Under the pieces are notes generated by a model. The model was given only the letters and a program-made list of their open reading frames with translations. It ran no database searches and was not told the DNA's origin. Shown piece by piece: positions 1-64,000 of a stretch of 64,000 bases of DNA. Position 1 is the first letter of the stretch. Every line of letters starts with the position of its first letter. The DNA lies in the NCBI RefSeq assembly GCF_900167535.1, contig NZ_FUYE01000001.1, forward strand, positions 310,001 through 374,000, given 5' to 3'. Both the position numbers and the translations under genes were made by a program. This DNA comes from Prosthecobacter debontii. GTDB lineage: Bacteria; Verrucomicrobiota; Verrucomicrobiia; Verrucomicrobiales; Verrucomicrobiaceae.

Positions 1-1099
1 GAACCTTTCGCGCTTTGAGCCGCTGATACAGCTCGGCGGCGGGGATGGGCAGATCCTTCAGCCACAGCCAGAGGAAGAAGGCGCCCTCCTGAGCATGCAG
101 CGCCCAGGGCAGATCGTCGCCCAGGGCTTGGGTGAGGATGCCTTTGGCCAAATCAGATCGCTTTTTATAAAAGGGCTGGATCACCTCGCGTCCCAGCCGC
201 AGCATCGTATCATCTCGGAGCAGCGGCCCCACCAGGGCTTGACCGACATTGCCATTGGCCAGAGAGACCACGGCATTCATGTTGGACAGGGCTTTGACGA
301 TGGCGGGGTCTGCAACGACGACGGAGGTGCGCACGCCGGGTAGGCCCACTTTGGAGAGACTGATGCTGAAGATCATGCCCGGCTCCCAGCGCGGACGGAA
401 AGGGCCGTGGATGACGTCCGGAAAGGGATGCCCGTAGGCATTGTCAATCATCAGTGGGATGCCGTGATGACGGGCCAGATCCCGGAGCTGATAGAACTCG
501 GTCTCGGTGAGCACGTTGCCCGTCGGATTGGTGGGGCAGGAGACGCACAGCGCGGCGATGTCGGGCGTGATCTTCAGGCGCTCAAAGTCCACCTCATACT
601 TAAACTCACGCGGTCCATGCTCGCTGATGCGTGGGAGACAGGCGGTGAATTGCCCCTCGGTCAGAGCTTGGTTGGCGTAGCCGATGTAGTCGGGCAGCAG
701 GGGGAAAAGGATGCGCTTTTTGCCCTGAAGCGTCTCTCCTGCCAGCAGATTGAAGAGCAGGAAAAAAGCGCTCTGGCTGCTGGGCATCACCACGATGTTT
801 TCAGACGTGACCTCCCAGCCGCATTCGCGCTTCAGAAAGGCGGCGAAGGTTTCACGGAACTGGGGGTTCCCTGCCGGGGGATCGTAGTTTAGCAGCGTGC
901 GGTCCAGGCTGCCTTCCTCCAGCATGGCCTGCATGCGCTGGCGCCAGAGGGCCTGCACCTGAGGGATGGCCGCTGGCTGCCCTCCGCCCAGCATGCGCAT
1001 GTCTGGATACAGGGAGAGCGCCTCCCCCAGATCATCCATGAGCTCCTGAATGCCGCAAGGCCCGGCAAGGCGTTGGCCGATGGTGGAAAAAGAAGACAT
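1..1099 (-). CDS. avtA: Valine-pyruvate aminotransferase AvtA, 3' end outside the window
   Basis: This is a PLP-dependent fold-type I aminotransferase. AvtA interconverts valine plus pyruvate with 2-oxoisovalerate plus alanine. Reading back from the ATG at 1099, the first 366 codons follow the AvtA pattern closely: a start like MSSFSTIGQRLAGPCGIQEL, the GGGQPAAIP turn near residue 38, NYDPPAG near 71, PTNPTGNV near 189, the MIDNAYG cofactor aspartate/tyrosine segment near 217-223, and SLSKVGLPGVR with the presumed PLP lysine K250. EGAFFLWLW and LYQRLKAR near the edge also match the family. The C-terminal end of the protein lies beyond base 1. It is transcribed away from the sulfatase gene, with about 170 bases between the start codons. 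The identification rests on remembered family sequence, not a search. Confidence 0.93.
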   Translation of the reverse strand, partial: MSSFSTIGQRLAGPCGIQELMDDLGEALSLYPDMRMLGGGQPAAIPQVQALWRQRMQAMLEEGSLDRTLLNYDPPAGNPQFRETFAAFLKRECGWEVTSENIVVMPSSQSAFFLLFNLLAGETLQGKKRILFPLLPDYIGYANQALTEGQFTACLPRISEHGPREFKYEVDFERLKITPDIAALCVSCPTNPTGNVLTETEFYQLRDLARHHGIPLMIDNAYGHPFPDVIHGPFRPRWEPGMIFSISLSKVGLPGVRTSVVVADPAIVKALSNMNAVVSLANGNVGQALVGPLLRDDTMLRLGREVIQPFYKKRSDLAKGILTQALGDDLPWALHAQEGAFFLWLWLKDLPIPAAELYQRLKARKV

Positions 1100-1268
1100 G
1101 GGGAAATAGGCGCCGTGCGCGATAGGGGTGGTGGAAACAAGCTCAGGAGGACCCGAGAAGCCTCTCCAGGATCTTAGCACGGCTAGCCGCCACTATGTCC
1201 AGGCCTGGCACGAATGCAATTCACTGCAATCTCGAGACCCTGCTTATCGTTTGCACGAGTTCCTGACT

Positions 1269-2858
1269 ATGATTCGACGTCTTATTCTCAGCATCGGCCT
1301 GCTGGCCACCACCCTCTCCGCTGCGCCCAAGGGGCCGCCGAATATCGTGTTTTTCTTCTGCGATGACCTAGCCTATCAAGCCATCTCCGCTTACGGCGAT
1401 GACCGGAAACTGTTGGAGACCCCGGGCTTGGATCGTCTGGCCAAGGAAGGCATGCGTTTTGATCGCTGCCTAGTCACCAACTCCATCTGCGGCCCGATGC
1501 GTGCCGTCATTCAGACGGGCAAATACTCCCACCTGAACGGCTTTTACAACAACAGCAACAGCACTTTCGATGGCAGCCAGCAGACCTTTCCCAAGCTGCT
1601 GCAGAAGAGCGGTTACAGCACGGCGGTCATTGGCAAATGGCATCTCATGTCAGATCCTCAAGGCTACGATTACTGGCACATCCTGCCCGGCCAAGGGATC
1701 TACTACAACCCGCCGATGATCGACAACGGCAAGGAAGTAAAACATCAAGGCTACACCACAGATATCATCTCCGACATCACTCTGGAGTGGCTGAAAAATC
1801 GCGATAAAACCAAGCCCTTCATGCTGATGACCCAGCATAAAGCCCCGCACCGGGAATGGGCTCCTGCACTCCGGCACCTGGGCTGGGATAAGGATCGCGT
1901 CTATCCTGAGCCGCCCACCCTCTTCGACGACTATGCCGGTCGTAGCAAAGCCGTGAGTGATCATGACATGGGCATCGATCGCACCTTTACCGATCGTGAT
2001 GCCAAGCTTGTGCCGCCGCCGAACATGACGGAGGAGCAGCTCGCCCAATGGAACGCCTATTACGAGCCGCGTAACCAAAAATACCGCGAAGCCAATCTGA
2101 CGGGTAAGGATCTGGTGAAGTGGCGCTATCAGCGTTACATGCATGACTACCTCGCCACGGTGAAGTCTGTCGATGAAGCCATGACCAAGCTGCTGGACTA
2201 TCTCGATCAGGAAGGCCTGTCTGAGAACACGGTCGTCATCCTCAGCAGTGACCAAGGCTTCTACCTGGGGGAGCACGGCTGGTTTGATAAACGTTGGATC
2301 TTTGAAGAATCTCTGCGCACACCGCTGATGGTGCGCTGGCCCGGGGTGACCAAGGCAGGCCGCACCGATAACCACATCGTTTCCCTGCTGGACATGGCCC
2401 AGACTTTCCTGGACATCGCCGGGGTGCCTCAGCCCGCCGACATGCAAGGGCACTCCCTGGTGCCGCTCTTCAAAGGCGAAGCACCGGCGGAATGGCGCAA
2501 GTCTCTCTATTACCACTACTATGAATTTCCGGTGCCGCATCGCGTGCGGCCTCATTACGGCGTGATCACGGATCGCTACAAACTTGTGCATTACTACACG
2601 CCGGACGTGGATGACTGGGAGCTAATGGATCGTCAGGCCGACCCCTTGGAGGTGAAAAGCTTCTACAACGATCCTGCCTATGCGGACACGGTCAAAGAAC
2701 TCAAGGCAGAACTCAGCCGCCTACAAACCGAGGTCAAGGAAACCCTTCCGCCACCGCGCTTCACCCATGGCAACAAGGCTTTCGAAGGCGAGCCCGAACC
2801 ACCTGCCCCGGCGAAGGGCAAAGGGAAAGGGAAGAAGAAAAAGGCGCAGGCGGAATAA
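1269..2858 (+). CDS. Secreted type I sulfatase
   Basis: A sulfatase of the alkaline-phosphatase fold, expected to hydrolyse sulfate esters of polysaccharides or glycosaminoglycans outside the cytoplasm. An upstream in-frame start exists at 1128, but the ATG at 1269 is preferred because it directly precedes a signal peptide (MIRRLILSIGLLATTLSAA). The metal-binding Asp pair is at residues 32-33 (CDDLAY). The activation signature C-x-P-x-R is at residues 74-78 (CGPMR); Cys74 would be converted to formylglycine. SSDQGFYLGEHGW supplies further metal ligands, and a C-terminal extension near WELMDRQADPLE is typical of the family. The last residues are a Lys/Gly/Ala tail (KGKGKGKKKK) that the fold does not need. 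No maturase gene is visible here. The substrate is unknown. A clear terminator follows. Confidence 0.92.
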   Translation: MIRRLILSIGLLATTLSAAPKGPPNIVFFFCDDLAYQAISAYGDDRKLLETPGLDRLAKEGMRFDRCLVTNSICGPMRAVIQTGKYSHLNGFYNNSNSTFDGSQQTFPKLLQKSGYSTAVIGKWHLMSDPQGYDYWHILPGQGIYYNPPMIDNGKEVKHQGYTTDIISDITLEWLKNRDKTKPFMLMTQHKAPHREWAPALRHLGWDKDRVYPEPPTLFDDYAGRSKAVSDHDMGIDRTFTDRDAKLVPPPNMTEEQLAQWNAYYEPRNQKYREANLTGKDLVKWRYQRYMHDYLATVKSVDEAMTKLLDYLDQEGLSENTVVILSSDQGFYLGEHGWFDKRWIFEESLRTPLMVRWPGVTKAGRTDNHIVSLLDMAQTFLDIAGVPQPADMQGHSLVPLFKGEAPAEWRKSLYYHYYEFPVPHRVRPHYGVITDRYKLVHYYTPDVDDWELMDRQADPLEVKSFYNDPAYADTVKELKAELSRLQTEVKETLPPPRFTHGNKAFEGEPEPPAPAKGKGKGKKKKAQAE

Positions 2859-2888
2859 CCTCTTCGTGGCCTCCTGGTAAGCAATGTG

Positions 2889-2920
2889 AAACCTGCCCCG
2901 CATCGGGCAGGTTTCTTTTT
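2889..2920 (+). terminator. Rho-independent terminator of the sulfatase gene
   Basis: A perfect 10-bp stem (AAACCTGCCC at 2889-2898 with GGGCAGGTTT at 2905-2914) with a 6-nt loop is followed by CTTTTT. It lies 30 bases after the sulfatase stop codon and in front of the 3' end of the converging NosR-like gene. Confidence 0.88.
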
Positions 2921-2939
2921 GGCACGATACAAATGGTCT

Positions 2940-4658
2940 TTACACCAAGGCCGCCAGAGCGATCAAGCCTACTGCGATCCAGTCTTTTAGACCGAGCCGA
3001 TCGGCATCGCCGGTGAACCGGATGAGTTTAAACACCGCCCCCGTGGGGCAGCCGTATTTGCAATAAGCCAGTGGGGTGAATAGCGCGGCTACGAGCCCCA
3101 CCACCGCCAGCACCAGACTGCCCCAGCCAGCCACGCGCGGCACATAGGCATCGAAGGGCTCCAGGGCATTCAGGTTCAGCCCCCAGCCGATGACTACGGA
3201 GAGGAAGATGAGGCCTAACAAGAAGAAAGGTAAAAGAGATAGGCTCTTATCCAACCCATGCGGCACCCGCCACTGCCAGCGCAGCCGCCGTGCCAGGAGC
3301 TGCTGCAGCGCCCCATGCGGGCAGATGTGGTGGCAATACAGGTGCTTACTGGTGAAGACCGGCCCCAGCAGGGCCACCGCAGCCAGCAGCAGCAGACCCG
3401 GCGCACTGCGCCACGGTGTGCCATGCGCGGCCCAGCCCGTGAGCAGGCCCTGAGACAGCAGCTCTCCCGCCATGAACCCGGCATACACCACCAGCAGCGC
3501 ATGATGCCCATGCCGCACCCAGGCGCGACCCCGCAGACGCGTGAAGGCCATCACCAGCGCAGAGGCGATCACCGCCACATGGCCCCAGTCCTGCCAGCGC
3601 CACGTTACCGTGCGCAGCCAACCGGTGGGGCGCTGCTCAAGCAGACTCGCCGCGCGCCGTTTCAGCCCCTCAGCCATGCTGTAGCTCGTCTCGGTGGCAC
3701 CTGAGACACCCTCGATCTTCGCCTTCTCGTAGTCCAGGTCCGCCAGCTCCTCCAGAGACTTGTCATTGAAGAGATTCAGGAAATACGAGTCCCCCGTGAT
3801 GTAGCCCACATAGCGCTTCGTATCGTAGCTGCGGCGCAGGGCGATCTTCTTCAAAGTCTGCCCGCTCGGGTCTAACAACATGAGTGTATCCGTCGGTCCC
3901 TTATACCCGATCATCGTGTCCGTGACGGGTGAGGTGCGCACCACCCGGCCGATCCTTTTTCCCTGCGCATCCAGCACCTCAAACCCACCCGCGTATTGCG
4001 TGGAGGGCTGCAGCTCCGCCGCCTCCGGCATCAGCATCTGCACCTCCGCCAGCGTGATCGGTTCTGGGAAGCGGAGCGAGGCCCCCGCAGACTGCCCCAT
4101 GCGCGTCAGCACGCCCTGCGCGATCGCCGCACTCGTCAGCGTCGCCCCCGTCACCGTGTGCAACGGCTTCTCCAGGGGCTCGCCCGGTTTGCGATTCGTG
4201 AACTGTTTAAAGAACTCCCGGTCCGCAATCACCTCCGCCAGGTGATCCGGCGTATCGTGGCTCTTCAGCACCCGCACCCCCGTCAGCACGCCCTGCGGAG
4301 AGAACACCAGCAGTGAGTTCGTTGGGCCGGAGTAACCAATGATGCCATCGGACTCCGGCGCGGTGGTGGCCACATAGCCCAGCACCTTTTGCGTGCCATC
4401 CAAAGCCGCCCGCCAACCACTGGTGGGCATCGGCTCACCCAGGCTCACGATCTCCGGGAAGAAATCCCGCAAGCGCTCCGGCTGCAGCGCCGCCACCGCC
4501 TCCCGAGCCTCCCGTGTGGCCACCCCCTGCCGCAGCACCAGCACCGCCGCGACCAGCAGCCCCACCCGCCAGAGGCGGAGGAGCAGCGCCCGCAGCCCCG
4601 CACCACCCCGCCGCACCGTGCGGGAAGGGGAGCTAGGGGGGAGCGTTGAGACTGCCAT
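2940..4658 (-). CDS. NosR/NirI-like membrane flavoprotein with two FMN-binding domains and two 4Fe-4S motifs
   Basis: A predicted membrane electron-transfer protein of 572 residues. After an N-terminal membrane segment (about 23-43) come two FMN-binding domains in tandem. Each carries the motif in which a threonine receives covalent FMN in NqrC/RnfG/NosR proteins: TGATLTS at 170-176 and SGATETS at 319-325. Several membrane helices follow. Two CxxxCP clusters (CHHICPHG near 450 and CKYGCPTG near 535) resemble the polyferredoxin end of NosR. NosR carries electrons to nitrous oxide reductase, but no nos genes are visible here, and NosR normally has one FMN domain. The role is therefore inferred only as electron transfer across the membrane. 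The start is the first ATG after a gap of about 90 bases to serS. Confidence 0.82.
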   Translation of the reverse strand: MAVSTLPPSSPSRTVRRGGAGLRALLLRLWRVGLLVAAVLVLRQGVATREAREAVAALQPERLRDFFPEIVSLGEPMPTSGWRAALDGTQKVLGYVATTAPESDGIIGYSGPTNSLLVFSPQGVLTGVRVLKSHDTPDHLAEVIADREFFKQFTNRKPGEPLEKPLHTVTGATLTSAAIAQGVLTRMGQSAGASLRFPEPITLAEVQMLMPEAAELQPSTQYAGGFEVLDAQGKRIGRVVRTSPVTDTMIGYKGPTDTLMLLDPSGQTLKKIALRRSYDTKRYVGYITGDSYFLNLFNDKSLEELADLDYEKAKIEGVSGATETSYSMAEGLKRRAASLLEQRPTGWLRTVTWRWQDWGHVAVIASALVMAFTRLRGRAWVRHGHHALLVVYAGFMAGELLSQGLLTGWAAHGTPWRSAPGLLLLAAVALLGPVFTSKHLYCHHICPHGALQQLLARRLRWQWRVPHGLDKSLSLLPFFLLGLIFLSVVIGWGLNLNALEPFDAYVPRVAGWGSLVLAVVGLVAALFTPLAYCKYGCPTGAVFKLIRFTGDADRLGLKDWIAVGLIALAALV

Positions 4659-4745
4659 TCCCTATTAAACTGAGGCGGAGGTTGGCTTTTGTCACGTTCA
4701 GGGGCCAGATCTTTCCTGGCTCAACTAGATCGTAGTTCACCAAAC

Positions 4746-6017
4746 TTATCCGATCTTCTCCGCGCCGAAGTGACCGCGCAGGGCTTCGGGGATGAGGATG
4801 CTGCCGTCGGCTTGCTGATAGGTTTCAACCAGCGCGACGAACAGACGCGCCAAGGCGGTGCCGGAGCCATTGAGGGTATGCGGCACGCGGTTCTTCCCGT
4901 TCTCGTCCTTGTAGCGCAGCTTCATGCGGCGGGCTTGGTAGTCGCCAAAGTTGGAGCAGCTGGAGACTTCCAGATAGGTGCCTTGGCCGGGAGCCCAGAC
5001 TTCGATGTCGTAGGTTTTGGCCGAACCAAAGCCGATGTCACCCGTGCAGAGCTCGATGACCCGATAGTGCAGGCCCAGGAGTTGCAGCACTTTCTCGGCG
5101 TTGCCGGTGAGGCTTTCCAGTTCCGTCATGCTGGTCTCGGGGGTGGTGATCTTCACCAGCTCCACTTTATCAAATTGGTGCATGCGGATGAGACCACGGG
5201 TGCCCAGGCCGGCGCTGCCCGCCTCACGACGGAAGCATGGCGTGTAGGCGGCGTAGTTGATGGGCAGTTGCTCGTGCTTGAGGATCTCTTCGCGGTGCAG
5301 GTTGGTCACCGGCACTTCGGCGGTCGGGATGAGGTAAAGATCATCCTCAGGGCTGTGATAGACCTGATCGCCAAACTTGGGCAACTGACCGGTGCCGACG
5401 AGGCAATCCGGCTTCACTAGCAGCGGCGGGCTGATTTCCTGGTAGCCGTGCAGGGTGGTGTGCAGGTCCAGGAGGAAATTGATCAGAGAGCGCTCCAGAC
5501 GTGCGCCTTGGCCGCGATAGACCACAAAGGCACTGCCGGTGATCTTGGCCCCAGCTTCGAAGTCAATGAGGCCGAGCTGCTGACCGAGCACGGTGTGGTC
5601 TTTGGGTTCGAATTCAAACTTCGGCTTGCTACCCCAGGCGCGCACCTCAGGGTTCTCCTCGGCGCTGTGACCGACGGGGCAGCCCTCATGCGGGAGGTTG
5701 GGCAGGCCGAGCAGGAGTTCCTCCTGGCGGGCATCCGCAGCATCGGCGTCACGACCGATCTGCTCGATGCGCTCATTGATCCCCCGCACCTCCGCCTCGA
5801 TGGCGCTGGTGTCCTGGCCGTTCTTTTTGGCCATACCGATCTCTTTGCTGATGCGGTTGCGGTCTCCCTGCAGCTTCTGGCGCTCGGTCTCAGCGGTGCG
5901 GCGGGCGGTGTCGATGGAAAGCACTTCATCCACGATGGACGCGTAGTCGCCGCCACGGGCGGTGAGGCGTTCTTTGACTTGATCAGGATTGTCGCGGATG
6001 AGGCGGATATCGAGCAT
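4746..6017 (-). CDS. serS: Seryl-tRNA synthetase
   Basis: A class II aminoacyl-tRNA synthetase that charges tRNA-Ser and also tRNA-Sec in organisms that have it. The 423-residue length is normal. The N-terminal 100 residues form the antiparallel coiled-coil arm (MLDIRLIRDNPDQV start, then many Lys/Glu heptads). The core holds TAEVPVTN, motif 2 (CFRREAGSAG) and motif 3 (NGSGTALAR near the C-terminus). The start is at the family-typical MLDIR. It is followed downstream, on the same strand, by the NosR-like gene. Confidence 0.97.
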   Translation of the reverse strand: MLDIRLIRDNPDQVKERLTARGGDYASIVDEVLSIDTARRTAETERQKLQGDRNRISKEIGMAKKNGQDTSAIEAEVRGINERIEQIGRDADAADARQEELLLGLPNLPHEGCPVGHSAEENPEVRAWGSKPKFEFEPKDHTVLGQQLGLIDFEAGAKITGSAFVVYRGQGARLERSLINFLLDLHTTLHGYQEISPPLLVKPDCLVGTGQLPKFGDQVYHSPEDDLYLIPTAEVPVTNLHREEILKHEQLPINYAAYTPCFRREAGSAGLGTRGLIRMHQFDKVELVKITTPETSMTELESLTGNAEKVLQLLGLHYRVIELCTGDIGFGSAKTYDIEVWAPGQGTYLEVSSCSNFGDYQARRMKLRYKDENGKNRVPHTLNGSGTALARLFVALVETYQQADGSILIPEALRGHFGAEKIG

Positions 6018-6401
6018 AGGGCGCGGAGATTAGCGGGAGAATCCCACTTGTCGAGAGTTCGGCAGAGAAGAGTTTGCTCCTACCAGTTACCACGCCGCAG
6101 CCCGGTGGTTTAAGGGTGCCTAGGTAAAAGCGTTTAAGATCTTGAGGCCGAGACGTTTGGGAAGGAAAGCGAACTCACAAAAACGGAGAATTACGAAGGT
6201 TTTTTGTAACGAGACCAGTGGTTTAAGGTAGTTGCTAAAAGAGCGGTCCTGTTTGGGGCTGCACTTGAGGTGTTGTGGAGGTTCCTTTGCCGCACAAGCT
6301 GCCTGGAAGATACTTTTTTCAGTGACTTCGGTCCGGGGGGGCTTTGAAGTTGAGCAGCTTGTGCGGCGTTTCCCCGGCTATCATCACGGTTTGAGATGAG
6401 A
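6018..6401. other. 384-base intergenic region with a long-armed inverted repeat
   Basis: No convincing gene is seen. A perfect 14-bp inverted repeat (arms 6289-6302 and 6354-6367, GCCGCACAAGCTGC and its complement) is separated by 51 bases. It sits between the start of serS and the end of the secreted helical protein gene. GTGGTTTAAG occurs twice (around 6104 and 6217). It could hold the serS promoter, a 3'-end structure or a decayed small element. No function is assigned. Confidence 0.5.
6289..6367. repeat. 14-bp perfect inverted repeat with 51-nt spacer
   Basis: Arms 6289-6302 and 6354-6367 are exactly complementary. No T-tract follows either arm, so a classical terminator is unlikely. On the minus strand it lies about 35 bases after the stop of the 6402-7844 gene and could stabilise that 3' end. 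Confidence 0.6.
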
Positions 6402-7844
6402 TCACTTTCCGTTCGGCTGATGTTCTGACCAAGCAGGGTCTGTGAGTCGGGCGGCTTGCTCCTCCATCCCCATCCATTTTTGCCGATCCCAGTGGGTGCC
6501 GACAGGTTTTAGGATCTCATGGGCTAAGGACGGCATCTTGAGCATTGCTGCCAGCCTGCCCAGGTCGTTGCGGAGCGACAGGCTACGTGGATGCATCGCA
6601 ATCGCTTTCTGGATGGAGGCTTCTAAGAGGGGAGCGTCCAGGCCTTCGGTGCAAACGGGCACGATCAGCGGTGGGAGGGCTGCCAGGGCCAATGCCACTG
6701 TCTGGGGGTGGTCGGTTTTGGCGATATGGGTCAAAAATTGGCTGCCGAGCGATCGTCCGTTGTCTTGTTTGAGCAGATTCAGATGCATCAGCATGACCAG
6801 GCTGGCATAGTCGGGGAACTTTTCATAACCCGCATGAAAATACTCCGCAGCGACGCTAAAATCTTCGTTCATAGAGAAGCTGAAGATCATCTGGAGCTGC
6901 GGCAGCAGGGGACTTACAGGGCCGAGGTCTTCGATCTTTTTTTGGATCGGCGCGAATTTCGCTAAGAAGGCTTTTTTAGTCTTTGGGTTGTCTCGGGTCA
7001 CCGCACCCATTTCATAATGAAGTTCCACAATCTGCGCATCTATCGAGGTCGGCAGCTTCTGTCTCCACTCTCGGATGTGCTGGCCGATCTCAAGCCAGGC
7101 TTCATCGGACTCGTGTTTGTCAGGATGCAGGCTCTGGACACTGATGTCCGAAACCCATCTGGAAGAAGCCGTCGTGAGCTGACGCAAACGCGCCTGGGAA
7201 ACGAAGTGATCCAGAGCGTCATAGTTCCGCTTCTTGAGGAGGTCTAACGTGAGGTCCTCGACGGCTTGGGTCTGAGATTCCGCATCGAATTCATCGTTCT
7301 CGGCTGGAAACTCAAAGGTGGCCACCTTTTGGGTGAGAATGGCGATTCGAAGGTGGCAAGCTTGCTCATGTTGACTGAGCGTTTTGCGAACGGGAAGAAA
7401 GGTCTGATCGGGACGAAGCAGAAGTGAGTACGGCAGGTTTTTATCCACCGTTTTCAGCACGGGAAGCGCCTCTTCGACGCGTCCTTCATTGAGAAGCGTG
7501 CATCCTTTGGCCAGAAGCAGAGCGCCAGCTTCATGGTAAGCTTGATACTGGTGAGCATCCTGCCAGGTGGGCACTTGGATGACCCAGGGAGACTGTCTCA
7601 ACGCCAGAGGTAGAACCTTTTGCAAGGCCGCGTCGATCTCCCCAAGATGTTCGGCGTTGGGATGGTTATACCAGTCGAGTGCCGCCTCATGGAGATCCTC
7701 GCCTTGGGTTTTACCTGAGTGAGTTGGAACCTCATTCGAGGGCGGAGCGCTCAGTTGAGACAGCAGCGGTTTCTGCGCATTCGCGCTCGTGACGATCATT
7801 CCTGCCCATAAAACGGCGTGAATGATGAGGGAATCGAGCGACAT
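6402..7844 (-). CDS. Secreted alpha-helical (TPR-like) protein of unknown function
   Basis: Not assigned to a named family. The ATG at 7844 is chosen because it opens directly into a signal peptide (MSLDSLIIHAVLWAGMIVTSANA, cleavage before QKPLL). A longer in-frame start at 7901 would bury that signal. The mature part is helical with TPR-like stretches: EEALPVLKTVD, AAEYFHAGYEKFPDYASLVMLMHLNLL and a C-terminal block around LRNDLGRLAAMLKMPSLAHEIL. It has no catalytic motif that I recognise. A role as a periplasmic scaffold is only a guess. Base composition is somewhat less GC-rich than its neighbours. Confidence 0.72.
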   Translation of the reverse strand: MSLDSLIIHAVLWAGMIVTSANAQKPLLSQLSAPPSNEVPTHSGKTQGEDLHEAALDWYNHPNAEHLGEIDAALQKVLPLALRQSPWVIQVPTWQDAHQYQAYHEAGALLLAKGCTLLNEGRVEEALPVLKTVDKNLPYSLLLRPDQTFLPVRKTLSQHEQACHLRIAILTQKVATFEFPAENDEFDAESQTQAVEDLTLDLLKKRNYDALDHFVSQARLRQLTTASSRWVSDISVQSLHPDKHESDEAWLEIGQHIREWRQKLPTSIDAQIVELHYEMGAVTRDNPKTKKAFLAKFAPIQKKIEDLGPVSPLLPQLQMIFSFSMNEDFSVAAEYFHAGYEKFPDYASLVMLMHLNLLKQDNGRSLGSQFLTHIAKTDHPQTVALALAALPPLIVPVCTEGLDAPLLEASIQKAIAMHPRSLSLRNDLGRLAAMLKMPSLAHEILKPVGTHWDRQKWMGMEEQAARLTDPAWSEHQPNGK

Positions 7845-7993
7845 GGAGGTCGACCTTATAGGATTTAAGATGAGCGTCAAATGCGGGTAATGCCTTGTCA
7901 TGGCATCGGACGAACGGGGCGCAGCGAGACCGATGACGATTCGTGTGGAAGAAGGTTGGATTCCTCCGTGACCTGTGGTTGGTGGCCCCGATC

Positions 7994-8755
7994 ATGAAAC
8001 GACAAGCAAGCCATGACAAAGACAGTAGGGGAGCCGCGTGGGGAACGGGTCTGGTGGGGCTGGGCTTACTGCTGCTGACGGCTTGTTCGAGTTCACAGCG
8101 CGTGCTGGATCTGAGTCCTCGGCCCTTCATTCGTCGGGGGGAAGTCATGGCGATCGCTGAGGCTTATACACGGCATCGCTGGAAGCCGACGCAGGCGAAT
8201 GTCAGACATGGACCGGATGCGCGGGGTATCCAGGTGGATACGCCAGATGCGGGGTATCACCCGGTGGATGGCACGGTGGCGGGCTGGTGGCTGCCAGGGC
8301 GGTGGAATGAAGGCCTGCCGTATCAGTGGGGTGGGTTTGATACACCGACGGAGTTCGATGCGAAGGTGAAGCAGGGCCTGGCCGCAGGGGATGTCTATAC
8401 GCCGGTGAAGCGTGCGGGACTGGAGGCTCAGGTGAGCGCGGAGGCGGCGGGGATTGATTGCTCAGGTCTGGTCTCACGCTGCTGGCGGCTAGAGCGGTCC
8501 TATTCCACGCGGGAACTGCCAGGGTTGTGCTCGCGGCTCGGGAATTATGAGGAACTCCGGCCGGGGGATATCCTCAATACCCACAATGCGCATGTGCTCA
8601 TCTTTGCCGGATGGGCCAACCCTGCCCAGACGCAGGTGAGTGTGTATGAGGCGGGCTGTCATCCCACCTGGAAGGTCTTTCGAAGGCAGGTGCGCCGGGA
8701 GTTTTTAGAAGCCAAGGGCTATGTGCCGCTGCGTTATCGAGGCCTCCGAGATTAG
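7994..8755 (+). CDS. NlpC/P60-like lipoprotein (putative cell-wall peptidase)
   Basis: The chosen ATG at 7994 gives a hydrophobic leader ending in a lipobox (LLTACSSS), so the protein is predicted to be lipid-anchored; an upstream in-frame start at 7943 adds 17 residues before it. The rest is a small NlpC/P60-type cysteine peptidase fold: AGIDCSGLVSRCWRL carries the presumed nucleophile Cys, and LNTHNAHVLIFAGW the presumed His. NlpC/P60 enzymes usually cut gamma-D-Glu-meso-DAP bonds in peptidoglycan peptides. The fold assignment is fair; the substrate is inferred. It reads divergently from the preceding helical protein gene. Confidence 0.8.
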   Translation: MKRQASHDKDSRGAAWGTGLVGLGLLLLTACSSSQRVLDLSPRPFIRRGEVMAIAEAYTRHRWKPTQANVRHGPDARGIQVDTPDAGYHPVDGTVAGWWLPGRWNEGLPYQWGGFDTPTEFDAKVKQGLAAGDVYTPVKRAGLEAQVSAEAAGIDCSGLVSRCWRLERSYSTRELPGLCSRLGNYEELRPGDILNTHNAHVLIFAGWANPAQTQVSVYEAGCHPTWKVFRRQVRREFLEAKGYVPLRYRGLRD

Positions 8756-8802
8756 CCAAAGGTGAATCCATTCCCGCCGATGGAGCGAATAGTGACTGTG
8801 CT

Positions 8803-9342
8803 ATGATGCGTGTGATGAAACTGTTTTCTGCCATTCTTCCCGGGTTGTTCAGCTCATGCAGCGCTGAACAGGTTTTCGTCCACGAACCCGCCCCCGTGAT
8901 CTCCGCTGTGAATCAGGAAGGCGAGACGGTGAACTTTGCCGACGTCTATGCGAAGGGACCGACCGTGGTGTTCTTTTACCCCAAGGCAAACACCCCCGGC
9001 TGCACCGCGCAGGCTTGCTCTCTGCGGGATGCATTTGCAGACCTCACCAAAGACAAGGTGCAGGTGCTGGGGGTCTCCATGGACACGGTGGCGGCGCAAA
9101 AGAAATTCAAGACCCAACGTCAGCTCCCCTATGACCTCATCGCCGATACAGAGGGGAAGGTGATGGAAGCCTTCAAGGTGGGGAAGGCGATGGGCGGTCT
9201 GCTGCCGATGGCGCAACGCCAATGTTTCCTCATCATGGAGGGGCACATCGTCTGGCATGATGACAGTGCCTCCACCGCCCGTCAGGCGGAGGATGTGAAG
9301 AAGGTGCTGGCGGCGCTGAAGGAGAAGAATCCTAACGAATGA
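8803..9342 (+). CDS. Peroxiredoxin of the Bcp/PrxQ type, probably exported
   Basis: A thiol peroxidase that reduces peroxides with thioredoxin. TVVFFYPKANTPGCTAQACSLRD carries the peroxidatic Cys and a resolving Cys five residues later, the atypical two-cysteine arrangement of Bcp/PrxQ. Next come VLGVSMDTVAAQKKF and LPYDLIADTEGKV, as in the family. The short N-terminal leader (FSAILPGLFSSCSAE) looks like a signal peptide with a possible lipobox, so an envelope location is likely. Starts at 8803, 8806 and 8815 are all possible. It lies about 50 bases after the lipoprotein gene. Confidence 0.9.
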   Translation: MMRVMKLFSAILPGLFSSCSAEQVFVHEPAPVISAVNQEGETVNFADVYAKGPTVVFFYPKANTPGCTAQACSLRDAFADLTKDKVQVLGVSMDTVAAQKKFKTQRQLPYDLIADTEGKVMEAFKVGKAMGGLLPMAQRQCFLIMEGHIVWHDDSASTARQAEDVKKVLAALKEKNPNE

Positions 9343-9416
9343 TGCGTTGGTTCGTGAGGGTGGACCGCAAAAAGGCGCAAGAAGCCGCAAAGGGGGAGGG
9401 GGAAGGCAGAGCCCCT

Positions 9417-9648
9417 CGTAGGGCGGGTTTGTCCGGCTAGGGAGGTTTTGATCTCGTTGGATCGTGTGGCCGGATAACCCGCCTGCAGGGAAGGTGTGAA
9501 GAGGTGGTCGATTCGAGAATAACAAACGATATGATCGAAGGTGTCTACTAGGTGCAAGGGGGCAGCCACCTCGCTCGGGAGCCGGGTTATCCGGCAACGG
9601 GGATTCGAGAACGAACGTGAATCTCCAGCCGGACAAACCCAGCCTACG
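9417..9648. repeat. Nested inverted-repeat element, MITE-like
   Basis: The 407-base gap 9343-9749 has no gene but holds nested inverted arms. The outer arms are 9417-9438 and 9627-9648 (22 nt, 20 complementary; consensus CGTAGG-CGGGTTTGTCCGGCT). The inner arms are 9469-9483 and 9581-9595 (14 of 15; GCCGGATAACCCG). The layout fits a small non-autonomous element or a long RNA hairpin. No flanking target duplication is obvious. Confidence 0.6.
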
Positions 9649-9749
9649 GTTGGCTCCAAACGGGAGGCGATGTCACAAAAAACTCCAGACCCGCGTGAGC
9701 AGGTCTGGAGTGGAGGTCTCGGGGTCCAGGTGAGGGACCGAGAAGTGGG

Positions 9750-11201
9750 TTAGGCTTTCCAGCCGTCGCGGTAGGCGGGGCGAGCGACGTATTTGTTCGG
9801 CTCTTCCACGTTGCTTACCTTCATGTTCTGCTTGTCCCACTGCACGCTCTGCTGGGCGCGGACGGCGAGGTTGCCGAGAAGCACGAACTCGGTCAGCGGG
9901 CAGCTGTAGTCGAAGTTGGAGCTTGGGGCACCACCGTTGACGATGTGATAGGCCCACTCACCCTGCGGGTTGTTAGGCATCACACTGCGGGTTTCCGTCT
10001 TCTTGATCTTACCGGCCTTCATGTCGAGGCGCACCTGGGTGTAGCGCTCTTCATTGTAGATGACGGGGCTGCCGCAATAGGCTTCGCCTTCGAAGACGGT
10101 GCCTTCGGTGCCGATGAACATCATGCCGCTGCTGGCTTTTTCGAAAGCCTTCTTGGCCAGATCGCTGGTCATGTGCGGGGAGATCTCGGGCTTGTTCGGC
10201 TTGCCATCTTTGGAGCCGTCGTTCCAGGAGACCTTGAGGGCGTCGTATTTGCCGGCAGGCATGTGATAGACGAGGTCGGACCAGACGGGGGCGTTCAGTT
10301 CCGAGATGGGGCTGCTGGTGGCGTCGATGCGCTCAGGGATGAGCTGACCGAGGATGCTGAAGGTGGCGTCCATGATGTGGCAGCCCATGTCGCCGAGGGC
10401 GCCGGAGCCGAATTGCCACCAACCACGCCAGTTGAAGGGGTGGATGCTGTTGCCGCGCTTGGCGCTCATGCCTTCGGGGATTTCAAACTCGAAGTAAGGC
10501 TCCATCGGCTCGCTGGAGAGCCAGAGATCCCAGTCGAGCTCCGCAGGTTTTTCAGCGGCTTTCTTCGGCAGCGGGCCCTGAGGCCAGATGGGGCGGTTGG
10601 TCCAGAGACGGATTTCTTTGAGGGTGCCGATGGCACCCTGCTCGATCCACTCTTTGGCCAAGCGCTGGCCTTCCATGGTGCGGCCTTGGTTACCCATCTG
10701 GGTGGTGATGCCGGCGGTCTTGGCGGCTTTATGCAGGTCACGCACTTCGGCGATGTAGTTGCAGAGAGGCTTCTGCACGCAGACGTGCTTACCATGCTTG
10801 ATGGCGTGCATGGCGGCCAGGTAGTGGGTGTGGTCCGGAGTGGAGACGATGACGCCGTCGATTTCGTTGGCCATCTCGTCGAACATTTTGCGGAAGTCCT
10901 GATACAGCTTCGGTGCGGCAGGGGCTTCTTTACCGGAATCCAGGTGGTGCTTCTCACGCTTCTTGGCGGCTTCGTCCAGGCGCTTCAGGTCCACGTCCAC
11001 GAGGGCGACGATGTTGTGGTCCAGGGTCACGCCCTGGGTATCGGACTGGCCTTTGCCGTTGGCACCGATGACGGCGAGATTCAGCTTCTTACCGGCGGCG
11101 TTTTGACCGCGGAGGAGGAGATTTGGACCTGCAAAAGCGCCGGCAGCGAGGCTAGCCGTGCGGCCGAGGAAATGACGGCGTGAGATGATGTTAAGACCCA
11201 T
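9750..11201 (-). CDS. Tat-exported Gfo/Idh/MocA family oxidoreductase
   Basis: An NAD(P)-dependent sugar-type dehydrogenase of 483 residues. The N-terminus is a twin-arginine signal (SRRHFLGRTASLAAGAFAG), so the folded, cofactor-loaded enzyme is exported. The Rossmann part follows (LNLAVIGANGKG, then IVALVDVD). Next come VSTPDHTHYLAAMHAIKHGKHV-type segments and the EKP-like VQKPLCNYIAE, with the family lysine. The C-terminal half has the beta-sheet substrate domain (GSGALGDMGCHIMD). Many planctomycetes and verrucomicrobia export such paralogs for carbohydrate breakdown; the substrate is not known. No operon partner is visible. Confidence 0.92.
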   Translation of the reverse strand: MGLNIISRRHFLGRTASLAAGAFAGPNLLLRGQNAAGKKLNLAVIGANGKGQSDTQGVTLDHNIVALVDVDLKRLDEAAKKREKHHLDSGKEAPAAPKLYQDFRKMFDEMANEIDGVIVSTPDHTHYLAAMHAIKHGKHVCVQKPLCNYIAEVRDLHKAAKTAGITTQMGNQGRTMEGQRLAKEWIEQGAIGTLKEIRLWTNRPIWPQGPLPKKAAEKPAELDWDLWLSSEPMEPYFEFEIPEGMSAKRGNSIHPFNWRGWWQFGSGALGDMGCHIMDATFSILGQLIPERIDATSSPISELNAPVWSDLVYHMPAGKYDALKVSWNDGSKDGKPNKPEISPHMTSDLAKKAFEKASSGMMFIGTEGTVFEGEAYCGSPVIYNEERYTQVRLDMKAGKIKKTETRSVMPNNPQGEWAYHIVNGGAPSSNFDYSCPLTEFVLLGNLAVRAQQSVQWDKQNMKVSNVEEPNKYVARPAYRDGWKA

Positions 11202-11358
11202 GGGGTTATATAGTGGTTGAGTTGGGGGATCGAGTTAAACGGTGGGTTTTTCTCGAAATTTCGACCGAAATGCTAGCAACCATGCGGGTTCCCGTCCAGC
11301 GGGCAAATGCGGAGGACTATTTACAAAGGCAGGCATTTCCGCTAAATTCCGCCTCCCC

Positions 11359-13527
11359 ATGAAGAAAATGCGCCTTGCCCCCCTGGCCGCCCTTGGTCTC
11401 GCTCTCGTTTTTTCCGCCTCAGCTCTGGCTCAGTCGGACGATGCGGCTGAGCAGTTCTTTCGCGGTTACGTGATGAAAAAGGACGCGGAAAAGATGGAGA
11501 CGGACGGCAATATGTCCGGCGCTCTCCAGGTGTATCAGCAGATGGCGCAGATCTTTGACACCGTGGCGGAAAGCCATCCCGAGTGGCAGCCAGGCATGCT
11601 CGCCAATCGGCGGGGTTTGACCCAGCAGGCCATCACCCGTGTGAAGGCGAGCCTGAATCAACCGGCGGCAGCTCCCGCAGCAGCGGCCCCGGCGGCCGTG
11701 GCCGCTGCACCTGCCCCCGCTCCCGCACCGGCACCGGCACCGGCACCGGCACCAGAGGCTGCATCCACTCTACCGGGTCTGGCCCCCACCGCGGCGGCTC
11801 CCGTTCCTGGAGTGCTGGCTGGCTCTGCGGGCACCATTCCGAGCCTGGGAGATGTGATCACCCAGTGGGAGCAGTCCTACCGCCAGCGCATGCTGGCCCT
11901 GGAGACGCAGAACAATCAGATGCAGATGGATCTGACCAAGTGGCAGCAGTGGTATCAGTGGGCCTCCAGTGAGATCACCACGGCCCGGTCCGATAAAGAT
12001 GCGCTGGCACAGAAGTCCGCCGCGCTGGAAAAATCTCTGGAGACGCTGAAGCAAGAGGTGGCCTCCGGTAAAGCCACCAACGGTCAGTATGAAACGGCCA
12101 TGAAGGAAAAGCTGGCCATCGAGGTGGAATACCGCAAGGCCACGCAGCGGCTGACGGCGGCGGAGCAGGCGGCCAAGGAAGCCTCGCAAAAACTGGCGGA
12201 TGCCTCCCTGCGGATCGCCGGTCTGGAAAAAGAGCGCAACGATCTGCTGGCGGAGCGTGACACTGCGGTGAAGCAGCGGGATGAAGCCGTGACGGCCCGG
12301 GATGGCCTGCAGAAAGAGCGGGATACCCTGAGCGCTCAGAATCTGGGCATGCAGACTGAGATCGAGGCGCTCAAGCGTCGGTCTCCGGCCAGCGATGACG
12401 TGAAGAAGATCCTCGCGGAGAATGACCGCCTGAAAAAGGATCTCGATGTGGCTCAAAAGCAGGTGGCCTCCCTGCAAGCGGATGTGAACCGGAAGGATCA
12501 GGAAATCGTGCAACTGCGCGGTCAGCTCACCACTCTCCAGACGGAGATGGCCTCCCTGCGCCAGCAGAGCGCCTCCTATCAGACGCAAGTGGCAGACCTG
12601 ACCCTGCAACTGAAGACCCTCCAGGAAGGCAAGTCAGGGGAAATGACGCCGGAATTGGTCAAAGAAAACGAGCTGCTCCGCGAGATCGTCATGCGCCAAC
12701 TGCGCAGCCAGTATCGCCAGCAGCAGGCGAAGGATCTCGTCCTGGCTGAGCTGCAGAAGATGGAGGGCGTGTCCAAAAAACTGCTCGAGCAGGTGGAAGA
12801 TCTCAAGGAAAGCCGCATGATGCTGACCCCGGATGAGGAGAAGCTGTTCTCCGATCCCTCCGTCCGGGAAATGCTCGGCTCAGGCAGCATCCAGGGCACC
12901 CTCATCGCGCGGGTTTCCAATCCCGTGGAGAAAACCGTGGCCACCAATCCGGTGGAAGACCTGCTGAACAAGGCCAACGAAGCTTTCAGCGCCCAGAAAT
13001 TTGCCGAAGCTGCCGCGCTCTTCGAAGATGCTCTGCGTGCCGACCCGAAAAATTCAACGGCGCTCGTGGGCTTGGGCTATTCCCGCCAGCGTGAAAACAA
13101 GCTCAGTGAGGCCGAGGCCGCGCTGAAGAAGTGCCTGACCTTCGATCCCTCCAACGAACTGGCGGCCTTCCACCTCGGCGTGACTCATTTCAAACAGCAG
13201 CGCTGGAGCGATGCCACGGCGGCCTTTGAAAAGGCGCTGGAAAAGAATGCCAAGAATGCTCGCGCCCGTCATTACCTGGGCATCATTTCCACCAAGCTGA
13301 ACCTGCTGGATCGTGCCGAGCGTGAGTTCAAGACCGCCTTGGCCATCGATCCCAACTACGGGGATGCCCACTTCAATCTCGCCGTGCTCTACGCCACCTG
13401 GGACCCGCCACAGTGGGATAAGGCCAAGACCGAGTATGACTTTGCCCTGAAAAAGGGCGTGCCTCCCGATGAGGCTCTGGAAAAACTGCTGAAAGGCAGC
13501 GCAGCCAAGTCCGTGTCGGCCCGCTGA
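11359..13527 (+). CDS. Exported coiled-coil and TPR protein with Ala-Pro linker
   Basis: No named family is recognised. The ATG at 11359 is preferred over the upstream in-frame start at 11242 because it begins a signal peptide (MKKMRLAPLAALGLALVFSASALAQ). Then follow a short helical domain, an Ala/Pro linker of alternating AP residues (about 115-140), a long coiled coil of Lys/Glu/Gln heptads (about 190-500) and four or so TPR units at the C-terminus (for example AAALFEDALRADPKNSTALVGLGYS, shown here by its first residues AAALFEDALRADPK). The layout resembles periplasmic scaffold proteins that bridge envelope layers. The reading frame is intact and has normal codon use. Confidence 0.82.
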   Translation: MKKMRLAPLAALGLALVFSASALAQSDDAAEQFFRGYVMKKDAEKMETDGNMSGALQVYQQMAQIFDTVAESHPEWQPGMLANRRGLTQQAITRVKASLNQPAAAPAAAAPAAVAAAPAPAPAPAPAPAPAPEAASTLPGLAPTAAAPVPGVLAGSAGTIPSLGDVITQWEQSYRQRMLALETQNNQMQMDLTKWQQWYQWASSEITTARSDKDALAQKSAALEKSLETLKQEVASGKATNGQYETAMKEKLAIEVEYRKATQRLTAAEQAAKEASQKLADASLRIAGLEKERNDLLAERDTAVKQRDEAVTARDGLQKERDTLSAQNLGMQTEIEALKRRSPASDDVKKILAENDRLKKDLDVAQKQVASLQADVNRKDQEIVQLRGQLTTLQTEMASLRQQSASYQTQVADLTLQLKTLQEGKSGEMTPELVKENELLREIVMRQLRSQYRQQQAKDLVLAELQKMEGVSKKLLEQVEDLKESRMMLTPDEEKLFSDPSVREMLGSGSIQGTLIARVSNPVEKTVATNPVEDLLNKANEAFSAQKFAEAAALFEDALRADPKNSTALVGLGYSRQRENKLSEAEAALKKCLTFDPSNELAAFHLGVTHFKQQRWSDATAAFEKALEKNAKNARARHYLGIISTKLNLLDRAEREFKTALAIDPNYGDAHFNLAVLYATWDPPQWDKAKTEYDFALKKGVPPDEALEKLLKGSAAKSVSAR

Positions 13528-13588
13528 TCCCTGCCTGCCTCCGGTTCTCAAGGCTTTCCGGGGGCGGACCTTGTCTTTTGAAGAATCC

Positions 13589-13612
13589 GAGTCATGCTCC
13601 GGCGCATGACTC
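13589..13612 (+). promoter_or_regulatory. Perfect 9-bp hairpin over the DUF1003 gene start
   Basis: GAGTCATGC (13589-13597) and its exact complement (13604-13612) enclose six bases. Both candidate start codons of the next gene (13594 and 13606) lie in the stem, so the folded mRNA would hide them. No U-tract follows, so it is not a typical terminator. Its role in translation is inferred. Confidence 0.5.
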
Positions 13613-14322
13613 ATCACTGTGCGGTCACTGGTCAACCCTTTCCCTCCAGCAAGCTGCGCCCGCTGGCCTCGCTCACCCCGCAGGTGGCGGAGATCATCCG
13701 CACGCAGCATCCTGGTCTGAAAGAGAGTGATCTCGTCAGTAACGAGGTGGTCAATGAAGCGCGCCTGGAGCATGTGCGCGTTTTGATGCAAAGTCAGTTA
13801 GGCGACCTCTCGCATTTGGATGAAGAGGTGCTGGACAGTCTGCACCGCCATGAGCTGCTGAGTGAGCGCCCGCTGGATGAGCAGGAGGAGGATCAGCAGC
13901 AGACGCTGGGGCAACTCCTGGCAGATAAGCTGGCCGAGTTTGGCGGGAGCTGGACCTTCATTCTGTTTTTCGCCGGGGTCATTCTGGTCTGGATTCTTGT
14001 GAATGTGACCGTCTTGGTGAACCGGGCCTTCGATCCCTATCCCTTCATCCTGCTGAATCTCGTGCTGTCCTGCCTCGCCTCCCTCCAGGCACCCGTGATC
14101 ATGATGAGCCAGAACCGCCAGGAGGCGCGTGACCGCAAGCGCGCGGAGAATGATTACAAGATCAATCTCAAGGCGGAACTGGAGATCCGGCACCTGCATG
14201 ACAAGATTGATTTCCTCCTGCACCAGCAGACGACTCGGCTGATGGAGGTGCAGCAGATCCAGGTGGAGCTCCTGCGTGAGATGGCCACAGGCCGGTCCGA
14301 GACCCGCCATCCGAAAGCTTGA
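13606..14322 (+). CDS. DUF1003 membrane protein
   Basis: A predicted inner-membrane protein of the DUF1003 family, whose function is unknown. After a polar N-terminal part (CAVTGQPFPSSKL, with a possible metal-binding Cys/His pair HHC), two membrane helices follow: FILFFAGVILVWILVNVTVL and PFILLNLVLSCLASLQAPVIMM. The loop between them holds the family-typical NRAFDPYPF. MSQNRQEARDRKRAENDYKINLKAE and a coiled C-terminal tail complete the domain. A start at 13594 adds four residues. It is followed directly by the AcvB-MprF fusion gene, only 23 bases away, so the two may be co-transcribed. Confidence 0.88.
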   Translation: MTHHCAVTGQPFPSSKLRPLASLTPQVAEIIRTQHPGLKESDLVSNEVVNEARLEHVRVLMQSQLGDLSHLDEEVLDSLHRHELLSERPLDEQEEDQQQTLGQLLADKLAEFGGSWTFILFFAGVILVWILVNVTVLVNRAFDPYPFILLNLVLSCLASLQAPVIMMSQNRQEARDRKRAENDYKINLKAELEIRHLHDKIDFLLHQQTTRLMEVQQIQVELLREMATGRSETRHPKA

Positions 14323-14345
14323 TTCGATTCTTTTCTCTTCTTTTT

Positions 14346-16889
14346 ATGTCGGCACCTTTTTCGCGGATACTGCGGCGGGTCGGGGTAGGTTTGATGCTGG
14401 TGGGCGCGGTGTGCGCTCAGGAGGATGAAGGGGAGGGGCCGGTGCCGCGAATGCAGGTGGCGCTGTCTCAGGGCCTGACCAAGGTGCGCGTCTATGAGCC
14501 GGATGAGGAGAAGCCGCAGGCGATTGTGATCTTCGGATCGGGGGATGGCGGCTGGTCCCCTTGGGAAGATGCTGTGGCGCACTGGCTGCGGGAGAGCGCG
14601 GTCATGGTGGTGGGGCTGGATCTGCGGAACTACGCTGCCAAGGACTATGATCAGAAGACCTTGGTGCATGACATGGCCACTCTCGCCACGGAGGCGGAGC
14701 GGCGCTGCGAGAGCAGCGAGATCCCCGTTATCTATGGCGGATGGAGCATGGGCGCGGTGCAGGCGGTGGCTGCCGCTGGCAGTGTTGAGCGGTCCCCACA
14801 ACTCCGGGGGCTGCTCCTGTTCAGCGCGGATAGCAGAGGGCGCTATGGGCTGCGGGAGAAGGATGAGCTGGGCATCACGCCCGAGGGGCCGGGCACCTTT
14901 GGGCTGGCGGAGTTCAGCGCTTTTATGAAGGACCTGCGCGTGGCGCAGTTCCATGGTGGGGCGGATTTCATGGCTTCGACGGCCTGGATTCAAAGTCTGA
15001 AATCCCCCAAAGCTCTGTATGTAATGCCGGGTGGCAATCATGGTTTCAACGGACCTGACGATGCCTTTCAGGCCTGGGTGACACGCGGGCTGGCCTGGGT
15101 GCTCGGGGATGACAGCGCTGCGGTGGCCCCGGCTCAGGAGGAACTGCCCTGGGGCCTTTCACCGCTGTGGCCGGCGGCGGCTTTGTCGGTGGTGCTGACG
15201 TTTATCTTTTTGTTATCCCGGCGGCATTCCTTGCGCATTCTGGTCTGGTCCATTTCCATCATGGGTGCCACGGGGCTGGTCGAGGCGCTGATTCTGAAAC
15301 CCTCCACGGTGTTGGATTGGATGGAGCAGTGGTTGCCGCTGGGTGTGCAGGATAACAGTCGCCTGCTGCTGCTCTTTTCAGGCATCGGGCTCATCACTCT
15401 GGCGCGGGGGCTGCGGCGGCATAAACGGATCGCGTGGTTGCTTGCCCTGATCCTGCTGAGTGTCTCGGTGGTGATCCATCTGACCCGCGCCTTTGATTGG
15501 CATCATGCGCTGGCCGCCGGGCTGTTGCTGGTGCCCTTGATCCGCTGGCGCTCGGAGTTCACGGCGAGGTCGGATGCGCCTTCACTGCGTCTAGCCTTTT
15601 TGGGGCTGCCGCTGCTCGCTGTCGGGCTGTTCGTTTACAGCGTCTTCGGCTTGCGCCAGTTCAGTGAGCGCGGCGAGTTCGGGGAGGCTTTGACGTGGGC
15701 GGATTGCTTCAGCGGTGCCGGGTCGGCCCTGGTGTGGCAGAAGAGTGATCTGGATATGGATGGCAGCCGGAAGGTGCGGCTGTTCTTATCTCATGTGCGG
15801 GGCGGCAGTCTGCTGGCCGCCTTGTTCGTGCTGGGGCTGACTTTGCGCCCCGTGCTGGCCTCGCGCTTGCCGGAGGCCTCGGTGGAGGATCGGGATCTCG
15901 TGCGCCGGATGATCGAGGCCGACGGGCGTGATCCGATGGATAGCTTCGCGCTCCTGGAGGATAAACGTTACTTCTTCAATGAGGATCGCACGGCCTGCAT
16001 CGCCTACGCACTCTGGCGGAAATACGCCGTGGCTTTGGCCGATCCCCTGGGGCCGGAGAGGGATCGAGCCGGGATGATCACAGCCTTTGCCAAGTTTTGC
16101 GGGCGGCAGGATTGGGAGCCGATCTTTTACTGTGCTCATGTGAGCAACCGCCCGCTCTATGAGGAGGCCGGTTTTGTGACGGTGAAGGTGGGGGAAGATG
16201 CGCGGCTGGATGTGGCGGATTTTAAGCTGGAGGGCGGTAAGTTTCAAAACCTCCGCACGGCCCGCAATAAAGCCCGGAAGAATGGCCTCACCTATGAGTG
16301 GTATCATGCCGAGCCGCACCCGGATCATGGCCTGGAGGCGCAGCTTCAGCTTTTGTCGAATCATTGGTTAGATCAAAAGCACGGCGGTGAGATGACCTTC
16401 GATCTGGGGAGCTTCAGCCTGCTAGGCATACGCACCCACGGGGCCTCCATCGTGCGCAATCCTGAAGGCCGCATGGAAGCCTTCGCCACCTGGCTGCCCT
16501 ATGCGCAGGGTAAGGGGCGCTGCCTGGATCTGATGCGGGCCCGTGAGGATGTGCGGGACGTCATGGACTTCCTCATCGTGGAGGCGATCGACCACTTCAA
16601 AACTCAGTCGGTGGAGCAGGTGAGTCTCGGCAATGCCCCGCTCGCCAATGTGGCTGCCGCCCAAGATCCTGCGGAACTGACTCGCGAGGAAAAAGCGGTG
16701 CAGTTCCTGTTTGAAAACTTCGATCGTTTCTATGGCTACAAGAGCCTGTTTAACTTCAAGAAGAAGTATCAGCCCGATTGGCAGGGACGTTATTTAGCCT
16801 ATCAACCGCGCACATCCTTGGCCATGGTCGGGCTCGCCGTGGCCGGGGTGCATTTGCCGCGAGGCTTTCGGGGTCTGATTCGCTCATAA
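14346..16889 (+). CDS. Fusion of an AcvB/VirJ-like hydrolase with an MprF/LpiA-type aminoacyl-phosphatidylglycerol synthase
   Basis: One continuous frame of 847 residues. After a signal peptide (to VCAQ) comes a periplasmic alpha/beta-hydrolase of the AcvB/VirJ family: GSGDGGWSPWE, the nucleophile elbow GGWSMGA with Ser134, and a late GGNHGF histidine. About seven membrane helices follow (about 260-500). The C-terminal third is a DUF2156 GNAT-like synthase domain (EDRDLVRRMI, DPLGPERDR, NLRTARNKARKNGL, FENFDRFYGYKSLFNFKKK). In Rhizobium and Agrobacterium, LpiA makes lysyl-phosphatidylglycerol, and the separate neighbour gene acvB/atvA encodes a periplasmic hydrolase of that lipid. Here both appear joined in one chain. 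The amino acid donor and the direction of regulation are unknown. The ATG at 14346 is preferred over an in-frame TTG at 14319. Confidence 0.87.
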   Translation: MSAPFSRILRRVGVGLMLVGAVCAQEDEGEGPVPRMQVALSQGLTKVRVYEPDEEKPQAIVIFGSGDGGWSPWEDAVAHWLRESAVMVVGLDLRNYAAKDYDQKTLVHDMATLATEAERRCESSEIPVIYGGWSMGAVQAVAAAGSVERSPQLRGLLLFSADSRGRYGLREKDELGITPEGPGTFGLAEFSAFMKDLRVAQFHGGADFMASTAWIQSLKSPKALYVMPGGNHGFNGPDDAFQAWVTRGLAWVLGDDSAAVAPAQEELPWGLSPLWPAAALSVVLTFIFLLSRRHSLRILVWSISIMGATGLVEALILKPSTVLDWMEQWLPLGVQDNSRLLLLFSGIGLITLARGLRRHKRIAWLLALILLSVSVVIHLTRAFDWHHALAAGLLLVPLIRWRSEFTARSDAPSLRLAFLGLPLLAVGLFVYSVFGLRQFSERGEFGEALTWADCFSGAGSALVWQKSDLDMDGSRKVRLFLSHVRGGSLLAALFVLGLTLRPVLASRLPEASVEDRDLVRRMIEADGRDPMDSFALLEDKRYFFNEDRTACIAYALWRKYAVALADPLGPERDRAGMITAFAKFCGRQDWEPIFYCAHVSNRPLYEEAGFVTVKVGEDARLDVADFKLEGGKFQNLRTARNKARKNGLTYEWYHAEPHPDHGLEAQLQLLSNHWLDQKHGGEMTFDLGSFSLLGIRTHGASIVRNPEGRMEAFATWLPYAQGKGRCLDLMRAREDVRDVMDFLIVEAIDHFKTQSVEQVSLGNAPLANVAAAQDPAELTREEKAVQFLFENFDRFYGYKSLFNFKKKYQPDWQGRYLAYQPRTSLAMVGLAVAGVHLPRGFRGLIRS

Positions 16890-16938
16890 ATCCTTGCCTG
16901 GGGCCGATGCTTCGGCACAGCATTCGTTTCGTTTTCTC

Positions 16939-17958
16939 ATGGTGTCTGCCGCTTCTCTCTCTGCTGATTTCGTTACTTGGTTTCATCAGGTCGGTCGCGA
17001 CTATCCCTGGCGGAGAACCCGTGATCCGTATGCGATCTTGGTCTCCGAGATCATGCTCCAGCAGACGCAGATCAGCACGGTCCTGGATCGCGGTTATTAT
17101 GCCCGTTGGCTGGAGCGTTATCCGGATTTCGCAACCCTGGCCCGAGCTCCTGAAAGTGAGGTGCTGAAGACCTGGGAAGGGCTGGGTTACTACCGCCGGG
17201 CGCGGAACCTGCAAAAGCTGGCTCAGGTGATCCAGAGTGAGCATGGAGGGGTGTTTCCCACCGAGCCCGCCGCCATTCGGGCTCTCCCCGGCATCGGTCC
17301 CTACACCGCGGGGGCCATCGCCAGCTTTGCCTTTGGCCTCGCCGAGCCCATCGTGGATGGCAATGTGGCCCGGGTGCTGTCTCGACTGGATAATGACGCC
17401 ACCCCCGTGGACTCCGCCGTCGGCAGCAAACGCCTGTGGGAGCGCGCGACGGAACTGGTGCAGGCGACCGAGGATCCGCGCGCGCTGAACTCCGCCCTCA
17501 TGGAGCTGGGCCAGACCGTGTGTAAACCCCGGCAGCCGCTGTGTGCTGAATGTCCGGTGAAAAAACACTGCCGCGCGACCGAGCCCGAGTCTCTACCGGT
17601 GAAAGGCAATCGCACTGAGATCACCGAGGTGACGGAGCGGGTCGTGTTTGTGCAGACGGGGCAGGGGATCCTCCTGGAGCAGGAGACCGGCTCACGCCGA
17701 ACCGGCCTGTGGAAGCTCCCGGCCCTGCCCGCGACGGGCGAGGCGGCCTTGCCTCCGGTGCTGATGAAGACCTCCTATGGCATCACGCGCTACAAGGTCA
17801 CGCTCTGGGTGCATGAGGCCCCACTGGAGAGCCTCGCATGGCCGGAGTCCCATCAATTTATCCCCCTGGCCGCCCTGGCTAAAACCGCCATGCCCAGCCC
17901 CTACCGCAAGGCTTTGGACAAGCTGCTGCAGCATGCCGCTTTCCGCCTGGAGGGTTAG
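16939..17958 (+). CDS. mutY: A/G-specific adenine glycosylase MutY
   Basis: Removes adenine mispaired with 8-oxoguanine in base-excision repair. The motifs present are PWRRTRDPYAILVSEIMLQQTQ, of which the diagnostic part is SEIMLQQTQ; the helix-hairpin-helix LPGIGPYTAGA; catalytic Asp in VDGNVARVLSR; and the 4Fe-4S ligands C-x6-C-x2-C-x5-C (CKPRQPLCAECPVKKHC). The C-terminal NUDIX-like 8-oxoG recognition domain is present (TGLWKLPALP). The ATG at 16939 gives the usual N-terminus; an in-frame start at 16894 adds 15 residues. It lies 49 bases after the fusion gene and 43 before metX. Confidence 0.96.
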   Translation: MVSAASLSADFVTWFHQVGRDYPWRRTRDPYAILVSEIMLQQTQISTVLDRGYYARWLERYPDFATLARAPESEVLKTWEGLGYYRRARNLQKLAQVIQSEHGGVFPTEPAAIRALPGIGPYTAGAIASFAFGLAEPIVDGNVARVLSRLDNDATPVDSAVGSKRLWERATELVQATEDPRALNSALMELGQTVCKPRQPLCAECPVKKHCRATEPESLPVKGNRTEITEVTERVVFVQTGQGILLEQETGSRRTGLWKLPALPATGEAALPPVLMKTSYGITRYKVTLWVHEAPLESLAWPESHQFIPLAALAKTAMPSPYRKALDKLLQHAAFRLEG

Positions 17959-18001
17959 AACATCTTGAAGCGGCGGTATCCTGCTGTTAGTTGCACCCCT
18001 C

Positions 18002-19213
18002 ATGTCAAAAGGCCCGGGGAAAACCACCACCCAGTTCTTTCAGCTCGGTTCCGAAGCTGAACCGTTCGTCTTTGCCAGCGGTGAATCGCTCCCTGGCATC
18101 ACCCTGGCCTATGAAATGTATGGCAAGCTGAACGCCAAAAAGAGCAATGCCATCCTGCTTTTCCACGCCCTCTCAGGCAGCCAACACGCCGCAGGCCGCA
18201 CCGAAGAGGTGGACGGCGTGGGCGAACGCTGGACGGAGGATGTGAAGGCCGGCTGGTGGGATATGTTTGTCGGCCCCGGCAAGGCGCTGGATACCAATCG
18301 CTACTGCGTCATCTGTGCCAATTACCTGGGCGGCTGCTACGGCAGTAGTGGACCGGCCTCCATCAATCCGGCCACGGGAAAACCCTATGGCAGCAGCTTC
18401 CCCGCCGTCCTGTCGATCGACGTGGTGAAGAGCCAAATCGCGCTCCTGGATCATCTCGGCATCGAGCAACTGCATGCGGTCATCGGCACCAGCATCGGTG
18501 GTTTGCTCGCCCTGAATCTAGCCACGGTGTTTCCCGAGCGTGTGCGCATCGTCATGCCGGTGGCCACGGGATTGCGCACCACGGTGCTGTCGCGCTTGAC
18601 CCTGTTTGAGCAGGTCATGGCCATCGAGAACGACCCGCATTTCAATGGCGGTGATTATTACGAGGGTGAGGCCCCCGAATACGGCCTGGCCCTGGCGCGC
18701 ATGATTTCGCACAAGACCTTCGTGCACCTGGATGCCATTGAAAAACGCGCCAGCTCCACCGTCAGCCAGGCCAATGGTCACCTCTCCTGGTATCAGGTGG
18801 GGCACAATGTGGAGAGCTACATGCTTTATCAGGGCAAGAAGTTCGTGAAGCGCTTCGATGCCAACAGCTACCTCCGCATCATCAACATGTGGCTGCGCTA
18901 CGATCCGCTGCGCGATGCGGGCGTGGAGAACTACGAGCAGCTCTTTGCCCGCAGCACCGCCGCCGGGCATCATTACCTCGTCTTCAGCATCGACTCGGAC
19001 TTCTGCTTCTACCCCGAAGAGCAGGCTGAGATGGTCCTGGCCCTGGAGAAGGCCAAGACCTCCTCCATGCACATCACCGTGCACTCTGGCAAGGGCCATG
19101 ACTCCTTCCTGCTGGAACCCGAACTCTACACCCCCCACCTTGTTTATACCCTGGAAGGCCGCTGGAAAAAAGGCAGCCTGGATGGAGAGACGACGGTGCT
19201 GGAGGTGGAGTGA
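18002..19213 (+). CDS. metX: Homoserine O-acyltransferase MetX
   Basis: An alpha/beta-hydrolase-fold enzyme that acylates homoserine in the first committed step of methionine synthesis. The probable catalytic triad is Ser164 in the elbow GTSIGG, Asp333 in IDSDFCFYP and His366 in GKGHDSF. Other family marks are LLFHALSGSQHAAG, CVICANYLGGCYGSSGP and INPATGKPYG. Whether the acyl donor is acetyl- or succinyl-CoA cannot be settled from these motifs. The 403-residue length is slightly above average. The last 60 bases of the gene are repeated downstream at 19404-19461, past a REP-like element. metE, metF, metR and asd lie in the same window. Confidence 0.92.
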   Translation: MSKGPGKTTTQFFQLGSEAEPFVFASGESLPGITLAYEMYGKLNAKKSNAILLFHALSGSQHAAGRTEEVDGVGERWTEDVKAGWWDMFVGPGKALDTNRYCVICANYLGGCYGSSGPASINPATGKPYGSSFPAVLSIDVVKSQIALLDHLGIEQLHAVIGTSIGGLLALNLATVFPERVRIVMPVATGLRTTVLSRLTLFEQVMAIENDPHFNGGDYYEGEAPEYGLALARMISHKTFVHLDAIEKRASSTVSQANGHLSWYQVGHNVESYMLYQGKKFVKRFDANSYLRIINMWLRYDPLRDAGVENYEQLFARSTAAGHHYLVFSIDSDFCFYPEEQAEMVLALEKAKTSSMHITVHSGKGHDSFLLEPELYTPHLVYTLEGRWKKGSLDGETTVLEVE

Positions 19214-19461
19214 AACGTTGAGGATACGTGGATGGCGGCGTCTGCTGGATGGAGCGGACCTTTCTCGCGTCCCTCCAGGACGCGGCGCTGCGGGTGTGTA
19301 TCGGGCGTGGTGCCCGGGGGTTCATTTCGCTTCGCTCAAGTCACCCCGGCTAATGTCTCGCCTCCCTCCAGGAGGCACCTATTCAGGATGCTTCCAGAAC
19401 CAAGAAGGCCGCTGGAAAAGGCAGCCTGGATGGGGAGACGACGGTGCTGGAGGTGGAGTGA
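19154..19461 (+). repeat. Duplicated metX 3' end flanking a REP-like element
   Basis: The last 60 bases of metX (19154-19213, including the stop) recur at 19404-19461 with one substitution and two fewer A residues in an A-run. The 190 bases between the copies hold a REP-like unit. The downstream copy has no start codon and is not a gene. Confidence 0.85.
19258..19390 (+). repeat. REP-like element, copy 1
   Basis: A structured unit with hairpin CGCGTCC-CTCCA-GGACGCG (19266-19284), a central stem (CCGGGG 19314-19319 with CCCCGG 19344-19349) and hairpin GCCTCC-CTCCA-GGAGGC (19360-19376), ending in GGCACCT. The same plan occurs on both sides of the transposase gene at 20646. Confidence 0.75.
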
Positions 19462-19478
19462 GGTTTGCTAAACGATGC

Positions 19479-19497
19479 ATTTCCCATTTTGGGAAAT
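19479..19497. promoter_or_regulatory. Palindromic operator candidate of higBA
   Basis: ATTTCCCA-TTT-TGGGAAAT is a perfect 8-bp palindrome 45 bases before the higB start, with an A/T-rich -10-like TAAAAT at 19526. HigA antitoxins usually repress their own promoter by binding such palindromes. Binding here is inferred. Confidence 0.6.
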
Positions 19498-19542
19498 TTG
19501 TTCTTTTCATGGGCTCAGAGGCGCTTAAAATAGAGGCGTCTC

Positions 19543-19830
19543 ATGAAACTGGTTGGCCGCGACATTCTGGACAATTTCGCTAAACGGCACGCGAGTTCAC
19601 TCAAGCCTCTCAGGTCATGGGTGAAAATTGTCGAGGCTGCCGAATGGAAATCATTTCAAGACATTCGAAATCACTTTCGCTCGGCTGATGTGTTGAGCCG
19701 TAATCGCGTCATCTTTGATATCAAAGGCAACGATTATCGTCTCGTCACCGTGGTCGCTTACAGACAGGGCGTGATGCAGGTTCTATGGATCGGCACCCAC
19801 GCGGAATACGACAAGAAAAAATGGGACTGA
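19543..19830 (+). CDS. higB: HigB-family toxin (mRNA interferase)
   Basis: A 95-residue RelE-fold toxin of the HigB family, expected to cut mRNA at the ribosome until neutralised by HigA. Segments that match are SLKPLRSWVKIVEAAEWKS, VIFDIKGNDYRLVTVV and the C-terminal LWIGTHAEYDKKKW. It is placed 10 bases upstream of the antitoxin gene, the toxin-first order typical of higBA. A palindromic operator candidate lies upstream. Base composition is less GC-rich than the surrounding chromosome, consistent with acquisition by transfer. Confidence 0.92.
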   Translation: MKLVGRDILDNFAKRHASSLKPLRSWVKIVEAAEWKSFQDIRNHFRSADVLSRNRVIFDIKGNDYRLVTVVAYRQGVMQVLWIGTHAEYDKKKWD

Positions 19831-19840
19831 ATCCTTTTCT

Positions 19841-20317
19841 TTGATGATGAACATCTTTCCTATCCATACCCGAGCCGATCACCAGAAAGCCATGAAACGG
19901 GTTTCTGAACTGATGCAATTGGACCCATCCCCTTCTTCTTCTGAGTCGGATGAACTGGAAGTCTTGGCAGAGCTCATTGAAGCTTATGAAAAGAAACATC
20001 ACGATCTCGGTTCTCCGACACCGGCGGAACTGATTGCATTCGTCATGGAACAACGGGGTCTGACGAAGGGAGAAATGGCGAGCTATCTCGGGTCTCCCAG
20101 CCGTGTCTCGGAGGTCTTGAATGGCAAGCGTGCGCTCACACTTCCCATGATTCGCAATCTTCATGTCCAACTGGGTTTGCCCCTTGAACCGTTGGTGATG
20201 GGAACGGCTTCCAATCCAAGCTCGCGACCAGCGAAGCCGAGGCGCTCCGTTGTCTTGCGACAGAAAAAAGCGACTGCGATGTCCAAGAAGCGCCGGGTTC
20301 AGAGCAAAGCGCTGTGA
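19841..20317 (+). CDS. higA: HigA-family antitoxin with HTH domain
   Basis: The partner of HigB. The N-terminal helix-rich part (IHTRADHQKAMKRVSELM) and the EAYEKKHHDL segment are typical of the longer HigA antitoxins. An XRE-type helix-turn-helix follows (LTKGEMASYLGSPSRVSEVLNGKRALT). The C-terminal tail is basic and extends about 35 residues past the HTH. Three ATGs stand in a row at 19841-19849, so the exact start is uncertain by two residues. It is expected to autorepress the operon through the palindrome at 19479. Confidence 0.9.
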   Translation: MMMNIFPIHTRADHQKAMKRVSELMQLDPSPSSSESDELEVLAELIEAYEKKHHDLGSPTPAELIAFVMEQRGLTKGEMASYLGSPSRVSEVLNGKRALTLPMIRNLHVQLGLPLEPLVMGTASNPSSRPAKPRRSVVLRQKKATAMSKKRRVQSKAL

Positions 20318-20645
20318 GACTAGATCACAGCCTCATGAGCTAGGGGCTCCTGTCTCGTTGGACAAAGAAGGGGAGAATGTGGATGTGGTGTGTATATTAC
20401 GAATGGGGAAGGACCCTCCCCGTCGTCCTGGAAGGACGTGAGAGATTAGCCGGGCGGTGAAGCGAGGCACGAGCGTAACCCCAGGATTTGCGAACACGAG
20501 AGCGTGCATGCGCGGATCAAGCGTCCTGGAGGGACGCGAGAAAGGTGCCTGTCACCCCCCTCGTCTCCGACTTCTCCGTCATCCCCATTCCACAGCCAGC
20601 TACGTTCTCCCGTTGCGCATCGCCGATGGACGGAGACACTGCACG
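20318..20645. other. Gap of 328 bases between higA and the transposase, mostly REP-like sequence
   Basis: No gene is seen. About 20415-20549 is REP-like copy 2 in inverted orientation. The rest is unremarkable sequence that includes the transposase leader. Confidence 0.6.
20415..20549 (-). repeat. REP-like element, copy 2 (inverted)
   Basis: The reverse complement of the same plan as copy 1: hairpin CGTCC-TGGAA-GGACG (20424-20438), GATTAGCCGGG, GAGGCACGAGCG, then hairpin GCGTCC-TGGAG-GGACGC (20521-20537) and AAAGGTGCC. It lies about 97 bases before the transposase start. Confidence 0.75.
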
Positions 20646-21092
20646 ATGCCATCCACGCATCTATCTCTGCATTACCATCTGGTTTTCAGCACAAAGAATC
20701 GCGAGCCCTGGCTTTCCCCTACGGATCGAGATCGCGTGCATGAATACATCGGAGGCACCTTGCGGGGCCTGAACGGCATCGCCCACGCAGTCGGCGGCAC
20801 AGGGGATCATGTGCATGTGTTTGCCGGATTGCGTGCTACCCATTGCCTGGCGGATGTGATGCGTGAGATCAAGAGCGAATCCTCCGCCTGGATTCACCGT
20901 GAGCTGCGGATGGCGGGCTTTGCCTGGCAGGATGGTTACGGCGGCTTTACCGTCAGCGCGTCCAAGCTGGAGACCGTGCGTCAGTATGTATTAAACCAGG
21001 AGGAGCATCATCGGGTGAAGACCTTCCAGGAAGAATATGTGGCGATGCTGAAACGCGGTCTGGTGGCGTATAACGAGGCTTATTTGTGGTGA
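20646..21092 (+). CDS. REP-associated tyrosine transposase (RAYT), IS200-like
   Basis: A Y1-transposase-fold protein of 148 residues. The HUH motif is GDHVHVF (His55, His57) and the catalytic tyrosine is probably Tyr114 in VRQYVLNQEEHH. RAYT proteins are single-copy, chromosomally kept relatives of IS200 transposases that cut and move REP palindromes rather than their own gene. The gene is bracketed by REP-like units in opposite orientation (about 20415-20549 and 21112-21233), the arrangement typical of RAYT loci. No IS200-type TnpB is nearby. The ATG at 20646 is preferred over an in-frame start at 20457, which lies inside the REP-like unit. Confidence 0.9.
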   Translation: MPSTHLSLHYHLVFSTKNREPWLSPTDRDRVHEYIGGTLRGLNGIAHAVGGTGDHVHVFAGLRATHCLADVMREIKSESSAWIHRELRMAGFAWQDGYGGFTVSASKLETVRQYVLNQEEHHRVKTFQEEYVAMLKRGLVAYNEAYLW

Positions 21093-21111
21093 GATGAGGT
21101 CATGGGGCATG

Positions 21112-21233
21112 GACCTTTCTCGCGTCCCTTCAGGACGCGGTGCTACGGGCGTCGATCGCTCGCGGTGTCCGGGGGTTCCGCTCGTGCCTCGCTGCACCCC
21201 CGGCTAATGTCTCGCCTCCCTCCAGGAGGCACA
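21112..21233 (+). repeat. REP-like element, copy 3
   Basis: Hairpin CGCGTCC-CTTCA-GGACGCG (21121-21139), a central CCGGGGGT / CACCCCCGG stem, GGCTAATGTCTC, and hairpin GCCTCC-CTCCA-GGAGGC (21214-21230). It is opposite in orientation to copy 2, so the two bracket the transposase gene. Confidence 0.75.
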
Positions 21234-21248
21234 CTGGTGTCATGATGG

Positions 21249-21310
21249 AGGACGCAGGGGCCCCCGCTAATGGCTAGCCTCCTGACAAGAGGCACCTGTT
21301 CAGGAGACTT
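21249..21310 (+). repeat. Degenerate REP-like remnant, copy 4
   Basis: GGACGCAGGGGCCCCCGCTAAT is followed by an imperfect CCTCC-TGACAA-GAGG hairpin and GGCACCTGTTCAGG, like the end of copy 1 (GGCACCTATTCAGG). It lies just after the murC-murB stop. Confidence 0.55.
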
Positions 21311-21332
21311 CCAGACAACCTCAAGAACTCAT

Positions 21333-23639
21333 TTACAACCCCATCGGCTGATCTTCCCCGATCACCTTCACTTCCATCTCGAGCTGCACGCCGCGTTCGC
21401 GTTGGGCCACTTCTTGGATTTCGGCGACGAGGTCGAGCACCTGACGGGCGGTGGCACCGCCGCTGTTGACGATGAAGTTGCCGTGGATGTCGGAAACGAT
21501 GGCTTTGCCGACGCTGCGGCCTTTGAGGCCGAGGTCGTCGATGAGCTTACCGGCTCCACACACCTCGGGGTTTTTAAACGCGCAGCCGGCGCTGGCGCCC
21601 ACGGGTTGACTGGTGCGGCGTTTCTGATGGGAAGCGGCGAGTTTGGTATCAATCTCGGCCTGATCCGCAGGCGTGCCTTTGAGCACGGCAGAGACGATGT
21701 AGCGCTCCTCAAACTCCGGCACGCTGCGGTAATGATGCTGGATCTCGGCCAGGGGCTTCTCTTTGATCTGGCCATCGGTATCGATGAAGCGCACGCTGAC
21801 GATTTGGTCGAAGGTTTCCGTGCCCATGGCGCCAGCATTCATGCGGATGGCACCACCCAGATTTCCAGGCACGCCTTCCATCCATTCGAAGCCACCCAGA
21901 CCGGCATTGCGGGCGGCACTGGCGATCTTTTTCAAGCGAGTGCCGACGCCGACGATGAGGGTTTCACCCTCGACTCGGACGTCTTCAAACTCACCCTTGG
22001 ACGGATGGAGCACGGCACCGCGAATGCCACCATCTTTGACCAAGAGATTGGAACCACGACCGATCACACGAATGGGCACGGAGTGGGCGCGCAGGTAACG
22101 CACGATCTGGGCGAAACCCTCGATGCTGCGAGGCTCGATCCAATACTGAGCCGGGCCACCGATGAGGAAGGTGGTGTGACGTGCCATGGGCTCATAGAGG
22201 CGAGCCACCCCACCGCCGTGGGCTTCGAGCAGCGTCCACAGCTTTTCCAGCACCGGCAGATCGCGGGCGATGCAGCGTCCCACTTCATGGACATTGCCCG
22301 CGCCTAAGGTGATGAGCAGATCTCCTGGACGCAGGGTGTTGCCGACCTTGTCACGAGACAGCAGGAGGGTGGGAGTGGATTGGGCCTTGGTGGCGGACTG
22401 GGCTTTGACTTCTTCGACGATGGTTTCGCCGCTGACGCCGGGCAGAGGTTTTTCACTGGCGGCATAGACATCGGTCACAAAGAGTTCGTCCACATCGCCA
22501 AAGCTGGCACCGAACTCTTTTTTCAGAAGCTGGGTGCGGCTGTAACGGTGTGGCTGGAACAGGCAGACGATGCGCTGAGGTGCCAGCCCCTTGGCCGTGG
22601 CCAGGGTGGCGGCGATTTCGCTGGGGTGATGCCCGTAGTCATCCACCACCGTGAAGCGCTCACCACTGTGGCGGATTTCAAACCGGCGCTTGGCTCCACG
22701 AAAGCTCTTGAGGGCGCGTTGGATGTTTTCAAACGGCACGCCCAGCTTCGTCGCCAGGGCGATGGCAGCCAGGGCATTGGAAACATTGTGCTTACCCGGA
22801 ATGCCCAGAGTGGCGATGCCTAACAAAGTATCCTTTTGATACACTTCGAAGTCGGAATGATCCGGCTTCATGGCCAAGATATTCGCCGAGAAATCGAAGT
22901 CGCGAGACCATCCGTAGCTCACCCCCTGAGGGCCGCTGCACACTTCACGAGCGACCGGGTCCTCGGCGCAATGCACCCAATAGCCTGGGGTTTGAGAAAG
23001 GAGCTGGCGAAACACCGCCTTGATGGCCTCGATGCCATCGTAAAAGTCCAGGTGCTCGGGTTCGATGTTGAGGATGATGGAGTGCTGGGGATGGAAGTTC
23101 ACCAGAGTGCCATCACTTTCATCTCCTTCGGCCACGAACAGTTCACCTTCGTGATCCCAATGCGCATTGGCTCCCAGGATCGGGATTTCCGCCCCCACAT
23201 AGTGGCTGGGTTTCAGCCCGCCTTGGCGCAGCACGTGGGCGGTCAGCGCGGAGGTGGTGGTCTTGCCATGCGTGCCGCCCACGACCACGCCTTTTTTATT
23301 CGCCATCACTGCGGCCAGAGCCTCGGCCCGGCGCACCAGGGGGATGCCCTGCTTGTAAGCCGCCTCATAGGCCACGTTTCCGGGTTTGATGGCGCTGGAG
23401 TAAATGACCATGTCGCAGTCCTCCACCTCCTTTTCGGAGTGTGGGGAAAAGAACTGCAGGCCCAGCTTCACCAGGCGATCCGTCTCCAGGGTCGTCACCT
23501 TGTCCGAGCCGCTGACCTTGTGCCCCAGCGCCAGCAGCAGGGAGGCCAGCCCACTCATGCCCGATCCGGCCACGCCGATGAGGTCAATGCGCATGGGGTG
23601 ACGGCTTTCTTTGAGGAGGCTGAGGACGGCGTGGGACAT
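21333..23639 (-). CDS. MurC-MurB fusion: UDP-MurNAc-L-alanine ligase plus UDP-GlcNAc-enolpyruvate reductase
   Basis: Two consecutive cytoplasmic enzymes of peptidoglycan precursor synthesis in one chain of 768 residues. Residues 1-450 are MurC: Rossmann start DLIGVAGSGMSGLA, P-loop GGTHGKTTTSAL, and HPSEIAATL. From about residue 485 it is MurB: TTFLIGGPAQYW, VIGRGSNLLVKDGG, WMEGVPGNLGGAIRMNAGA, and SAGCAFKNP, where the usual serine of the SAGS-FKNP segment is cysteine. The substrate order is MurB first and MurC second, so the product of the rear domain feeds the front one. No other division or mur genes are adjacent. A TTG at 23648 is an alternative start; the ATG at 23639 is used, and MRIDLIG at about 23594 is also possible. 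Confidence 0.93.
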   Translation of the reverse strand: MSHAVLSLLKESRHPMRIDLIGVAGSGMSGLASLLLALGHKVSGSDKVTTLETDRLVKLGLQFFSPHSEKEVEDCDMVIYSSAIKPGNVAYEAAYKQGIPLVRRAEALAAVMANKKGVVVGGTHGKTTTSALTAHVLRQGGLKPSHYVGAEIPILGANAHWDHEGELFVAEGDESDGTLVNFHPQHSIILNIEPEHLDFYDGIEAIKAVFRQLLSQTPGYWVHCAEDPVAREVCSGPQGVSYGWSRDFDFSANILAMKPDHSDFEVYQKDTLLGIATLGIPGKHNVSNALAAIALATKLGVPFENIQRALKSFRGAKRRFEIRHSGERFTVVDDYGHHPSEIAATLATAKGLAPQRIVCLFQPHRYSRTQLLKKEFGASFGDVDELFVTDVYAASEKPLPGVSGETIVEEVKAQSATKAQSTPTLLLSRDKVGNTLRPGDLLITLGAGNVHEVGRCIARDLPVLEKLWTLLEAHGGGVARLYEPMARHTTFLIGGPAQYWIEPRSIEGFAQIVRYLRAHSVPIRVIGRGSNLLVKDGGIRGAVLHPSKGEFEDVRVEGETLIVGVGTRLKKIASAARNAGLGGFEWMEGVPGNLGGAIRMNAGAMGTETFDQIVSVRFIDTDGQIKEKPLAEIQHHYRSVPEFEERYIVSAVLKGTPADQAEIDTKLAASHQKRRTSQPVGASAGCAFKNPEVCGAGKLIDDLGLKGRSVGKAIVSDIHGNFIVNSGGATARQVLDLVAEIQEVAQRERGVQLEMEVKVIGEDQPMGL

Positions 23640-23699
23640 GAGCAGCAAAGCTAAGCGCAGCTTTCAGATCGAGCAAATGCACACGCAAAGGAATGCGTT

Positions 23700-24018
23700 T
23701 CAGCCAGCCAAATCGGCATCTGCTTTCAGCCGTGCGGGGATATCCATCTTTTCATGCAGCACGCTGATGACACCGAGGCGCTTTTTGGGTAACTCACGAA
23801 AGAAGATGTAGTGATGCCGATAACGAAAAAAAATAGCCCCCGGTCAGCTCGTCGTCCAGGAAAGGCCTCCAGCGATGTCTTTGTCCGGCGACCCTCTCGA
23901 TTTCAGCGACGAGTTCACTCACATAAGCGTTGGTCTGCTTTTCACCCCATTGCTCTTTGGAATAGTCCCAGATCTCCAGGATACGCTCTTCAGCGCTGGG
24001 GTAAATTTTAGCGGGCAT
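23700..24018 (-). pseudogene. parE: ParE-family toxin, frameshifted in a T8 tract
   Basis: Read from the ATG at 24018, a ParE toxin of the RelE/ParE superfamily begins (IYPSAEERILEIWDYSKEQWG, shown in part as SAEERILEIWDYSKEQWG) and stays in frame to GGYFF. It then runs through eight T bases into a short wrong-frame tail, which stops at 23794. If one T is removed the frame continues with GYFFRYRHHYIFFREL, then VISVLHEKMDIPARL, the usual ParE ending, to a stop at 23700. So the gene is either inactive, phase-variable, rescued by slippage, or affected by a sequencing error. It overlaps the antitoxin gene by 11 bases. Confidence 0.85.
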
Positions 24019-24277
24019 TGGCCTTATTGCGCTTTTTGGCTTTTGAAATCAGAGTCTCCGCGTCCAGAGGGACAAACTCCGATTCATCAGCGACGGCACC
24101 GGCTCGAAGTTCGTTTCGAAGCCAAGCCCATTTACGCTGCTCTTCCTTATCGTAGTCGCGCCGGACGAGGTCACGGATGTATTCGCTTGTGGAGCTATAC
24201 AGACCAGATTTCAAAACCCTCTCCTGGATGAAGTTTTGAAGTTCACCTGCGAATCGCACATTGACACCTGCTGCCAT
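24008..24277 (-). CDS. parD: ParD-family antitoxin
   Basis: An 89-residue ribbon-helix-helix antitoxin. VNVRFAGELQNFIQERVLKSG and YSSTSEYIRDLVRRDYDKEE are the typical ParD halves for DNA binding and toxin binding. It precedes and overlaps parE by 11 bases on the same strand, the normal parDE order. The 10-bp inverted repeat at 24297-24328, 20 bases upstream of its start, could be its operator. Confidence 0.92.
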   Translation of the reverse strand: MAAGVNVRFAGELQNFIQERVLKSGLYSSTSEYIRDLVRRDYDKEEQRKWAWLRNELRAGAVADESEFVPLDAETLISKAKKRNKANAR

Positions 24278-24296
24278 AATGAAGCCAATCTAGGCC

Positions 24297-24328
24297 CCGT
24301 CCCACAAAATGTCAATTCTGTGGGACGG
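24297..24328. promoter_or_regulatory. 10-bp inverted repeat before parD (operator or 3' hairpin)
   Basis: CCGTCCCACA (24297-24306) and its exact complement (24319-24328) enclose 12 bases. It lies 20 bases before the parD start. The smr stop codon (24312-24314) is in the loop. With no T-tract, an autoregulatory operator for ParD is as likely as a terminator. Confidence 0.5.
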
Positions 24329-24623
24329 AAGGCACCTCCTCGGAAGGTCCTGCCCGCAGTTCCACCCAGGTCGCGCCCCAGCCGCCGGAGCGTTCCCCGG
24401 CGGGCCAGCGGATTTCCTGGACGATCTCCATTTTCGCCAGGGCGGCGTGCACGCCGGTGCGAAGGGTGCCGGTGCCTTTGCCGTGGATGATGCGCACGTT
24501 CAGGATGCCTAGCTTTTGGCATTCGGTGAGGTAGTCCACCAGGAGATCACCGACCTCATTCGGGCGGAAGGTGTGCAGATCCAGCTCGTCGGTGATGGGG
24601 ATGTGGACAGGCTCTTCCTCCAT
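24312..24623 (-). CDS. Smr domain protein
   Basis: A stand-alone Smr (MutS2 C-terminal-like) domain of 103 residues, a fold found in nucleases. ELDLHTFRPNEVGDLLVDYL has the LDLHG-like start (LDLHTF) and IIHGKGTGTLRTGVHAAL the HGKGTG-x-L motif. It ends the sulfur operon, 11 bases after the TauE-like gene, and may be a passenger. Its substrate here is unknown. Confidence 0.85.
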   Translation of the reverse strand: MEEEPVHIPITDELDLHTFRPNEVGDLLVDYLTECQKLGILNVRIIHGKGTGTLRTGVHAALAKMEIVQEIRWPAGERSGGWGATWVELRAGPSEEVPSVPQN

Positions 24624-24634
24624 GGTTGAACAAA

Positions 24635-25387
24635 CTAAGTCATGGAATGGAAGTTTTGCCACAGCACATAGCTGCCGGTGCAAAGAACCAACACGGCAAA
24701 GGTCTGCTGGAGACGCCGCACGGGGAGGCGTTTCGCAAACAGGCTGCCGATCCAGGTGCCCGCGACAGCGAGACCGGCAAAAAGGAGCATGAGCGGCCAG
24801 CGCAGCGGGGCATCGTGGAGATGGCTGAGGAAACCGGCGGCGGAATTGAAGGCGATGATGGCCAGGGAGGTCCCGGTGGCGGTCCGCACCGGCAGTCGGG
24901 CGAACTGGATCAGCGCGGGCACCAGGAGGAAACCTCCCCCCACCCCGATGAACCCCGTGAGCACGCCCACCCCGAACCCGGCCAGGAGGCAGCGGGCGGG
25001 CCGACACTCCGCAGGCACCACGGGCTCCCGCCCGGAGCTGAGCAGCATCTTCAGGGCGACCCCGAGCATCAGCAGGGCAAAGAGCATCATCAGCACCGCC
25101 GCAGGTAGCAGTGGGGTCAGCCTAGCGCCAAGCGTGGCACCCGCCATCCCGGAGAGGGAAAACATGAGGGCGGCGGAGGGATGAAAATCACCGGCGCGGA
25201 CGCGCTGAATGGCTCCGGCCAAAGCGGCAGCGCCGACCACGAACAAACTCATGCCCACGGCCTCGCGGGCGGGGATGGCGGCCAGATAAACCAGCACCGG
25301 CAGGGTGATGATGCTGCCACCTGCGCCGGTGAGGCCGAGCGACAGGCCGATCAAGGAAGCACCGATGAGGGTTAAGAGTGTGTTCAT
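24635..25387 (-). CDS. TauE/SafE-family membrane anion exporter
   Basis: A membrane protein of 250 residues with about seven to eight helices and the two family repeats LGLTGAGGSIITLPVLVYL (Gly-rich, residues 18-36) and GFIGVGGGFLLVPALI near residue 140. TauE/SafE proteins move sulfite, sulfonates or other organosulfur anions out of the cytoplasm. It overlaps the upstream rhodanese gene by 4 bases and is part of the reactive-sulfur operon. Export of sulfite or thiosulfate made by the neighbouring enzymes is a reasonable inference. Confidence 0.9.
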   Translation of the reverse strand: MNTLLTLIGASLIGLSLGLTGAGGSIITLPVLVYLAAIPAREAVGMSLFVVGAAALAGAIQRVRAGDFHPSAALMFSLSGMAGATLGARLTPLLPAAVLMMLFALLMLGVALKMLLSSGREPVVPAECRPARCLLAGFGVGVLTGFIGVGGGFLLVPALIQFARLPVRTATGTSLAIIAFNSAAGFLSHLHDAPLRWPLMLLFAGLAVAGTWIGSLFAKRLPVRRLQQTFAVLVLCTGSYVLWQNFHSMT

Positions 25388-25917
25388 GGCTGGCGGCGTT
25401 CAGGCTTCAGCATCCGGGAGAACAGGGAATGGTAAGGGTGCACCGCCGTCACGGGTCGCTCTCCCTGAACGACGGGGTGCCCCTCATTGGCCCAGGTAAA
25501 GATGCCACCTTCCAGATTGGCAACGTCTGCGATGCCGAGGCTGTGCAGGCGACGGGCGAGCTGGCAGGCGCGATATCCGGCCGAACAATAAGTGACGTAA
25601 GAGCGGGACGGGTCGAGACGCTGCAAAGTTTCATCCGTTACCGACTCGACATCCAGATGGAGCGCTTCCGGAAGATGGCTGACGGCGTTTTCCTCGGCAG
25701 AGCGTGCATCGATGACGATGGGGGGCTGACGCGAGGCATCGCTTAACCATCGTTGGAGATCGGCTGAGGAGATGTGGCGCACATCAGGAAACCGATCTCG
25801 CACCACGGAGATGGCCCAGGCGGTGCCTCGGCGATGATCCATCAGCCACCAGAGCAGGAACCCGGCGACCAATGTCGCAGCCAGGAGACCCAGGGTGATC
25901 TTGCTCCAGAGTGGCAT
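25384..25917 (-). CDS. Membrane-anchored rhodanese
   Basis: A sulfurtransferase with one N-terminal membrane helix (ITLGLLAATLVAGFLLWWL) and a single rhodanese domain facing the other side. The active-site loop is YCSAGYRACQLARRL with the catalytic Cys. VIDARSAEENAVSHLPEA and NLEGGIFTWANEGHPV complete the fold. It sits 12 bases after the DsrE-like gene and overlaps the TauE-like gene, in the sulfur operon. Expected to pass sulfane sulfur between thiols or to form thiosulfate. Confidence 0.9.
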   Translation of the reverse strand: MPLWSKITLGLLAATLVAGFLLWWLMDHRRGTAWAISVVRDRFPDVRHISSADLQRWLSDASRQPPIVIDARSAEENAVSHLPEALHLDVESVTDETLQRLDPSRSYVTYCSAGYRACQLARRLHSLGIADVANLEGGIFTWANEGHPVVQGERPVTAVHPYHSLFSRMLKPERRQP

Positions 25918-25929
25918 AACAAAAAGCGT

Positions 25930-26433
25930 TTATTCGAATTTGATGTAGGCGTAGCCCTGCAATTGCAGATCCACCAATCGAGGGAAGGCCCCGACGACGA
26001 GCTTGACCCCCGGCATCAGCTCCGTGGGTTTCACGCCTTTTTGCTGCATGGTGTTTTCACACAGCTCGATCTGCACCCCGCGTCGGATCAGCTCCGCCAG
26101 GATCTCGCCATTGGGGTTTTCGGCTTTCTCCGCTTTCAGCCGCTCACGCGCTCCGGCTTGGACCACGGCATTCAGACCGGTGCCATGGAAGACCAAATGC
26201 AGGTCCACTTGATTGGGCGAGATGCCCTGCTTGTCATAGGTGTTGATCAGCTTGCGAGCATAGAAGAGGCCTTTGTTCACGCCTTCATAGGACAGATCCT
26301 CGGTGACTTGATAGACGATCTTCAGGTTCTCCCGCACCTGGAGGGGGATGACTGGCGTCTCGGCATCCGCCGCGTGGAGGCCGGGGGTGGCGAGCAGGAG
26401 GCAGCCAAAGGCGATGAAGGTGTTTCGATTCAT
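25930..26433 (-). CDS. Exported DsrE-family protein
   Basis: A DsrE/DsrF-like sulfur carrier fold of 167 residues with a signal peptide (MNRNTFIAFGCLLLATPGLHA). The motifs KIVYQVTEDL, VDLHLVFHGTGLNAVV and a cysteine in GVQIELCENTMQQKGV match the exported DsrE family, in which a single conserved Cys carries sulfur. The ATG at 26433 is preferred over an in-frame start at 26517 because it begins the signal peptide. It lies 16 bases after the CstB-like gene. Confidence 0.88.
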   Translation of the reverse strand: MNRNTFIAFGCLLLATPGLHAADAETPVIPLQVRENLKIVYQVTEDLSYEGVNKGLFYARKLINTYDKQGISPNQVDLHLVFHGTGLNAVVQAGARERLKAEKAENPNGEILAELIRRGVQIELCENTMQQKGVKPTELMPGVKLVVGAFPRLVDLQLQGYAYIKFE

Positions 26434-26449
26434 GCGATGTGAAAGTAAG

Positions 26450-27895
26450 TTAGGCTTGAGCCGGGGTTTTGAGCGAGGCAGCGATTTGTCCGAAGCTCCC
26501 ATCCACCAGCACGGCATCGAACCCCTCGCGGGCCAGGTAGGCGGTGGCGAGGCTGGCTCTCAGCCCGCTGCCGCAGTGGACATACAGGCGGGTGTCGCGA
26601 GGCAGCTCAGCCAGCCGTGCGGCGAGGCGGGTGTAAGGGATGTTGAGCGCGCCCTGCACATGACGTTCGGCATATTCATCGGCCCCGCGCACATCCAGGA
26701 CCTGGGCGGAGGTCTGCGCTTGGAGCGCATCATAAAGCTGGGCTGTGGTGATGAAGGCCTGCGTCTGGATCAGGTCATCCTCGCTATGCAGGGCCTCGGC
26801 CACGGTGATCCAGCCCACCACGTGATCCAGGCCGATACGGATGAGCTGCCGCACGGCTTCCACCACCTCGCTTTCATCATTCACCACCAGCAGCAGAGCG
26901 GCGTCTTCCGCTACATACGATCCCGCCGCGATGGGTAGCTTTCCACCGGCCAACGGTGCCAGGAGTGCCCCGGCCAAATGCCGCTGCATGAACGGCTGGC
27001 GGTTGGATCTCAGGTCCAGCACCACGTTGGCGGGATTGGCTAAAAACAGCCGTACTTCAGATCTGGAAAAGTGCTTGGGCCGGGGGAGCCGACCTTGGGG
27101 TAACAGAGCCGGTCCTTTCTTGTTGTCCTGCTTCATGCGGGCGAAGTAGAGGGGCGGTGCGGGCTGGCCTGCCAGGATGTCTTTGACGAAGGTGTCTTCG
27201 GACTCGGTCAGGGCCTCTTTAAAGGCAGCGTTGAAGCGCCGCTCGTAGCCCATCACGCTGGTGGGCACGGCACCCAGGGCCTTACCACAGGCACTGCCAG
27301 CCCCATGGGCAGGCAGGATCTGCAGATGCTCGGGCAGCGCGGAGGCGGCTCTGAGGCTGGCATACAGCGTGCGGGCGCTGGGCTCCATGACCCCGGCCTG
27401 CCCCGCGGCACTCTCCAGCAGATCCGGCCGACCCACATCCCCGACGAAGATGAAGTCCCCACTCAGCAGGCCCATGGGCTCCGTGGCACCACTGCCGTGA
27501 TCGACGATGAGAAAGCTGAGGTGCTCCGGCGTGTGCCCTGGGGAGTGGACGGCCTTCAGCTCGATGTTTCCCACTTTGAAAGAGTCCCCATCGCTCAGGA
27601 AACGGGCGTTCAGGTGGCCCTGCGCCCACTCGAACTGCCAGTCCGGGCCACCTTCGCGGGACAGGTAGGCTTTCACCCCGTGGCGCTCGACCAATTCCCG
27701 CGCGCCACTGAGGTAGTCGGCGTGGATGTGGGTCTCCGCCACGGCGGTGATGCGCAGGTCGTTTTCCGCCGCCAACCGCAGGTAGCGGTCCACATCCCGC
27801 TCGGGGTCCACGATGACGGCCTCCCCGGTGCGTTGACAGCCGATGAGGTAAGCATTCTGCGCCAGGGCAGCGTCGGTGATTTGTCGGAGAAACAT
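26450..27895 (-). CDS. CstB-like persulfide dioxygenase with two rhodanese domains
   Basis: Oxidises persulfides to sulfite or thiosulfate. The architecture matches staphylococcal CstB: an N-terminal metallo-beta-lactamase dioxygenase (residues 1-240), an inactive rhodanese-like domain (about 280-360) and an active C-terminal rhodanese (about 380-475, VHCGSGLRAS with Cys). The iron triad seems intact: His56 in THIHADY, His121 in PGHTPEH and Asp147 in LSGDFIFVGDVGRPDL. The usual final His of the HxHxDH motif is Tyr61, as in the H-x-H-x-D-F/Y variants of this group. It is the second gene of the operon, 26 bases after the rhodanese-DUF2892 gene. No sulfide:quinone reductase is visible in the window. 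Confidence 0.9.
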   Translation of the reverse strand: MFLRQITDAALAQNAYLIGCQRTGEAVIVDPERDVDRYLRLAAENDLRITAVAETHIHADYLSGARELVERHGVKAYLSREGGPDWQFEWAQGHLNARFLSDGDSFKVGNIELKAVHSPGHTPEHLSFLIVDHGSGATEPMGLLSGDFIFVGDVGRPDLLESAAGQAGVMEPSARTLYASLRAASALPEHLQILPAHGAGSACGKALGAVPTSVMGYERRFNAAFKEALTESEDTFVKDILAGQPAPPLYFARMKQDNKKGPALLPQGRLPRPKHFSRSEVRLFLANPANVVLDLRSNRQPFMQRHLAGALLAPLAGGKLPIAAGSYVAEDAALLLVVNDESEVVEAVRQLIRIGLDHVVGWITVAEALHSEDDLIQTQAFITTAQLYDALQAQTSAQVLDVRGADEYAERHVQGALNIPYTRLAARLAELPRDTRLYVHCGSGLRASLATAYLAREGFDAVLVDGSFGQIAASLKTPAQA

Positions 27896-27921
27896 GGTCG
27901 TGGGGGCTTAGCGGTGAGACA

Positions 27922-28479
27922 TCAGTTAACGGCACAGTTTTTCGGTGTGCAGCACGCCTGACCTTCGACTCGGTTCCAAGGCATCTTGGAAAGCAGGATG
28001 GCCAGGCCACACCAGCCCGTGCTACCGGCCAGCAGCAGACCGGAGGCGAAGAAGGCACACAGGAACGCCCAGTAAGGATGCACGGTGAGGGCGAGGATGA
28101 CCCCCAGCCAGACCCCGGCACCGATGATGAGCTGCACCTGCTGCATGAGCGGGAAGACCTTTTGGGAGCTCGACTTCACCGGCAACCCGGCTTCCTTCCA
28201 GGCGAGAATGCCGCCGGTGAGGTTCTCCACCTGGGGGAAACCGAGCGCCTTCAGTTTGGACAAGGCTTGTTCACCGCGCTTGCCACTGCGGCAGTGGATG
28301 ACCACGGGCCGATCTTTGGCGATCTCCGAGGCGCGCTTTTCCAGCTCACCCAGGGGGATCAGGCGAGCGCCGGGGATATACATTTCCGCGTGTTCCACAG
28401 GTTCACGCACATCGATGAGCTGGCAGGCACCGTGGGAAAAGCGTTCATTCAACTCAGCAGGGGAGGTGGTAGTTTGCAT
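27922..28479 (-). CDS. Rhodanese fused to a DUF2892 membrane domain (YgaP-like)
   Basis: Leader gene of the sulfur operon, 185 residues. Residues 1-100 are a rhodanese domain with active-site CRSGKRGEQAL and VENLTGGILAWKEAG. Two membrane helices follow (LIIGAGVWLGVILALTV and YWAFLCAFFASGLLLAG), with a short Cys-rich tail (ACCTPKNC), as in the YgaP family, where a cytoplasmic rhodanese is anchored by a membrane hairpin. The start ATG at 28479 is 88 bases from the regulator gene and faces the two palindromes. Confidence 0.92.
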   Translation of the reverse strand: MQTTTSPAELNERFSHGACQLIDVREPVEHAEMYIPGARLIPLGELEKRASEIAKDRPVVIHCRSGKRGEQALSKLKALGFPQVENLTGGILAWKEAGLPVKSSSQKVFPLMQQVQLIIGAGVWLGVILALTVHPYWAFLCAFFASGLLLAGSTGWCGLAILLSKMPWNRVEGQACCTPKNCAVN

Positions 28480-28506
28480 TGCGAGACGGGGTTAAAGGAT
28501 TACTTT

Positions 28507-28525
28507 TTCTTCAATCACTGAAGAA
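28507..28525. promoter_or_regulatory. Inverted repeat 1 in the sulfur-operon control region
   Basis: TTCTTCA (28507-28513) and TGAAGAA (28519-28525) form a perfect 7-bp palindrome with a 5-nt spacer, between the divergent operon and the ArsR-type gene. Confidence 0.5.
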
Positions 28526-28531
28526 ACTATA

Positions 28532-28553
28532 TTGCTATATGGCGATATAGCAA
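28532..28553. promoter_or_regulatory. Inverted repeat 2, likely ArsR-family operator
   Basis: TTGCTATAT and ATATAGCAA form a perfect 9-bp palindrome around GGCG. It lies 13 bases before the regulator start codon and in the divergent promoter region. ArsR-type repressors usually bind such A/T-rich palindromes. That the neighbouring ArsR protein binds it is inferred. Confidence 0.65.
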
Positions 28554-28566
28554 ATAAAATTACCGC

Positions 28567-28929
28567 ATGCCTAAAAAGAAAAATCCTGAACCGAAACCTG
28601 TGTTGTCCGATACGGCTCTGGAGCTGATCGCGCTGAGGTTCCGGGCGCTTTCAGAGCCCATGCGGCTGAAGCTGCTGAATCTGCTGATGCAGCAGGAGCA
28701 CACCGTGGGGCAGCTCGTGGAGGCCTCGGGCTCCGGCCAAGCCAACGTCTCCAAGCACCTAGCGGTGCTGCGGGAGTCGGGCATGATCGGCATGCGTAAA
28801 GAGGGCCTCTCCACCTGGTGCTACATTGCCGATCCCGTGGTCAATGAGCTTTGTGAAATGATGTGCCGGAGATTGCGGGAGGAGATGGAGGCGAAAGCGC
28901 GTGCGCTGGCCTTCGATCCCAAAATCTGA
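28567..28929 (+). CDS. ArsR/SmtB-family transcriptional regulator
   Basis: A winged-helix dimer of 120 residues. FRALSEPMRLKLLNLLMQQEHTVGQL and the recognition helix segment ANVSKHLAVLRESGMIG fit the family. Its three cysteines are all in the C-terminal half (C85, C96, C100). The two cysteines that sense persulfide in BigR/SqrR are at about positions 41 and 107, and the first is absent here, so the sensing chemistry may differ. It is transcribed divergently from the reactive-sulfur operon, with queG 10 bases downstream. It is probably the operon's regulator and autoregulated. Confidence 0.92.
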   Translation: MPKKKNPEPKPVLSDTALELIALRFRALSEPMRLKLLNLLMQQEHTVGQLVEASGSGQANVSKHLAVLRESGMIGMRKEGLSTWCYIADPVVNELCEMMCRRLREEMEAKARALAFDPKI

Positions 28930-28939
28930 TCGCCCTGTG

Positions 28940-29965
28940 ATGTCTGATCTGAAAGAGCTGCTCATCGCCAAGACCCGTGAACTGGGTTTTGCCGACTGCC
29001 GCATCGCCCCGGCCAAACCGGCGGCTCGGAGGGAAATCTTCGAGCAATGGGTGGCCGAGGGGAAGTATGGCGACATGGCCTGGATGGCCAAGAACCTGGA
29101 CCGACGCACCGACCCCTGCATCGTGCAGCCAGGGGCGAAGACCGTCATCGTGCTGGCGATGAACTACTACCAAGGCCAGGCTCCCGCCACCGCTGCCGGT
29201 GGCTATCGCATCGCACGTTATGCGTGGAATGAAGATTACCACGACCTCATTCAAAAGAAGCTGAAGGAGCTGGATGCCTTCCTCATCAGTCATGGCGGCA
29301 CGCAGCGCTATTACGTGGATACCGGGCCGGTTCTGGAGCGTGACTTTGCCAGTGAGGCCGGGCTCGGCTGGGGAGGGAAGAGCACCATGCAGATCCACCG
29401 GGAGCTGGGCACTTGGTTCTTCCTGGCGGAGCTCATCAGCACGCTGGACTTCCCCGTGGATACCCCGGCCAAGGATCTCTGTGGCAAATGCACCCGCTGC
29501 ATCGACGCCTGCCCCACCCAGGCCATCACCGCCCCACGGCGCATGGATGCCCGCCGCTGCGTGAGCTACCTCACCATCGAGAGTAAAGGCCCCATCCCGC
29601 CCGAATTTCGCCGGGCTCTCGGAGATCGCATCTACGGCTGCGATGATTGCCTCAAGGCCTGCCCCTGGAACAAGTTCGCGCAGGTTTCCCATGAGGCTAC
29701 TTTTCAAGCAAGGGAGAGTGTGTTTAACCAAAAGTTGCGCGATTTTTTAAGCCTCGATGACGATGGCTTTCGCGCCTTGTTTGCCAAGTCTCCCATCAAG
29801 CGCATCAAGCGCCCCGCGTTCCTGCGCAATGTCTGCGTGGCCCTCGGCAATGTGGGCACGCAGGCGGATGTGCCTGCGCTGGAGGCCGCCGCCCAGGATG
29901 AGCATCCCTTGATCGCCGAGCATGCCCAGTGGGCCCTGGCGGAAATCCGTGAGCGGTTAGGCTGA
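28940..29965 (+). CDS. queG: Epoxyqueuosine reductase QueG
   Basis: Catalyses the last step of queuosine tRNA modification, reducing epoxyqueuosine with cobalamin and two 4Fe-4S clusters. The cluster motifs are CGKCTRCIDACP and CDDCLKACPWN. The N-terminal domain (SDLKELLIAKTRELGFADC, VIVLAMNYY, and GPVLERDFASEAGLGWGGK) is typical. A HEAT-like C-terminal repeat (NVCVALGNVG, LEAAAQDEHPLIAEHAQWAL) closes the protein. The start at 28940 gives 341 residues, near the family norm; an in-frame start at 28901 would overlap the regulator. Its link to sulfur regulation is probably only positional. Confidence 0.96.
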   Translation: MSDLKELLIAKTRELGFADCRIAPAKPAARREIFEQWVAEGKYGDMAWMAKNLDRRTDPCIVQPGAKTVIVLAMNYYQGQAPATAAGGYRIARYAWNEDYHDLIQKKLKELDAFLISHGGTQRYYVDTGPVLERDFASEAGLGWGGKSTMQIHRELGTWFFLAELISTLDFPVDTPAKDLCGKCTRCIDACPTQAITAPRRMDARRCVSYLTIESKGPIPPEFRRALGDRIYGCDDCLKACPWNKFAQVSHEATFQARESVFNQKLRDFLSLDDDGFRALFAKSPIKRIKRPAFLRNVCVALGNVGTQADVPALEAAAQDEHPLIAEHAQWALAEIRERLG

Positions 29966-29986
29966 GGCGAAAGCTAAGGCCAAGCT

Positions 29987-30066
29987 CAAGAAAGTATCAG
30001 TATCCAGCAGGTCTGAGCGGATACCCGTCGCTCTTTTGGCCTAGCCACTGCTCAGTAAGGCCAGTG
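29987..30066 (+). promoter_or_regulatory. Conserved 80-nt leader of PEP-CTERM gene 1
   Basis: CAAGAAAGTAT lies exactly 80 bases before the ATG, as in the next paralog. Just before the start, TGGCCTAGCCACTGCT (30037-30052) has GG and GC spaced as in a sigma-54 -24/-12 element, and GGCCT (30038-30042) can pair with AGGCC (30058-30062). Confidence 0.55.
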
Positions 30067-30834
30067 ATGAAATCCCCCCTTTTATCACTGGGGCTGGCAC
30101 TGTGGCTGGCTCCTCTCACCGCCTCGGCGGCCACCGTTCTTTTCAGTCATCAGGGCTCCACCGACCCGACGACGGAAGGCTGGACCCGTAACTACACCAC
30201 GACCACCGTGGTGGGCAGTGCCTATGATGACGATGGCACGCCGGTCTGGAAGGTGTATGACCCCGGCAATGCGTCAGGGGGCACCGGGCTGTATTACTCA
30301 GCCACGATGAACTCCACCGTGCTGGACACGGCGATGACCTCGGGCTGGGAGCTTTCCGCCACCATCAGCATCCCTACCGACGATCCGAACTCAAACATCG
30401 CCTGGCCGACGAATGGCAATACCTGGTTAGGCATCATCGTCAACGAAAGCCCCGGTGTCCGTCGATACTGGGGGTTGGTTTTCGGGCGTGCCGCCAATGG
30501 GGATACGATCGTTTCGATCAATGGTTACGTGGGCGGTGCTTCCAAGACCCTGGCCCCAGGCTATTATGATTACAGCATGGTCTATGACCCGGTCACCAAG
30601 CTGGTGAGCGTGTATGTGGATGGGGAGTTGTGGAAATCCGATTTCAATGGCCTCACCACCGGCACGGGATCGAATTCCGTCTATTGGGGGGACAATAGCG
30701 CGCAGAGCAGTGCCATCACTCCCCGCAGTGCCTATTATGAATCGGTGCAATTCACCATCGCGCCTGAGCCCTCCCGCCTGCTGCTGCTAGGGCTGGGCCT
30801 GCTGGCCCTAGGCGGCAGACGGCGGAAAAAGTGA
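30067..30834 (+). CDS. PEP-CTERM secreted protein, LamG-like, paralog 1
   Basis: An exported protein of 255 residues with signal peptide (MKSPLLSLGLALWLAPLTASAA) and a concanavalin/LamG-like beta-sandwich body (GLYYSATMN, GWELSATISIPTDDP, NTWLGIIVNE, VYVDGELWKSDFNG). The C-terminus is a PEP-CTERM signal: PEPSRLLLLGLGLLALGGRRR, here given in part as PEPSRLLLLGLG plus RRRKK. Exosortase normally removes such tails and attaches the protein to the cell surface; no exosortase gene is in the window. The next gene is a clear paralog with the same leader. The ATG at 30067 follows an in-frame GTG at 30064. Confidence 0.9.
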   Translation: MKSPLLSLGLALWLAPLTASAATVLFSHQGSTDPTTEGWTRNYTTTTVVGSAYDDDGTPVWKVYDPGNASGGTGLYYSATMNSTVLDTAMTSGWELSATISIPTDDPNSNIAWPTNGNTWLGIIVNESPGVRRYWGLVFGRAANGDTIVSINGYVGGASKTLAPGYYDYSMVYDPVTKLVSVYVDGELWKSDFNGLTTGTGSNSVYWGDNSAQSSAITPRSAYYESVQFTIAPEPSRLLLLGLGLLALGGRRRKK

Positions 30835-30857
30835 ATGCACTCCGAAGAAAGTGCAGG

Positions 30858-30937
30858 CAAGAAAGTATGGATTCAGGGCATGTCAGTGCCTGAACATCTG
30901 GCTCCGTTGGCTTGGCCATTGCTCAATAGAGCCAGCG
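30858..30937 (+). promoter_or_regulatory. Conserved 80-nt leader of PEP-CTERM gene 2
   Basis: Matches the leader of gene 1: CAAGAAAGTAT at 30858, and TGGCTTGGCCATTGCT (30908-30923) at the same distance from the ATG. The stem GGCTT (30909-30913) / GAGCC (30929-30933) differs from gene 1 in both arms but still pairs, with one G-U. Confidence 0.55.
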
Positions 30938-31702
30938 ATGAAATCCCCCCTTTTGTCCTGGGTTTTAGCCCTCTGGCTAGCTCCCCTCTCATCCGCCTTC
31001 GCCGCCACACTTCTCTTCAGTCATAACGGCTCCACCGATCCCACCACGGAAGGGTGGTCACGCAGCACCGCGACGACGACCGTCACCGGAGCCGCTTATG
31101 ATGATGATGGCACCGCCGTGTGGCGGGTCACCGACCCTGGCAACAGCAGCGGCGGCACGGGCCTGTATTACTTTAGGACGATGAATGCCACCACCCTTGA
31201 CACGGTGATGACTTCCGGTTGGGAGCTCTCCGCTACGATCAGCGTGCCCACCGATGACCCGACCTCCGGGATCGCTTGGGGCGTGGATAGCAATACTTGG
31301 TTAGGCTTTGCCGCCACGGAAGGGGCCGGGCGTCGGTATTGGGCCTTGATGTTCGGTCGAGATGCCTCCGGCAATACTCGGGTCACCGCCGCAGGATCGG
31401 CCGCAGGCACCCGAACTTTGGCAGCGGGGTATCATGATTACCGGCTGGTGTATGACCCCGGCACGGCGCGTGTGACCATCTACATCGATGGCGAGGTCTG
31501 GCAGTCCGATTACAACGGTGCCTCCGCCTCCGCCGGGAGCAATCTGGTGTATTGGGGTGACAACAATGGCCAGAGCTCCGTCATCCCCACCCGCAGCGCC
31601 TACTACGAGTCCGTGGACTTCGTCGTAGCCCCCGAGCCCTCCCGCCTACTCTTTCTCCTGCTCGGTGCCTTCGCTGTCTTTGGTAGAAGACGACGCGGAT
31701 AA
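30938..31702 (+). CDS. PEP-CTERM secreted protein, LamG-like, paralog 2
   Basis: A tandem duplicate of the preceding gene (same plan: signal peptide MKSPLLSWVLALWLAPLSSAFAA, LamG-like body, PEP-CTERM tail PEPSRLLFLLLG with RRRRG). Aligned segments include FSHNGSTDPTTEGWSR, GTGLYYFRTMNATTLDT and VTIYIDGEVWQSDYNG. It has diverged, with changes throughout the mature domain, so both copies have probably been kept for some time. Its stop lies about 36 bases before the acyl carrier protein start. The ATG at 30938 is supported by the leader match; longer in-frame starts exist upstream. Confidence 0.9.
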   Translation: MKSPLLSWVLALWLAPLSSAFAATLLFSHNGSTDPTTEGWSRSTATTTVTGAAYDDDGTAVWRVTDPGNSSGGTGLYYFRTMNATTLDTVMTSGWELSATISVPTDDPTSGIAWGVDSNTWLGFAATEGAGRRYWALMFGRDASGNTRVTAAGSAAGTRTLAAGYHDYRLVYDPGTARVTIYIDGEVWQSDYNGASASAGSNLVYWGDNNGQSSVIPTRSAYYESVDFVVAPEPSRLLFLLLGAFAVFGRRRRG

Positions 31703-31738
31703 ACTTGCTCTCCAGCCTTGGCTTTCCAATGTAAGAGC

Positions 31739-31993
31739 ATGTCTGACATTTCCCCTCATGCCGTCATCGGCTTGATTGTGCATCATCATATCGTGGAAGC
31801 CGATGAGCCGCTGACGCCCGAGTCCGATCTCTTTGCCTGCGGCCTCGATTCCCTGGCCATGATGCAACTGATGCTGCATCTGGAGAGCGAGTTCAAGGTG
31901 CGCATCGATCCTGCCCAGATGACGCGCAATCACTTTGCCACGCCCACCGTCTTAGCCCAGTGGCTCTCGCATCCTAACCGCAGTGCTGCATGA
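31739..31993 (+). CDS. Acyl carrier protein-like protein
   Basis: A stand-alone carrier of 84 residues with the 4'-phosphopantetheine attachment segment GLDSLAMMQLMLHLE (the Ser in DSL) and helices on either side. It overlaps the following FAD oxidoreductase gene by 4 bases (ATGA), so the two are translationally coupled. It is not near fatty acid genes. A role as the carrier of a substrate for the neighbouring oxidoreductase is inferred. The ATG at 31739 is preferred over one at 31718 because it places MSDIS at the typical N-terminus. Confidence 0.88.
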   Translation: MSDISPHAVIGLIVHHHIVEADEPLTPESDLFACGLDSLAMMQLMLHLESEFKVRIDPAQMTRNHFATPTVLAQWLSHPNRSAA

Positions 31994-33210
31994 GCTGGGA
32001 GACTGAGGTGGAGGTGATCGTGGCAGGCGGTGGCAGTGCCGGTCTCGCGGCAGCGCTCGCCTCGGCACGCGGCGGTGCTCGCACGCTGTTGCTGGAGAGG
32101 CAGACGAAACTCGGAGGCATGGGCACCTGTGCGCTGGTGCATACCTTCTGTGGTTTATTCCATCCCGATGTCACTCAGCCCTGGGCTTGGTTGAATCCAG
32201 GCATCGCCACGGAGGTCGGGCAGGAGATGATGATCCGCACGGGGCAGGAGGCACCCGACCTGATGGGGAAAGTGTATGTGCTGCGTCAGCACCCTTCTTT
32301 GTATGCGCAGATGGCGGATGAACTCTGCCGCGCCGAGTCCATGTTGGCCGTCTTGAGTGGCACAGAGTGGACGGGTTTGAAACAAACGGCATCGGGCTGG
32401 GAGCTTGAGGTCATTACACGCGGGGCAGCACGCACCCTCAGCAGCAAGGCTCTGGTGGACACCACTGGAGATGCCACCGGAGCCCGCCTGATGAATCCGC
32501 AATGGTGTGAGCAAACGGAAGGGGCGAGGCTGTATCGGCCCGCCTACATCAGTGCCTTTCATGGCATTGCTGGGGTGCATGATGATGCCTGGCGTTTGCA
32601 GACCGGGGGGATGATTTTTCGGGCGATCCGTGATGGCGTTCTTCCTCAGGCGGCGATGGGCGCGGCGTTTCGCGATTCCCCTTTTGCTGGGGAAACCTTT
32701 CTGACCGTGGATCTGGAAGCCGGGCAGGGAGACTGGGACCCGTTCGATCCCGTGAAGCGTGCTCGAATGGAGCAGGAAGGGCGAGAGGTGGCTCTATCTC
32801 TGTGGAAGTTTCTGCGGGCTCAGCACCCTGATTTCCAGCACTGCGCGCCGCCTTTACTCCCCACGAAGGCGGGCATCCGTGAAACAGCGCGTTATGTGGG
32901 AGACTATGTGCTCACGGGGGATGATCTGGCCGGAAACCGTCGCTTTGAAGATGAAATCGCGCTGGCAGGCTGGCCCATGGAGAAGCGTGAGAATGCCAGG
33001 GGGCCCAAGTTCCGTTATTTCGATGAAGCCAAACCTGCGGGTATCCCGGCGCGTTGTTTGCAGCGTCGTGAGGTGCCGGGTCTCTTCTTTGCCGGTCGCT
33101 GTGTATCCGCTGATCATGAGGCCCTGGCCTCCGTGCGTGTCATGGGCACGTGCATGGCCACAGGTCAGGCCGCAGGAAAGTTGGCAGTGGACTTTGTGCA
33201 GGGTCGCTGA
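31990..33210 (+). CDS. FAD-dependent oxidoreductase
   Basis: A flavoprotein of 406 residues of the FAD_oxidored type. The dinucleotide fold is VEVIVAGGGSAGLAAALASARGG and TLLLERQTKLGGMGT; the second FAD contact is LVDTTGDATGARLM; the C-terminal FAD contact is GLFFAGRCVSADHEALASVRVMG (shown in part as FAGRCVSADHEALA). It overlaps the ACP gene by 4 bases and is followed by the glycosyltransferase gene 15 bases later. It may act on an ACP-bound intermediate. The substrate is unknown and no close functional homolog is recognised. Confidence 0.85.
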   Translation: MSWETEVEVIVAGGGSAGLAAALASARGGARTLLLERQTKLGGMGTCALVHTFCGLFHPDVTQPWAWLNPGIATEVGQEMMIRTGQEAPDLMGKVYVLRQHPSLYAQMADELCRAESMLAVLSGTEWTGLKQTASGWELEVITRGAARTLSSKALVDTTGDATGARLMNPQWCEQTEGARLYRPAYISAFHGIAGVHDDAWRLQTGGMIFRAIRDGVLPQAAMGAAFRDSPFAGETFLTVDLEAGQGDWDPFDPVKRARMEQEGREVALSLWKFLRAQHPDFQHCAPPLLPTKAGIRETARYVGDYVLTGDDLAGNRRFEDEIALAGWPMEKRENARGPKFRYFDEAKPAGIPARCLQRREVPGLFFAGRCVSADHEALASVRVMGTCMATGQAAGKLAVDFVQGR

Positions 33211-33225
33211 CATTGGCTTGTGCGT

Positions 33226-34401
33226 ATGCGCTTGCTTTGTCTGACGAATCTCTTTCCTGATACAACCCAAGCTTGGCGAGGGTTGGATAACGTCACTCTT
33301 CTGCATGCTCTGAGAGCCTTGGACCCGGCTCTGGACATCCGCGTGCTGTGCCTGCGCCCAGGTCACGGATTTTGGACCGGCAAAGCCTGTGGGTTGAAAC
33401 CGCGACCGGGAGACGAGGCGTTGCATCCCTCGTATCACTGGACGCCTTATGTGCCGAAGTTCGGTGGCATGAATGACCGGCTCTATGCGCTGGCGGTCCG
33501 ACGGGCCTTGAAGTCACTTCCTGCCGGGTGGAAACCGGATGCGCTCCTGGTGCCCTGGCTTTTTCCCGATGCTTGTGGCGTCCATCGAGTGCCAGAGCTG
33601 AAAGGGGTGCCGCTTTTGACCGTGGCTCAGGGATCGGATGTGCATCAGTATCTGAACCTGCCCATGCGGCGGCGGGCGATCCTTTCTCTCTGCCAGCGGG
33701 CGCATGTGATCACCCGCAGTGAAGACCTGCGCCAGCGCCTCCTGCGGGCCGGGGCGGCTGCGGATCACGTCAGCACGGTTTACAATGGGGTGGATATCGA
33801 AACCTTTCGCCCCGGGGATAAGGTGGCTTCACGAAAATACCTAGGTTTGCCTCTCGGTCCTAAAATCCTTCTTTTTGTCGGCAACTTCCTGCCGGTGAAA
33901 GGCCTTGATCTCTTGATCCAGTCGGCAGCGGCCCTGCACGAGGAACTGCCGTTGCATTTGGTGCTCATCGGCAGTGGTCCTTTGGAAGGGGAAATGCGCA
34001 GCCTCTGCCAATCCTCGGGTTTGGGTGACGTGAATGTCACCTTTGCAGGCAGGAAAGGTCCCGCGGAGGTGGCACAGTATATGCGCGCTGTGGATGCTGT
34101 GTGCTTATCGAGTCATAACGAGGGGGTCCCCAATGTCTTGCTGGAGAGCTTCGCCAGCGGCAGACCCCTTGTGACCACGCATGTCGGCGGCATATCAGAG
34201 ATCACCCAGCCCTCACCGAGAGGCGGTTTTCTGGTCCAGGAACGTGTCGTGGCCCCATATGTCCAGGCCCTCAAGGAAGCTCTCTTGAATCCACCGGATG
34301 AACAAACCTTGTCCGCCTACACCCGCCCCTTTTCGTGGCCTCAATGTGCGGGCGCATATTGGAAACACTTGTTTGCACTTCGCCAAAAAATCGGTAACTG
34401 A
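33226..34401 (+). CDS. Glycosyltransferase family 4
   Basis: A GT-B fold enzyme of 392 residues that transfers a sugar from a nucleotide sugar to a lipid or polysaccharide acceptor. The C-terminal donor-binding half has VYNGVDIETFRP, KILLFVGNFLPVKGLDLLI, IGSGPLEGEM and the E-x7-E motif in NEGVPNVLLESFASGRP. The N-terminal half carries VAQGSDVHQYLNLP. The start is the ATG at 33226, with an in-frame GTG six bases earlier. It is likely co-transcribed with the ACP and FAD genes. Confidence 0.9.
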   Translation: MRLLCLTNLFPDTTQAWRGLDNVTLLHALRALDPALDIRVLCLRPGHGFWTGKACGLKPRPGDEALHPSYHWTPYVPKFGGMNDRLYALAVRRALKSLPAGWKPDALLVPWLFPDACGVHRVPELKGVPLLTVAQGSDVHQYLNLPMRRRAILSLCQRAHVITRSEDLRQRLLRAGAAADHVSTVYNGVDIETFRPGDKVASRKYLGLPLGPKILLFVGNFLPVKGLDLLIQSAAALHEELPLHLVLIGSGPLEGEMRSLCQSSGLGDVNVTFAGRKGPAEVAQYMRAVDAVCLSSHNEGVPNVLLESFASGRPLVTTHVGGISEITQPSPRGGFLVQERVVAPYVQALKEALLNPPDEQTLSAYTRPFSWPQCAGAYWKHLFALRQKIGN

Positions 34402-34482
34402 AACCCTACTATCTGTAACTGCTGCCCCCATTTAGGGTAACTTTCACTAGAACTCGGCTTTTAGCCTCCCTTTCTCCCGCTC

Positions 34483-35946
34483 ATGCTTCTTCCCGGAACA
34501 AGCCATTGGATGTCAATCGCCCGGCGCGCTGGCCGTGACGGTTTGACGTTCGCACTTGGTTTTCTGTTGGCCAATTACGTGCGTTTTCATGAGTTCTGGC
34601 GGTTGGAGCATTACATCGCCCCGATTTCTGTCGGTGCGGTGGCCCTGATGATGTCCAGTTACATCATGGGTTTGTATTCGGTGGAATCACGCGGGCGTTC
34701 AAGGTTCTTTGCCCACGGTTTGCTCACTACCCTGGCGTTCACGATTGCATTCTTAGCAGTGATTGTGGTCGGGTATGTGGATTTCGGCACCCGAGTGGGG
34801 CGTGGGTTCATGTTTTTGGGCCTCTGCGCGGCTTATCCCACGGTCATCTTCCATCACTGGCTGATGTTCAATAAACATCGCTTTGCCCCAGAGCGGGTCG
34901 CCTTTGTGGCGGAGACCCCGAACGAATTGGAGGAATACGAAACGCTTAAGGAGCTGAAACCTCGTGGCATCGAGATCGTGGGAAGGCTGACGGTGAAGGA
35001 CAATGAGCGTGCGGATGATGTTCTCGGGCGCCTCAAGCATGCGCCCATCATCATCCAGAGGCATAAGATTGATCGCATCGTGTTCGCGGATTGGCGTCTG
35101 ACGGACCCTTATGCGAGGCCGTTTTTACGCCAGCTCCGGTATTCCGGTGTGACCTGTGTGCCCTTCATCAGCCTGTGTGAGCACTATCTTCAGTATGTTC
35201 CTCTGCATCTGGTGACCAATGAATGGTTGATGCACTTGGAGAGCGCTCCGCGTGACTTTTATTTCAGCAAGCTCAAGCGGGCTTTCGATATCCTGACATC
35301 CCTCGGGCTGCTGGTGGCGCTTTCGCCCTTCTTGCTTGCCGGTATTCTGCTCGTGAAGTTTTTCTCGCCGGAAGGTCCGCTGTTTTTCACCCAGGAGCGG
35401 GTGGGACGGTTTGGGAAAAAGTTCAAGATTTTCAAGCTGCGCTCCATGCGCACGGATGCGGAGAAAAACGGACCGCAGTGGTCTTCCGGTACCAAGGACC
35501 CTCGCGTGTTCCCCGGTGGTAAATTGCTGCGCCAATACCGCATCGATGAGATCCCGCAGCTCTTCAACATCCTGCGTGGAGACATGTCCTTCGTCGGCCC
35601 GCGCCCTGAGCAGCCTGCGTTTGTCGATGCTCTAAAGCAGGAGTTGTCCTTCTACGAGGAGCGTCATATGATTCTCCCAGGGCTCACGGGGTGGGCCCAG
35701 GTGTCCTACCCTTACGGCTCCACCACGGATGATGCCCGCTGCAAGCTGGAATACGACCTTTACTACCTCAAGCATGCGGGGGTGGTTTTTGACCTCCTCA
35801 TCCTTCTGGATACCGTTCGCGTGGTGCTGATCGGAGGTATGAAGAAGGAAGCTCAGCGTCCTCGTTATCTCGCGACGCCGACGAGCAAAACTTCGTCCAT
35901 CCCGATCATGAGCCCAGCGGTGGCGCAGAAGGATGTCGCGGCGTGA
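34483..35946 (+). CDS. Polyprenyl-phosphate sugar-1-phosphate transferase (exopolysaccharide initiation)
   Basis: An integral membrane enzyme of 487 residues that loads the first sugar onto undecaprenyl phosphate. Several N-terminal helices (LTFALGFLLANYVRF and others) precede a CoA-binding-like middle domain and the conserved bacterial sugar transferase domain (KRAFDILTSLGLLVALSPFL, GPLFFTQERVGRFGKKFKIFKLRSM shown as TQERVGRFGKKFKIFKLRSM, DEIPQLFNILRGDMSFVGPRPE, and LPGLTGWAQV). This domain and the neighbouring PEP-CTERM proteins recall the PEP-CTERM-associated sugar transferases. It ends 5 bases before the converging ggt gene. The ATG at 34483 is used; 34510 is an alternative. Confidence 0.94.
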   Translation: MLLPGTSHWMSIARRAGRDGLTFALGFLLANYVRFHEFWRLEHYIAPISVGAVALMMSSYIMGLYSVESRGRSRFFAHGLLTTLAFTIAFLAVIVVGYVDFGTRVGRGFMFLGLCAAYPTVIFHHWLMFNKHRFAPERVAFVAETPNELEEYETLKELKPRGIEIVGRLTVKDNERADDVLGRLKHAPIIIQRHKIDRIVFADWRLTDPYARPFLRQLRYSGVTCVPFISLCEHYLQYVPLHLVTNEWLMHLESAPRDFYFSKLKRAFDILTSLGLLVALSPFLLAGILLVKFFSPEGPLFFTQERVGRFGKKFKIFKLRSMRTDAEKNGPQWSSGTKDPRVFPGGKLLRQYRIDEIPQLFNILRGDMSFVGPRPEQPAFVDALKQELSFYEERHMILPGLTGWAQVSYPYGSTTDDARCKLEYDLYYLKHAGVVFDLLILLDTVRVVLIGGMKKEAQRPRYLATPTSKTSSIPIMSPAVAQKDVAA

Positions 35947-35951
35947 TGCAT

Positions 35952-37634
35952 TTATTGTCCTGAGGCTTTCCCTGGCACGCGTGGATCGTGGGCGGGAATG
36001 AGCAGGTTTCGCTGGGTGTCTTTCAGGATGGCTTGGCAGGCTCCGAAACTCGGGCTGGGGGCCAGTTGGTGTCCCATCTGTTCCAGTTGTTGCAAAACCT
36101 CGGCCGGCACCTGGCTTTCGATCTTCAGCTCATCCGGGTTCCATTGATGATGAAAGCGCGGTTCTTTCAGCGCCGCATTCGGGCCCATGCCGTCATCGAT
36201 GACATGGCTGATCAAAAGCAAGGTCTGGGTGATGATGGTTGGGCCTCCGGCCGCCCCCACGGTCAGGATCGGCTGCCCATCCTTGAAGACCAGGGTGGGG
36301 CTCATGCTGGAGAGGGGGCGTTTGCCAGGAGCGATGGCATTGGCCTCTGCTCCCACGAGTTTGAAGGCGTTTGGCACCCCGGGCTGCACGGCGAAGTCAT
36401 CCATCTCATTGTTGAGGAGCACCCCGGTGCCGGGAATCACCACCTTGCTGCCGAAAGCCGTGTTGATCGTTTGATTGAGCGCCACCCAATTGCCCTCGGC
36501 ATCGGCCGTGCACAGATGGGTGGTGTGCTTGCCAAAGACGTCGCCCTCCCAGTGGGGCGGCATGCCGTGGGCTGGCACCGCTGTGGTGTGGTCGAGATCA
36601 ATCTTGGCCGCCAGCTCACGAGCGTATTCCTGCGTCACCAGACCGCGAGGCACGGGCACAAAATCAGGATCACCGAGCCAGTGGGCACGGTCAGCGAAGG
36701 CCAGTTTCATGGCTTCGGTGACCACGTGAATCCGACTGCTCGCCTTGAAATGGCGGACGGGGAACTGCTCCAGAATGTTCAGGATCTGCGCCACATGAAC
36801 ACCGCCACTGCTGGGGGGCGGCATGCAGACGAGATCGTAGCCACGGTAGCTGGCGCGGATCGGCTCCCGCTCGATCGCCCGGTAGCCAGAGAAATCAGCG
36901 GTCGAGAGCAGGCCACCGTTTTCCTTCATCCAGGCCTCCGTCTGCTGAGCGAAGGGACCGCCATAAAACCAATCCAAACCTTGGTCGGCCAGGGCTCGGT
37001 AAGTTTTGGCCAGATCCGTCTGGACCAGGGTTTCACCTTCTTGCCAGGGACTGCCGTCGGGCTTGAGAAAGAGGGCGGCTGAGCTGGGAAAGCGGCGCAG
37101 CTTCTCGGCGGTGGCTTTCAGTTTCCGGGCATAGACTTCATCAATGGGAAAACCTTTCTCGGCGAGATCTGCCGCTGGGCGCAGGAGATCTGCGAGGGAA
37201 AGGCGACCGTGCTTTTTCAGCGCCAGTTCATAGGCTCGGAGCGCCCCAGGCACAGCGGGGGCGAGGGCCCCTGTTTTACTGGCTTCATCGTCCAGTTTTC
37301 CTCCGATGAGATACATGTCGCGATGGGCTTTGGCCGGGGCCGTTTCACGTCCATCAATGGCTGTGAGGCTGCCATCCGCAGCCCGGATGACCAGGAAGCA
37401 GCCTCCTCCGATGCCGGAGTTGTGGCCATCCACCACGCCGAGGGTGAGAGCCGCAGCCACGGCGGCATCCACGGCGTTGCCGCCACGGGCATAGGCGGCA
37501 TGGGCGGCGTCAGAGGCCAGGGGATGGACCGTGGCGACGGCGAATTTGGAAAATCCTGCTTCGGCCTCCGGAGGCGCAGTTTGAGCGATGCTGGAATAGC
37601 CAAGTCCGCAGGCAAAAGGGAGTAAAACGATCAT
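35952..37634 (-). CDS. ggt: Gamma-glutamyltransferase, periplasmic
   Basis: An N-terminal nucleophile hydrolase that splits glutathione and transfers or hydrolyses its gamma-glutamyl group. After a signal peptide (MIVLLPFACGLGYSSIAQ) come VATVHPLASDAAHAAYARGG, GGNAVDAAVAAAL and GIGGGCFLVI. The self-cleavage site and catalytic nucleophile is Thr about residue 371 in KHTTHLCTADAEGN. LSSMSPTLVF and GAAGGPTIITQ bind the substrate. The length of 561 residues fits. The ATG at 37634 is used; an in-frame GTG at 37640 is possible. Confidence 0.95.
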   Translation of the reverse strand: MIVLLPFACGLGYSSIAQTAPPEAEAGFSKFAVATVHPLASDAAHAAYARGGNAVDAAVAAALTLGVVDGHNSGIGGGCFLVIRAADGSLTAIDGRETAPAKAHRDMYLIGGKLDDEASKTGALAPAVPGALRAYELALKKHGRLSLADLLRPAADLAEKGFPIDEVYARKLKATAEKLRRFPSSAALFLKPDGSPWQEGETLVQTDLAKTYRALADQGLDWFYGGPFAQQTEAWMKENGGLLSTADFSGYRAIEREPIRASYRGYDLVCMPPPSSGGVHVAQILNILEQFPVRHFKASSRIHVVTEAMKLAFADRAHWLGDPDFVPVPRGLVTQEYARELAAKIDLDHTTAVPAHGMPPHWEGDVFGKHTTHLCTADAEGNWVALNQTINTAFGSKVVIPGTGVLLNNEMDDFAVQPGVPNAFKLVGAEANAIAPGKRPLSSMSPTLVFKDGQPILTVGAAGGPTIITQTLLLISHVIDDGMGPNAALKEPRFHHQWNPDELKIESQVPAEVLQQLEQMGHQLAPSPSFGACQAILKDTQRNLLIPAHDPRVPGKASGQ

Positions 37635-37833
37635 TTTCACGCTTCGGATGCTAGCAGGCCCAGGGTAGGGTTTTCACGGAAAAAATGACGGATTCATCCG
37701 ACCTAGCCCCGGGTGAGAAGACATCACATTTGGGAATTGACCAAAGTCTCAACTTTTTGTTAAAACGAAGTTTCGTCGGTTAGGCACCTTTCATCCCGAA
37801 GCTGCGGACCGCTCCAACCACCCGCTCCCGCTC

Positions 37834-40800
37834 ATGCAACGTTCTCACCCATGGACTCAGGTGAAAGCTTTTGCCGTCAGTCTTGCACTGCTTGCCTCTT
37901 CATCGGCCTTGCTGGCTGATACGGATTACGATGAAGATGGCTTCAGTGATGTCTGGCAGCAGATATATACCGCCTGGGGGCTGGCCCCCAATGGGGATGA
38001 AGACAATGACGGCTGCACCAATTACCTCGAAAGCATTGCCGGAACCAATCCCTGGGACCCGCTGGACTGTGTGAAAGTGGATGAAGCCACGGTCCTTGAG
38101 AATGAGGTGGTGATTCGGATGGCCTCGAAGCCCGGTAAGTTTTACCGACTGCTCAGCAGCGCCTCGCCGGGTGGGCCGGGCTGGACGAGTGAGGGGGAAG
38201 AACTCACAGGCACTGGGGAAATTCTCGAATTCATCACCCCACAATCAGGCGGTTCCTCACGCCGGTTTTTCAGAGTCGAGACCTATGACAAAGACAGTGA
38301 TGGGGACGGCGTGGAAGATTGGGCTGAAGCCATGACCGGTACCGACCCGGCTGAGTCGAATACCCTGACCAATGCCTCCGGTGGCTCCAAATCCGATGGT
38401 GAGGTGCTGAAAAGCCTGTTCGCACTGTCCTTCGCAGCGGTGGAGTCGGACAGTGAAGCCATTGAAAAGGAAGGCCAGACGGCACGCATTCGCCTCAGCC
38501 GACCTGCCGAGGTCAGTGCCACGGCGCTGACGGTGGACTTCAGTCTTTCGGATAATCCAGATCCGGCCAAGGGGTCGGCCAGCGGCAATGATTTCACCTT
38601 GAGCGTGACTCAGCCAGGCGGAGCGGTGGTGGGCACAGGCAGCGGCCAAGTAACGATCCCGGCTGGAGTGAGTACGATGGACATCATCGTCAATGCCACG
38701 GCCGATAGCGCTGCGGAGGTTCCTGAGCTGCTGACCATGCATCTTCAGCGGCCTGGGGAGGGCTTCGCTAATGTGCCGCTGGCGGCCACCGCCATGATCA
38801 AGGATGCTGACCCTGTGAATGAGGCCAATCGCACCTTGTTCGTCGCCTATCTGGGGAAAGAAGCGGGCGTGAACACGAACGCCACCGGCATTGCCACGGC
38901 TCTGGTGAATGGAGACAACGATGGAGCTGAGATCAGCCTCATGTTCAGCAATCTCACCTCGGCCCAAAACACCGCGTATCTGCGCATCGAGAACGACGAC
39001 ATCATCAACGTGGGGCTGGGGCAGGTGAGCGGGCGTGAATGGGCCATCCGCGCAGCCAGCATCAAGCTCACCGACCAAGCCATGCTGAATGCCCTGTATG
39101 CCGGCCAGCTCTACATCAGCATCACCACGGCAGACAATCCCACCGGGGAGATCCGCGGTTACTTCAACCGAGCCACCGGTTCGACCGATTTTACCTACAA
39201 TCCGAATCTCCATGGCGCTCCCACCCTGGGCAGCTCGAACTGGCTGGCACCGACTCCGGCGGAGCTGGAGCGGGACATCTGGCGCTTTTTGGATCAGTGC
39301 ACCTTCGGTGGCACCGAGAGCCTGTATCAGGAGGTGCTGGCGGAGGTGAATACGGCGCTGGGGAATGGCGGCACCTACTTGGATGGTTATTCCGCTTGGT
39401 TGGATAAACAAATCGCCTTGCCCAATCCCAGCCTCTTGGAGTTGACCTATGCGGCGGATAACGAGGAGTTTGTTCTCCGGGGCAATAAGCCGTTGTGGTC
39501 CGGAAATGACCCTCAGTTTGCCGGTGAATCCTACGGGGTGACCTTCGATAGCTTTTACGGAACGCCCACCATCAGTGCGACGTCTAACGGGACGTTTAAC
39601 AATAACCACCCTTTCCACAACAACCGTCGGCGTGAGCAGTGGACCCTGGCCATGCAGGCCAAGGCCCAGGTGCGGCAGAGGATGGCGCATGCACTCAGCC
39701 AAATCGTTGTCATCTCTGAGATCGATGGCACCGTGCAGAGTAAGCATTATGGCGCCGCCGCTTACTGGGACATGCTGGCTGACAATGCCTTTGGCCCCTA
39801 CCGCAGCATTTTGGAAAAGGTGACCTATAGCCCGATGATGGGCATCTACCTGAGTCACCTGCGCAACCGGGCCGAGTATGTCTCCGGCGGGGTCTCCATT
39901 TTCCCGGATGAAAACTACGCCCGTGAGATCATGCAGCTCTTCAGCATCGGTCTGGTGCTGCGTCATCCGGATGGCAGCCTCGTGCTCGGTCCAAATGGTT
40001 TGCCCATTGCCACCTACGACAATAGCGACATCACGGAACTGGCCCGCGTCATGACCGGCCTCTGCCATGGCGCAAGGCATGCTACCGCCTCCGTCCAGCG
40101 TTTCAATGGCCTCCACTTCGCCGCCTCTAGCCCACGGGTCGGCACCACGATTGAGATTCAAGGGGTGGACTTCACCGGCTTCAATGAGGGTGGGGGAGAC
40201 TCGTGGTGGCAGGCTCCCTGGATCTACCCCATGAAGGCGCTCGGACGCACCGGGACGGTGACCAGTGTCAACCGACCCATGCATGATTTCGCCGCCAAAA
40301 CGCTCCTGCACAATTATAACGGTGGGACGGCCATCCCAGGTCTGACGGACAGTGAGGTGAATGCCCTGAGCCTGGCGCAATCCAATCAGCGCGCGGATCA
40401 AGACATTGCCATTGCGCATAACCTGCTGGCCGGTGATCCGACATCCCAGACTTACAATGGACACCAGAACACACCCGTGAACATTTCCCGCTGGTTGATT
40501 CAGCGCTTCACGACGTCGAACCCCAGCGCCGGTTATCTCTACCGGGTCAGTCAGGTGTATCGGAATACGAATGGAAACCTCGGTAGTGTTTTGAAATCCA
40601 TATTGTTAGACTACGAAGCACGTAGCCTGCAGCTTGCGGATACCTCCATTTCCCATGGTCGCATCAAGGAGCCGCTGGTTCACTTCATGGCAGTCATGCG
40701 TGGTTTGAAAGCTTACACGGGATTGCCTGTGCAGGCCTTGAGAGACATGCAGCTCCCCTTCAGTGCGACGGACAGCCCTAAAAACACCCCCCTGTCTTCG

Positions 40801-42645
40801 ACCGAGTTCGATAAGTATCTGCCGAACGCCACACGCTTCCGCTTTTCCGATAGCACCACCGCCTTGGGGCAATCGCCCTTGCGGGCCCCTAGCGTTTTTA
40901 ACTGGTATCTCCCCGATTACATGGTGCCTGGGCCCATGGCTGCGGCTGGGGTTTTTGCTCCCGAGTTGCAGATCGCTTCCGAGACCAACCTAGTGAACCG
41001 CATCAACCGTCTCTGGACCTACACCTGGATGAATTTGGTCGGTATGGCCGTGCAGCCGGGGTCAGACTCCGGCGTGGAGGATGTGACCCAGGTTTCCACC
41101 AATGCTGCCGTGCAGGTGAAGGTGGGTTTGAATCAAAGCAATGCGAACAGCTTCGCTACCACGCAGACGCTGACGTTCACCTCGACGAACTACAACACGC
41201 CACAGACGATCTATGTGGCCGCCGTGGATGATAACATCCGTGAAGGCACCCACGTCACCTCGATCCAACATATGGCGACGAGTGCGGATGCCAGCTACAA
41301 CAATGCCGCCCTGCCTGCTCAATCCATCAGCATCACGGACAATGAAGGCACCACAGGTGCGGTTATCGTGGAGCAGAGTGATGATCTGACGGTGGTGTCT
41401 GAACACACTACCCCGGCGACTTACTCGGACACCTACACCGTGAAGCTGAGCAGCGCCCCCACAGCGAATGTGACGGTGACGGCCAATGCCAACGCACAGT
41501 TGGCGTTATCCCCAGCCTCCCTCACCTTCAGCACCAGCAATTGGAATACCCCGCAAACGGTGACGGTCACAGCCGTGAACGATGCTTTCTCCAGCGAGGT
41601 GATCCACATGGGCTTCGTCGGTCACTCCGTGGCGAGCACGGATGCCGCTTATGCGGGAGTGGCTGCGCCGAGCTTGACCGCCTTTGTCGGGGACAACGAT
41701 CAGGCGGGCAGCAATGGCATCACGGTGCGCCATACCGATGCCACGACGGTGGTGAAAGAGGGCGGTGGAACGGATCGCATCGTGGTGGCTCTGAATCGCG
41801 CGCCTACAGCCAACGTGACGGTCAGTTTAGGCACAAATGCCCGCATCACGAGAAGTCCCGCCAGCTTAACCTTCACGACGAGCAACTGGTGGGTGCCTCA
41901 GGTGGTGACGATCCAGGCAGTGGATGATGCCTTGGCCAATGGCGATACAACCTTCAACCTGTCTCTGAGTTCTTCCGGCGGTGGTTACAGCTCCACCGCG
42001 ACCGCTGCCATCACGGTCCTCGACAATGACAGCACCGCCGCAGGCAGCATCGTCATCACTCAGACCGGTGGCACGACTCAGGTGGCGGAAAGCGCCACCT
42101 TTAGCACGGGCACCCAAGACAGCTACACGGTGCGTCTCTCCAGCCAGCCGCTCTCCAATGTGACGGTGGTGGTGTCTCCCATCAAGCATGTGCGGCCCAT
42201 GTCGTCTTATGCCAAGCAGATGGGCTACTATGCCTCCGATTCTCCTGCCAGTACGAGCAACAACCAGAAAGACCGAGTGGTCTTCGATTACACCGACATC
42301 ATCACTCTTTACAACAGCACCTTCACCAGCAGTGGAGGGGTGACGGGCAGCAATGCCAATAACCTGAATGCTCATCTGGCCGCCACTCAGGCTGTGATCA
42401 ATAAGATGGATCTGATGTGGTGCGGGGGGCAGTTAAAGTCCCAATGGCCAGCGACTCTGACGACTACCGACCTCGCAGACACGGGGCTGATCAATCCGCG
42501 CAAATCCATCGTGGCGGGGGTCCTGTATGGTTACAGTACCAGCCGAGGCAGTTCGGAGAGTTCCTACGCTGCGGAGGTTCGCGACCGCTGCCGCATTGCC
42601 GCCTATCTCGTCAGCATCAGTCCGCAGTCATTCACTCTGAAATAA
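37834..42645 (+). CDS. Giant secreted DUF1800 protein with CHRD domain and an internal block of Calx-beta-like repeats
   Basis: 1603 residues with a signal peptide (about residues 10-28). An EF/TSP3-like calcium loop follows (DTDYDEDGFSD, GDEDNDGCTN). Next come a Calx-beta-like unit (about 200-330), a CHRD domain (about 330-450, LFVAYLGKEAGVNTNATG to EIRGYFNRAT) and DUF1800 from about residue 470 (DIWRFLDQCTFGG, REIMQLFSIGL, APSVFNWYLPDY). DUF1800 breaks off near residue 1070, after NRINRLWTYTWMNLVG, and resumes near residue 1450 with INKMDLMWCGGQL and RCRIAAYLVSISPQ. About 380 residues of Calx-beta-like repeats (each with TSNWNTPQTVTVTAV-like and ITDNEG-like blocks) lie between. Upstream of DUF1501, as in most DUF1800 genes. 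The pair is widespread in this phylum, and its function is unknown. Confidence 0.87.
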   Translation: MQRSHPWTQVKAFAVSLALLASSSALLADTDYDEDGFSDVWQQIYTAWGLAPNGDEDNDGCTNYLESIAGTNPWDPLDCVKVDEATVLENEVVIRMASKPGKFYRLLSSASPGGPGWTSEGEELTGTGEILEFITPQSGGSSRRFFRVETYDKDSDGDGVEDWAEAMTGTDPAESNTLTNASGGSKSDGEVLKSLFALSFAAVESDSEAIEKEGQTARIRLSRPAEVSATALTVDFSLSDNPDPAKGSASGNDFTLSVTQPGGAVVGTGSGQVTIPAGVSTMDIIVNATADSAAEVPELLTMHLQRPGEGFANVPLAATAMIKDADPVNEANRTLFVAYLGKEAGVNTNATGIATALVNGDNDGAEISLMFSNLTSAQNTAYLRIENDDIINVGLGQVSGREWAIRAASIKLTDQAMLNALYAGQLYISITTADNPTGEIRGYFNRATGSTDFTYNPNLHGAPTLGSSNWLAPTPAELERDIWRFLDQCTFGGTESLYQEVLAEVNTALGNGGTYLDGYSAWLDKQIALPNPSLLELTYAADNEEFVLRGNKPLWSGNDPQFAGESYGVTFDSFYGTPTISATSNGTFNNNHPFHNNRRREQWTLAMQAKAQVRQRMAHALSQIVVISEIDGTVQSKHYGAAAYWDMLADNAFGPYRSILEKVTYSPMMGIYLSHLRNRAEYVSGGVSIFPDENYAREIMQLFSIGLVLRHPDGSLVLGPNGLPIATYDNSDITELARVMTGLCHGARHATASVQRFNGLHFAASSPRVGTTIEIQGVDFTGFNEGGGDSWWQAPWIYPMKALGRTGTVTSVNRPMHDFAAKTLLHNYNGGTAIPGLTDSEVNALSLAQSNQRADQDIAIAHNLLAGDPTSQTYNGHQNTPVNISRWLIQRFTTSNPSAGYLYRVSQVYRNTNGNLGSVLKSILLDYEARSLQLADTSISHGRIKEPLVHFMAVMRGLKAYTGLPVQALRDMQLPFSATDSPKNTPLSSTEFDKYLPNATRFRFSDSTTALGQSPLRAPSVFNWYLPDYMVPGPMAAAGVFAPELQIASETNLVNRINRLWTYTWMNLVGMAVQPGSDSGVEDVTQVSTNAAVQVKVGLNQSNANSFATTQTLTFTSTNYNTPQTIYVAAVDDNIREGTHVTSIQHMATSADASYNNAALPAQSISITDNEGTTGAVIVEQSDDLTVVSEHTTPATYSDTYTVKLSSAPTANVTVTANANAQLALSPASLTFSTSNWNTPQTVTVTAVNDAFSSEVIHMGFVGHSVASTDAAYAGVAAPSLTAFVGDNDQAGSNGITVRHTDATTVVKEGGGTDRIVVALNRAPTANVTVSLGTNARITRSPASLTFTTSNWWVPQVVTIQAVDDALANGDTTFNLSLSSSGGGYSSTATAAITVLDNDSTAAGSIVITQTGGTTQVAESATFSTGTQDSYTVRLSSQPLSNVTVVVSPIKHVRPMSSYAKQMGYYASDSPASTSNNQKDRVVFDYTDIITLYNSTFTSSGGVTGSNANNLNAHLAATQAVINKMDLMWCGGQLKSQWPATLTTTDLADTGLINPRKSIVAGVLYGYSTSRGSSESSYAAEVRDRCRIAAYLVSISPQSFTLK

Positions 42646-42681
42646 GGCTCTTCGCGCGTTTCATTTTCATCCTTTCCCGTC

Positions 42682-44388
42682 ATGAATCTTTTTTCCCGTA
42701 GGACTCTGGATCGCAGCCAGCCCAACCGTCGTGACTTCATGGTGCAGAGCACCTGTGCGGGGCTCGGCATCACCAGCGCTGTGAATACCCTGGCCCATCT
42801 TCAGTTGGTGGGCACCTCGGCGGCTCAGTCCGCAGGGAATGATTATAAGGCCTTGGTGTGCATTTTCCTCAATGGCGGCTGTGATACGAATAACCTCCTG
42901 TTACCCATCGCAGGCACCGCACGGACCCACTATGAAAGCGGGCGCGGCATCCCTCAATACATCGATGCCAGTAAAGGGGGCGTCGCCATCCCTCTGGAGG
43001 ACATCACGGCCGCAGGCACCCAGATCAGTCCGTTGAATGCCGTCGGCACCTATGAGCATGCAGCGGGTTACATCGGCCAAGATGGCAGTGGCAATCGCAT
43101 GGCCGTGCATCCGGGGGCGTATCATCTCAAGACCTTGTTTGATGCTGAAGAGCTCTGCTTCATTTCCAATGTCGGCGTGCTCACGCAGCCGAATGTGACC
43201 CGGGCTAACTTTAGCGCGTTACCCATCTCGCAGAAGCCGCCGCAGTTGTTCTCCCACTCAGATCAGCAGACGCAGTGGCAGTCCTCCATCCCGGACAAGC
43301 CCTTCAAAAGCGGCTGGGGTGGGCGCTTGGCGGATCTGCTGGATGGCATCCACAATACAGACCCCAATGCGCTGTCCATGATGGTGTCTGTGAATGGCTT
43401 CAATAGCTTTCAGGTGGGCGTGCAGCAGCAGCCTTATGTCATGGGCTCATCGGGGGTGACATCGTTTTCTGGATTCGGCACCAACTACACCAACGGCCTC
43501 CTCACCTTGGGGCAGCAGCCTTACACGGGTTACAATGCCTTTGCCAATCCCGGCACCGCCAACTCGAACTACAAGAACAGCAATGCCGGCTGGCGCTTGG
43601 CGGCTCTGGAGCAGATGCTGGGCATGTCCCACGCCAGCTTGTTCGATCAAGGTTACGCCAATGTGGCCAAGAGCGCACGTGTGACGGAAGGGCTGGTGGG
43701 AGGCGCGCTCAGCATCACCGCCAATGGCTCGGCGACCACCCTGGACTCCCATTTCGTCAATGCCTTTGCAGGCACAGGCATCGATGGCCTAACCAATAAC
43801 TTTGCACAACAGATGCGCATGGTAGCCCGGTTGATCGTGGGAAACTCCGCCCTCAATAACAAACGCCAGATCTTCTTCGTGCAGCTTGGCGGTTGGGATA
43901 CGCATACCTCCCAGATCCCGGTGCTGAACAATGTGGCGCGCACGGATCAGAGCTACTACAGCCTGATGCTCCAGCTCTCCTGCGCCATGAAGGGCTTCCG
44001 GGATAGCATTCAGGGAGCTGGGATGTGGGACAACGTGACGGCCTTTACCGCCTCGGATTTCACCCGCACCTTTACGCCGAATAAAACGGACGCCACCGGT
44101 GGCTCAGATCACGGTTGGGGTGGGCACATGATGGTGATGGGCGGTGCGGTGCGTGGTAAGCGCATCTTTGGCACTTATCCAGATTTGACCGTCAATGGTG
44201 GCATTGATGTGCAGGGGAACCGCGGGCGCTGGATTCCCTCCACCTCGGTGGATCAATATGCGGCGGTCTTGGCCAAGTGGTTCGGCGTCGGCCCAGATCA
44301 ATTGAGTGCGATCTTCCCCAATCTCTCGCGCTTTACCGATCCCTTCACTCCGGCGGCGAAGCTTGAGTTTATGGACGCGGTGGCTTGA
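42682..44388 (+). CDS. DUF1501 protein, partner of the DUF1800 protein
   Basis: An exported protein of 568 residues with a twin-arginine-like signal (RRDFMVQSTCAGLG). The sulfatase/alkaline-phosphatase-like DUF1501 body has VCIFLNGGCDTNNLLLP at the start, QLGGWDTHTSQ in the middle and FTASDFTRTFTPN plus DHGWGGHMMVMGGAV near the end. The gene starts 36 bases after the DUF1800 gene, so the two are probably co-transcribed. DUF1501/DUF1800 pairs are common in planctomycetes and verrucomicrobia. Their biochemical activity is not established. Confidence 0.92.
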   Translation: MNLFSRRTLDRSQPNRRDFMVQSTCAGLGITSAVNTLAHLQLVGTSAAQSAGNDYKALVCIFLNGGCDTNNLLLPIAGTARTHYESGRGIPQYIDASKGGVAIPLEDITAAGTQISPLNAVGTYEHAAGYIGQDGSGNRMAVHPGAYHLKTLFDAEELCFISNVGVLTQPNVTRANFSALPISQKPPQLFSHSDQQTQWQSSIPDKPFKSGWGGRLADLLDGIHNTDPNALSMMVSVNGFNSFQVGVQQQPYVMGSSGVTSFSGFGTNYTNGLLTLGQQPYTGYNAFANPGTANSNYKNSNAGWRLAALEQMLGMSHASLFDQGYANVAKSARVTEGLVGGALSITANGSATTLDSHFVNAFAGTGIDGLTNNFAQQMRMVARLIVGNSALNNKRQIFFVQLGGWDTHTSQIPVLNNVARTDQSYYSLMLQLSCAMKGFRDSIQGAGMWDNVTAFTASDFTRTFTPNKTDATGGSDHGWGGHMMVMGGAVRGKRIFGTYPDLTVNGGIDVQGNRGRWIPSTSVDQYAAVLAKWFGVGPDQLSAIFPNLSRFTDPFTPAAKLEFMDAVA

Positions 44389-44406
44389 TTCGGTCATATT
44401 GCGGTT

Positions 44407-44994
44407 ATGTTTTCGTTGCCCCAAAGGCCCGGCCCGTATCTCATCGCTCTGCTGCTCATCATTCTAGGCGTTCTTTCCTTTTGGATGCTGAAGGTGCTGA
44501 ATGATCCGGCCATCCAGCAGGCGGTGCAGAAAAACAAGAGCCCTACGAGCAGCCTGCCGCCCCAGCCCACGGCCCCTCTCGCCGTGCCCGCCCCGCCGCC
44601 TCTGTCGGATCAGCCGATCGACCCCGCCTTTGTGCAGATGCATGAGGAGATGCTGCTGCCGGAGACTCCCCCCGAGCGGGAGCTGGAGATCCTCCAGGAG
44701 TTGATGTCCCTGCACCAAAAGGCCATGAAGGACAGTTCCTTTGGAGATAACGCGGATGTGACCCAGGCTCTGGTGGGGCAGTCCGTGCAAGGGATTTGGT
44801 TACCCCGACAGTCTCCGCGGATTCAAGACGGGCGGTTGCTCGACCGCTGGGGCACGCCCTACTGGTTTCATGCCAATACCGGCAGTCAGGTGGAAATCCG
44901 CTCCGCAGGTCCAGACCGGAATCTGTTTTCTCCCGACGACATCATCCTGAATGGAAGCCCCGCCGGGTTCGGCGCGACTCCCGCTCAGCCGTGA
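44407..44994 (+). CDS. Membrane-anchored protein with a GspG-like C-terminal domain
   Basis: A 195-residue protein with one N-terminal membrane helix (LIALLLIILGVLSFWML), a Pro-rich linker (LPPQPTAPLAVPAPPPL) and a C-terminal part resembling the tip of a type II secretion pseudopilin: LLDRWGTPYWFHANTG, IRSAGPDRN and LFSPDDIIL. It lacks a prepilin cleavage site (no GFTxxE segment), so it is not a pilin. Downstream of the DUF1501 gene by 18 bases. A role with that pair is inferred from position. The reading frame is intact. Confidence 0.75.
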   Translation: MFSLPQRPGPYLIALLLIILGVLSFWMLKVLNDPAIQQAVQKNKSPTSSLPPQPTAPLAVPAPPPLSDQPIDPAFVQMHEEMLLPETPPERELEILQELMSLHQKAMKDSSFGDNADVTQALVGQSVQGIWLPRQSPRIQDGRLLDRWGTPYWFHANTGSQVEIRSAGPDRNLFSPDDIILNGSPAGFGATPAQP

Positions 44995-45097
44995 TCCCCG
45001 ACATCAGGCTCTGAAGTCAGTCCACACGTCCATTTTATCAGCGCATCGTTCGGAGCCCCGGCTTCAGCCGGACTCTTTGCCCACGTGGGGCCGACCC

Positions 45098-45134
45098 AAA
45101 AAAGCCATGCCCAGGAGTGGCATCCAGGCATGGC
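45098..45134 (-). terminator. Rho-independent terminator of proS
   Basis: On the minus strand GCCATGCC pairs with GGCATGGC (arms 45104-45111 and 45127-45134), followed by six T (45098-45103). It lies 33 bases after the proS stop. Confidence 0.85.
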
Positions 45135-45166
45135 GTAAGGGGAGAGCCGCTTAGCTCACCTTGAGA

Positions 45167-46681
45167 TCAATAGCTGCGGGCGAAGACGACGCGGCGCTGG
45201 CTGGGTTTGCCAGTCAGGAAGCATTTGCCTTCTTCCGCGAACTCGTCGCTCAGCGGCACGCAGCGGATGGTCACCTTCATGTCTTTGGCGATCTGGTCTT
45301 CCTCGTCGTTGCTGCCCGCCCAGTGCATGAGGGCGAAGCCGCCGGGGGCTCCTTCGGCAAAGAAGGCTTTGAATTCCTCCAGCGTGTCCAGCTTCTTCAT
45401 GTTGGAGTCACGCATGGCTGTGGCGCGGGCCAGCAGCGCATCCTGAATCTCCTGGAGCAGTTCGGTCACGTTCTGGAGGAAGTCCTCCTTGCCCATGAAC
45501 TCCTTGGCTTTCGGGCCTTGGTCTCGGCGACAGACGGCGACACTGCGGCTGGTGATGTCACGCGGACCGATCTCGATGCGCAGAGGCACCCCTTTCTTGA
45601 TCCATTCCCAGTTCTTAGCACCGCCTTGCAGATCGCGCTTATCCACATGCACGCGCAGCGGCTCGCCGTGGAAGGTCTGGGCGCGTAGCGTCTTGGCGAG
45701 GGCTTCGCAGGAGTCGATGACCTCCTGGCGGGTGTCAGGCTTGGGCGTCACTGGCAGGATGACGATCTGGCTCGGGGCCACACGCGGTGGGATGATGACG
45801 CCATCGTCATCCCCATGGGCCATGATGAGGGTGCCGATCATGCGGGTGCTCACACCCCAGCTGGTGGTGTGGGCAAACTGACGCGTGTTGTCACGACCCA
45901 GGAACTGGATGTTCGCGGCTTTGGCGAAGTTTTGGCCCAGGTAGTGGCTGGTGCCGGCCTGGATGGCTTTACGATCCTGCACCATGGCTTCGACCGTGAA
46001 GGTATTCACGGCACCGGGGAAACGCTCGTTCTCAGTCTTCTCCCCAGGGATCACCGGCAGGGCTAGGTGATTGCGCATGAAGTCGGCATACACCTTGTGC
46101 ATGAGCTTGGTCTCATCCATGGCCTCTTCAAAGGTCTCATGGGCGGTGTGGCCTTCCTGCCAGAGGAATTCGGCGGTGCGCAGGAACAAGCGAGGGCGCA
46201 TCTCCCAGCGCATCACGTTGGCCCACTGATTGATCAGCAGGGGCAGGTCGCGATAGCTCTGCACCCAGCGGGCAAAAGCGGCGCCGATGATAGTTTCCGA
46301 GGTGGGGCGGATGACGAAAGGCTCCTCCAGCTTGCCTGTGGGGATCATCTTGGTGGTGCCATCGGGCTGCTTTTGCGCCTCCAGGCGGTGGTGGGTGACC
46401 ACGGCACACTCGGTGGCAAAGCCTTCGGCGTGTTCGGCTTCTTTTTCCAGATAGCTCAGGGGGATGAGCAGGGGGAAGTAGGCATTGACGTGCCCGGTCT
46501 CCTTGAATTTGACATCGAGCTGGCGCTGAATGTTTTCCCACAGGCCATAGCCCCACGGCTTGATCACCATGCATCCGCGCACTTCGGAGTTTTCCGCCAT
46601 GTCGGCGGCACGGACGACTTGCTGATACCACTCAGGGAAATCTTTTTCGCGGGTGGGGGAGATAGCAGGGGCTTGGCTCAT
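45167..46681 (-). CDS. proS: Prolyl-tRNA synthetase, archaeal/eukaryal-type
   Basis: Charges tRNA-Pro. The 504-residue chain lacks the YbaK-like editing insertion found in the long bacterial type. It has the shorter archaeal/eukaryal-type features: start with DFPEWYQQVVRAADMAE, MVIKPWGYGLWENIQ, VIRPTSETIIG, QWANVMRWEMRPRLFLRTAEF (in part WRWEMRP is not present; the read is MRWEMRP), EFLWQEGHTAHET, and the C-terminal CFLTGKPSQRRVVFARSY zinc/anticodon end. Such ProRS occurs in several bacterial groups. The ATG at 46681 is used over an in-frame GTG at 46696. A terminator follows. Confidence 0.96.
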   Translation of the reverse strand: MSQAPAISPTREKDFPEWYQQVVRAADMAENSEVRGCMVIKPWGYGLWENIQRQLDVKFKETGHVNAYFPLLIPLSYLEKEAEHAEGFATECAVVTHHRLEAQKQPDGTTKMIPTGKLEEPFVIRPTSETIIGAAFARWVQSYRDLPLLINQWANVMRWEMRPRLFLRTAEFLWQEGHTAHETFEEAMDETKLMHKVYADFMRNHLALPVIPGEKTENERFPGAVNTFTVEAMVQDRKAIQAGTSHYLGQNFAKAANIQFLGRDNTRQFAHTTSWGVSTRMIGTLIMAHGDDDGVIIPPRVAPSQIVILPVTPKPDTRQEVIDSCEALAKTLRAQTFHGEPLRVHVDKRDLQGGAKNWEWIKKGVPLRIEIGPRDITSRSVAVCRRDQGPKAKEFMGKEDFLQNVTELLQEIQDALLARATAMRDSNMKKLDTLEEFKAFFAEGAPGGFALMHWAGSNDEEDQIAKDMKVTIRCVPLSDEFAEEGKCFLTGKPSQRRVVFARSY

Positions 46682-46794
46682 GATTGGGGCCTGCACAGTA
46701 AAGGCAATCAGCGGGCGGTCAAATTCATCGCCAAGACTGGCGAAGCTTAATCCGGGAAGTTTCGGCCTCCCTGTGGAAGGGAGAGGAATTTACC

Positions 46795-47865
46795 TCACGC
46801 CCAGGCCTGCCGCAGCAGGCGCAGGAAGTTTCCGCTCATGATGCCTTCGATATCGGTCTGGCTGTAGCCGCGTTTCTCCAGCATGGCGGGGATGCGGGCG
46901 AGATCGGCGATGGTGTCGAGGTCCTCCGGGGTTTGTTCGATGCCGTAGCCGCCGTCGAGATCGGTGCCGATGCCGCTGTGCTGGGCATTACCTGCGAGCT
47001 GGCAGATGTGGTCGATGTGATCGCAGATAACTTCCAGCTTCAGGCCGGTCTCCTGCGGGGTGGTTTGCCCACGCACCCAGCCGGGTATCATCATCCAGGC
47101 ATCCAGGGCGGCCCCGAGCACGGCTCCGCGTTCGATCAGGGCTTTGATCTGTTCATCGCTGAACTGGCGCACGTCGGGCACCAGGGAGCGGCAGTTGCTG
47201 TGGCTGGCCCAGATCGTGCCTTGGAAGATCTCCAGAGCCTCCCAGAAACAACCGTCGGAGAGGTGGGTCACATCCAGGATCATGCCCAGGCGGTCCATCT
47301 CCTGGATGAGTTCCTTGCCGCCTTTGGGCAGGCCGCCGACTTGATCATGACCCAGGGCGTATTTGCACACACCATAGTGTGCGGGGCCCATGGCACGCAG
47401 GCCCTGCTCCCAATGCCGCTCCAGGTGCTCCACGCTGCGGATGCTGTCGGCCCCTTCCAGGCTGAGGATGTAGCCGATGGGTTTATCGTCATTCGGGGTG
47501 CCATCCGTCCACAGGCTGATCATGGCCTCCAGGCCTGCCCGATCCGTGATCTGGCGCATGTGTCCCTCCTCCTCCATGGCGCGATACCAGGCGAGCTGGC
47601 CCTGGGTCTGCGCATAGGCTTGCTCGGAGGACATCCAGTTGGCCATGGGGCGCGGACCCACCATGCAACCGGCCAGCTGGGTGGCCACACACAGGCCCAT
47701 CTCTGTCTTTCGCATTTCTGGAAAAGCCGTGGTGCCTAGCGCGCGGCCTTTCATATCCGTCATGCCTTCTTCGCGACGGCGGATCTCATGCACCGGCAGG
47801 CGCAGATCGCGATTGTATTCCAGAGCATTGAGACTGAGGTCGAGATGGGCGTCGAAGGTGAGCAT
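46795..47865 (-). CDS. M19 (renal dipeptidase-like) peptidase
   Basis: A zinc-dependent dipeptidase of the amidohydrolase fold. DAHLDLSLNAL near the N-terminus carries the first metal ligands (H-x-D). ILSLEGADSI, GVCKYAL, ILDVTHLSDGCFWEALEI and WASHSNCRSLV give the remaining ligands, and GIGTDLDGGYG is the C-terminal substrate/metal segment. A 356-residue length is normal. No signal peptide is visible, so it is predicted to be cytoplasmic. Its substrates are unknown, and the neighbours give no hint. Confidence 0.92.
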   Translation of the reverse strand: MLTFDAHLDLSLNALEYNRDLRLPVHEIRRREEGMTDMKGRALGTTAFPEMRKTEMGLCVATQLAGCMVGPRPMANWMSSEQAYAQTQGQLAWYRAMEEEGHMRQITDRAGLEAMISLWTDGTPNDDKPIGYILSLEGADSIRSVEHLERHWEQGLRAMGPAHYGVCKYALGHDQVGGLPKGGKELIQEMDRLGMILDVTHLSDGCFWEALEIFQGTIWASHSNCRSLVPDVRQFSDEQIKALIERGAVLGAALDAWMMIPGWVRGQTTPQETGLKLEVICDHIDHICQLAGNAQHSGIGTDLDGGYGIEQTPEDLDTIADLARIPAMLEKRGYSQTDIEGIMSGNFLRLLRQAWA

Positions 47866-48260
47866 GGGAGACGGGAGAAAAAACGCGGTGAAACTCGGGT
47901 TTATGCGAGCGAAAAACAGCCGGGCAAACGATCCGCTCCACTGTCCGCGAAATCACGGGGCAGGATAGCGCGAGAACTGACGAGTTTGCATGATTTTGCT
48001 TCCTCGGGATGGTGGGTTGAATTTCCGATGGGGCCCTTGGGGAAAGTGAGGGAGTTTAGACAGGATTAACAAGATGGGCAGGATTGGCGGAGAGGCCGAG
48101 GGAGTGGAAGTGCCTAACTAATTTTTGGTTTGGCAGTTTAGATTTGAGATCTGGAATCTGAGATTTGAATTGAAAATGGAGCCACGGCAGGTGCAGGCAG
48201 GGTGGAACTTGGTTTGACCTGTGACTTGGACGGGCGATGGTTTCCTCCCCCCAACCGACC
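47866..48260. other. Intergenic region with simple repeats
   Basis: No gene is supported before panB. It holds a GACAGGATTAACAAGAT...GGCAGGATTGG stretch (around 48059-48088) and two copies of AGATTTGA (48140-48147 and 48161-48168) with a GAGATCT/GAATCT inverted context. Such simple repeats are common intergenic sequence and nothing more is claimed. Confidence 0.4.
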
Positions 48261-49016
48261 ATGTTAAATTCTCTTTCTGATCTGACGCTGAAGAAGCAAG
48301 CTGGTGAACGTGTGAGCGTGCTCACGGCTTACGATTACCCCATGGCCCGTCTGCTGGATGAGGCGGGGGTGGATCTCTTGCTGGTGGGAGATTCTCTGGG
48401 CATGGTGGTACTGGGCATGCCGGATACTACGGGAGTGACGATGGAGATCATGTGCCATCACATCCGCGCCGTGCGGCGTGGGGTGAAGCGGGTGCCAGTG
48501 ATCGGTGATCTGCCTTTCCATGCCTATGAGACCCCCGCGCAGGCTTTGGCCAATGCACGTCTTTTGATCGAGGCGGGCGCGGATGCGGTGAAGCTGGAAG
48601 GCGGGGCGGCCTTTATCCCGCAGGTGCGAGCCATTGTGGAGGCGGGGATTCCGTTTGTTGGCCACATCGGCATGCTGCCGCAGAGTGTGAAGGAAGAGGG
48701 CGGCTATAAGAAAAAGGGCAAGACGCCTGCGCAAGCGGAGCAATTGCTGGCAGATGCTCTCGCTCTGGATGCGGCGGGGGCCTGTGCCATCGTTCTCGAA
48801 AGTGTGGTGGCAGACGTGGCGGCGGAGATCACGCGCCAGATCAAGGCGACGACCATCGGCATCGGGGCAGGGAAGGAGACGGATGCCCAGGTACTGGTGA
48901 CGCCGGATCTTATCGGGGCCTTCCCTTGGTTTTGCCCGCCTTTTGCCATTCCTCGTGCCAATGTGGCCGGAGAGATCCAGCGGGCGGTGAAGGAGTGGAT
49001 GGAGGCTATTCAGTGA
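48261..49016 (+). CDS. panB: 3-methyl-2-oxobutanoate hydroxymethyltransferase PanB
   Basis: Adds a hydroxymethyl group from methylene-THF to 2-oxoisovalerate, the first committed step to pantothenate and coenzyme A. The Mg-binding and substrate residues are in VLTAYDYPMARLLDEAGVD and LLVGDSLGMVVLG. KLEGG, GHIGMLPQS and IVLESV (catalytic Glu) follow, then TIGIGAG. The ATG at 48261 gives the family N-terminus; an upstream start at 48237 adds eight residues. The last codons run into a 7-bp repeat array. Confidence 0.95.
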   Translation: MLNSLSDLTLKKQAGERVSVLTAYDYPMARLLDEAGVDLLLVGDSLGMVVLGMPDTTGVTMEIMCHHIRAVRRGVKRVPVIGDLPFHAYETPAQALANARLLIEAGADAVKLEGGAAFIPQVRAIVEAGIPFVGHIGMLPQSVKEEGGYKKKGKTPAQAEQLLADALALDAAGACAIVLESVVADVAAEITRQIKATTIGIGAGKETDAQVLVTPDLIGAFPWFCPPFAIPRANVAGEIQRAVKEWMEAIQ

Positions 49017-49044
49017 TCAGTGGTCAGTATGCAGTGGTCAGAGG
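49010..49044 (+). repeat. Five-unit 7-bp tandem repeat at the panB stop
   Basis: TCAGTGA, TCAGTGG, TCAGTAT, GCAGTGG and TCAGAGG follow without a break and include the stop codon of panB (49014-49016). Such heptamer arrays can arise by slippage. Confidence 0.65.
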
Positions 49045-49058
49045 CCGAACACGTGGTG

Positions 49059-49260
49059 GTAGCTGGATGTGTTCAGCGCGAGGGTAGCTCGTTCGCATGA
49101 AACGTCCTTTCGCTGACCATCCGGCTTTCAATGGACGCGAGGAGTCGTTCGGACGCCCGAAGCTCTTTTGGCCATCGCAACCCTTTCCCTGAGCCGGATA
49201 GTTTGGCGCAGAGCGCTATCTGACAGCAGACTGGGTTTGCGCCAAACACATCCGTACTAC
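49059..49260. repeat. Inverted-repeat element of about 200 bases
   Basis: The end arms GTAGCTGGATGTGTTCAGCGC (49059-49079, shown in part as GTAGCTGGATGTGTT) and the complementary 49239-49260 pair imperfectly. A further perfect 10-bp inverted repeat lies inside (49201-49210 with 49238-49247, GTTTGGCGCA). No ORF is present. It resembles the element at 9417 in plan and in the terminal GTAG. Confidence 0.5.
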
Positions 49261-49267
49261 GACCAGC

Positions 49268-49303
49268 CTTCGGTATTCAGTCTCTGAAAACTGAATACCG
49301 AAG
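49268..49303 (-). terminator. 14-bp hairpin downstream of the DUF3500 gene
   Basis: CTTCGGTATTCAGT pairs perfectly with ACTGAATACCGAAG around 8 nt (49268-49281 and 49290-49303), 12 bases after the DUF3500 stop. There is no T-tract on either strand, so termination is only possible, not shown. Confidence 0.5.
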
Positions 49304-49315
49304 ACTGTTTACTGA

Positions 49316-50356
49316 CTACTTCGCGTGCTCTTGCTTGTAGTGCTCAGCCAGGATGTCGCGGCCAAAGTCACCGTCGAAGCTACGCAGGACACTGTGAGGG
49401 TGGTTGGCACCGTTTTGCACGTTGTCGTATTCGATGAGGAAGGTCTTGCCCTGCACCCGATAGTAGTGGGGCTCGCCACGCTCTTTACCACCGGCCCAGG
49501 CGAAGTAAACGGGACCGTTTTTCTCAATCTCAGCCCAGGTTTCAGCGGCCACTTCAGGGCGCAGGCGGGTGAGGTATTCGTCGATGATCTCGTGAAGCTT
49601 GGCTTTTTGCTCGGCGTTGAGCTCGGTATCAGCCAGGCCATCGGGCTTGAGGGGATCCACTTTCTTAGCGGCCTCAGTCAGCATTTCTTTGGGAGCTTCC
49701 ACATTGAAGAAAGCGGTCTTGAATTGGGCTTCGTCCAAGGACTTCACCAGCTCCCGGCCGAGGTCTTCTTCCTTACCCAGCACACGCAGACCGACCAGCG
49801 GGCCCTGACGCAGTTCACCGGGGTTAGTGCCCATGAAGGCGGGAGTGGCCCGAAGCAACTCACCATCTTTAATGGTGAAGTTCAGGGACATGTGGTGCCC
49901 CTCGATACGCCAGCCCCAGGTGCCTTTTGGATCGGGCGTGCCGAAGATGCTGACGAAGTATTTCTCAGGATCGCGTTTTTCACGGATCGCAGCGCGCTTG
50001 GATTCATCGGCGGCGCTTTCCATTTGATAGAGCACTTCTTCCAGAGACATGATGGTGACGGCCTTAGCGGCACCTCGGAAACCGAGCCCGGTATTCATGA
50101 GGGCATGGGCCAGCAGGCGTTGTTGGGGAGTCATTTCCTTCATCGGCAGGCCCTTGCGCTCGCGCGGGATGAAGTGCCAGTTCAGGCGCTCTTCATCGTC
50201 AAACTTGAAGGTAGCCTTGGCTTTTTGCTCGGGGGTGAGGGAGTGCAGAAAGGTATCTGCGACCCCAGCCATCTGGAGGCCCGCATCATGAGCATGGACG
50301 GGGGCGACGGAAAAGAGAAGGGCGCATGAGAGCGAAGCAAACAAGGGGCGGAACAT
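49316..50356 (-). CDS. Exported DUF3500 protein
   Basis: A 346-residue protein with a signal peptide (MFRPLFASLSCALLFSVAPVHA), starting at the ATG 50356 rather than an in-frame start at 50413. DUF3500 marks present are WHFIPRERKGLPMKEM, NTGLGFRGAAKAVTIM, WGWRIEGHHMSLNFTI and YYRVQGKTFLIEYDNVQNGANHPHSVLRSFDGDF (in part EYDNVQNGANHPHSV). The many conserved His and Glu residues suggest a metal site, but the family has no established activity. It reads towards the panB region, divergently from the pilus operon, with about 185 bases between the starts. Confidence 0.9.
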   Translation of the reverse strand: MFRPLFASLSCALLFSVAPVHAHDAGLQMAGVADTFLHSLTPEQKAKATFKFDDEERLNWHFIPRERKGLPMKEMTPQQRLLAHALMNTGLGFRGAAKAVTIMSLEEVLYQMESAADESKRAAIREKRDPEKYFVSIFGTPDPKGTWGWRIEGHHMSLNFTIKDGELLRATPAFMGTNPGELRQGPLVGLRVLGKEEDLGRELVKSLDEAQFKTAFFNVEAPKEMLTEAAKKVDPLKPDGLADTELNAEQKAKLHEIIDEYLTRLRPEVAAETWAEIEKNGPVYFAWAGGKERGEPHYYRVQGKTFLIEYDNVQNGANHPHSVLRSFDGDFGRDILAEHYKQEHAK

Positions 50357-50540
50357 AGGAAGGGAGGTTGGCAATGGCAGAGACGAACGCGCCAGAAAAG
50401 GCGTCTTTGTCACAGAACCCGCCTCTCAGAGCGGCTTTTTGCAAAAAGAATCCACAGATAAGCCCGCGATGATTGACACTCAGCGTCAAAATCCTCTAGT
50501 CTGACAATTCACAAAAAATTTCCGCGAATCCCCCCGCCGC

Positions 50541-52193
50541 ATGTATTCAAACGAAGAATATCTCCTGGAACTGCTGACTGAGTCAGGGTTGATCGCCGAT
50601 CGCGACCTTCAACAGGCCAAAACCACCAAGAAACCGACCGAGACTCTGCTGGAGTGCCTGATTAAAACCGGGGTGGTCAGTGATGAGCAAGTCGCCCAGA
50701 CGGTGGCGGTGAATTCCGGCATGGAGTATGTGGATCTGAACGGTTTTGCCGTGAATCCTTCCCTCAAGGGGCTGGTGCCGATGGAAGTGGCCCAACGTTA
50801 TAAAGTGGTGCCGATCGGCATCAATGGCACCGCACTCCAGGTGGCGGTGGCTGACCCTTACGATTTCGAGACGTTGGACTCCCTGCCGCACGTGCTGCAG
50901 CCAGATCTGGAAATCTTCTGCTCCACTCCAGCGCTGATCAAGACCGTCCAGGCCAACATTTACGGCAATGAGATCTTTGGTGATGCGGTGACTAAAAGTG
51001 GCGGTGGTGCCAGCGATGGCGATGCTCCGATCATCAAGTTGGTGACCAACACCCTGATGGAGGCCTTTAAAAACGGTACCTCCGATATTCACATCGAGCC
51101 ACTGGAGAAGGATGTGCGAGTCCGCTTCCGCATCGACGGTGTGCTGAACGATGTGGAGCACCATCCGAAGCGCCTGCACTCCTCCATCATCGCCCGTATC
51201 AAGATCATGTGCGGGTCGATGAGCATCGATGAAAAGCGTGTCCCGCAAGACGGTCGTATCCAGATGGCCTTCAATGGCAAAGAGCTGGACATGCGTGTTT
51301 CGGTGATCCCCACCAACAACGGTGAAAGCGTGGTCATGCGTGTGCTTGATAAGAGCAGCCTCCGCCTCGGCCTGTCCGATCTCGGTTTCCTCTCGGATGA
51401 CCAGGACACCTTTGAGAAACTGATCACCCTGCCGGACGGCATCGTGCTGGTGACAGGGCCAACGGGTTCGGGTAAAACCACCACCCTCTACGCGTGCTTG
51501 AACTTCATCAACCGCCCTGACCGCAAGATCATCACCGTGGAAGACCCGGTGGAATATGAGTTGGCCGGGATCAACCAGGTGATGGTGAAGGAAGACGTGG
51601 GAATGAGCTTCGGTGCGGCCCTAAAAGCCATCCTTCGTCAGGCGCCGAACATCATCATGATCGGGGAAATTCGAGATCTCGAGACGGCGTCGATCGCCAT
51701 CGAGGCCTCGCTCACCGGTCACTTGGTGTTCAGCACCCTGCATACCAATGACGCCCCGGGTTCCGTGGCTCGTCTGGCGGATATTGGCGTGAAGCCTTTC
51801 CTGATCGCTTCTGCGGTGCGCGGGATTTTGGCGCAACGTCTGGTGCGTAAACTCTGTTCGGAGTGTAAGCAGCCCTCCGGCCTGAGTGAGCGTGAACTGC
51901 GCAGCCTGGGGTTGGAAGCCAGCCAGCTGTTCAATGCCACGATCATGGGTCCCAATGGCTGCAACAAGTGCCGTCAACGTGGTTACAAAGGCCGTATGGT
52001 GATCGCTGAAATCTTCAAAGTGGATGATGAAGTCCGTAACATGATCAACCAGCAGCTCACCACACCCCAGTTGCGCAAGCGTGCCCGTGAGCTGGGCATG
52101 CGCACCCTCCGTGAAGACGGTGTGCGCAAGGTGCTGGCCGGGATGACGACGGCTGAAGAAGTGATCGAAGCCACCATGGCCGACGGTGAATAA
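50541..52193 (+). CDS. Type IV pilus/type II secretion ATPase, PilB/GspE type, copy 1
   Basis: A hexameric cytoplasmic ATPase of 550 residues that drives pilin or pseudopilin assembly. An N-terminal MshEN-like domain (about 1-150) is followed by the catalytic core: Walker A GPTGSGKTTTLYA, the Asp box DIHIEPLEKDVRVR, Walker B IIMIGEIRDLETA, and the His box LVFSTLHTNDAPGSVARL. The C-terminal zinc knuckle CSEC...CNKCRQRGYKG is present. First gene of the operon; the second ATPase gene follows after 48 bases. PilB versus GspE cannot be told apart. Confidence 0.94.
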   Translation: MYSNEEYLLELLTESGLIADRDLQQAKTTKKPTETLLECLIKTGVVSDEQVAQTVAVNSGMEYVDLNGFAVNPSLKGLVPMEVAQRYKVVPIGINGTALQVAVADPYDFETLDSLPHVLQPDLEIFCSTPALIKTVQANIYGNEIFGDAVTKSGGGASDGDAPIIKLVTNTLMEAFKNGTSDIHIEPLEKDVRVRFRIDGVLNDVEHHPKRLHSSIIARIKIMCGSMSIDEKRVPQDGRIQMAFNGKELDMRVSVIPTNNGESVVMRVLDKSSLRLGLSDLGFLSDDQDTFEKLITLPDGIVLVTGPTGSGKTTTLYACLNFINRPDRKIITVEDPVEYELAGINQVMVKEDVGMSFGAALKAILRQAPNIIMIGEIRDLETASIAIEASLTGHLVFSTLHTNDAPGSVARLADIGVKPFLIASAVRGILAQRLVRKLCSECKQPSGLSERELRSLGLEASQLFNATIMGPNGCNKCRQRGYKGRMVIAEIFKVDDEVRNMINQQLTTPQLRKRARELGMRTLREDGVRKVLAGMTTAEEVIEATMADGE

Positions 52194-52241
52194 TCCACGG
52201 GTCCCCACGAAATCTTAACTCTGAAAGACTGATTCCCCCCT

Positions 52242-53900
52242 ATGACAGCCCAGAACGTGGTAGATATGCTGGAAGCCCGCGGTGTGATTGACAGCGGCCA
52301 GGCCTACGACATCACCCAGGACGCCGTTCACAACGGCAAAGACGTTCTCCAGGTCGTGCTTGATTACGGCCTTTTCACGACTGAAGACGAGTTCTGGGCC
52401 ATGGTGGCTGAGGAACTCGGTGCGGAACACTTCGACTTGGCGGAGTTTGAGCCGCCTCCCTCTGTCATCGGTTTGATTCCTGCTGGGATGGCCCGTCTTT
52501 ATGGGGCATTCCCCATCACCCTGGATGGACGTGGTTTGCATGTGGCTTTCACCGATCCGCTGAATCCCCAGCTCGTGGAGGACCTGCGTTTCGGTCTGGA
52601 TAAAACTGTCGTTCCTGTCGTGGCCCGCCGTGCTCAGGTTCAGGCGCTCATTGACAAACATTATGGCTCGGGTGCCCCGAACATTGATGAAATTTTCGGC
52701 GGTCTGAAGGATGCGGGGAAAGGCTCTCCTGAAGTGGAAGCAAACTCGGCACCGATCGTCAAATTCGTCGATCTGGTGATGACTCAGGCCATCAAGGAGC
52801 GTGCCTCTGACATTCACTTCGAGCCCTTCGAGCACGAGTTCAAAATCCGGTATCGTGTGGACGGTGCGCTGTATGAAATGGCACCTCCGCCCATCCACTT
52901 GGCCACCAGTGTGATCTCTCGTATCAAGGTGATGTCGAACATGAACATCGCCGAGCGCCGAGTTCCTCAAGACGGTCGTATCAAAACCACCGTGAACGGC
53001 AAAGGGGTGGACATGCGTGTGAGTTCACTGCCCACTCAGCACGGTGAATCCGTGGTGCTTCGTGTCTTGGACCGCAGTTCAGTGAACCTGGACCTCGAAC
53101 ATCTGGGCATGCCGCCCTACCTATTCGATTACATTTCTGAGACGATCAACAAACCCAACGGTATTTTCATCGTCACAGGCCCTACCGGTGCCGGTAAGAC
53201 CACCACCCTGTATGCTTGCCTACGTCGTATCAACACCATCGACAGTAAGCTGCTCACGGCGGAAGACCCGGTAGAATATGAGTTGGATGGCGTCATGCAG
53301 GTGCCGGTGAATCCCGCGGTCGGCCTTACCTTTGCTAAAGCTCTCCGCGCATTCCTGCGTCAAGATCCTGACCGGATCATGGTGGGAGAGATGCGTGACA
53401 AGGAAACAGCCCAGATCGCCATTCAGGCCTCGCTGACGGGACACTTGGTGCTGAGCACCCTGCACACAAACGATGCTGCCGGTGCCGTGACTCGTCTTGT
53501 GGATATGGGTGTGGAGCCTTTCCTCGTGGCCGCCACGCTGGAGGGTGTGCTTGCCCAACGTCTGCTGCGCACCGTTTGTAAAAACTGCCGCATGCCTTAC
53601 GAGCCGAGCCTTTCCATCCTCAACCAACTCAACCTGTCGCAGTCGGACATTGGTGGAAAACAATTCTACACGGGTAATGGCTGTGACAAGTGCGGTGGCA
53701 GCGGTTACAAAGGCCGTAAAGGCATCTACGAACTGCTGGATGTGACCGATCCGATCCGTGACCTGGTGACCCAGAGAGCGCCGACTCTCGCCCTGAAACA
53801 AAAGGCCATCGAGCTGGGGATGCAAACTCTACGCGAAGACGGCCTGCGCAACATTTACGATGGCGAAACGACCATTGAAGAGGTGCTGAAATACACCTGA
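52242..53900 (+). CDS. Type IV pilus/type II secretion ATPase, PilB/GspE type, copy 2
   Basis: A paralog of the preceding gene, 552 residues, with the same domains: MshEN-like N-terminus, DIHFEPFEHEFKIRYR, Walker A GPTGAGKTTTLYA, RIMVGEMRDKETA, VLSTLHTNDAAGAV and zinc knuckle CKNC...CDKCGGSGYKG. It differs most in the N-terminal 150 residues, which would contact the membrane platform. Two full assembly ATPases side by side suggest separate machines, or a division of labour on one platform. It ends 119 bases before pilC. Confidence 0.94.
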   Translation: MTAQNVVDMLEARGVIDSGQAYDITQDAVHNGKDVLQVVLDYGLFTTEDEFWAMVAEELGAEHFDLAEFEPPPSVIGLIPAGMARLYGAFPITLDGRGLHVAFTDPLNPQLVEDLRFGLDKTVVPVVARRAQVQALIDKHYGSGAPNIDEIFGGLKDAGKGSPEVEANSAPIVKFVDLVMTQAIKERASDIHFEPFEHEFKIRYRVDGALYEMAPPPIHLATSVISRIKVMSNMNIAERRVPQDGRIKTTVNGKGVDMRVSSLPTQHGESVVLRVLDRSSVNLDLEHLGMPPYLFDYISETINKPNGIFIVTGPTGAGKTTTLYACLRRINTIDSKLLTAEDPVEYELDGVMQVPVNPAVGLTFAKALRAFLRQDPDRIMVGEMRDKETAQIAIQASLTGHLVLSTLHTNDAAGAVTRLVDMGVEPFLVAATLEGVLAQRLLRTVCKNCRMPYEPSLSILNQLNLSQSDIGGKQFYTGNGCDKCGGSGYKGRKGIYELLDVTDPIRDLVTQRAPTLALKQKAIELGMQTLREDGLRNIYDGETTIEEVLKYT

Positions 53901-54019
53901 TCTCAACCGGGGCTCAAAGGCAGTTTGTCAGCCCTGACATTATTTATTTGTTGGACATTCTGCCTCAAGACCCGGTAATCTCAAAATTGCTCTAAACCCC
54001 CCGCAGCGCTCCCTTTTCT

Positions 54020-55288
54020 ATGCCGAAGTTCCACTACATCGCCCTCGATCAGAACGGTCAAGAAGTCGCCGGTGAACTCGATGCCTCCAGCGAAGCCGAG
54101 GCCATCAACCTCCTCCGTCAGAGCCAGCTTTACCCGACTCAAGTAGCCCAGGAAGGTCGGGGTGATGCAGCCGTGAAAAAGCGCGCCAAGGCCACCACCC
54201 CCAAAGGCAAGTCTGTGAAGGCTGGTGCCAATGCTAAGGTGAAGGCCAAGGTGCTGATGATTTTCACCCGCCAGTTGGCCACTCTGATCGATTCGGGTCT
54301 ACCCCTTCTTCGTGGTTTGACCGTGTTGGCCCGTCAAGAGCCGAACCCGATCATGAAGAGCACCGTTACGACCATTGCTGATAACGTGCAGACGGGTAGC
54401 ACCTTCTCGGAGACGCTGTCTCAGTATCCCAAGATTTTTAACAAGCTTTACATCAACATGGTGAAAGCGGGTGAGTTGGGTGGTGTGCTTGAAATCGTGC
54501 TCAACCGCTTGGCTGAATACCAAGAGAAAGCTCAGAAACTGAAGAACAAGATCGTGGCCGCGATGGTTTACCCCATCATCGTGATGTTCATCGCCGTGGC
54601 TATCATGGTCTTCCTCATGTTGGTCATCGTGCCTCGCTTCGAGAAGATCTTCGAAGACATGCTGGGTGATAAGAACAAGCTCCCCGAGCTGACCAAGCTG
54701 GTGATCGGCTTCAGCCGCTGGATGGGAGATAACTTCCTCTATCTCGTCGCTGGTGTTGTCGTGACCGTGGTCGGTTGGAGGCTGTATGCAGCTACGGCTG
54801 GTGGACGTCGTGCCATTGATAAACTGAAGCTCAAGTTGCCTCTGTTTGGTGACGTGCAAAAGAAGACCGCCATCTCTCGTTTCAGCCGCACTCTGGGCAC
54901 TCTGGTCACCTCCGGTGTCCCGATTCTGCAAGCCCTGAACATCACCCGTGAAACTGCTGGCAATACCGTCGTTTCAGACGCCATCACCAAGGTGCATGAC
55001 GCCGTGAAAGAAGGTGAATCCATGGTAGCCCCTCTGGAGTCCAGCAATGTCTTCCCGCCGATGGTGATCTCCATGGTGGATGTCGGTGAAGAAACCGGTC
55101 AGCTCCCAGAGATGCTTCTGAAGATTGCCGATGTGTATGAAGATGAAGTGGACAATGCGGTTTCGGCCCTCACGTCCATGCTTGAGCCTCTCATGATCGT
55201 GATGCTGGCTCTCGTAGTCGGTGTTATCGTTATGGCGCTGTTCCTTCCGCTCATCGAGGTGATCAAAGGCCTCAGCGGCGGAGCCTAG
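54020..55288 (+). CDS. pilC: Type II secretion/type IV pilus platform protein, PilC/GspF type
   Basis: An inner-membrane protein of 422 residues built from two GspF domains. FTRQLATLIDSGLPLLRGL starts the first and FSRTLGTLVTSGVPILQAL the second. Hydrophobic segments around MVYPIIVMFIAVAIMVFLMLVIVP (in part IIVMFIAVAIMVFLMLVIV) and LMIVMLALVVGVIVMALFLP cross the membrane. The N-terminal 75 residues contain the MPKFHYIALDQNGQEVAGEL start and a Lys/Ala-rich stretch. It links the ATPase ring to the pilin complex. A gap of 33 bases separates it from the pseudopilin gene. Confidence 0.95.
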   Translation: MPKFHYIALDQNGQEVAGELDASSEAEAINLLRQSQLYPTQVAQEGRGDAAVKKRAKATTPKGKSVKAGANAKVKAKVLMIFTRQLATLIDSGLPLLRGLTVLARQEPNPIMKSTVTTIADNVQTGSTFSETLSQYPKIFNKLYINMVKAGELGGVLEIVLNRLAEYQEKAQKLKNKIVAAMVYPIIVMFIAVAIMVFLMLVIVPRFEKIFEDMLGDKNKLPELTKLVIGFSRWMGDNFLYLVAGVVVTVVGWRLYAATAGGRRAIDKLKLKLPLFGDVQKKTAISRFSRTLGTLVTSGVPILQALNITRETAGNTVVSDAITKVHDAVKEGESMVAPLESSNVFPPMVISMVDVGEETGQLPEMLLKIADVYEDEVDNAVSALTSMLEPLMIVMLALVVGVIVMALFLPLIEVIKGLSGGA

Positions 55289-55320
55289 TCCTCCCCAACC
55301 CTCCATCCCCCAGCCAGCTT

Positions 55321-55977
55321 ATGAAAACTTACATGCGGAAGCCTGTTCAGGCGGGCTTCACCGTGGTCGAACTTCTGGTCGTCATCACCATCATTGCGCT
55401 GTTGTTCGCTCTGACGATCGGCGCATTTACCTATGCGCAGCGCTCTGCGGCACGGAGCCGCACAACCGTGGCGATGAACGCCATCAAGAGCGGTCTCGAA
55501 CGCTACTCGACGGAATTTGGTGAATATCCGACGCCTCAAAACGCGGGTGACACCATCGCTGTAGGCAACAAAACATACGAGGTGGGGGCTGCAGCAATGC
55601 TCTACCAAGTGTTGAGTGGTGATGGCTACGATAACATCGCCATCGCAGAACCTCCTGTGGACGCAGGCCCAGCGAGTTCAAACGGCTCAATTGACGAAAA
55701 CGAGTCTAAGTATGTCATGATCACAGACATGCCCAAAGAGATTTACGTTTACGAGTCCACCAGCAATCGCGGTTACATGGTGGATGGGTTTGGTAAACCT
55801 TTTCAATATGAGAAGGCCAATCCAGCTAACTCAGGTGCAGGTGTGAATACCGTCAATCCAACTTACGACCTCTGGTCTTACGGTGAGGATGAAGAAAACA
55901 TCACGGCACGTTCTATTGATACGCTTAACGCTGGGCCCGTGAAGGATGCCAGCCAAAAGTGGATCAAGAATTGGTAA
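55321..55977 (+). CDS. Type IV pilin-like pseudopilin
   Basis: A 218-residue prepilin. The N-terminal leader MKTYMRKPVQAG ends with the prepilin peptidase site before FTVVELLVVITIIALLFALT, with Glu at mature position 5. The head domain (VAMNAIKSGLERYSTEFGEYPTPQN) resembles GspG-type pseudopilins. FGKPFQYEKAN and the ending SYGEDEENIT fit the same family. It is the last gene of the assembly operon. No prepilin peptidase or secretin gene is in the window. Confidence 0.93.
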   Translation: MKTYMRKPVQAGFTVVELLVVITIIALLFALTIGAFTYAQRSAARSRTTVAMNAIKSGLERYSTEFGEYPTPQNAGDTIAVGNKTYEVGAAAMLYQVLSGDGYDNIAIAEPPVDAGPASSNGSIDENESKYVMITDMPKEIYVYESTSNRGYMVDGFGKPFQYEKANPANSGAGVNTVNPTYDLWSYGEDEENITARSIDTLNAGPVKDASQKWIKNW

Positions 55978-56090
55978 TCGATTTTCCGTCCTGCGTTTTT
56001 CTCAGAACGGACTCAATTAAAAATAACTCATTTTTTCAGTTGAGATTTTTCGGCGGTGATGGATCATCCGCACCCCGACCCAAGGCGTTT

Positions 56091-56175
56091 GCGCGCGTGG
56101 CGGAATTGGTAGACGCGCTAGATTCAGGTTCTAGTGAGTAACATCGTGGAGGTTCGAGTCCTCTCGCGCGCACCA
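56091..56175 (+). tRNA. tRNA-Leu(CAG)
   Basis: A complete cloverleaf with encoded CCA. Acceptor GCGCGCG (56091-56097) pairs with CGCGCGC (56165-56171), followed by A and CCA. The anticodon arm CTAGA-TTCAGGT-TCTAG gives anticodon CAG, which reads CUG. A long variable arm (TGAGTAACATCGTGGA region) and T-loop GGTTCGAGTCC complete it. A terminator follows at once. Confidence 0.97.
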
Positions 56176-56204
56176 CCTCAACAACTTGTTGGGGTGTCTT
56201 TTTT
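56175..56204 (+). terminator. Rho-independent terminator of the tRNA-Leu gene
   Basis: ACCTCAACA pairs with TGTTGGGGT around ACT (9 bp, one G-U), followed by GTCTTTTTT. It begins at the last base of the CCA and ends three bases before the next gene's start codon. Confidence 0.9.
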
Positions 56205-56206
56205 CG

Positions 56207-56884
56207 ATGCAGGACGCTGGTTATGTCAAAAAAGCTTTCGCGGGGATCGCTCGCCGTTACATGCTGGCCAATCATGTGTTGAGTCTCGGCATTGATGTGC
56301 TTTGGCGAAAAAAAACGGCAGGTCTGGTGGCTCAATGTGAGCCCAAGATGATCTTAGATCTGGCCACGGGTAGTGGTGATCTCGCTCGGGAGTTGCAGCG
56401 CCAGTGCCCGCAGGCACGCGTGCTCGGGGCGGATTTTTCGATTCCGATGATGCGGGAGTCACAGGCTTTGGATTTCCCTCAGCTGGTGGCTGCCGATGGC
56501 ATGAATTTGCCTTTCCAGAGTGAGTCCTTCAATGCCCTGACGGTGGCTTTCGGGCTGCGTAACATGGCTTCTTGGCCGGGTGCTTTGAGGGAGATGCAGC
56601 GTGTGATTGCACGTCAAGGAAGCTTGTTTGTCTTGGACTTCTCTTTGCCGACACTGCCCGTCGTGCGCCCGCTGTATCTGTTTTATCTCAAACGCATCAT
56701 GCCCATGATTGCCGGTTGGATCACGGGTGAGCGTGCGGCTTATGAATACCTGTGCAGCTCCGTGGAGCGGTTTCCTTCTGGCGCGGCCATGGAGAAGCTG
56801 ATTCTGGAGGCAGGCTTCAAGACGGTGAAATCCATTCGACTGACGTTCGGCATTGCCTCGCTGTATCTTGCCAAGAAGGGCTAA
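56207..56884 (+). CDS. menG: Demethylmenaquinone/ubiquinone-type methyltransferase MenG/UbiE
   Basis: A SAM-dependent methyltransferase of 225 residues that methylates demethylmenaquinone (or the ubiquinone precursor). SAM-binding DLATGSGDLARELQR and VLGADFSIPMM, then VAADGMNLPFQSESFNALTVAFGLRNM, are typical of the UbiE motif. The C-terminal VLDFSLPTLPVVRPLYLFYLK is also family-like. The ATG at 56207 is used; an in-frame TTG at 56186 lies inside the terminator stem. With a strong terminator immediately upstream, its transcription must rely on read-through or a promoter overlapping the tRNA. MenG versus UbiE is not decidable here; menaquinone is assumed for this phylum. Confidence 0.9.
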   Translation: MQDAGYVKKAFAGIARRYMLANHVLSLGIDVLWRKKTAGLVAQCEPKMILDLATGSGDLARELQRQCPQARVLGADFSIPMMRESQALDFPQLVAADGMNLPFQSESFNALTVAFGLRNMASWPGALREMQRVIARQGSLFVLDFSLPTLPVVRPLYLFYLKRIMPMIAGWITGERAAYEYLCSSVERFPSGAAMEKLILEAGFKTVKSIRLTFGIASLYLAKKG

Positions 56885-56893
56885 CAAGCTCGC

Positions 56894-57817
56894 TCAAGGG
56901 GCGCTGCTGACGGGAGCGATGCGTTTCAGCGAATCAAAGCTGACCCGCTTCATGACGGTGATGAACTCCTTCATATAAGCGGTCTGAGCAAGGCTGCGGG
57001 TAGTCGCCGCATGGAGATTGGAATAAAGGCCTTGTTTGCGCACGGGGCGGCTTTCTACATAACCTTTCTCCAAGTAGGGCATGACGGCCCAGCAAGGCAT
57101 GGCGGCGATCCCTCGACGACTCGCCACGAGCTGTAAAATCGCGATGGTGAGCATCGCGGTGCGCCGGATGGGATTCACACCCACGGGGCCTAAAACCTCG
57201 CGCACGATATCAATACGATCATCTGGGATGGGGTAGGTGATCAGGGTTTCTTTGGCAAAGTCTTGAGCGGTCAGAAAAGCTTTGCGGGTGAGAGGATGTT
57301 TGCGTGCAAGCAGAGCCAACACCTCATAACGAAACAGCGGGTGATAAACGACATCTCGCCTCGGAGGCGCTTTGGAGACGATGACCAAATCCGCTTGGTC
57401 TTCTAGCAAGAGACCTGTGGGGTCGGGTTGGAAGCCCGAAACGAGATCCATCTCCACCTCCGGCCAAGCTTCGCGGAAGCTATCCATCGCAGGCATCAGC
57501 CAGTCGAAACAGGAATGGCACTCCACGGCAATGCGCAGTTGGCCCGCTTTGCCCTCGGCAATACGCGCCACATCCCGCTCGCATTGTTGCATGTTTTTGA
57601 CGACTTCATAGGCCGTGCCTAACAATCTTTCACCCGCGGCACTGAGACGTAAGGGACTGCTTTTACGTTGGAAAAGTTCCACCCCCAGATGTTCCTCCAC
57701 GGCTTTGATCTGATGAGAAAGGGCAGGCTGAGAAAGGTGAAGCCGCCGACCTGCTTTGGACAGGTTTCCGGTTTCGGCTAGGGCGATGAGAGCTTGGAGA
57801 TGGCGGACTTCGAGCAT
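56894..57817 (-). CDS. metR: LysR-family regulator, probably MetR
   Basis: A 307-residue LysR-type regulator. The HTH domain is LQALIALAETGNLSKAGRRLHLSQPALSHQIKAVEE (in part LSKAGRRLHLSQPALSHQIK). The effector domain ends with VASRRGIAAMPCWAV. It reads divergently from metE, which MetR activates in enterobacteria with homocysteine as co-inducer. The gene starts at the ATG 57817, giving the MLEVRHLQAL N-terminus; an in-frame start at 57853 adds 12 residues. A T-N11-A box lies 7 bases upstream. Confidence 0.9.
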   Translation of the reverse strand: MLEVRHLQALIALAETGNLSKAGRRLHLSQPALSHQIKAVEEHLGVELFQRKSSPLRLSAAGERLLGTAYEVVKNMQQCERDVARIAEGKAGQLRIAVECHSCFDWLMPAMDSFREAWPEVEMDLVSGFQPDPTGLLLEDQADLVIVSKAPPRRDVVYHPLFRYEVLALLARKHPLTRKAFLTAQDFAKETLITYPIPDDRIDIVREVLGPVGVNPIRRTAMLTIAILQLVASRRGIAAMPCWAVMPYLEKGYVESRPVRKQGLYSNLHAATTRSLAQTAYMKEFITVMKRVSFDSLKRIAPVSSAP

Positions 57818-57823
57818 GAGACT

Positions 57824-57844
57824 ATCATAAACCATTTGAATGAT
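57824..57844. promoter_or_regulatory. LysR-type T-N11-A box between metR and metE
   Basis: ATCAT (57824-57828) and ATGAT (57840-57844) enclose exactly 11 bases, the LysR spacing. It lies 7 bases before metR and about 59 before metE. Binding by MetR is inferred. Confidence 0.6.
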
Positions 57845-57902
57845 GATCCACAAAACTCTGTGGATTGTTTATATCGGGAGTGACGATAGTTGTCTGGTCG
57901 CC

Positions 57903-60239
57903 ATGAGCGATATTTACACACACAACTTGGGCTACCCACGCATCGGGGAGCAACGCGAACTGAAAAAAGCCACCGAGGCGTACTGGCATGGCAAGCTCTC
58001 CCGTGAGGAACTGGAGGCCACTGGACAACAGTTGCGATCCCAAAACTGGGCGAAGCAAAAGGCGGCAGGAGTGGATCTCATTCCATGCAATGACTTCAGC
58101 TTTTATGATCAGATGCTCGATTTCTCATGCCTCATTGGCAACGTTCCACCGAGATTCGGCTGGCAGGGCGGGGAAGTAGATCTGGATGTGCTTTTCTCTA
58201 TGGCCCGTGGCTCACGTGGAGAAGGGCAGCCCTGTGCCTCGGGCTGCTCGCATCAGCCTGCGTTTGCTTGTGAGATGACGAAGTGGTTTGATACCAACTA
58301 TCACTACATCGTGCCGGAATTCCGTGCAGAGACAAAGTTCCAGCTCGTGGGAGATAAGGTGTTTCGGGAGTATCAGGAGGCCGTTTCCTTGGGCTATCGG
58401 GTCAAACCGGTGTTGCCAGGTCCGGTGACGTATCTTTCGTTAGGCAAGGTTCAGGATGAGCAGAATCCAGACTTTGATCGATTTGTGCTTCTGGAGAGTT
58501 TGCTGGAGCTTTACGAGAAAATTCTGCAACGGCTGGCGGCTCTTGGGGTGGAGTGGGTTCAGATCGATGAACCGATTTTTAGTCTGGATCTGAGTCCCGT
58601 TCAGCGTGATGCGCTGCTCACGGCATGGCAGCGTTTATCGCAATCGGCCCCGGGGCTGAACATTCTGGTGACGAGCTACTTCGGTGCTTTACAAGAAAAC
58701 CTCTCCTTATTCTTGGCTTTACCCGTTCAAGCTCTGCATTTGGATGTCGTGAGAGGGGAAGCAGACTTGGACGAAACTCTGGCGCGCTTTCCGGCTCATA
58801 AGACCTTGTCGTTAGGCGTCGTGGATGGGCGGAACATTTGGAAGAACGACTTCTCGGCTTCGCTGACGCTTCTGCAAAAGGCTCAGGCGAAACTGGGGGC
58901 GGCGCGTCTCTGGGTGGCGCCTTCCTGCTCGCTCCAGCATGCCCCCATTTCTCTTGCGCTGGAGCCCAAGCTGGATGCTGAACTGAAAAGCTGGATGGCC
59001 TTTGCCGACCAAAAGTTAGAGGAAGTCGTCGCTCTGAGCGGGCTGCTGCGGGGCACGACGCCTCCTCTGGTGCTGCAAGACAACCAGCGTGCCATCCTGT
59101 CCCGACGAAAAAGCACGCGCATTCACAAGCCACAGGTGAAGGATCGTGTGGCTGCAGTGCAACCGGAAGACTCCCAGCGTCAGTCTTCCTTTGCTCAGAG
59201 GCGTGAGCTTCAGCAGGCGAAACTCAAGCTGCCAGAGTTCCCGACGACGACCATCGGCTCCTTTCCACAAACCGCGGAGGTGCGCTCCATGCGTGCCAAG
59301 TGGAAAAAGGGTGAGATCAGCACTGAAGCCTATGAAGTTTACCTTCAGCAGGAGATCCAGCACTGTGTGGCCTTTCAGGATGAGATTGGCATGGATATGC
59401 CCGTGCACGGAGAGTTTGAGCGGAATGATATGGTGGAATACTTCGGCGAGCAGTTAGAAGGCTTTGTCTTCACTCAAAAAGGGTGGGTGCAGAGCTATGG
59501 CTCACGGTATGTGAAGCCCCCCATCATTTACGGGGACGTCAGCCGACCTGCTGCCATGACCGTTCGCTGGTCACAGTATGCGCAATCATTAACGAAGCGG
59601 CCCATGAAGGGGATGCTCACTGGCCCTGTCACCATCTTGCAGTGGAGCTTTGTGCGTGACGATCAGCCGCGGTCTGAAACGACTCGCCAAATCGCTTTGG
59701 CCATTCGAGACGAAGTGCTGGATCTAGAAACCGCAGGCATCGCCGCGATCCAGGTGGATGAGCCTGCCATCCGTGAAGGACTGCCTTTAAGACAGCGGGA
59801 TTGGTCCGCCTACCTGGATTGGGCCGTCGAGTCTTTCCGCCTCTGCGCCAGTGGTGTGCGGGATGAGACCCAGATTCATACCCACATGTGTTATTCAGAG
59901 TTCAATGACATCATCGAAGCCATTGCCGCCATGGATGCCGATGTGATCACCATCGAAACATCGCGTTCGAACATGGAACTCCTTGAAGCCTTTGTGGGCT
60001 TCAAGTATCCCAATGAAATCGGACCCGGCGTGTATGACATCCACTCGCCACGGGTGCCATCCGTTGAGGAAATGGTGAGGCTGATGCGCAAAGCTGAATC
60101 TGTGATCCCTCGTTCCCAGCTCTGGGTGAATCCTGACTGTGGGCTGAAAACGCGAGGTTGGGAGGAAGTGAAATCTTCTCTGATTCACATGGTCCAGGCC
60201 GCTCGTCAGCTACGTGTGGCCCAACCTATCAGCGCCTGA
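57903..60239 (+). CDS. metE: Cobalamin-independent methionine synthase MetE
   Basis: Methylates homocysteine with methyl-THF polyglutamate, without B12. The chain of 778 residues has the N-terminal half ([30 protein letters not shown], and [16 protein letters not shown]) and the catalytic C-terminal half from [10 protein letters not shown] on. The zinc ligands are His and Cys in [13 protein letters not shown], Glu in the region 650-680 and Cys in [14 protein letters not shown] at 57903 is used; an in-frame start at 57840 lies in the operator. metF begins 6 bases after its stop, so the two form an operon. Confidence 0.97.
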
Positions 60240-60245
60240 TCCATC

Positions 60246-61133
60246 ATGCATATTCGAGACATCTTTGCCCGTGCTCGACGTCCGACGTTGTCCTTTGAGT
60301 TCTTCCCGCCTCGATCGTCCGAGGCGGTGAAGGATCTACAGGACTCGTTGCTTCAGCTCGCTCCTTGGCGTCCTGACTTCGTCAGCGTGACGTATGGAGC
60401 GGGGGGCAGCACGCGTGATCGGACCCAGAGTTGGGTGAAGGAACTGGGCCAATCGGATGTCTTCGATCCTATCCCTCATCTCACGGCCGTGGGGCACACG
60501 GAGGCGGAGATGATGGGGATCTTAGAAACCTATGCCGCAGCGGGTGTCAGCAATCTGCTGGCCCTGCGCGGCGATCCATCTCCGCAGGTGACACAGAGTG
60601 GCGACTTCCAGACAGCGGCGGATCTTGTTCGCTTCATCCGCCGTTTTAATGACCGGGGCTTGCATCCTGACCCGCGAGGATTTGGGATCGGCGTGGCTTG
60701 TTTTCCAGAAGGTCATCCTGCGACGCCTAACAGAATGTTGGAAATGGACTACCTGAAAGCCAAGGTGGATGTCGGCGCGGACTGGATGTGCACGCAGGTC
60801 TTCTTTGATAATCATGATTTTCACGATTTTCGCGCACGTTGTGAGTTGGCTGACATACGAATTCCGATTCTTGCGGGTATCCTGCCCCTTACTCAAAAAA
60901 ACAGTTTGTCGCGGATGGCCGAGCTCGCGGCAGGTTCACGTTATCCAGCTAAGCTATTACGGGCTTTTCAGCGTGCGGGAGACGATACGGACTGCTTTCA
61001 GCAGGTGGGGATTCATCATGCAGTGATGCAATGTACCGATCTTCTCGATCATAATGTCGCCGGGATCCATTTCTATACTCTTAACAAAGCTGCTTTCACG
61101 CTTCAGGTACTTCGCGGTTTAGGAAGTCGCTAG
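60246..61133 (+). CDS. metF: Methylenetetrahydrofolate reductase MetF
   Basis: Makes methyl-THF, the methyl donor of MetE. The flavin TIM barrel of 295 residues carries SFEFFPPRSSEA, VSVTYGAGGSTRDRT, HLTAVGHTEAE, NLLALRGDP, FGIGVACFPEGHP, and ADWMCTQVFFDN, all typical. The position 6 bases after metE and the homocysteine/folate logic make co-regulation by MetR likely. Confidence 0.97.
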   Translation: MHIRDIFARARRPTLSFEFFPPRSSEAVKDLQDSLLQLAPWRPDFVSVTYGAGGSTRDRTQSWVKELGQSDVFDPIPHLTAVGHTEAEMMGILETYAAAGVSNLLALRGDPSPQVTQSGDFQTAADLVRFIRRFNDRGLHPDPRGFGIGVACFPEGHPATPNRMLEMDYLKAKVDVGADWMCTQVFFDNHDFHDFRARCELADIRIPILAGILPLTQKNSLSRMAELAAGSRYPAKLLRAFQRAGDDTDCFQQVGIHHAVMQCTDLLDHNVAGIHFYTLNKAAFTLQVLRGLGSR

Positions 61134-61179
61134 GTTACGATTCGATCGGAAGCTCAATTGTAAGGCGATTGAGGGGAAC

Positions 61180-61212
61180 AAAAAAGCGCGCAAGACTCTC
61201 ATCTTGCGCGCT
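61180..61212 (-). terminator. Rho-independent terminator of asd
   Basis: A perfect 11-bp stem (AGCGCGCAAGA at 61185-61195 with TCTTGCGCGCT at 61202-61212, loop of 6) is followed on the minus strand by TTTTTT (61185-61180). The metF side has no T-tract, but the same hairpin lies 52 bases after metF. Confidence 0.88.
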
Positions 61213-61237
61213 CGTTCAGTTGATGACTTGAAGCTGA

Positions 61238-62263
61238 TTACACCAAGCACTCGGCGATCTGCACGGCATTGAGAGCCGCTCCCTTCAGGAGCTGATCACC
61301 CACCACCCAGAAGCTGAGGCCGTTGTCCAGAGCGCAGTCGATGCGCAGACGACCGACGGCGCAGTTGTCACGACCGGCGATGTCCAGAGCCAGGGGATAC
61401 ACTTTGTTCGCCGGATCATCCAGCACGTCCAGGCCTGGAGCCTGAGCCAGTACCTCGCGGGCTTTCGCCAGATCGACAGGCTTTTCAAACTCGGCGCTGA
61501 TGGAGATGCTGTGGCTGCGGAAGACAGGGATGCGCACGCAGGTGACGGAGGCGCGGAAGTCCGGATGATGCATGATCTTCCGACCTTCGTTTTCCATCTT
61601 CATCTCTTCCTTCGTGTAACCCGTGTCGAGGAAGGAATCCACGTGCGGGATGGCGTTGAAGGCGATCTGGTGAGGATAGACGTGCGGCTTGGAGGACAGC
61701 TTGGCAGCATCCCAGGCGCGGTTTTCAGCGGCCCATTCGCGGGATTGCTTCGCCAGTTCTTCGATGGCCTGCGCTCCAGTGCCGGACACGGCCTGATAGC
61801 TGGAGGCAAAGATGCGCTTCACACCAAAGGCCTGATGCAGCGGATACAACGCCATGAGGGAGATGGCGGTGGTGCAGTTCGGATTGGCGATGATACCCTG
61901 ATGGTTCTTCACGTCAGCGGCATTGATCTCTGGCACCACGAGCGGCACCGTCGGGTCCTGGCGGAAAAAGGAGGAGTTATCCACCACCACAGCCCCAGCC
62001 TTCACCGCATGGGGCGCGAAGTCGCGTGAGATGCCTCCACCGGCACTGAACAGCGCGATGTCCACCCCGGCAAAGCTGTCTGGAGTGAGTTCCTTAATGG
62101 TCACGTCCTCACCTTTGAATTTCATCTTCTTTCCAGCACTGCGGGCACTGGCGAGAAGGGTGAGCTGGCCGACGGGGAAATTCCGCTGCTCCAGGCAGCG
62201 AAGCATTTCCACTCCCACCGCTCCGGTGGCGCCGACGACCGCGACGTGTTTGAGGTTGCTCAT
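61238..62263 (-). CDS. asd: Aspartate-semialdehyde dehydrogenase
   Basis: Reduces aspartyl phosphate to the semialdehyde, the branch point to lysine/diaminopimelate, methionine and threonine. The NADP fold is VAVVGATGAVGVEMLRCLE, the substrate part FSAGGGISRDFAPHAVKAG, the active-site Cys is in IIANPNCTTAISLMAL, and the later His in VRIPVFRSHSISIS. The chain of 341 residues is normal. It is near metR-metE-metF but reads the other way. Confidence 0.97.
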   Translation of the reverse strand: MSNLKHVAVVGATGAVGVEMLRCLEQRNFPVGQLTLLASARSAGKKMKFKGEDVTIKELTPDSFAGVDIALFSAGGGISRDFAPHAVKAGAVVVDNSSFFRQDPTVPLVVPEINAADVKNHQGIIANPNCTTAISLMALYPLHQAFGVKRIFASSYQAVSGTGAQAIEELAKQSREWAAENRAWDAAKLSSKPHVYPHQIAFNAIPHVDSFLDTGYTKEEMKMENEGRKIMHHPDFRASVTCVRIPVFRSHSISISAEFEKPVDLAKAREVLAQAPGLDVLDDPANKVYPLALDIAGRDNCAVGRLRIDCALDNGLSFWVVGDQLLKGAALNAVQIAECLV

Positions 62264-62556
62264 GGCTAGGGTGATCTAAGGGATGGTTGGATTTTCGGAT
62301 GTCCCCGGAAAAAGGGGGCGGCAGGTTAGACTCGGTTTTGAAATCCGCAAGAGTCCCTTGTGAGGCCTGGCTCTGCAGATCGAGATGGCGATTAGCCACG
62401 TTTTCCTAAAGCTTAGGTCAAAGAAGCCTCATCATTACAGGGTTTCCGGCTCAGAAACATGGAGAATTATCGCACTCCAGCATTGCCAGCGCACGATTGC
62501 TGCATGTAGCCTGGATTTTCCTGCGTTAAATCCGTCCTCGTTTTTTAAACCCACCC
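62264..62556. other. 293-base divergent region between asd and acs
   Basis: No gene, tRNA or clear repeat is seen. It must hold the promoters of the two divergent genes. No operator stands out. Confidence 0.4.
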
Positions 62557-64000
62557 ATGAGCAAGAAGAAAGCCGCCAAACCTGCCCCCAAGAAAGCTGC
62601 TAAGAAGTCTGCCCCTCAAAGCAAGGCGATCTTGACTGAAAACCGCGTCTTCAAGCCGAGCGCAGAATTTTCCAAAAAGGCCCGTATCGGCAGCATGGCG
62701 GAGTATCGCCGGATGTATGAGGAATCCATCAAGCAGCCGGATAAGTTCTTTGGCCGCGAAGCGAAGGAACTGACTTGGCAAAAGCCCTTCACCAAGGTGA
62801 TGGAATGGAAGTGCCCGAATGCCAAGTGGTTCCTGGGTGGCAAGCTGAACGTCAGTGAAAACTGCCTGGACCGCCACCTGAGCGGGCCTAACAAAACGAA
62901 GGCCGCCCTGATCTGGGAAGGCGAACCCGGTGAGAAGCGTGTGCTGACCTATCAGCAGCTTCACCGTGAAGTCTGCCGCTTCGCCAATGTGCTGAAGCGC
63001 AACAAGGTCAAAAAAGGTGATCGCGTGATGATCTACCTGCCGATGATCCCTGAGGCTGCCATCGCCATGCTGGCCTGCACCCGCATCGGCGCGGTGCACA
63101 GCGTCGTCTTCGGCGGCTTCAGCGCAGACAGCATCAAGGACCGCGTGCTGGACTGCGGGGCTAAGATCATCATCACCTCGGATGGTGGCTACCGCCGCGG
63201 GGCGGTGGTGCCTCTGAAAAAGAATGTGGATGATGCGCTGAAGAGCGGAGAAACTGCAGTGGAAACCGTGATCGTCTTCCGCCGCACCGGTCAGGACGTG
63301 CATATCGAGGAAGGTCGCGATGTGTGGTGGCACCGTGAGCTGGAGTATGTGGATGCCCACTGCCCTGCGGCCTCCATGGATTCTGAGTCGCCTCTGTTCA
63401 TCCTCTACACCAGTGGCAGCACCGGTAAGCCCAAGGGCATCCTGCACAGCACAGCAGGCTACCTGCTGCACGCGCAGATGACCTGTAAATACGTCTTCGA
63501 CCTGCGGGCTGACGATGTCTATTGGTGCACGGCGGATGTCGGCTGGGTCACCGGCCACAGCTACCTCGTCTATGGCCCGCTGGCTCTGGGCGCCACCTCC
63601 CTCATGTATGAAGGGGCGCCGAACTGGCCGGAGAATGACCGCTTCTGGCGTATCATCGAGGAATACGCCGTCTCCGTCTTTTACACTGCACCGACCGCCA
63701 TCCGCGCCTTCATGAAATGGGGTGATGAGTGGCTGAAGAAGCATGACCTCAGCAGCCTGCGCCTGCTCGGCACCGTGGGTGAACCGATCAACCCCGAAGC
63801 CTGGATGTGGTATCACACTCAGGTAGGTGGTGGTAAGTGCCCCATCGTGGATACCTGGTGGCAGACAGAAACCGGCGGTCACATGATCACCCCGATCCCT
63901 GGGGCCACTCCGACCAAGCCCGGCACCGCGACCCTGCCCTTCTTCGGCGTGGATGTGGCCATCGTGGACGACCTCGGCAAGGAAGTGGGTAAGGACGAAC
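62557..64000 (+). CDS. acs: Acetyl-CoA synthetase, 3' end outside the window
   Basis: Activates acetate to acetyl-CoA through acetyl-AMP. The visible 481 residues include [26 protein letters not shown] (in part [20 protein letters not shown]), [30 protein letters not shown] (P-loop-like adenylation motif), [29 protein letters not shown], and [10 protein letters not shown]. The C-terminal lid with the acetylatable Lys lies beyond base 64000. The N-terminal 25 residues ([20 protein letters not shown]) are a Lys/Ala/Pro-rich tail not needed for the enzyme. No other acetate-metabolism genes are seen. Confidence 0.94.

Follow-up and report, generated by a model that had tools for sequence, protein, structure and literature searches.

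Can one polypeptide both make an aminoacylated membrane lipid and take it apart again? Through lipids that carry an amino acid, bacteria adjust their surface charge, their tolerance of acid and their resistance to cationic peptides, and the locus described here bears on the question of what they gain from having an enzyme that forms such a lipid alongside one that breaks it down. In the literature covered, the opposing enzymes are two distinct proteins. In Agrobacterium tumefaciens the hydrolase AcvB binds the synthase LpiA directly and hydrolyses lysyl-phosphatidylglycerol (Lys-PG), a complex reported in 2026 (PMC13197417). The window, by which we mean the whole 64,000-nucleotide stretch of Prosthecobacter debontii DNA analysed, holds one gene in which relatives of two such enzymes are joined in a single chain.

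Architecture and predicted topology of the fused chain

The gene (14346-16889, forward strand) is one open frame of 847 codons from its ATG, with an alternative in-frame TTG start at 14319 that would give 856 residues. A sequence-only reading had proposed that the frame joins a signal peptide, a VirJ/AcvB-type hydrolase, about seven membrane helices and a DUF2156 synthase, and the open reading frame, Pfam matches and an AlphaFold2 model bear out this architecture: a predicted signal peptide, a VirJ-like alpha/beta hydrolase, seven membrane helices and an MprF-type LPG_synthase_C domain follow one another. The features are as follows.

14346..16889, + strand: whole fused gene, 847 aa; a single frame in 11 of 59 family genomes, its own genome counted
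14346..14417, + strand: predicted signal peptide, residues 1-24, judged from hydropathy and from a hydrophobic helix at the N terminus of the model (2-23, low pLDDT)
14418..15131, + strand: VirJ-like alpha/beta hydrolase, residues 25-262, expected to be periplasmic (PF06057, best PDB match AcvB, model)
14544..14546, + strand: Asp67, equivalent to AcvB Asp271; 27 of 27 relatives
14745..14747, + strand: nucleophile Ser134, equivalent to AcvB Ser336; 27 of 27 relatives
14835..14849, + strand: RGRYG motif, with Arg164 and Arg166 at the places of AcvB Glu368 and Asp370; both Arg in 27 of 27
14964..14966, + strand: Asp207, probable acid of a Ser-Asp-His triad; 27 of 27
15039..15041, + strand: His232, taken as AcvB His433 by position; 27 of 27 relatives
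15168..15215, + strand: first (linker) membrane helix, about residues 275-290, probably at or near the place of MprF TM8, judged from the ends of the structural alignment
15228..15857, + strand: six further membrane helices, corresponding to MprF Subdomain 2 (TM9-14), from the NF033480 match, structural alignment and loop charges
15882..16886, + strand: LPG_synthase_C (two-GNAT), residues 513-847, expected to be cytoplasmic (PF09924, structural alignments)
16527..16538, + strand: synthase DLMR motif with Asp728 and Arg731, in 25 of 25 synthase rows; aligns with the DLMR of the Pseudomonas alanyl-PG synthase (A-PGS)

Residues 60-182 match the VirJ family (PF06057) at 38.6 bits, above the cut-off of 22 (E 1.3e-9, profile positions 3-125 of 191), and the motifs GSGDGGW, GWSMG and NHGF are all found in the protein. 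The only significant matches of the hydrolase part to PDB sequences were two AcvB entries, 9xhm (E 1.5e-10) and 9xhn (E 2e-6), the following entry standing at 0.085; the N-terminal domain is of the VirJ/AcvB type, as had been proposed. The synthase assignment likewise stood, with residues 522-819 matching LPG_synthase_C (PF09924, formerly DUF2156) at 241.8 bits (E 1.1e-71). Its best match to PDB sequences was the alanyl-PG synthase 4v34 (E 1.2e-44), ahead of the lysyl-PG synthase 4v36 (5.1e-36), and structural alignments of the domain gave 6lv0 (Z 31.0, rmsd 3.0) and 4v35 (Z 30.1, rmsd 2.9).

The AlphaFold2 model of the whole chain, for which 38 sequences from the window and the loci were aligned, reached a mean pLDDT of 84 and a pTM of 0.65, and shows a helix at the N terminus followed by an alpha/beta hydrolase, seven membrane helices and the synthase; modelled separately, the hydrolase domain reached a pLDDT of 93.5. 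The 38-row alignment omits the synthase of locus L063, the hydrolases of L054 and L063 and the second hydrolase of L053. Helix 2-23 of the model is hydrophobic and consistent with the signal peptide. Comparison of the window gene with that of the congener G187, a single pair treated by a crude method, gave dN/dS values of 0.82/0.84 for the signal peptide, 0.20/2.05 for the hydrolase, 0.32/1.29 for the linker and first helix, 0.25/1.96 for the other helices and 0.14/saturated for the synthase.

The membrane helices of the model span about residues 275-288, 295-315, 337-357, 361-382, 385-400, 411-441 and 475-504. The NCBIfam MprF profile NF033480 matches from residue 292 over profile positions 319 to 836, with 353.5 bits against a cut-off of 600 that is not reached, and VIA-align placed model residues 268-837 on residues 298-860 of Rhizobium tropici MprF (7duw) with a Z of 32.4 and an rmsd of 9.9 over 515 aligned residues. 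Subdomain 1 of MprF comprises residues 24-325 and Subdomain 2, with TM9-14, residues 334-530 (PMC8131360). No match to PF03706, the flippase core of Subdomain 1, was found in the fused chain, and the MprF alignments begin at positions 298-319. In the membrane part a single additional helix precedes MprF Subdomain 2, and the remainder of Subdomain 1 is absent. Of the earlier suggestion that the shorter membrane part is a reduced or different flippase, the reduction to seven helices survives; what the chain holds is not a small flippase of a new type, but Subdomain 2 and one helix with the core missing. As in the MprF proteins of R. tropici and Pseudomonas aeruginosa, Subdomain 2 (TM9-14) accompanies a two-GNAT synthase (PMC8131360, PMC11980842), but where MprF has Subdomain 1 the fused protein carries the hydrolase.

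On which side of the membrane does each domain lie? A secreted hydrolase followed by seven crossings brings the synthase into the cytoplasm, as does a cytoplasmic N terminus followed by six. The split short synthases lack the first (linker) helix in the alignment, and hydropathy of four of them shows five to seven segments ahead of the synthase, thus about six. Among 11 fused rows, Lys and Arg amount to 0.244 per residue in the predicted cytoplasmic loops versus 0.083 in the periplasmic loops P1 and P2, a ratio from which the long loop P3 (4.5 Lys and Arg per 43 residues) is excluded. The hydrolase is therefore predicted outside and the synthase inside, in keeping with the earlier proposal that the two domains face opposite sides. 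We considered the reversed topology of LysX2 and do not favour it, helix count and loop charges both being against it; LysX2 of Mycobacterium tuberculosis is also a short MprF relative, but has four helices and an extracytoplasmic MprF-like domain (PMC8974105), whereas the synthase is here predicted inside.

A reduced membrane part is in itself already known: the short MprF relatives LysX and AlaDAGS of Actinobacteria, for which six helices are predicted, synthesise Lys-DAG, or Ala-DAG and Ala-PG (PMC10580965). LysX includes a lysyl-tRNA synthetase, and the available part of PMC10580965 describes no fused hydrolase; the present protein has no lysyl-tRNA synthetase, its chain ending after the synthase domain. 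The LysX profile PRK02983 covers residues 341-833 of the fused protein with 153.9 bits, under its whole-protein cut-off of 742. Transport or synthase domains of MprF are also fused with other enzymes or with DedA, as told in PMC11980842, but the fusions named in the available part of that paper recombine MprF parts with lipid modules, and none has a hydrolase replacing the flippase core.

Active sites and the proposed reaction

Asp67, Ser134, Asp207 and His232 are invariant in 27 of 27 aligned hydrolases. The register, taken from the PDB match and the alignment, equates Asp67, Ser134 and His232 with AcvB Asp271, Ser336 and His433, the last by position. The 27-row alignment omits L046 (frame break), L045 and L068 (contig ends), L069 (rearranged), L070-L073 and all loci of the genome surveys. 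On the synthase side, Asp728, Arg731 and Lys805 are present in 25 of 25 rows.

The pocket around the catalytic residues differs from that of AcvB. Where AcvB has Glu368 and Asp370, all 27 hydrolases have arginine (Arg164 and Arg166). The position of Asp340 is Val in the window protein and, over the 27 rows, Val in 7, Ala in 5, Gly and Ile in 1 each and Glu in 13. The place of Trp378 is never occupied by Trp (0 of 27), and the neighbouring position of Leu379 is Leu in 17, Ile in 5, Val in 3 and Met in 2; loss of this Trp anchor makes sense in a tethered enzyme. The acidic pattern at the Glu368 and Asp370 places is kept in four canonical VirJ rows, and the hydrolase of L036 (genome G240), which stands beside a full-length MprF, has Thr and Arg at the two arginine places. 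Among AcvB mutants, Lys-PG accumulated strongly with D271A and moderately with D340A and D370A, but not with E368A; a docking model puts Asp370 close to the epsilon-amino group of lysine, and Asp340 is conserved among the AcvB homologs named in the available text (PMC13197417). According to the same source, the Asp370 position is Thr or Ser in Brucella abortus VirJ and in Pseudomonas homologs, the latter with an Ala-PG lipid.

We consider it moderately likely that the chain, as a tethered enzyme, both makes and breaks down an aminoacyl lipid, probably one other than lysyl-PG. Its cytoplasmic GNAT pair would use aminoacyl-tRNA to load an amino acid onto a membrane lipid; the acceptor is most likely phosphatidylglycerol, although diacylglycerol is possible, as in LysX. 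The periplasmic serine hydrolase would cleave the aminoacyl ester of lipid that has arrived in the outer leaflet, having crossed, we suppose, through scrambling by Subdomain 2 or by way of another protein. Subdomain 2 and the extra helix would tether the two, so that maker and remover are fixed 1:1 in one place and one protein could set both the level and the leaflet distribution of the aminoacyl lipid. From sequence we infer both activities, the lipid and the amino acid, and likewise that the two halves act on the same lipid.

Such an enzyme may be seen as a covalent counterpart of the AcvB-LpiA complex, although it has no flippase core and its pocket speaks against lysine. In both systems a VirJ-family Ser-His hydrolase of the periplasm is paired with an aminoacyl-PG synthase (PMC13197417, PMC13135905). 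AcvB and LpiA, however, are two proteins in physical contact, LpiA being a full-length flippase-synthase, whereas here there is one chain, known from its sequence; and AcvB has the Asp340, Asp370 and Trp378 that the fused protein is without. Several observations are counted against the proposal: the flippase core is missing from the chain; the hydrolase is not exclusive to the short type, standing beside full-length MprF in G240 and G186; synthase frames of 480-541 aa with lower scores elsewhere in the phylum had no VirJ match; and fold searches with the hydrolase domain return other alpha/beta hydrolases. The 50 matches listed were varied members of that fold (esterases, lipases and thioesterases) with no AcvB among them, in a structure set that runs to April 2026 and may not include AcvB.

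The changed pocket (Asp340 not kept, Asp370 replaced by Arg, Trp378 never Trp) means that the hydrolase may act on something else. The synthase would then make an aminoacyl lipid and the hydrolase would attack a different periplasmic ester, the fusion merely co-localising two lipid enzymes. The weak VirJ score and the predominance of esterases and lipases among the listed fold matches are in line with this, but AcvB provides the only significant PDB sequence matches, and all 12 genomes with a top-scoring synthase of the short or fused type hold the hydrolase. In addition, the relative in G078, a genome that gave no synthase match, is without the Ser and the His. We regard a separate ester substrate as unlikely.

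A distinctly unlikely case, in our judgement, is that lysyl-PG is the lipid formed and cleaved by the chain, as it is by LpiA and AcvB and as the sequence-only reading had implied. The VirJ and LPG_synthase_C assignments and the invariance of Asp67, the counterpart of AcvB Asp271, would suit it. This part of the earlier reading nevertheless fares badly, since the arginines at the Glu368 and Asp370 places reverse the charge, in the latter case at a position near the lysine epsilon-amino group in the AcvB docking model (PMC13197417), and Asp340 is absent; that the nearest PDB synthase sequence is alanyl-PG synthase 4v34 is a weak sign in the same direction. The charge reversal makes lysyl-PG an unlikely substrate. 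The amino acid is probably other than lysine, and alanine or another small or neutral residue would fit the pocket better.

The missing flippase core allows a further possibility, that the outer leaflet is not supplied at all and the chain either confines the lipid to the inner side by destroying any that leaks, or exports amino acids on the lipid at the cost of aminoacyl-tRNA. The predicted placement of synthase inside and hydrolase outside and the absence of Subdomain 1 agree with such a gatekeeper or exporter. PF03706 was found in 7 of the 12 genomes with a fused or short-type synthase, the one in G003 being the full-length MprF of that genome. The remaining five (G215, G029, G085, G289 and G088) gave no match, but since the profile scores two full-length MprFs at just 26.8 and 32.4 bits, this does not prove that they lack it. 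Against this possibility, Subdomain 2 might scramble lipid, and the hydrolase also adjoins full-length MprF in G240 and G186; we judge it quite improbable. A standalone flippase partner is not indicated: besides the 7 of 12 short-type genomes, PF03706 matches twice in the congener G196, which lacks the fusion.

Extending the make-and-break proposal, one may picture a vectorial cycle in a single chain, the amino acid being loaded inside and stripped outside by the same molecule with no flippase core, on an undescribed lipid that would be non-lysyl, given the invariant Arg pair, and would serve as a mark of the inner leaflet only or as a carrier for amino acid export. We think this extension unlikely.

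The fusion is real, a conserved single-chain pairing in which a VirJ-like hydrolase is predicted on the other side of the membrane from the synthase. A natural 1:1 fusion provides independent evolutionary evidence that maker and remover form one module, as proposed for AcvB-LpiA in 2026. It also allows either step to be disabled by itself within a single polypeptide and, through its missing flippase core, offers a test case for lipid movement by Subdomain 2, and its Arg pair predicts a substrate other than lysyl-PG. A hydrolase-synthase fusion is undescribed among the open-access literature matches listed, a coverage outside which older key papers lie, so prior mention is possible, and family databases may list the domain pair.

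Occurrence and origin of the fusion

Among 59 genomes of the family, 15 had a match and 11, the window's own included, carry the single-frame protein. The other four are a gene with a frame break (G397), one split over two contig ends (G215), a fragment (G391) and a genome with two separate hydrolases and a separate synthase frame of 868 codons (G405). The fused gene is scattered unevenly through the genus, with 3 of 39 genomes carrying it. A pattern scan of genome contigs, which reaches close relatives and is the sole survey covering other phyla, confirmed 33 loci. Ten are fused in a single frame and one, L046, is fused with a frame break; in 15 the hydrolase lies directly upstream of a short synthase as an adjacent gene on the same strand; in four (L070-L073, Bacteroidota and Pseudomonadota) it neighbours an MprF-type gene; two are cut at contig ends and one is rearranged. 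All fused loci are labelled Verrucomicrobiota or below. Some split relatives may have other N-terminal anchors, by our reading a lipobox-like VTGC in L066 and L067 and hydrophobic N termini in L053, L057 and L060. Among plasmids, 132 records matched, none covering more than 80% of the query.

The domain order that the sequence-only reading had proposed seeking in relatives thus recurs, and as the fused frame is conserved in many genomes, the homologs are not always two genes. An assembly or frameshift artefact joining two genes, for which the window gives no sign and to which only frame breaks elsewhere in the gene in L046 (a MAG) and G397 might point, is rejected as having a negligible chance, since 11 of 59 family genomes and 10 of 33 loci, isolates among them, have the same unbroken frame, which contains a first membrane helix missing from the split synthases.

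In 387 genomes of the phylum, a survey that overlaps the locus scan (L050 is G003 and L045 is G215, for example), 17 had a VirJ match. Seven of these are fused in a single frame and one lies at a contig end (G215); four are split pairs (G085, G289, G088 and G366); three stand beside an MprF of full-length type (G240, G186 and G265, the last with a broken hydrolase frame and a synthase that runs off the contig); one stands beside a broken synthase frame (G126) and one alone (G078). Matches to PF09924 of at least 200 bits comprised seven full-length frames (852-884 aa) and 12 of the fused or short type. The hydrolase is in the same frame as the short-type synthase or adjoins it in 11 of these 12 genomes and lies on another contig end in G215; it neighbours the full-length type in two of seven (G186 and G240). 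Lower-scoring synthase frames of 480-541 aa (e.g. G367, G052 and family f29) had no VirJ match, so the linkage in 12 of 12 holds for the top class (at least 200 bits) only.

Gene order was compared over 49 loci. A DUF1003 relative lies beside the fused gene in L028 (G187), L024 and L045 (both G215) and L043, and the wider order is kept only in L028; with neighbourhood conservation so scant, gene context gives no function.

A tree of 36 hydrolases separates the 17 fused sequences from the rest at a branch with support 99/100; the very long branch of the canonical row L023/L077 makes the root of this tree unusable. In the tree of 45 synthase domains the fused rows lie on one branch (84/79), nested among split pairs, and 33 short-type rows form one side (100/99) versus 12 full-length or other-phylum rows. 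This tree omits duplicates (L027, L029, L031 and L035), loci without a synthase and the short pieces L022 and L037, and includes only the first piece of L046; L072 and L073 are absent from set A3. A single fusion event is the simplest reading of the two trees, of which the synthase tree by itself is no proof. The split locus L060, labelled Bacteroidetes, clusters with Methylacidiphilales in the synthase tree, and its label may be a binning error. Four fused rows (L025, L050, L049 and L051) form a branch within a set of 12 that also takes in the window's family (99/95); L025 and L050 belong to family f23, outside the window's class, and the placement of this branch suggests transfer between lineages. 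Genome G003 of family f23 also encodes a full-length MprF.

The DUF1003 neighbour

The fused hydrolase/synthase gene is preceded in the window by a gene for a membrane protein.

13594-14322, +, gene for a DUF1003 membrane protein, immediately 5' of the fused gene

When loci were compared, a DUF1003 relative was found adjoining the fused gene in the congener G187, in G215 (where the fused gene is cut over two contig ends) and in Verrucomicrobium BvORR106, and was absent from beside the fused gene at the remaining loci compared.

Further synthase and hydrolase genes

A separate full-length MprF accompanies the fused gene within one genome of family f23, G003 (contigs C37 and C73). The P. debontii genome itself carries, besides the fused gene, a further hydrolase and synthase gene pair on contig C4 (L038:6169-8256).

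Within L038:6169-8256, same strand as the synthase gene, alpha/beta hydrolase gene, 310 aa
Within L038:6169-8256, directly 3' of the hydrolase gene, second LPG_synthase_C protein, soluble, 370 aa

At a locus from a Methylacidiphilales MAG (L053:5704-9243), two hydrolase genes in tandem are followed by a short synthase. The hydrolase relative in genome G078 (L032:7649-8353, -) lacks both the catalytic Ser, with GRGLG in its place, and the His, and no synthase match was found near it.

Other genes in the window

MurC and MurB domains share a single 771-codon frame (21333-23648, -), and an IS200-type transposase gene (Y1_Tnp; 20457-21092, +) lies close to metX. Farther along (37834-44388, +), a 1603-aa DUF1800 protein that also matches CHRD and Calx-beta is followed by a DUF1501 protein.
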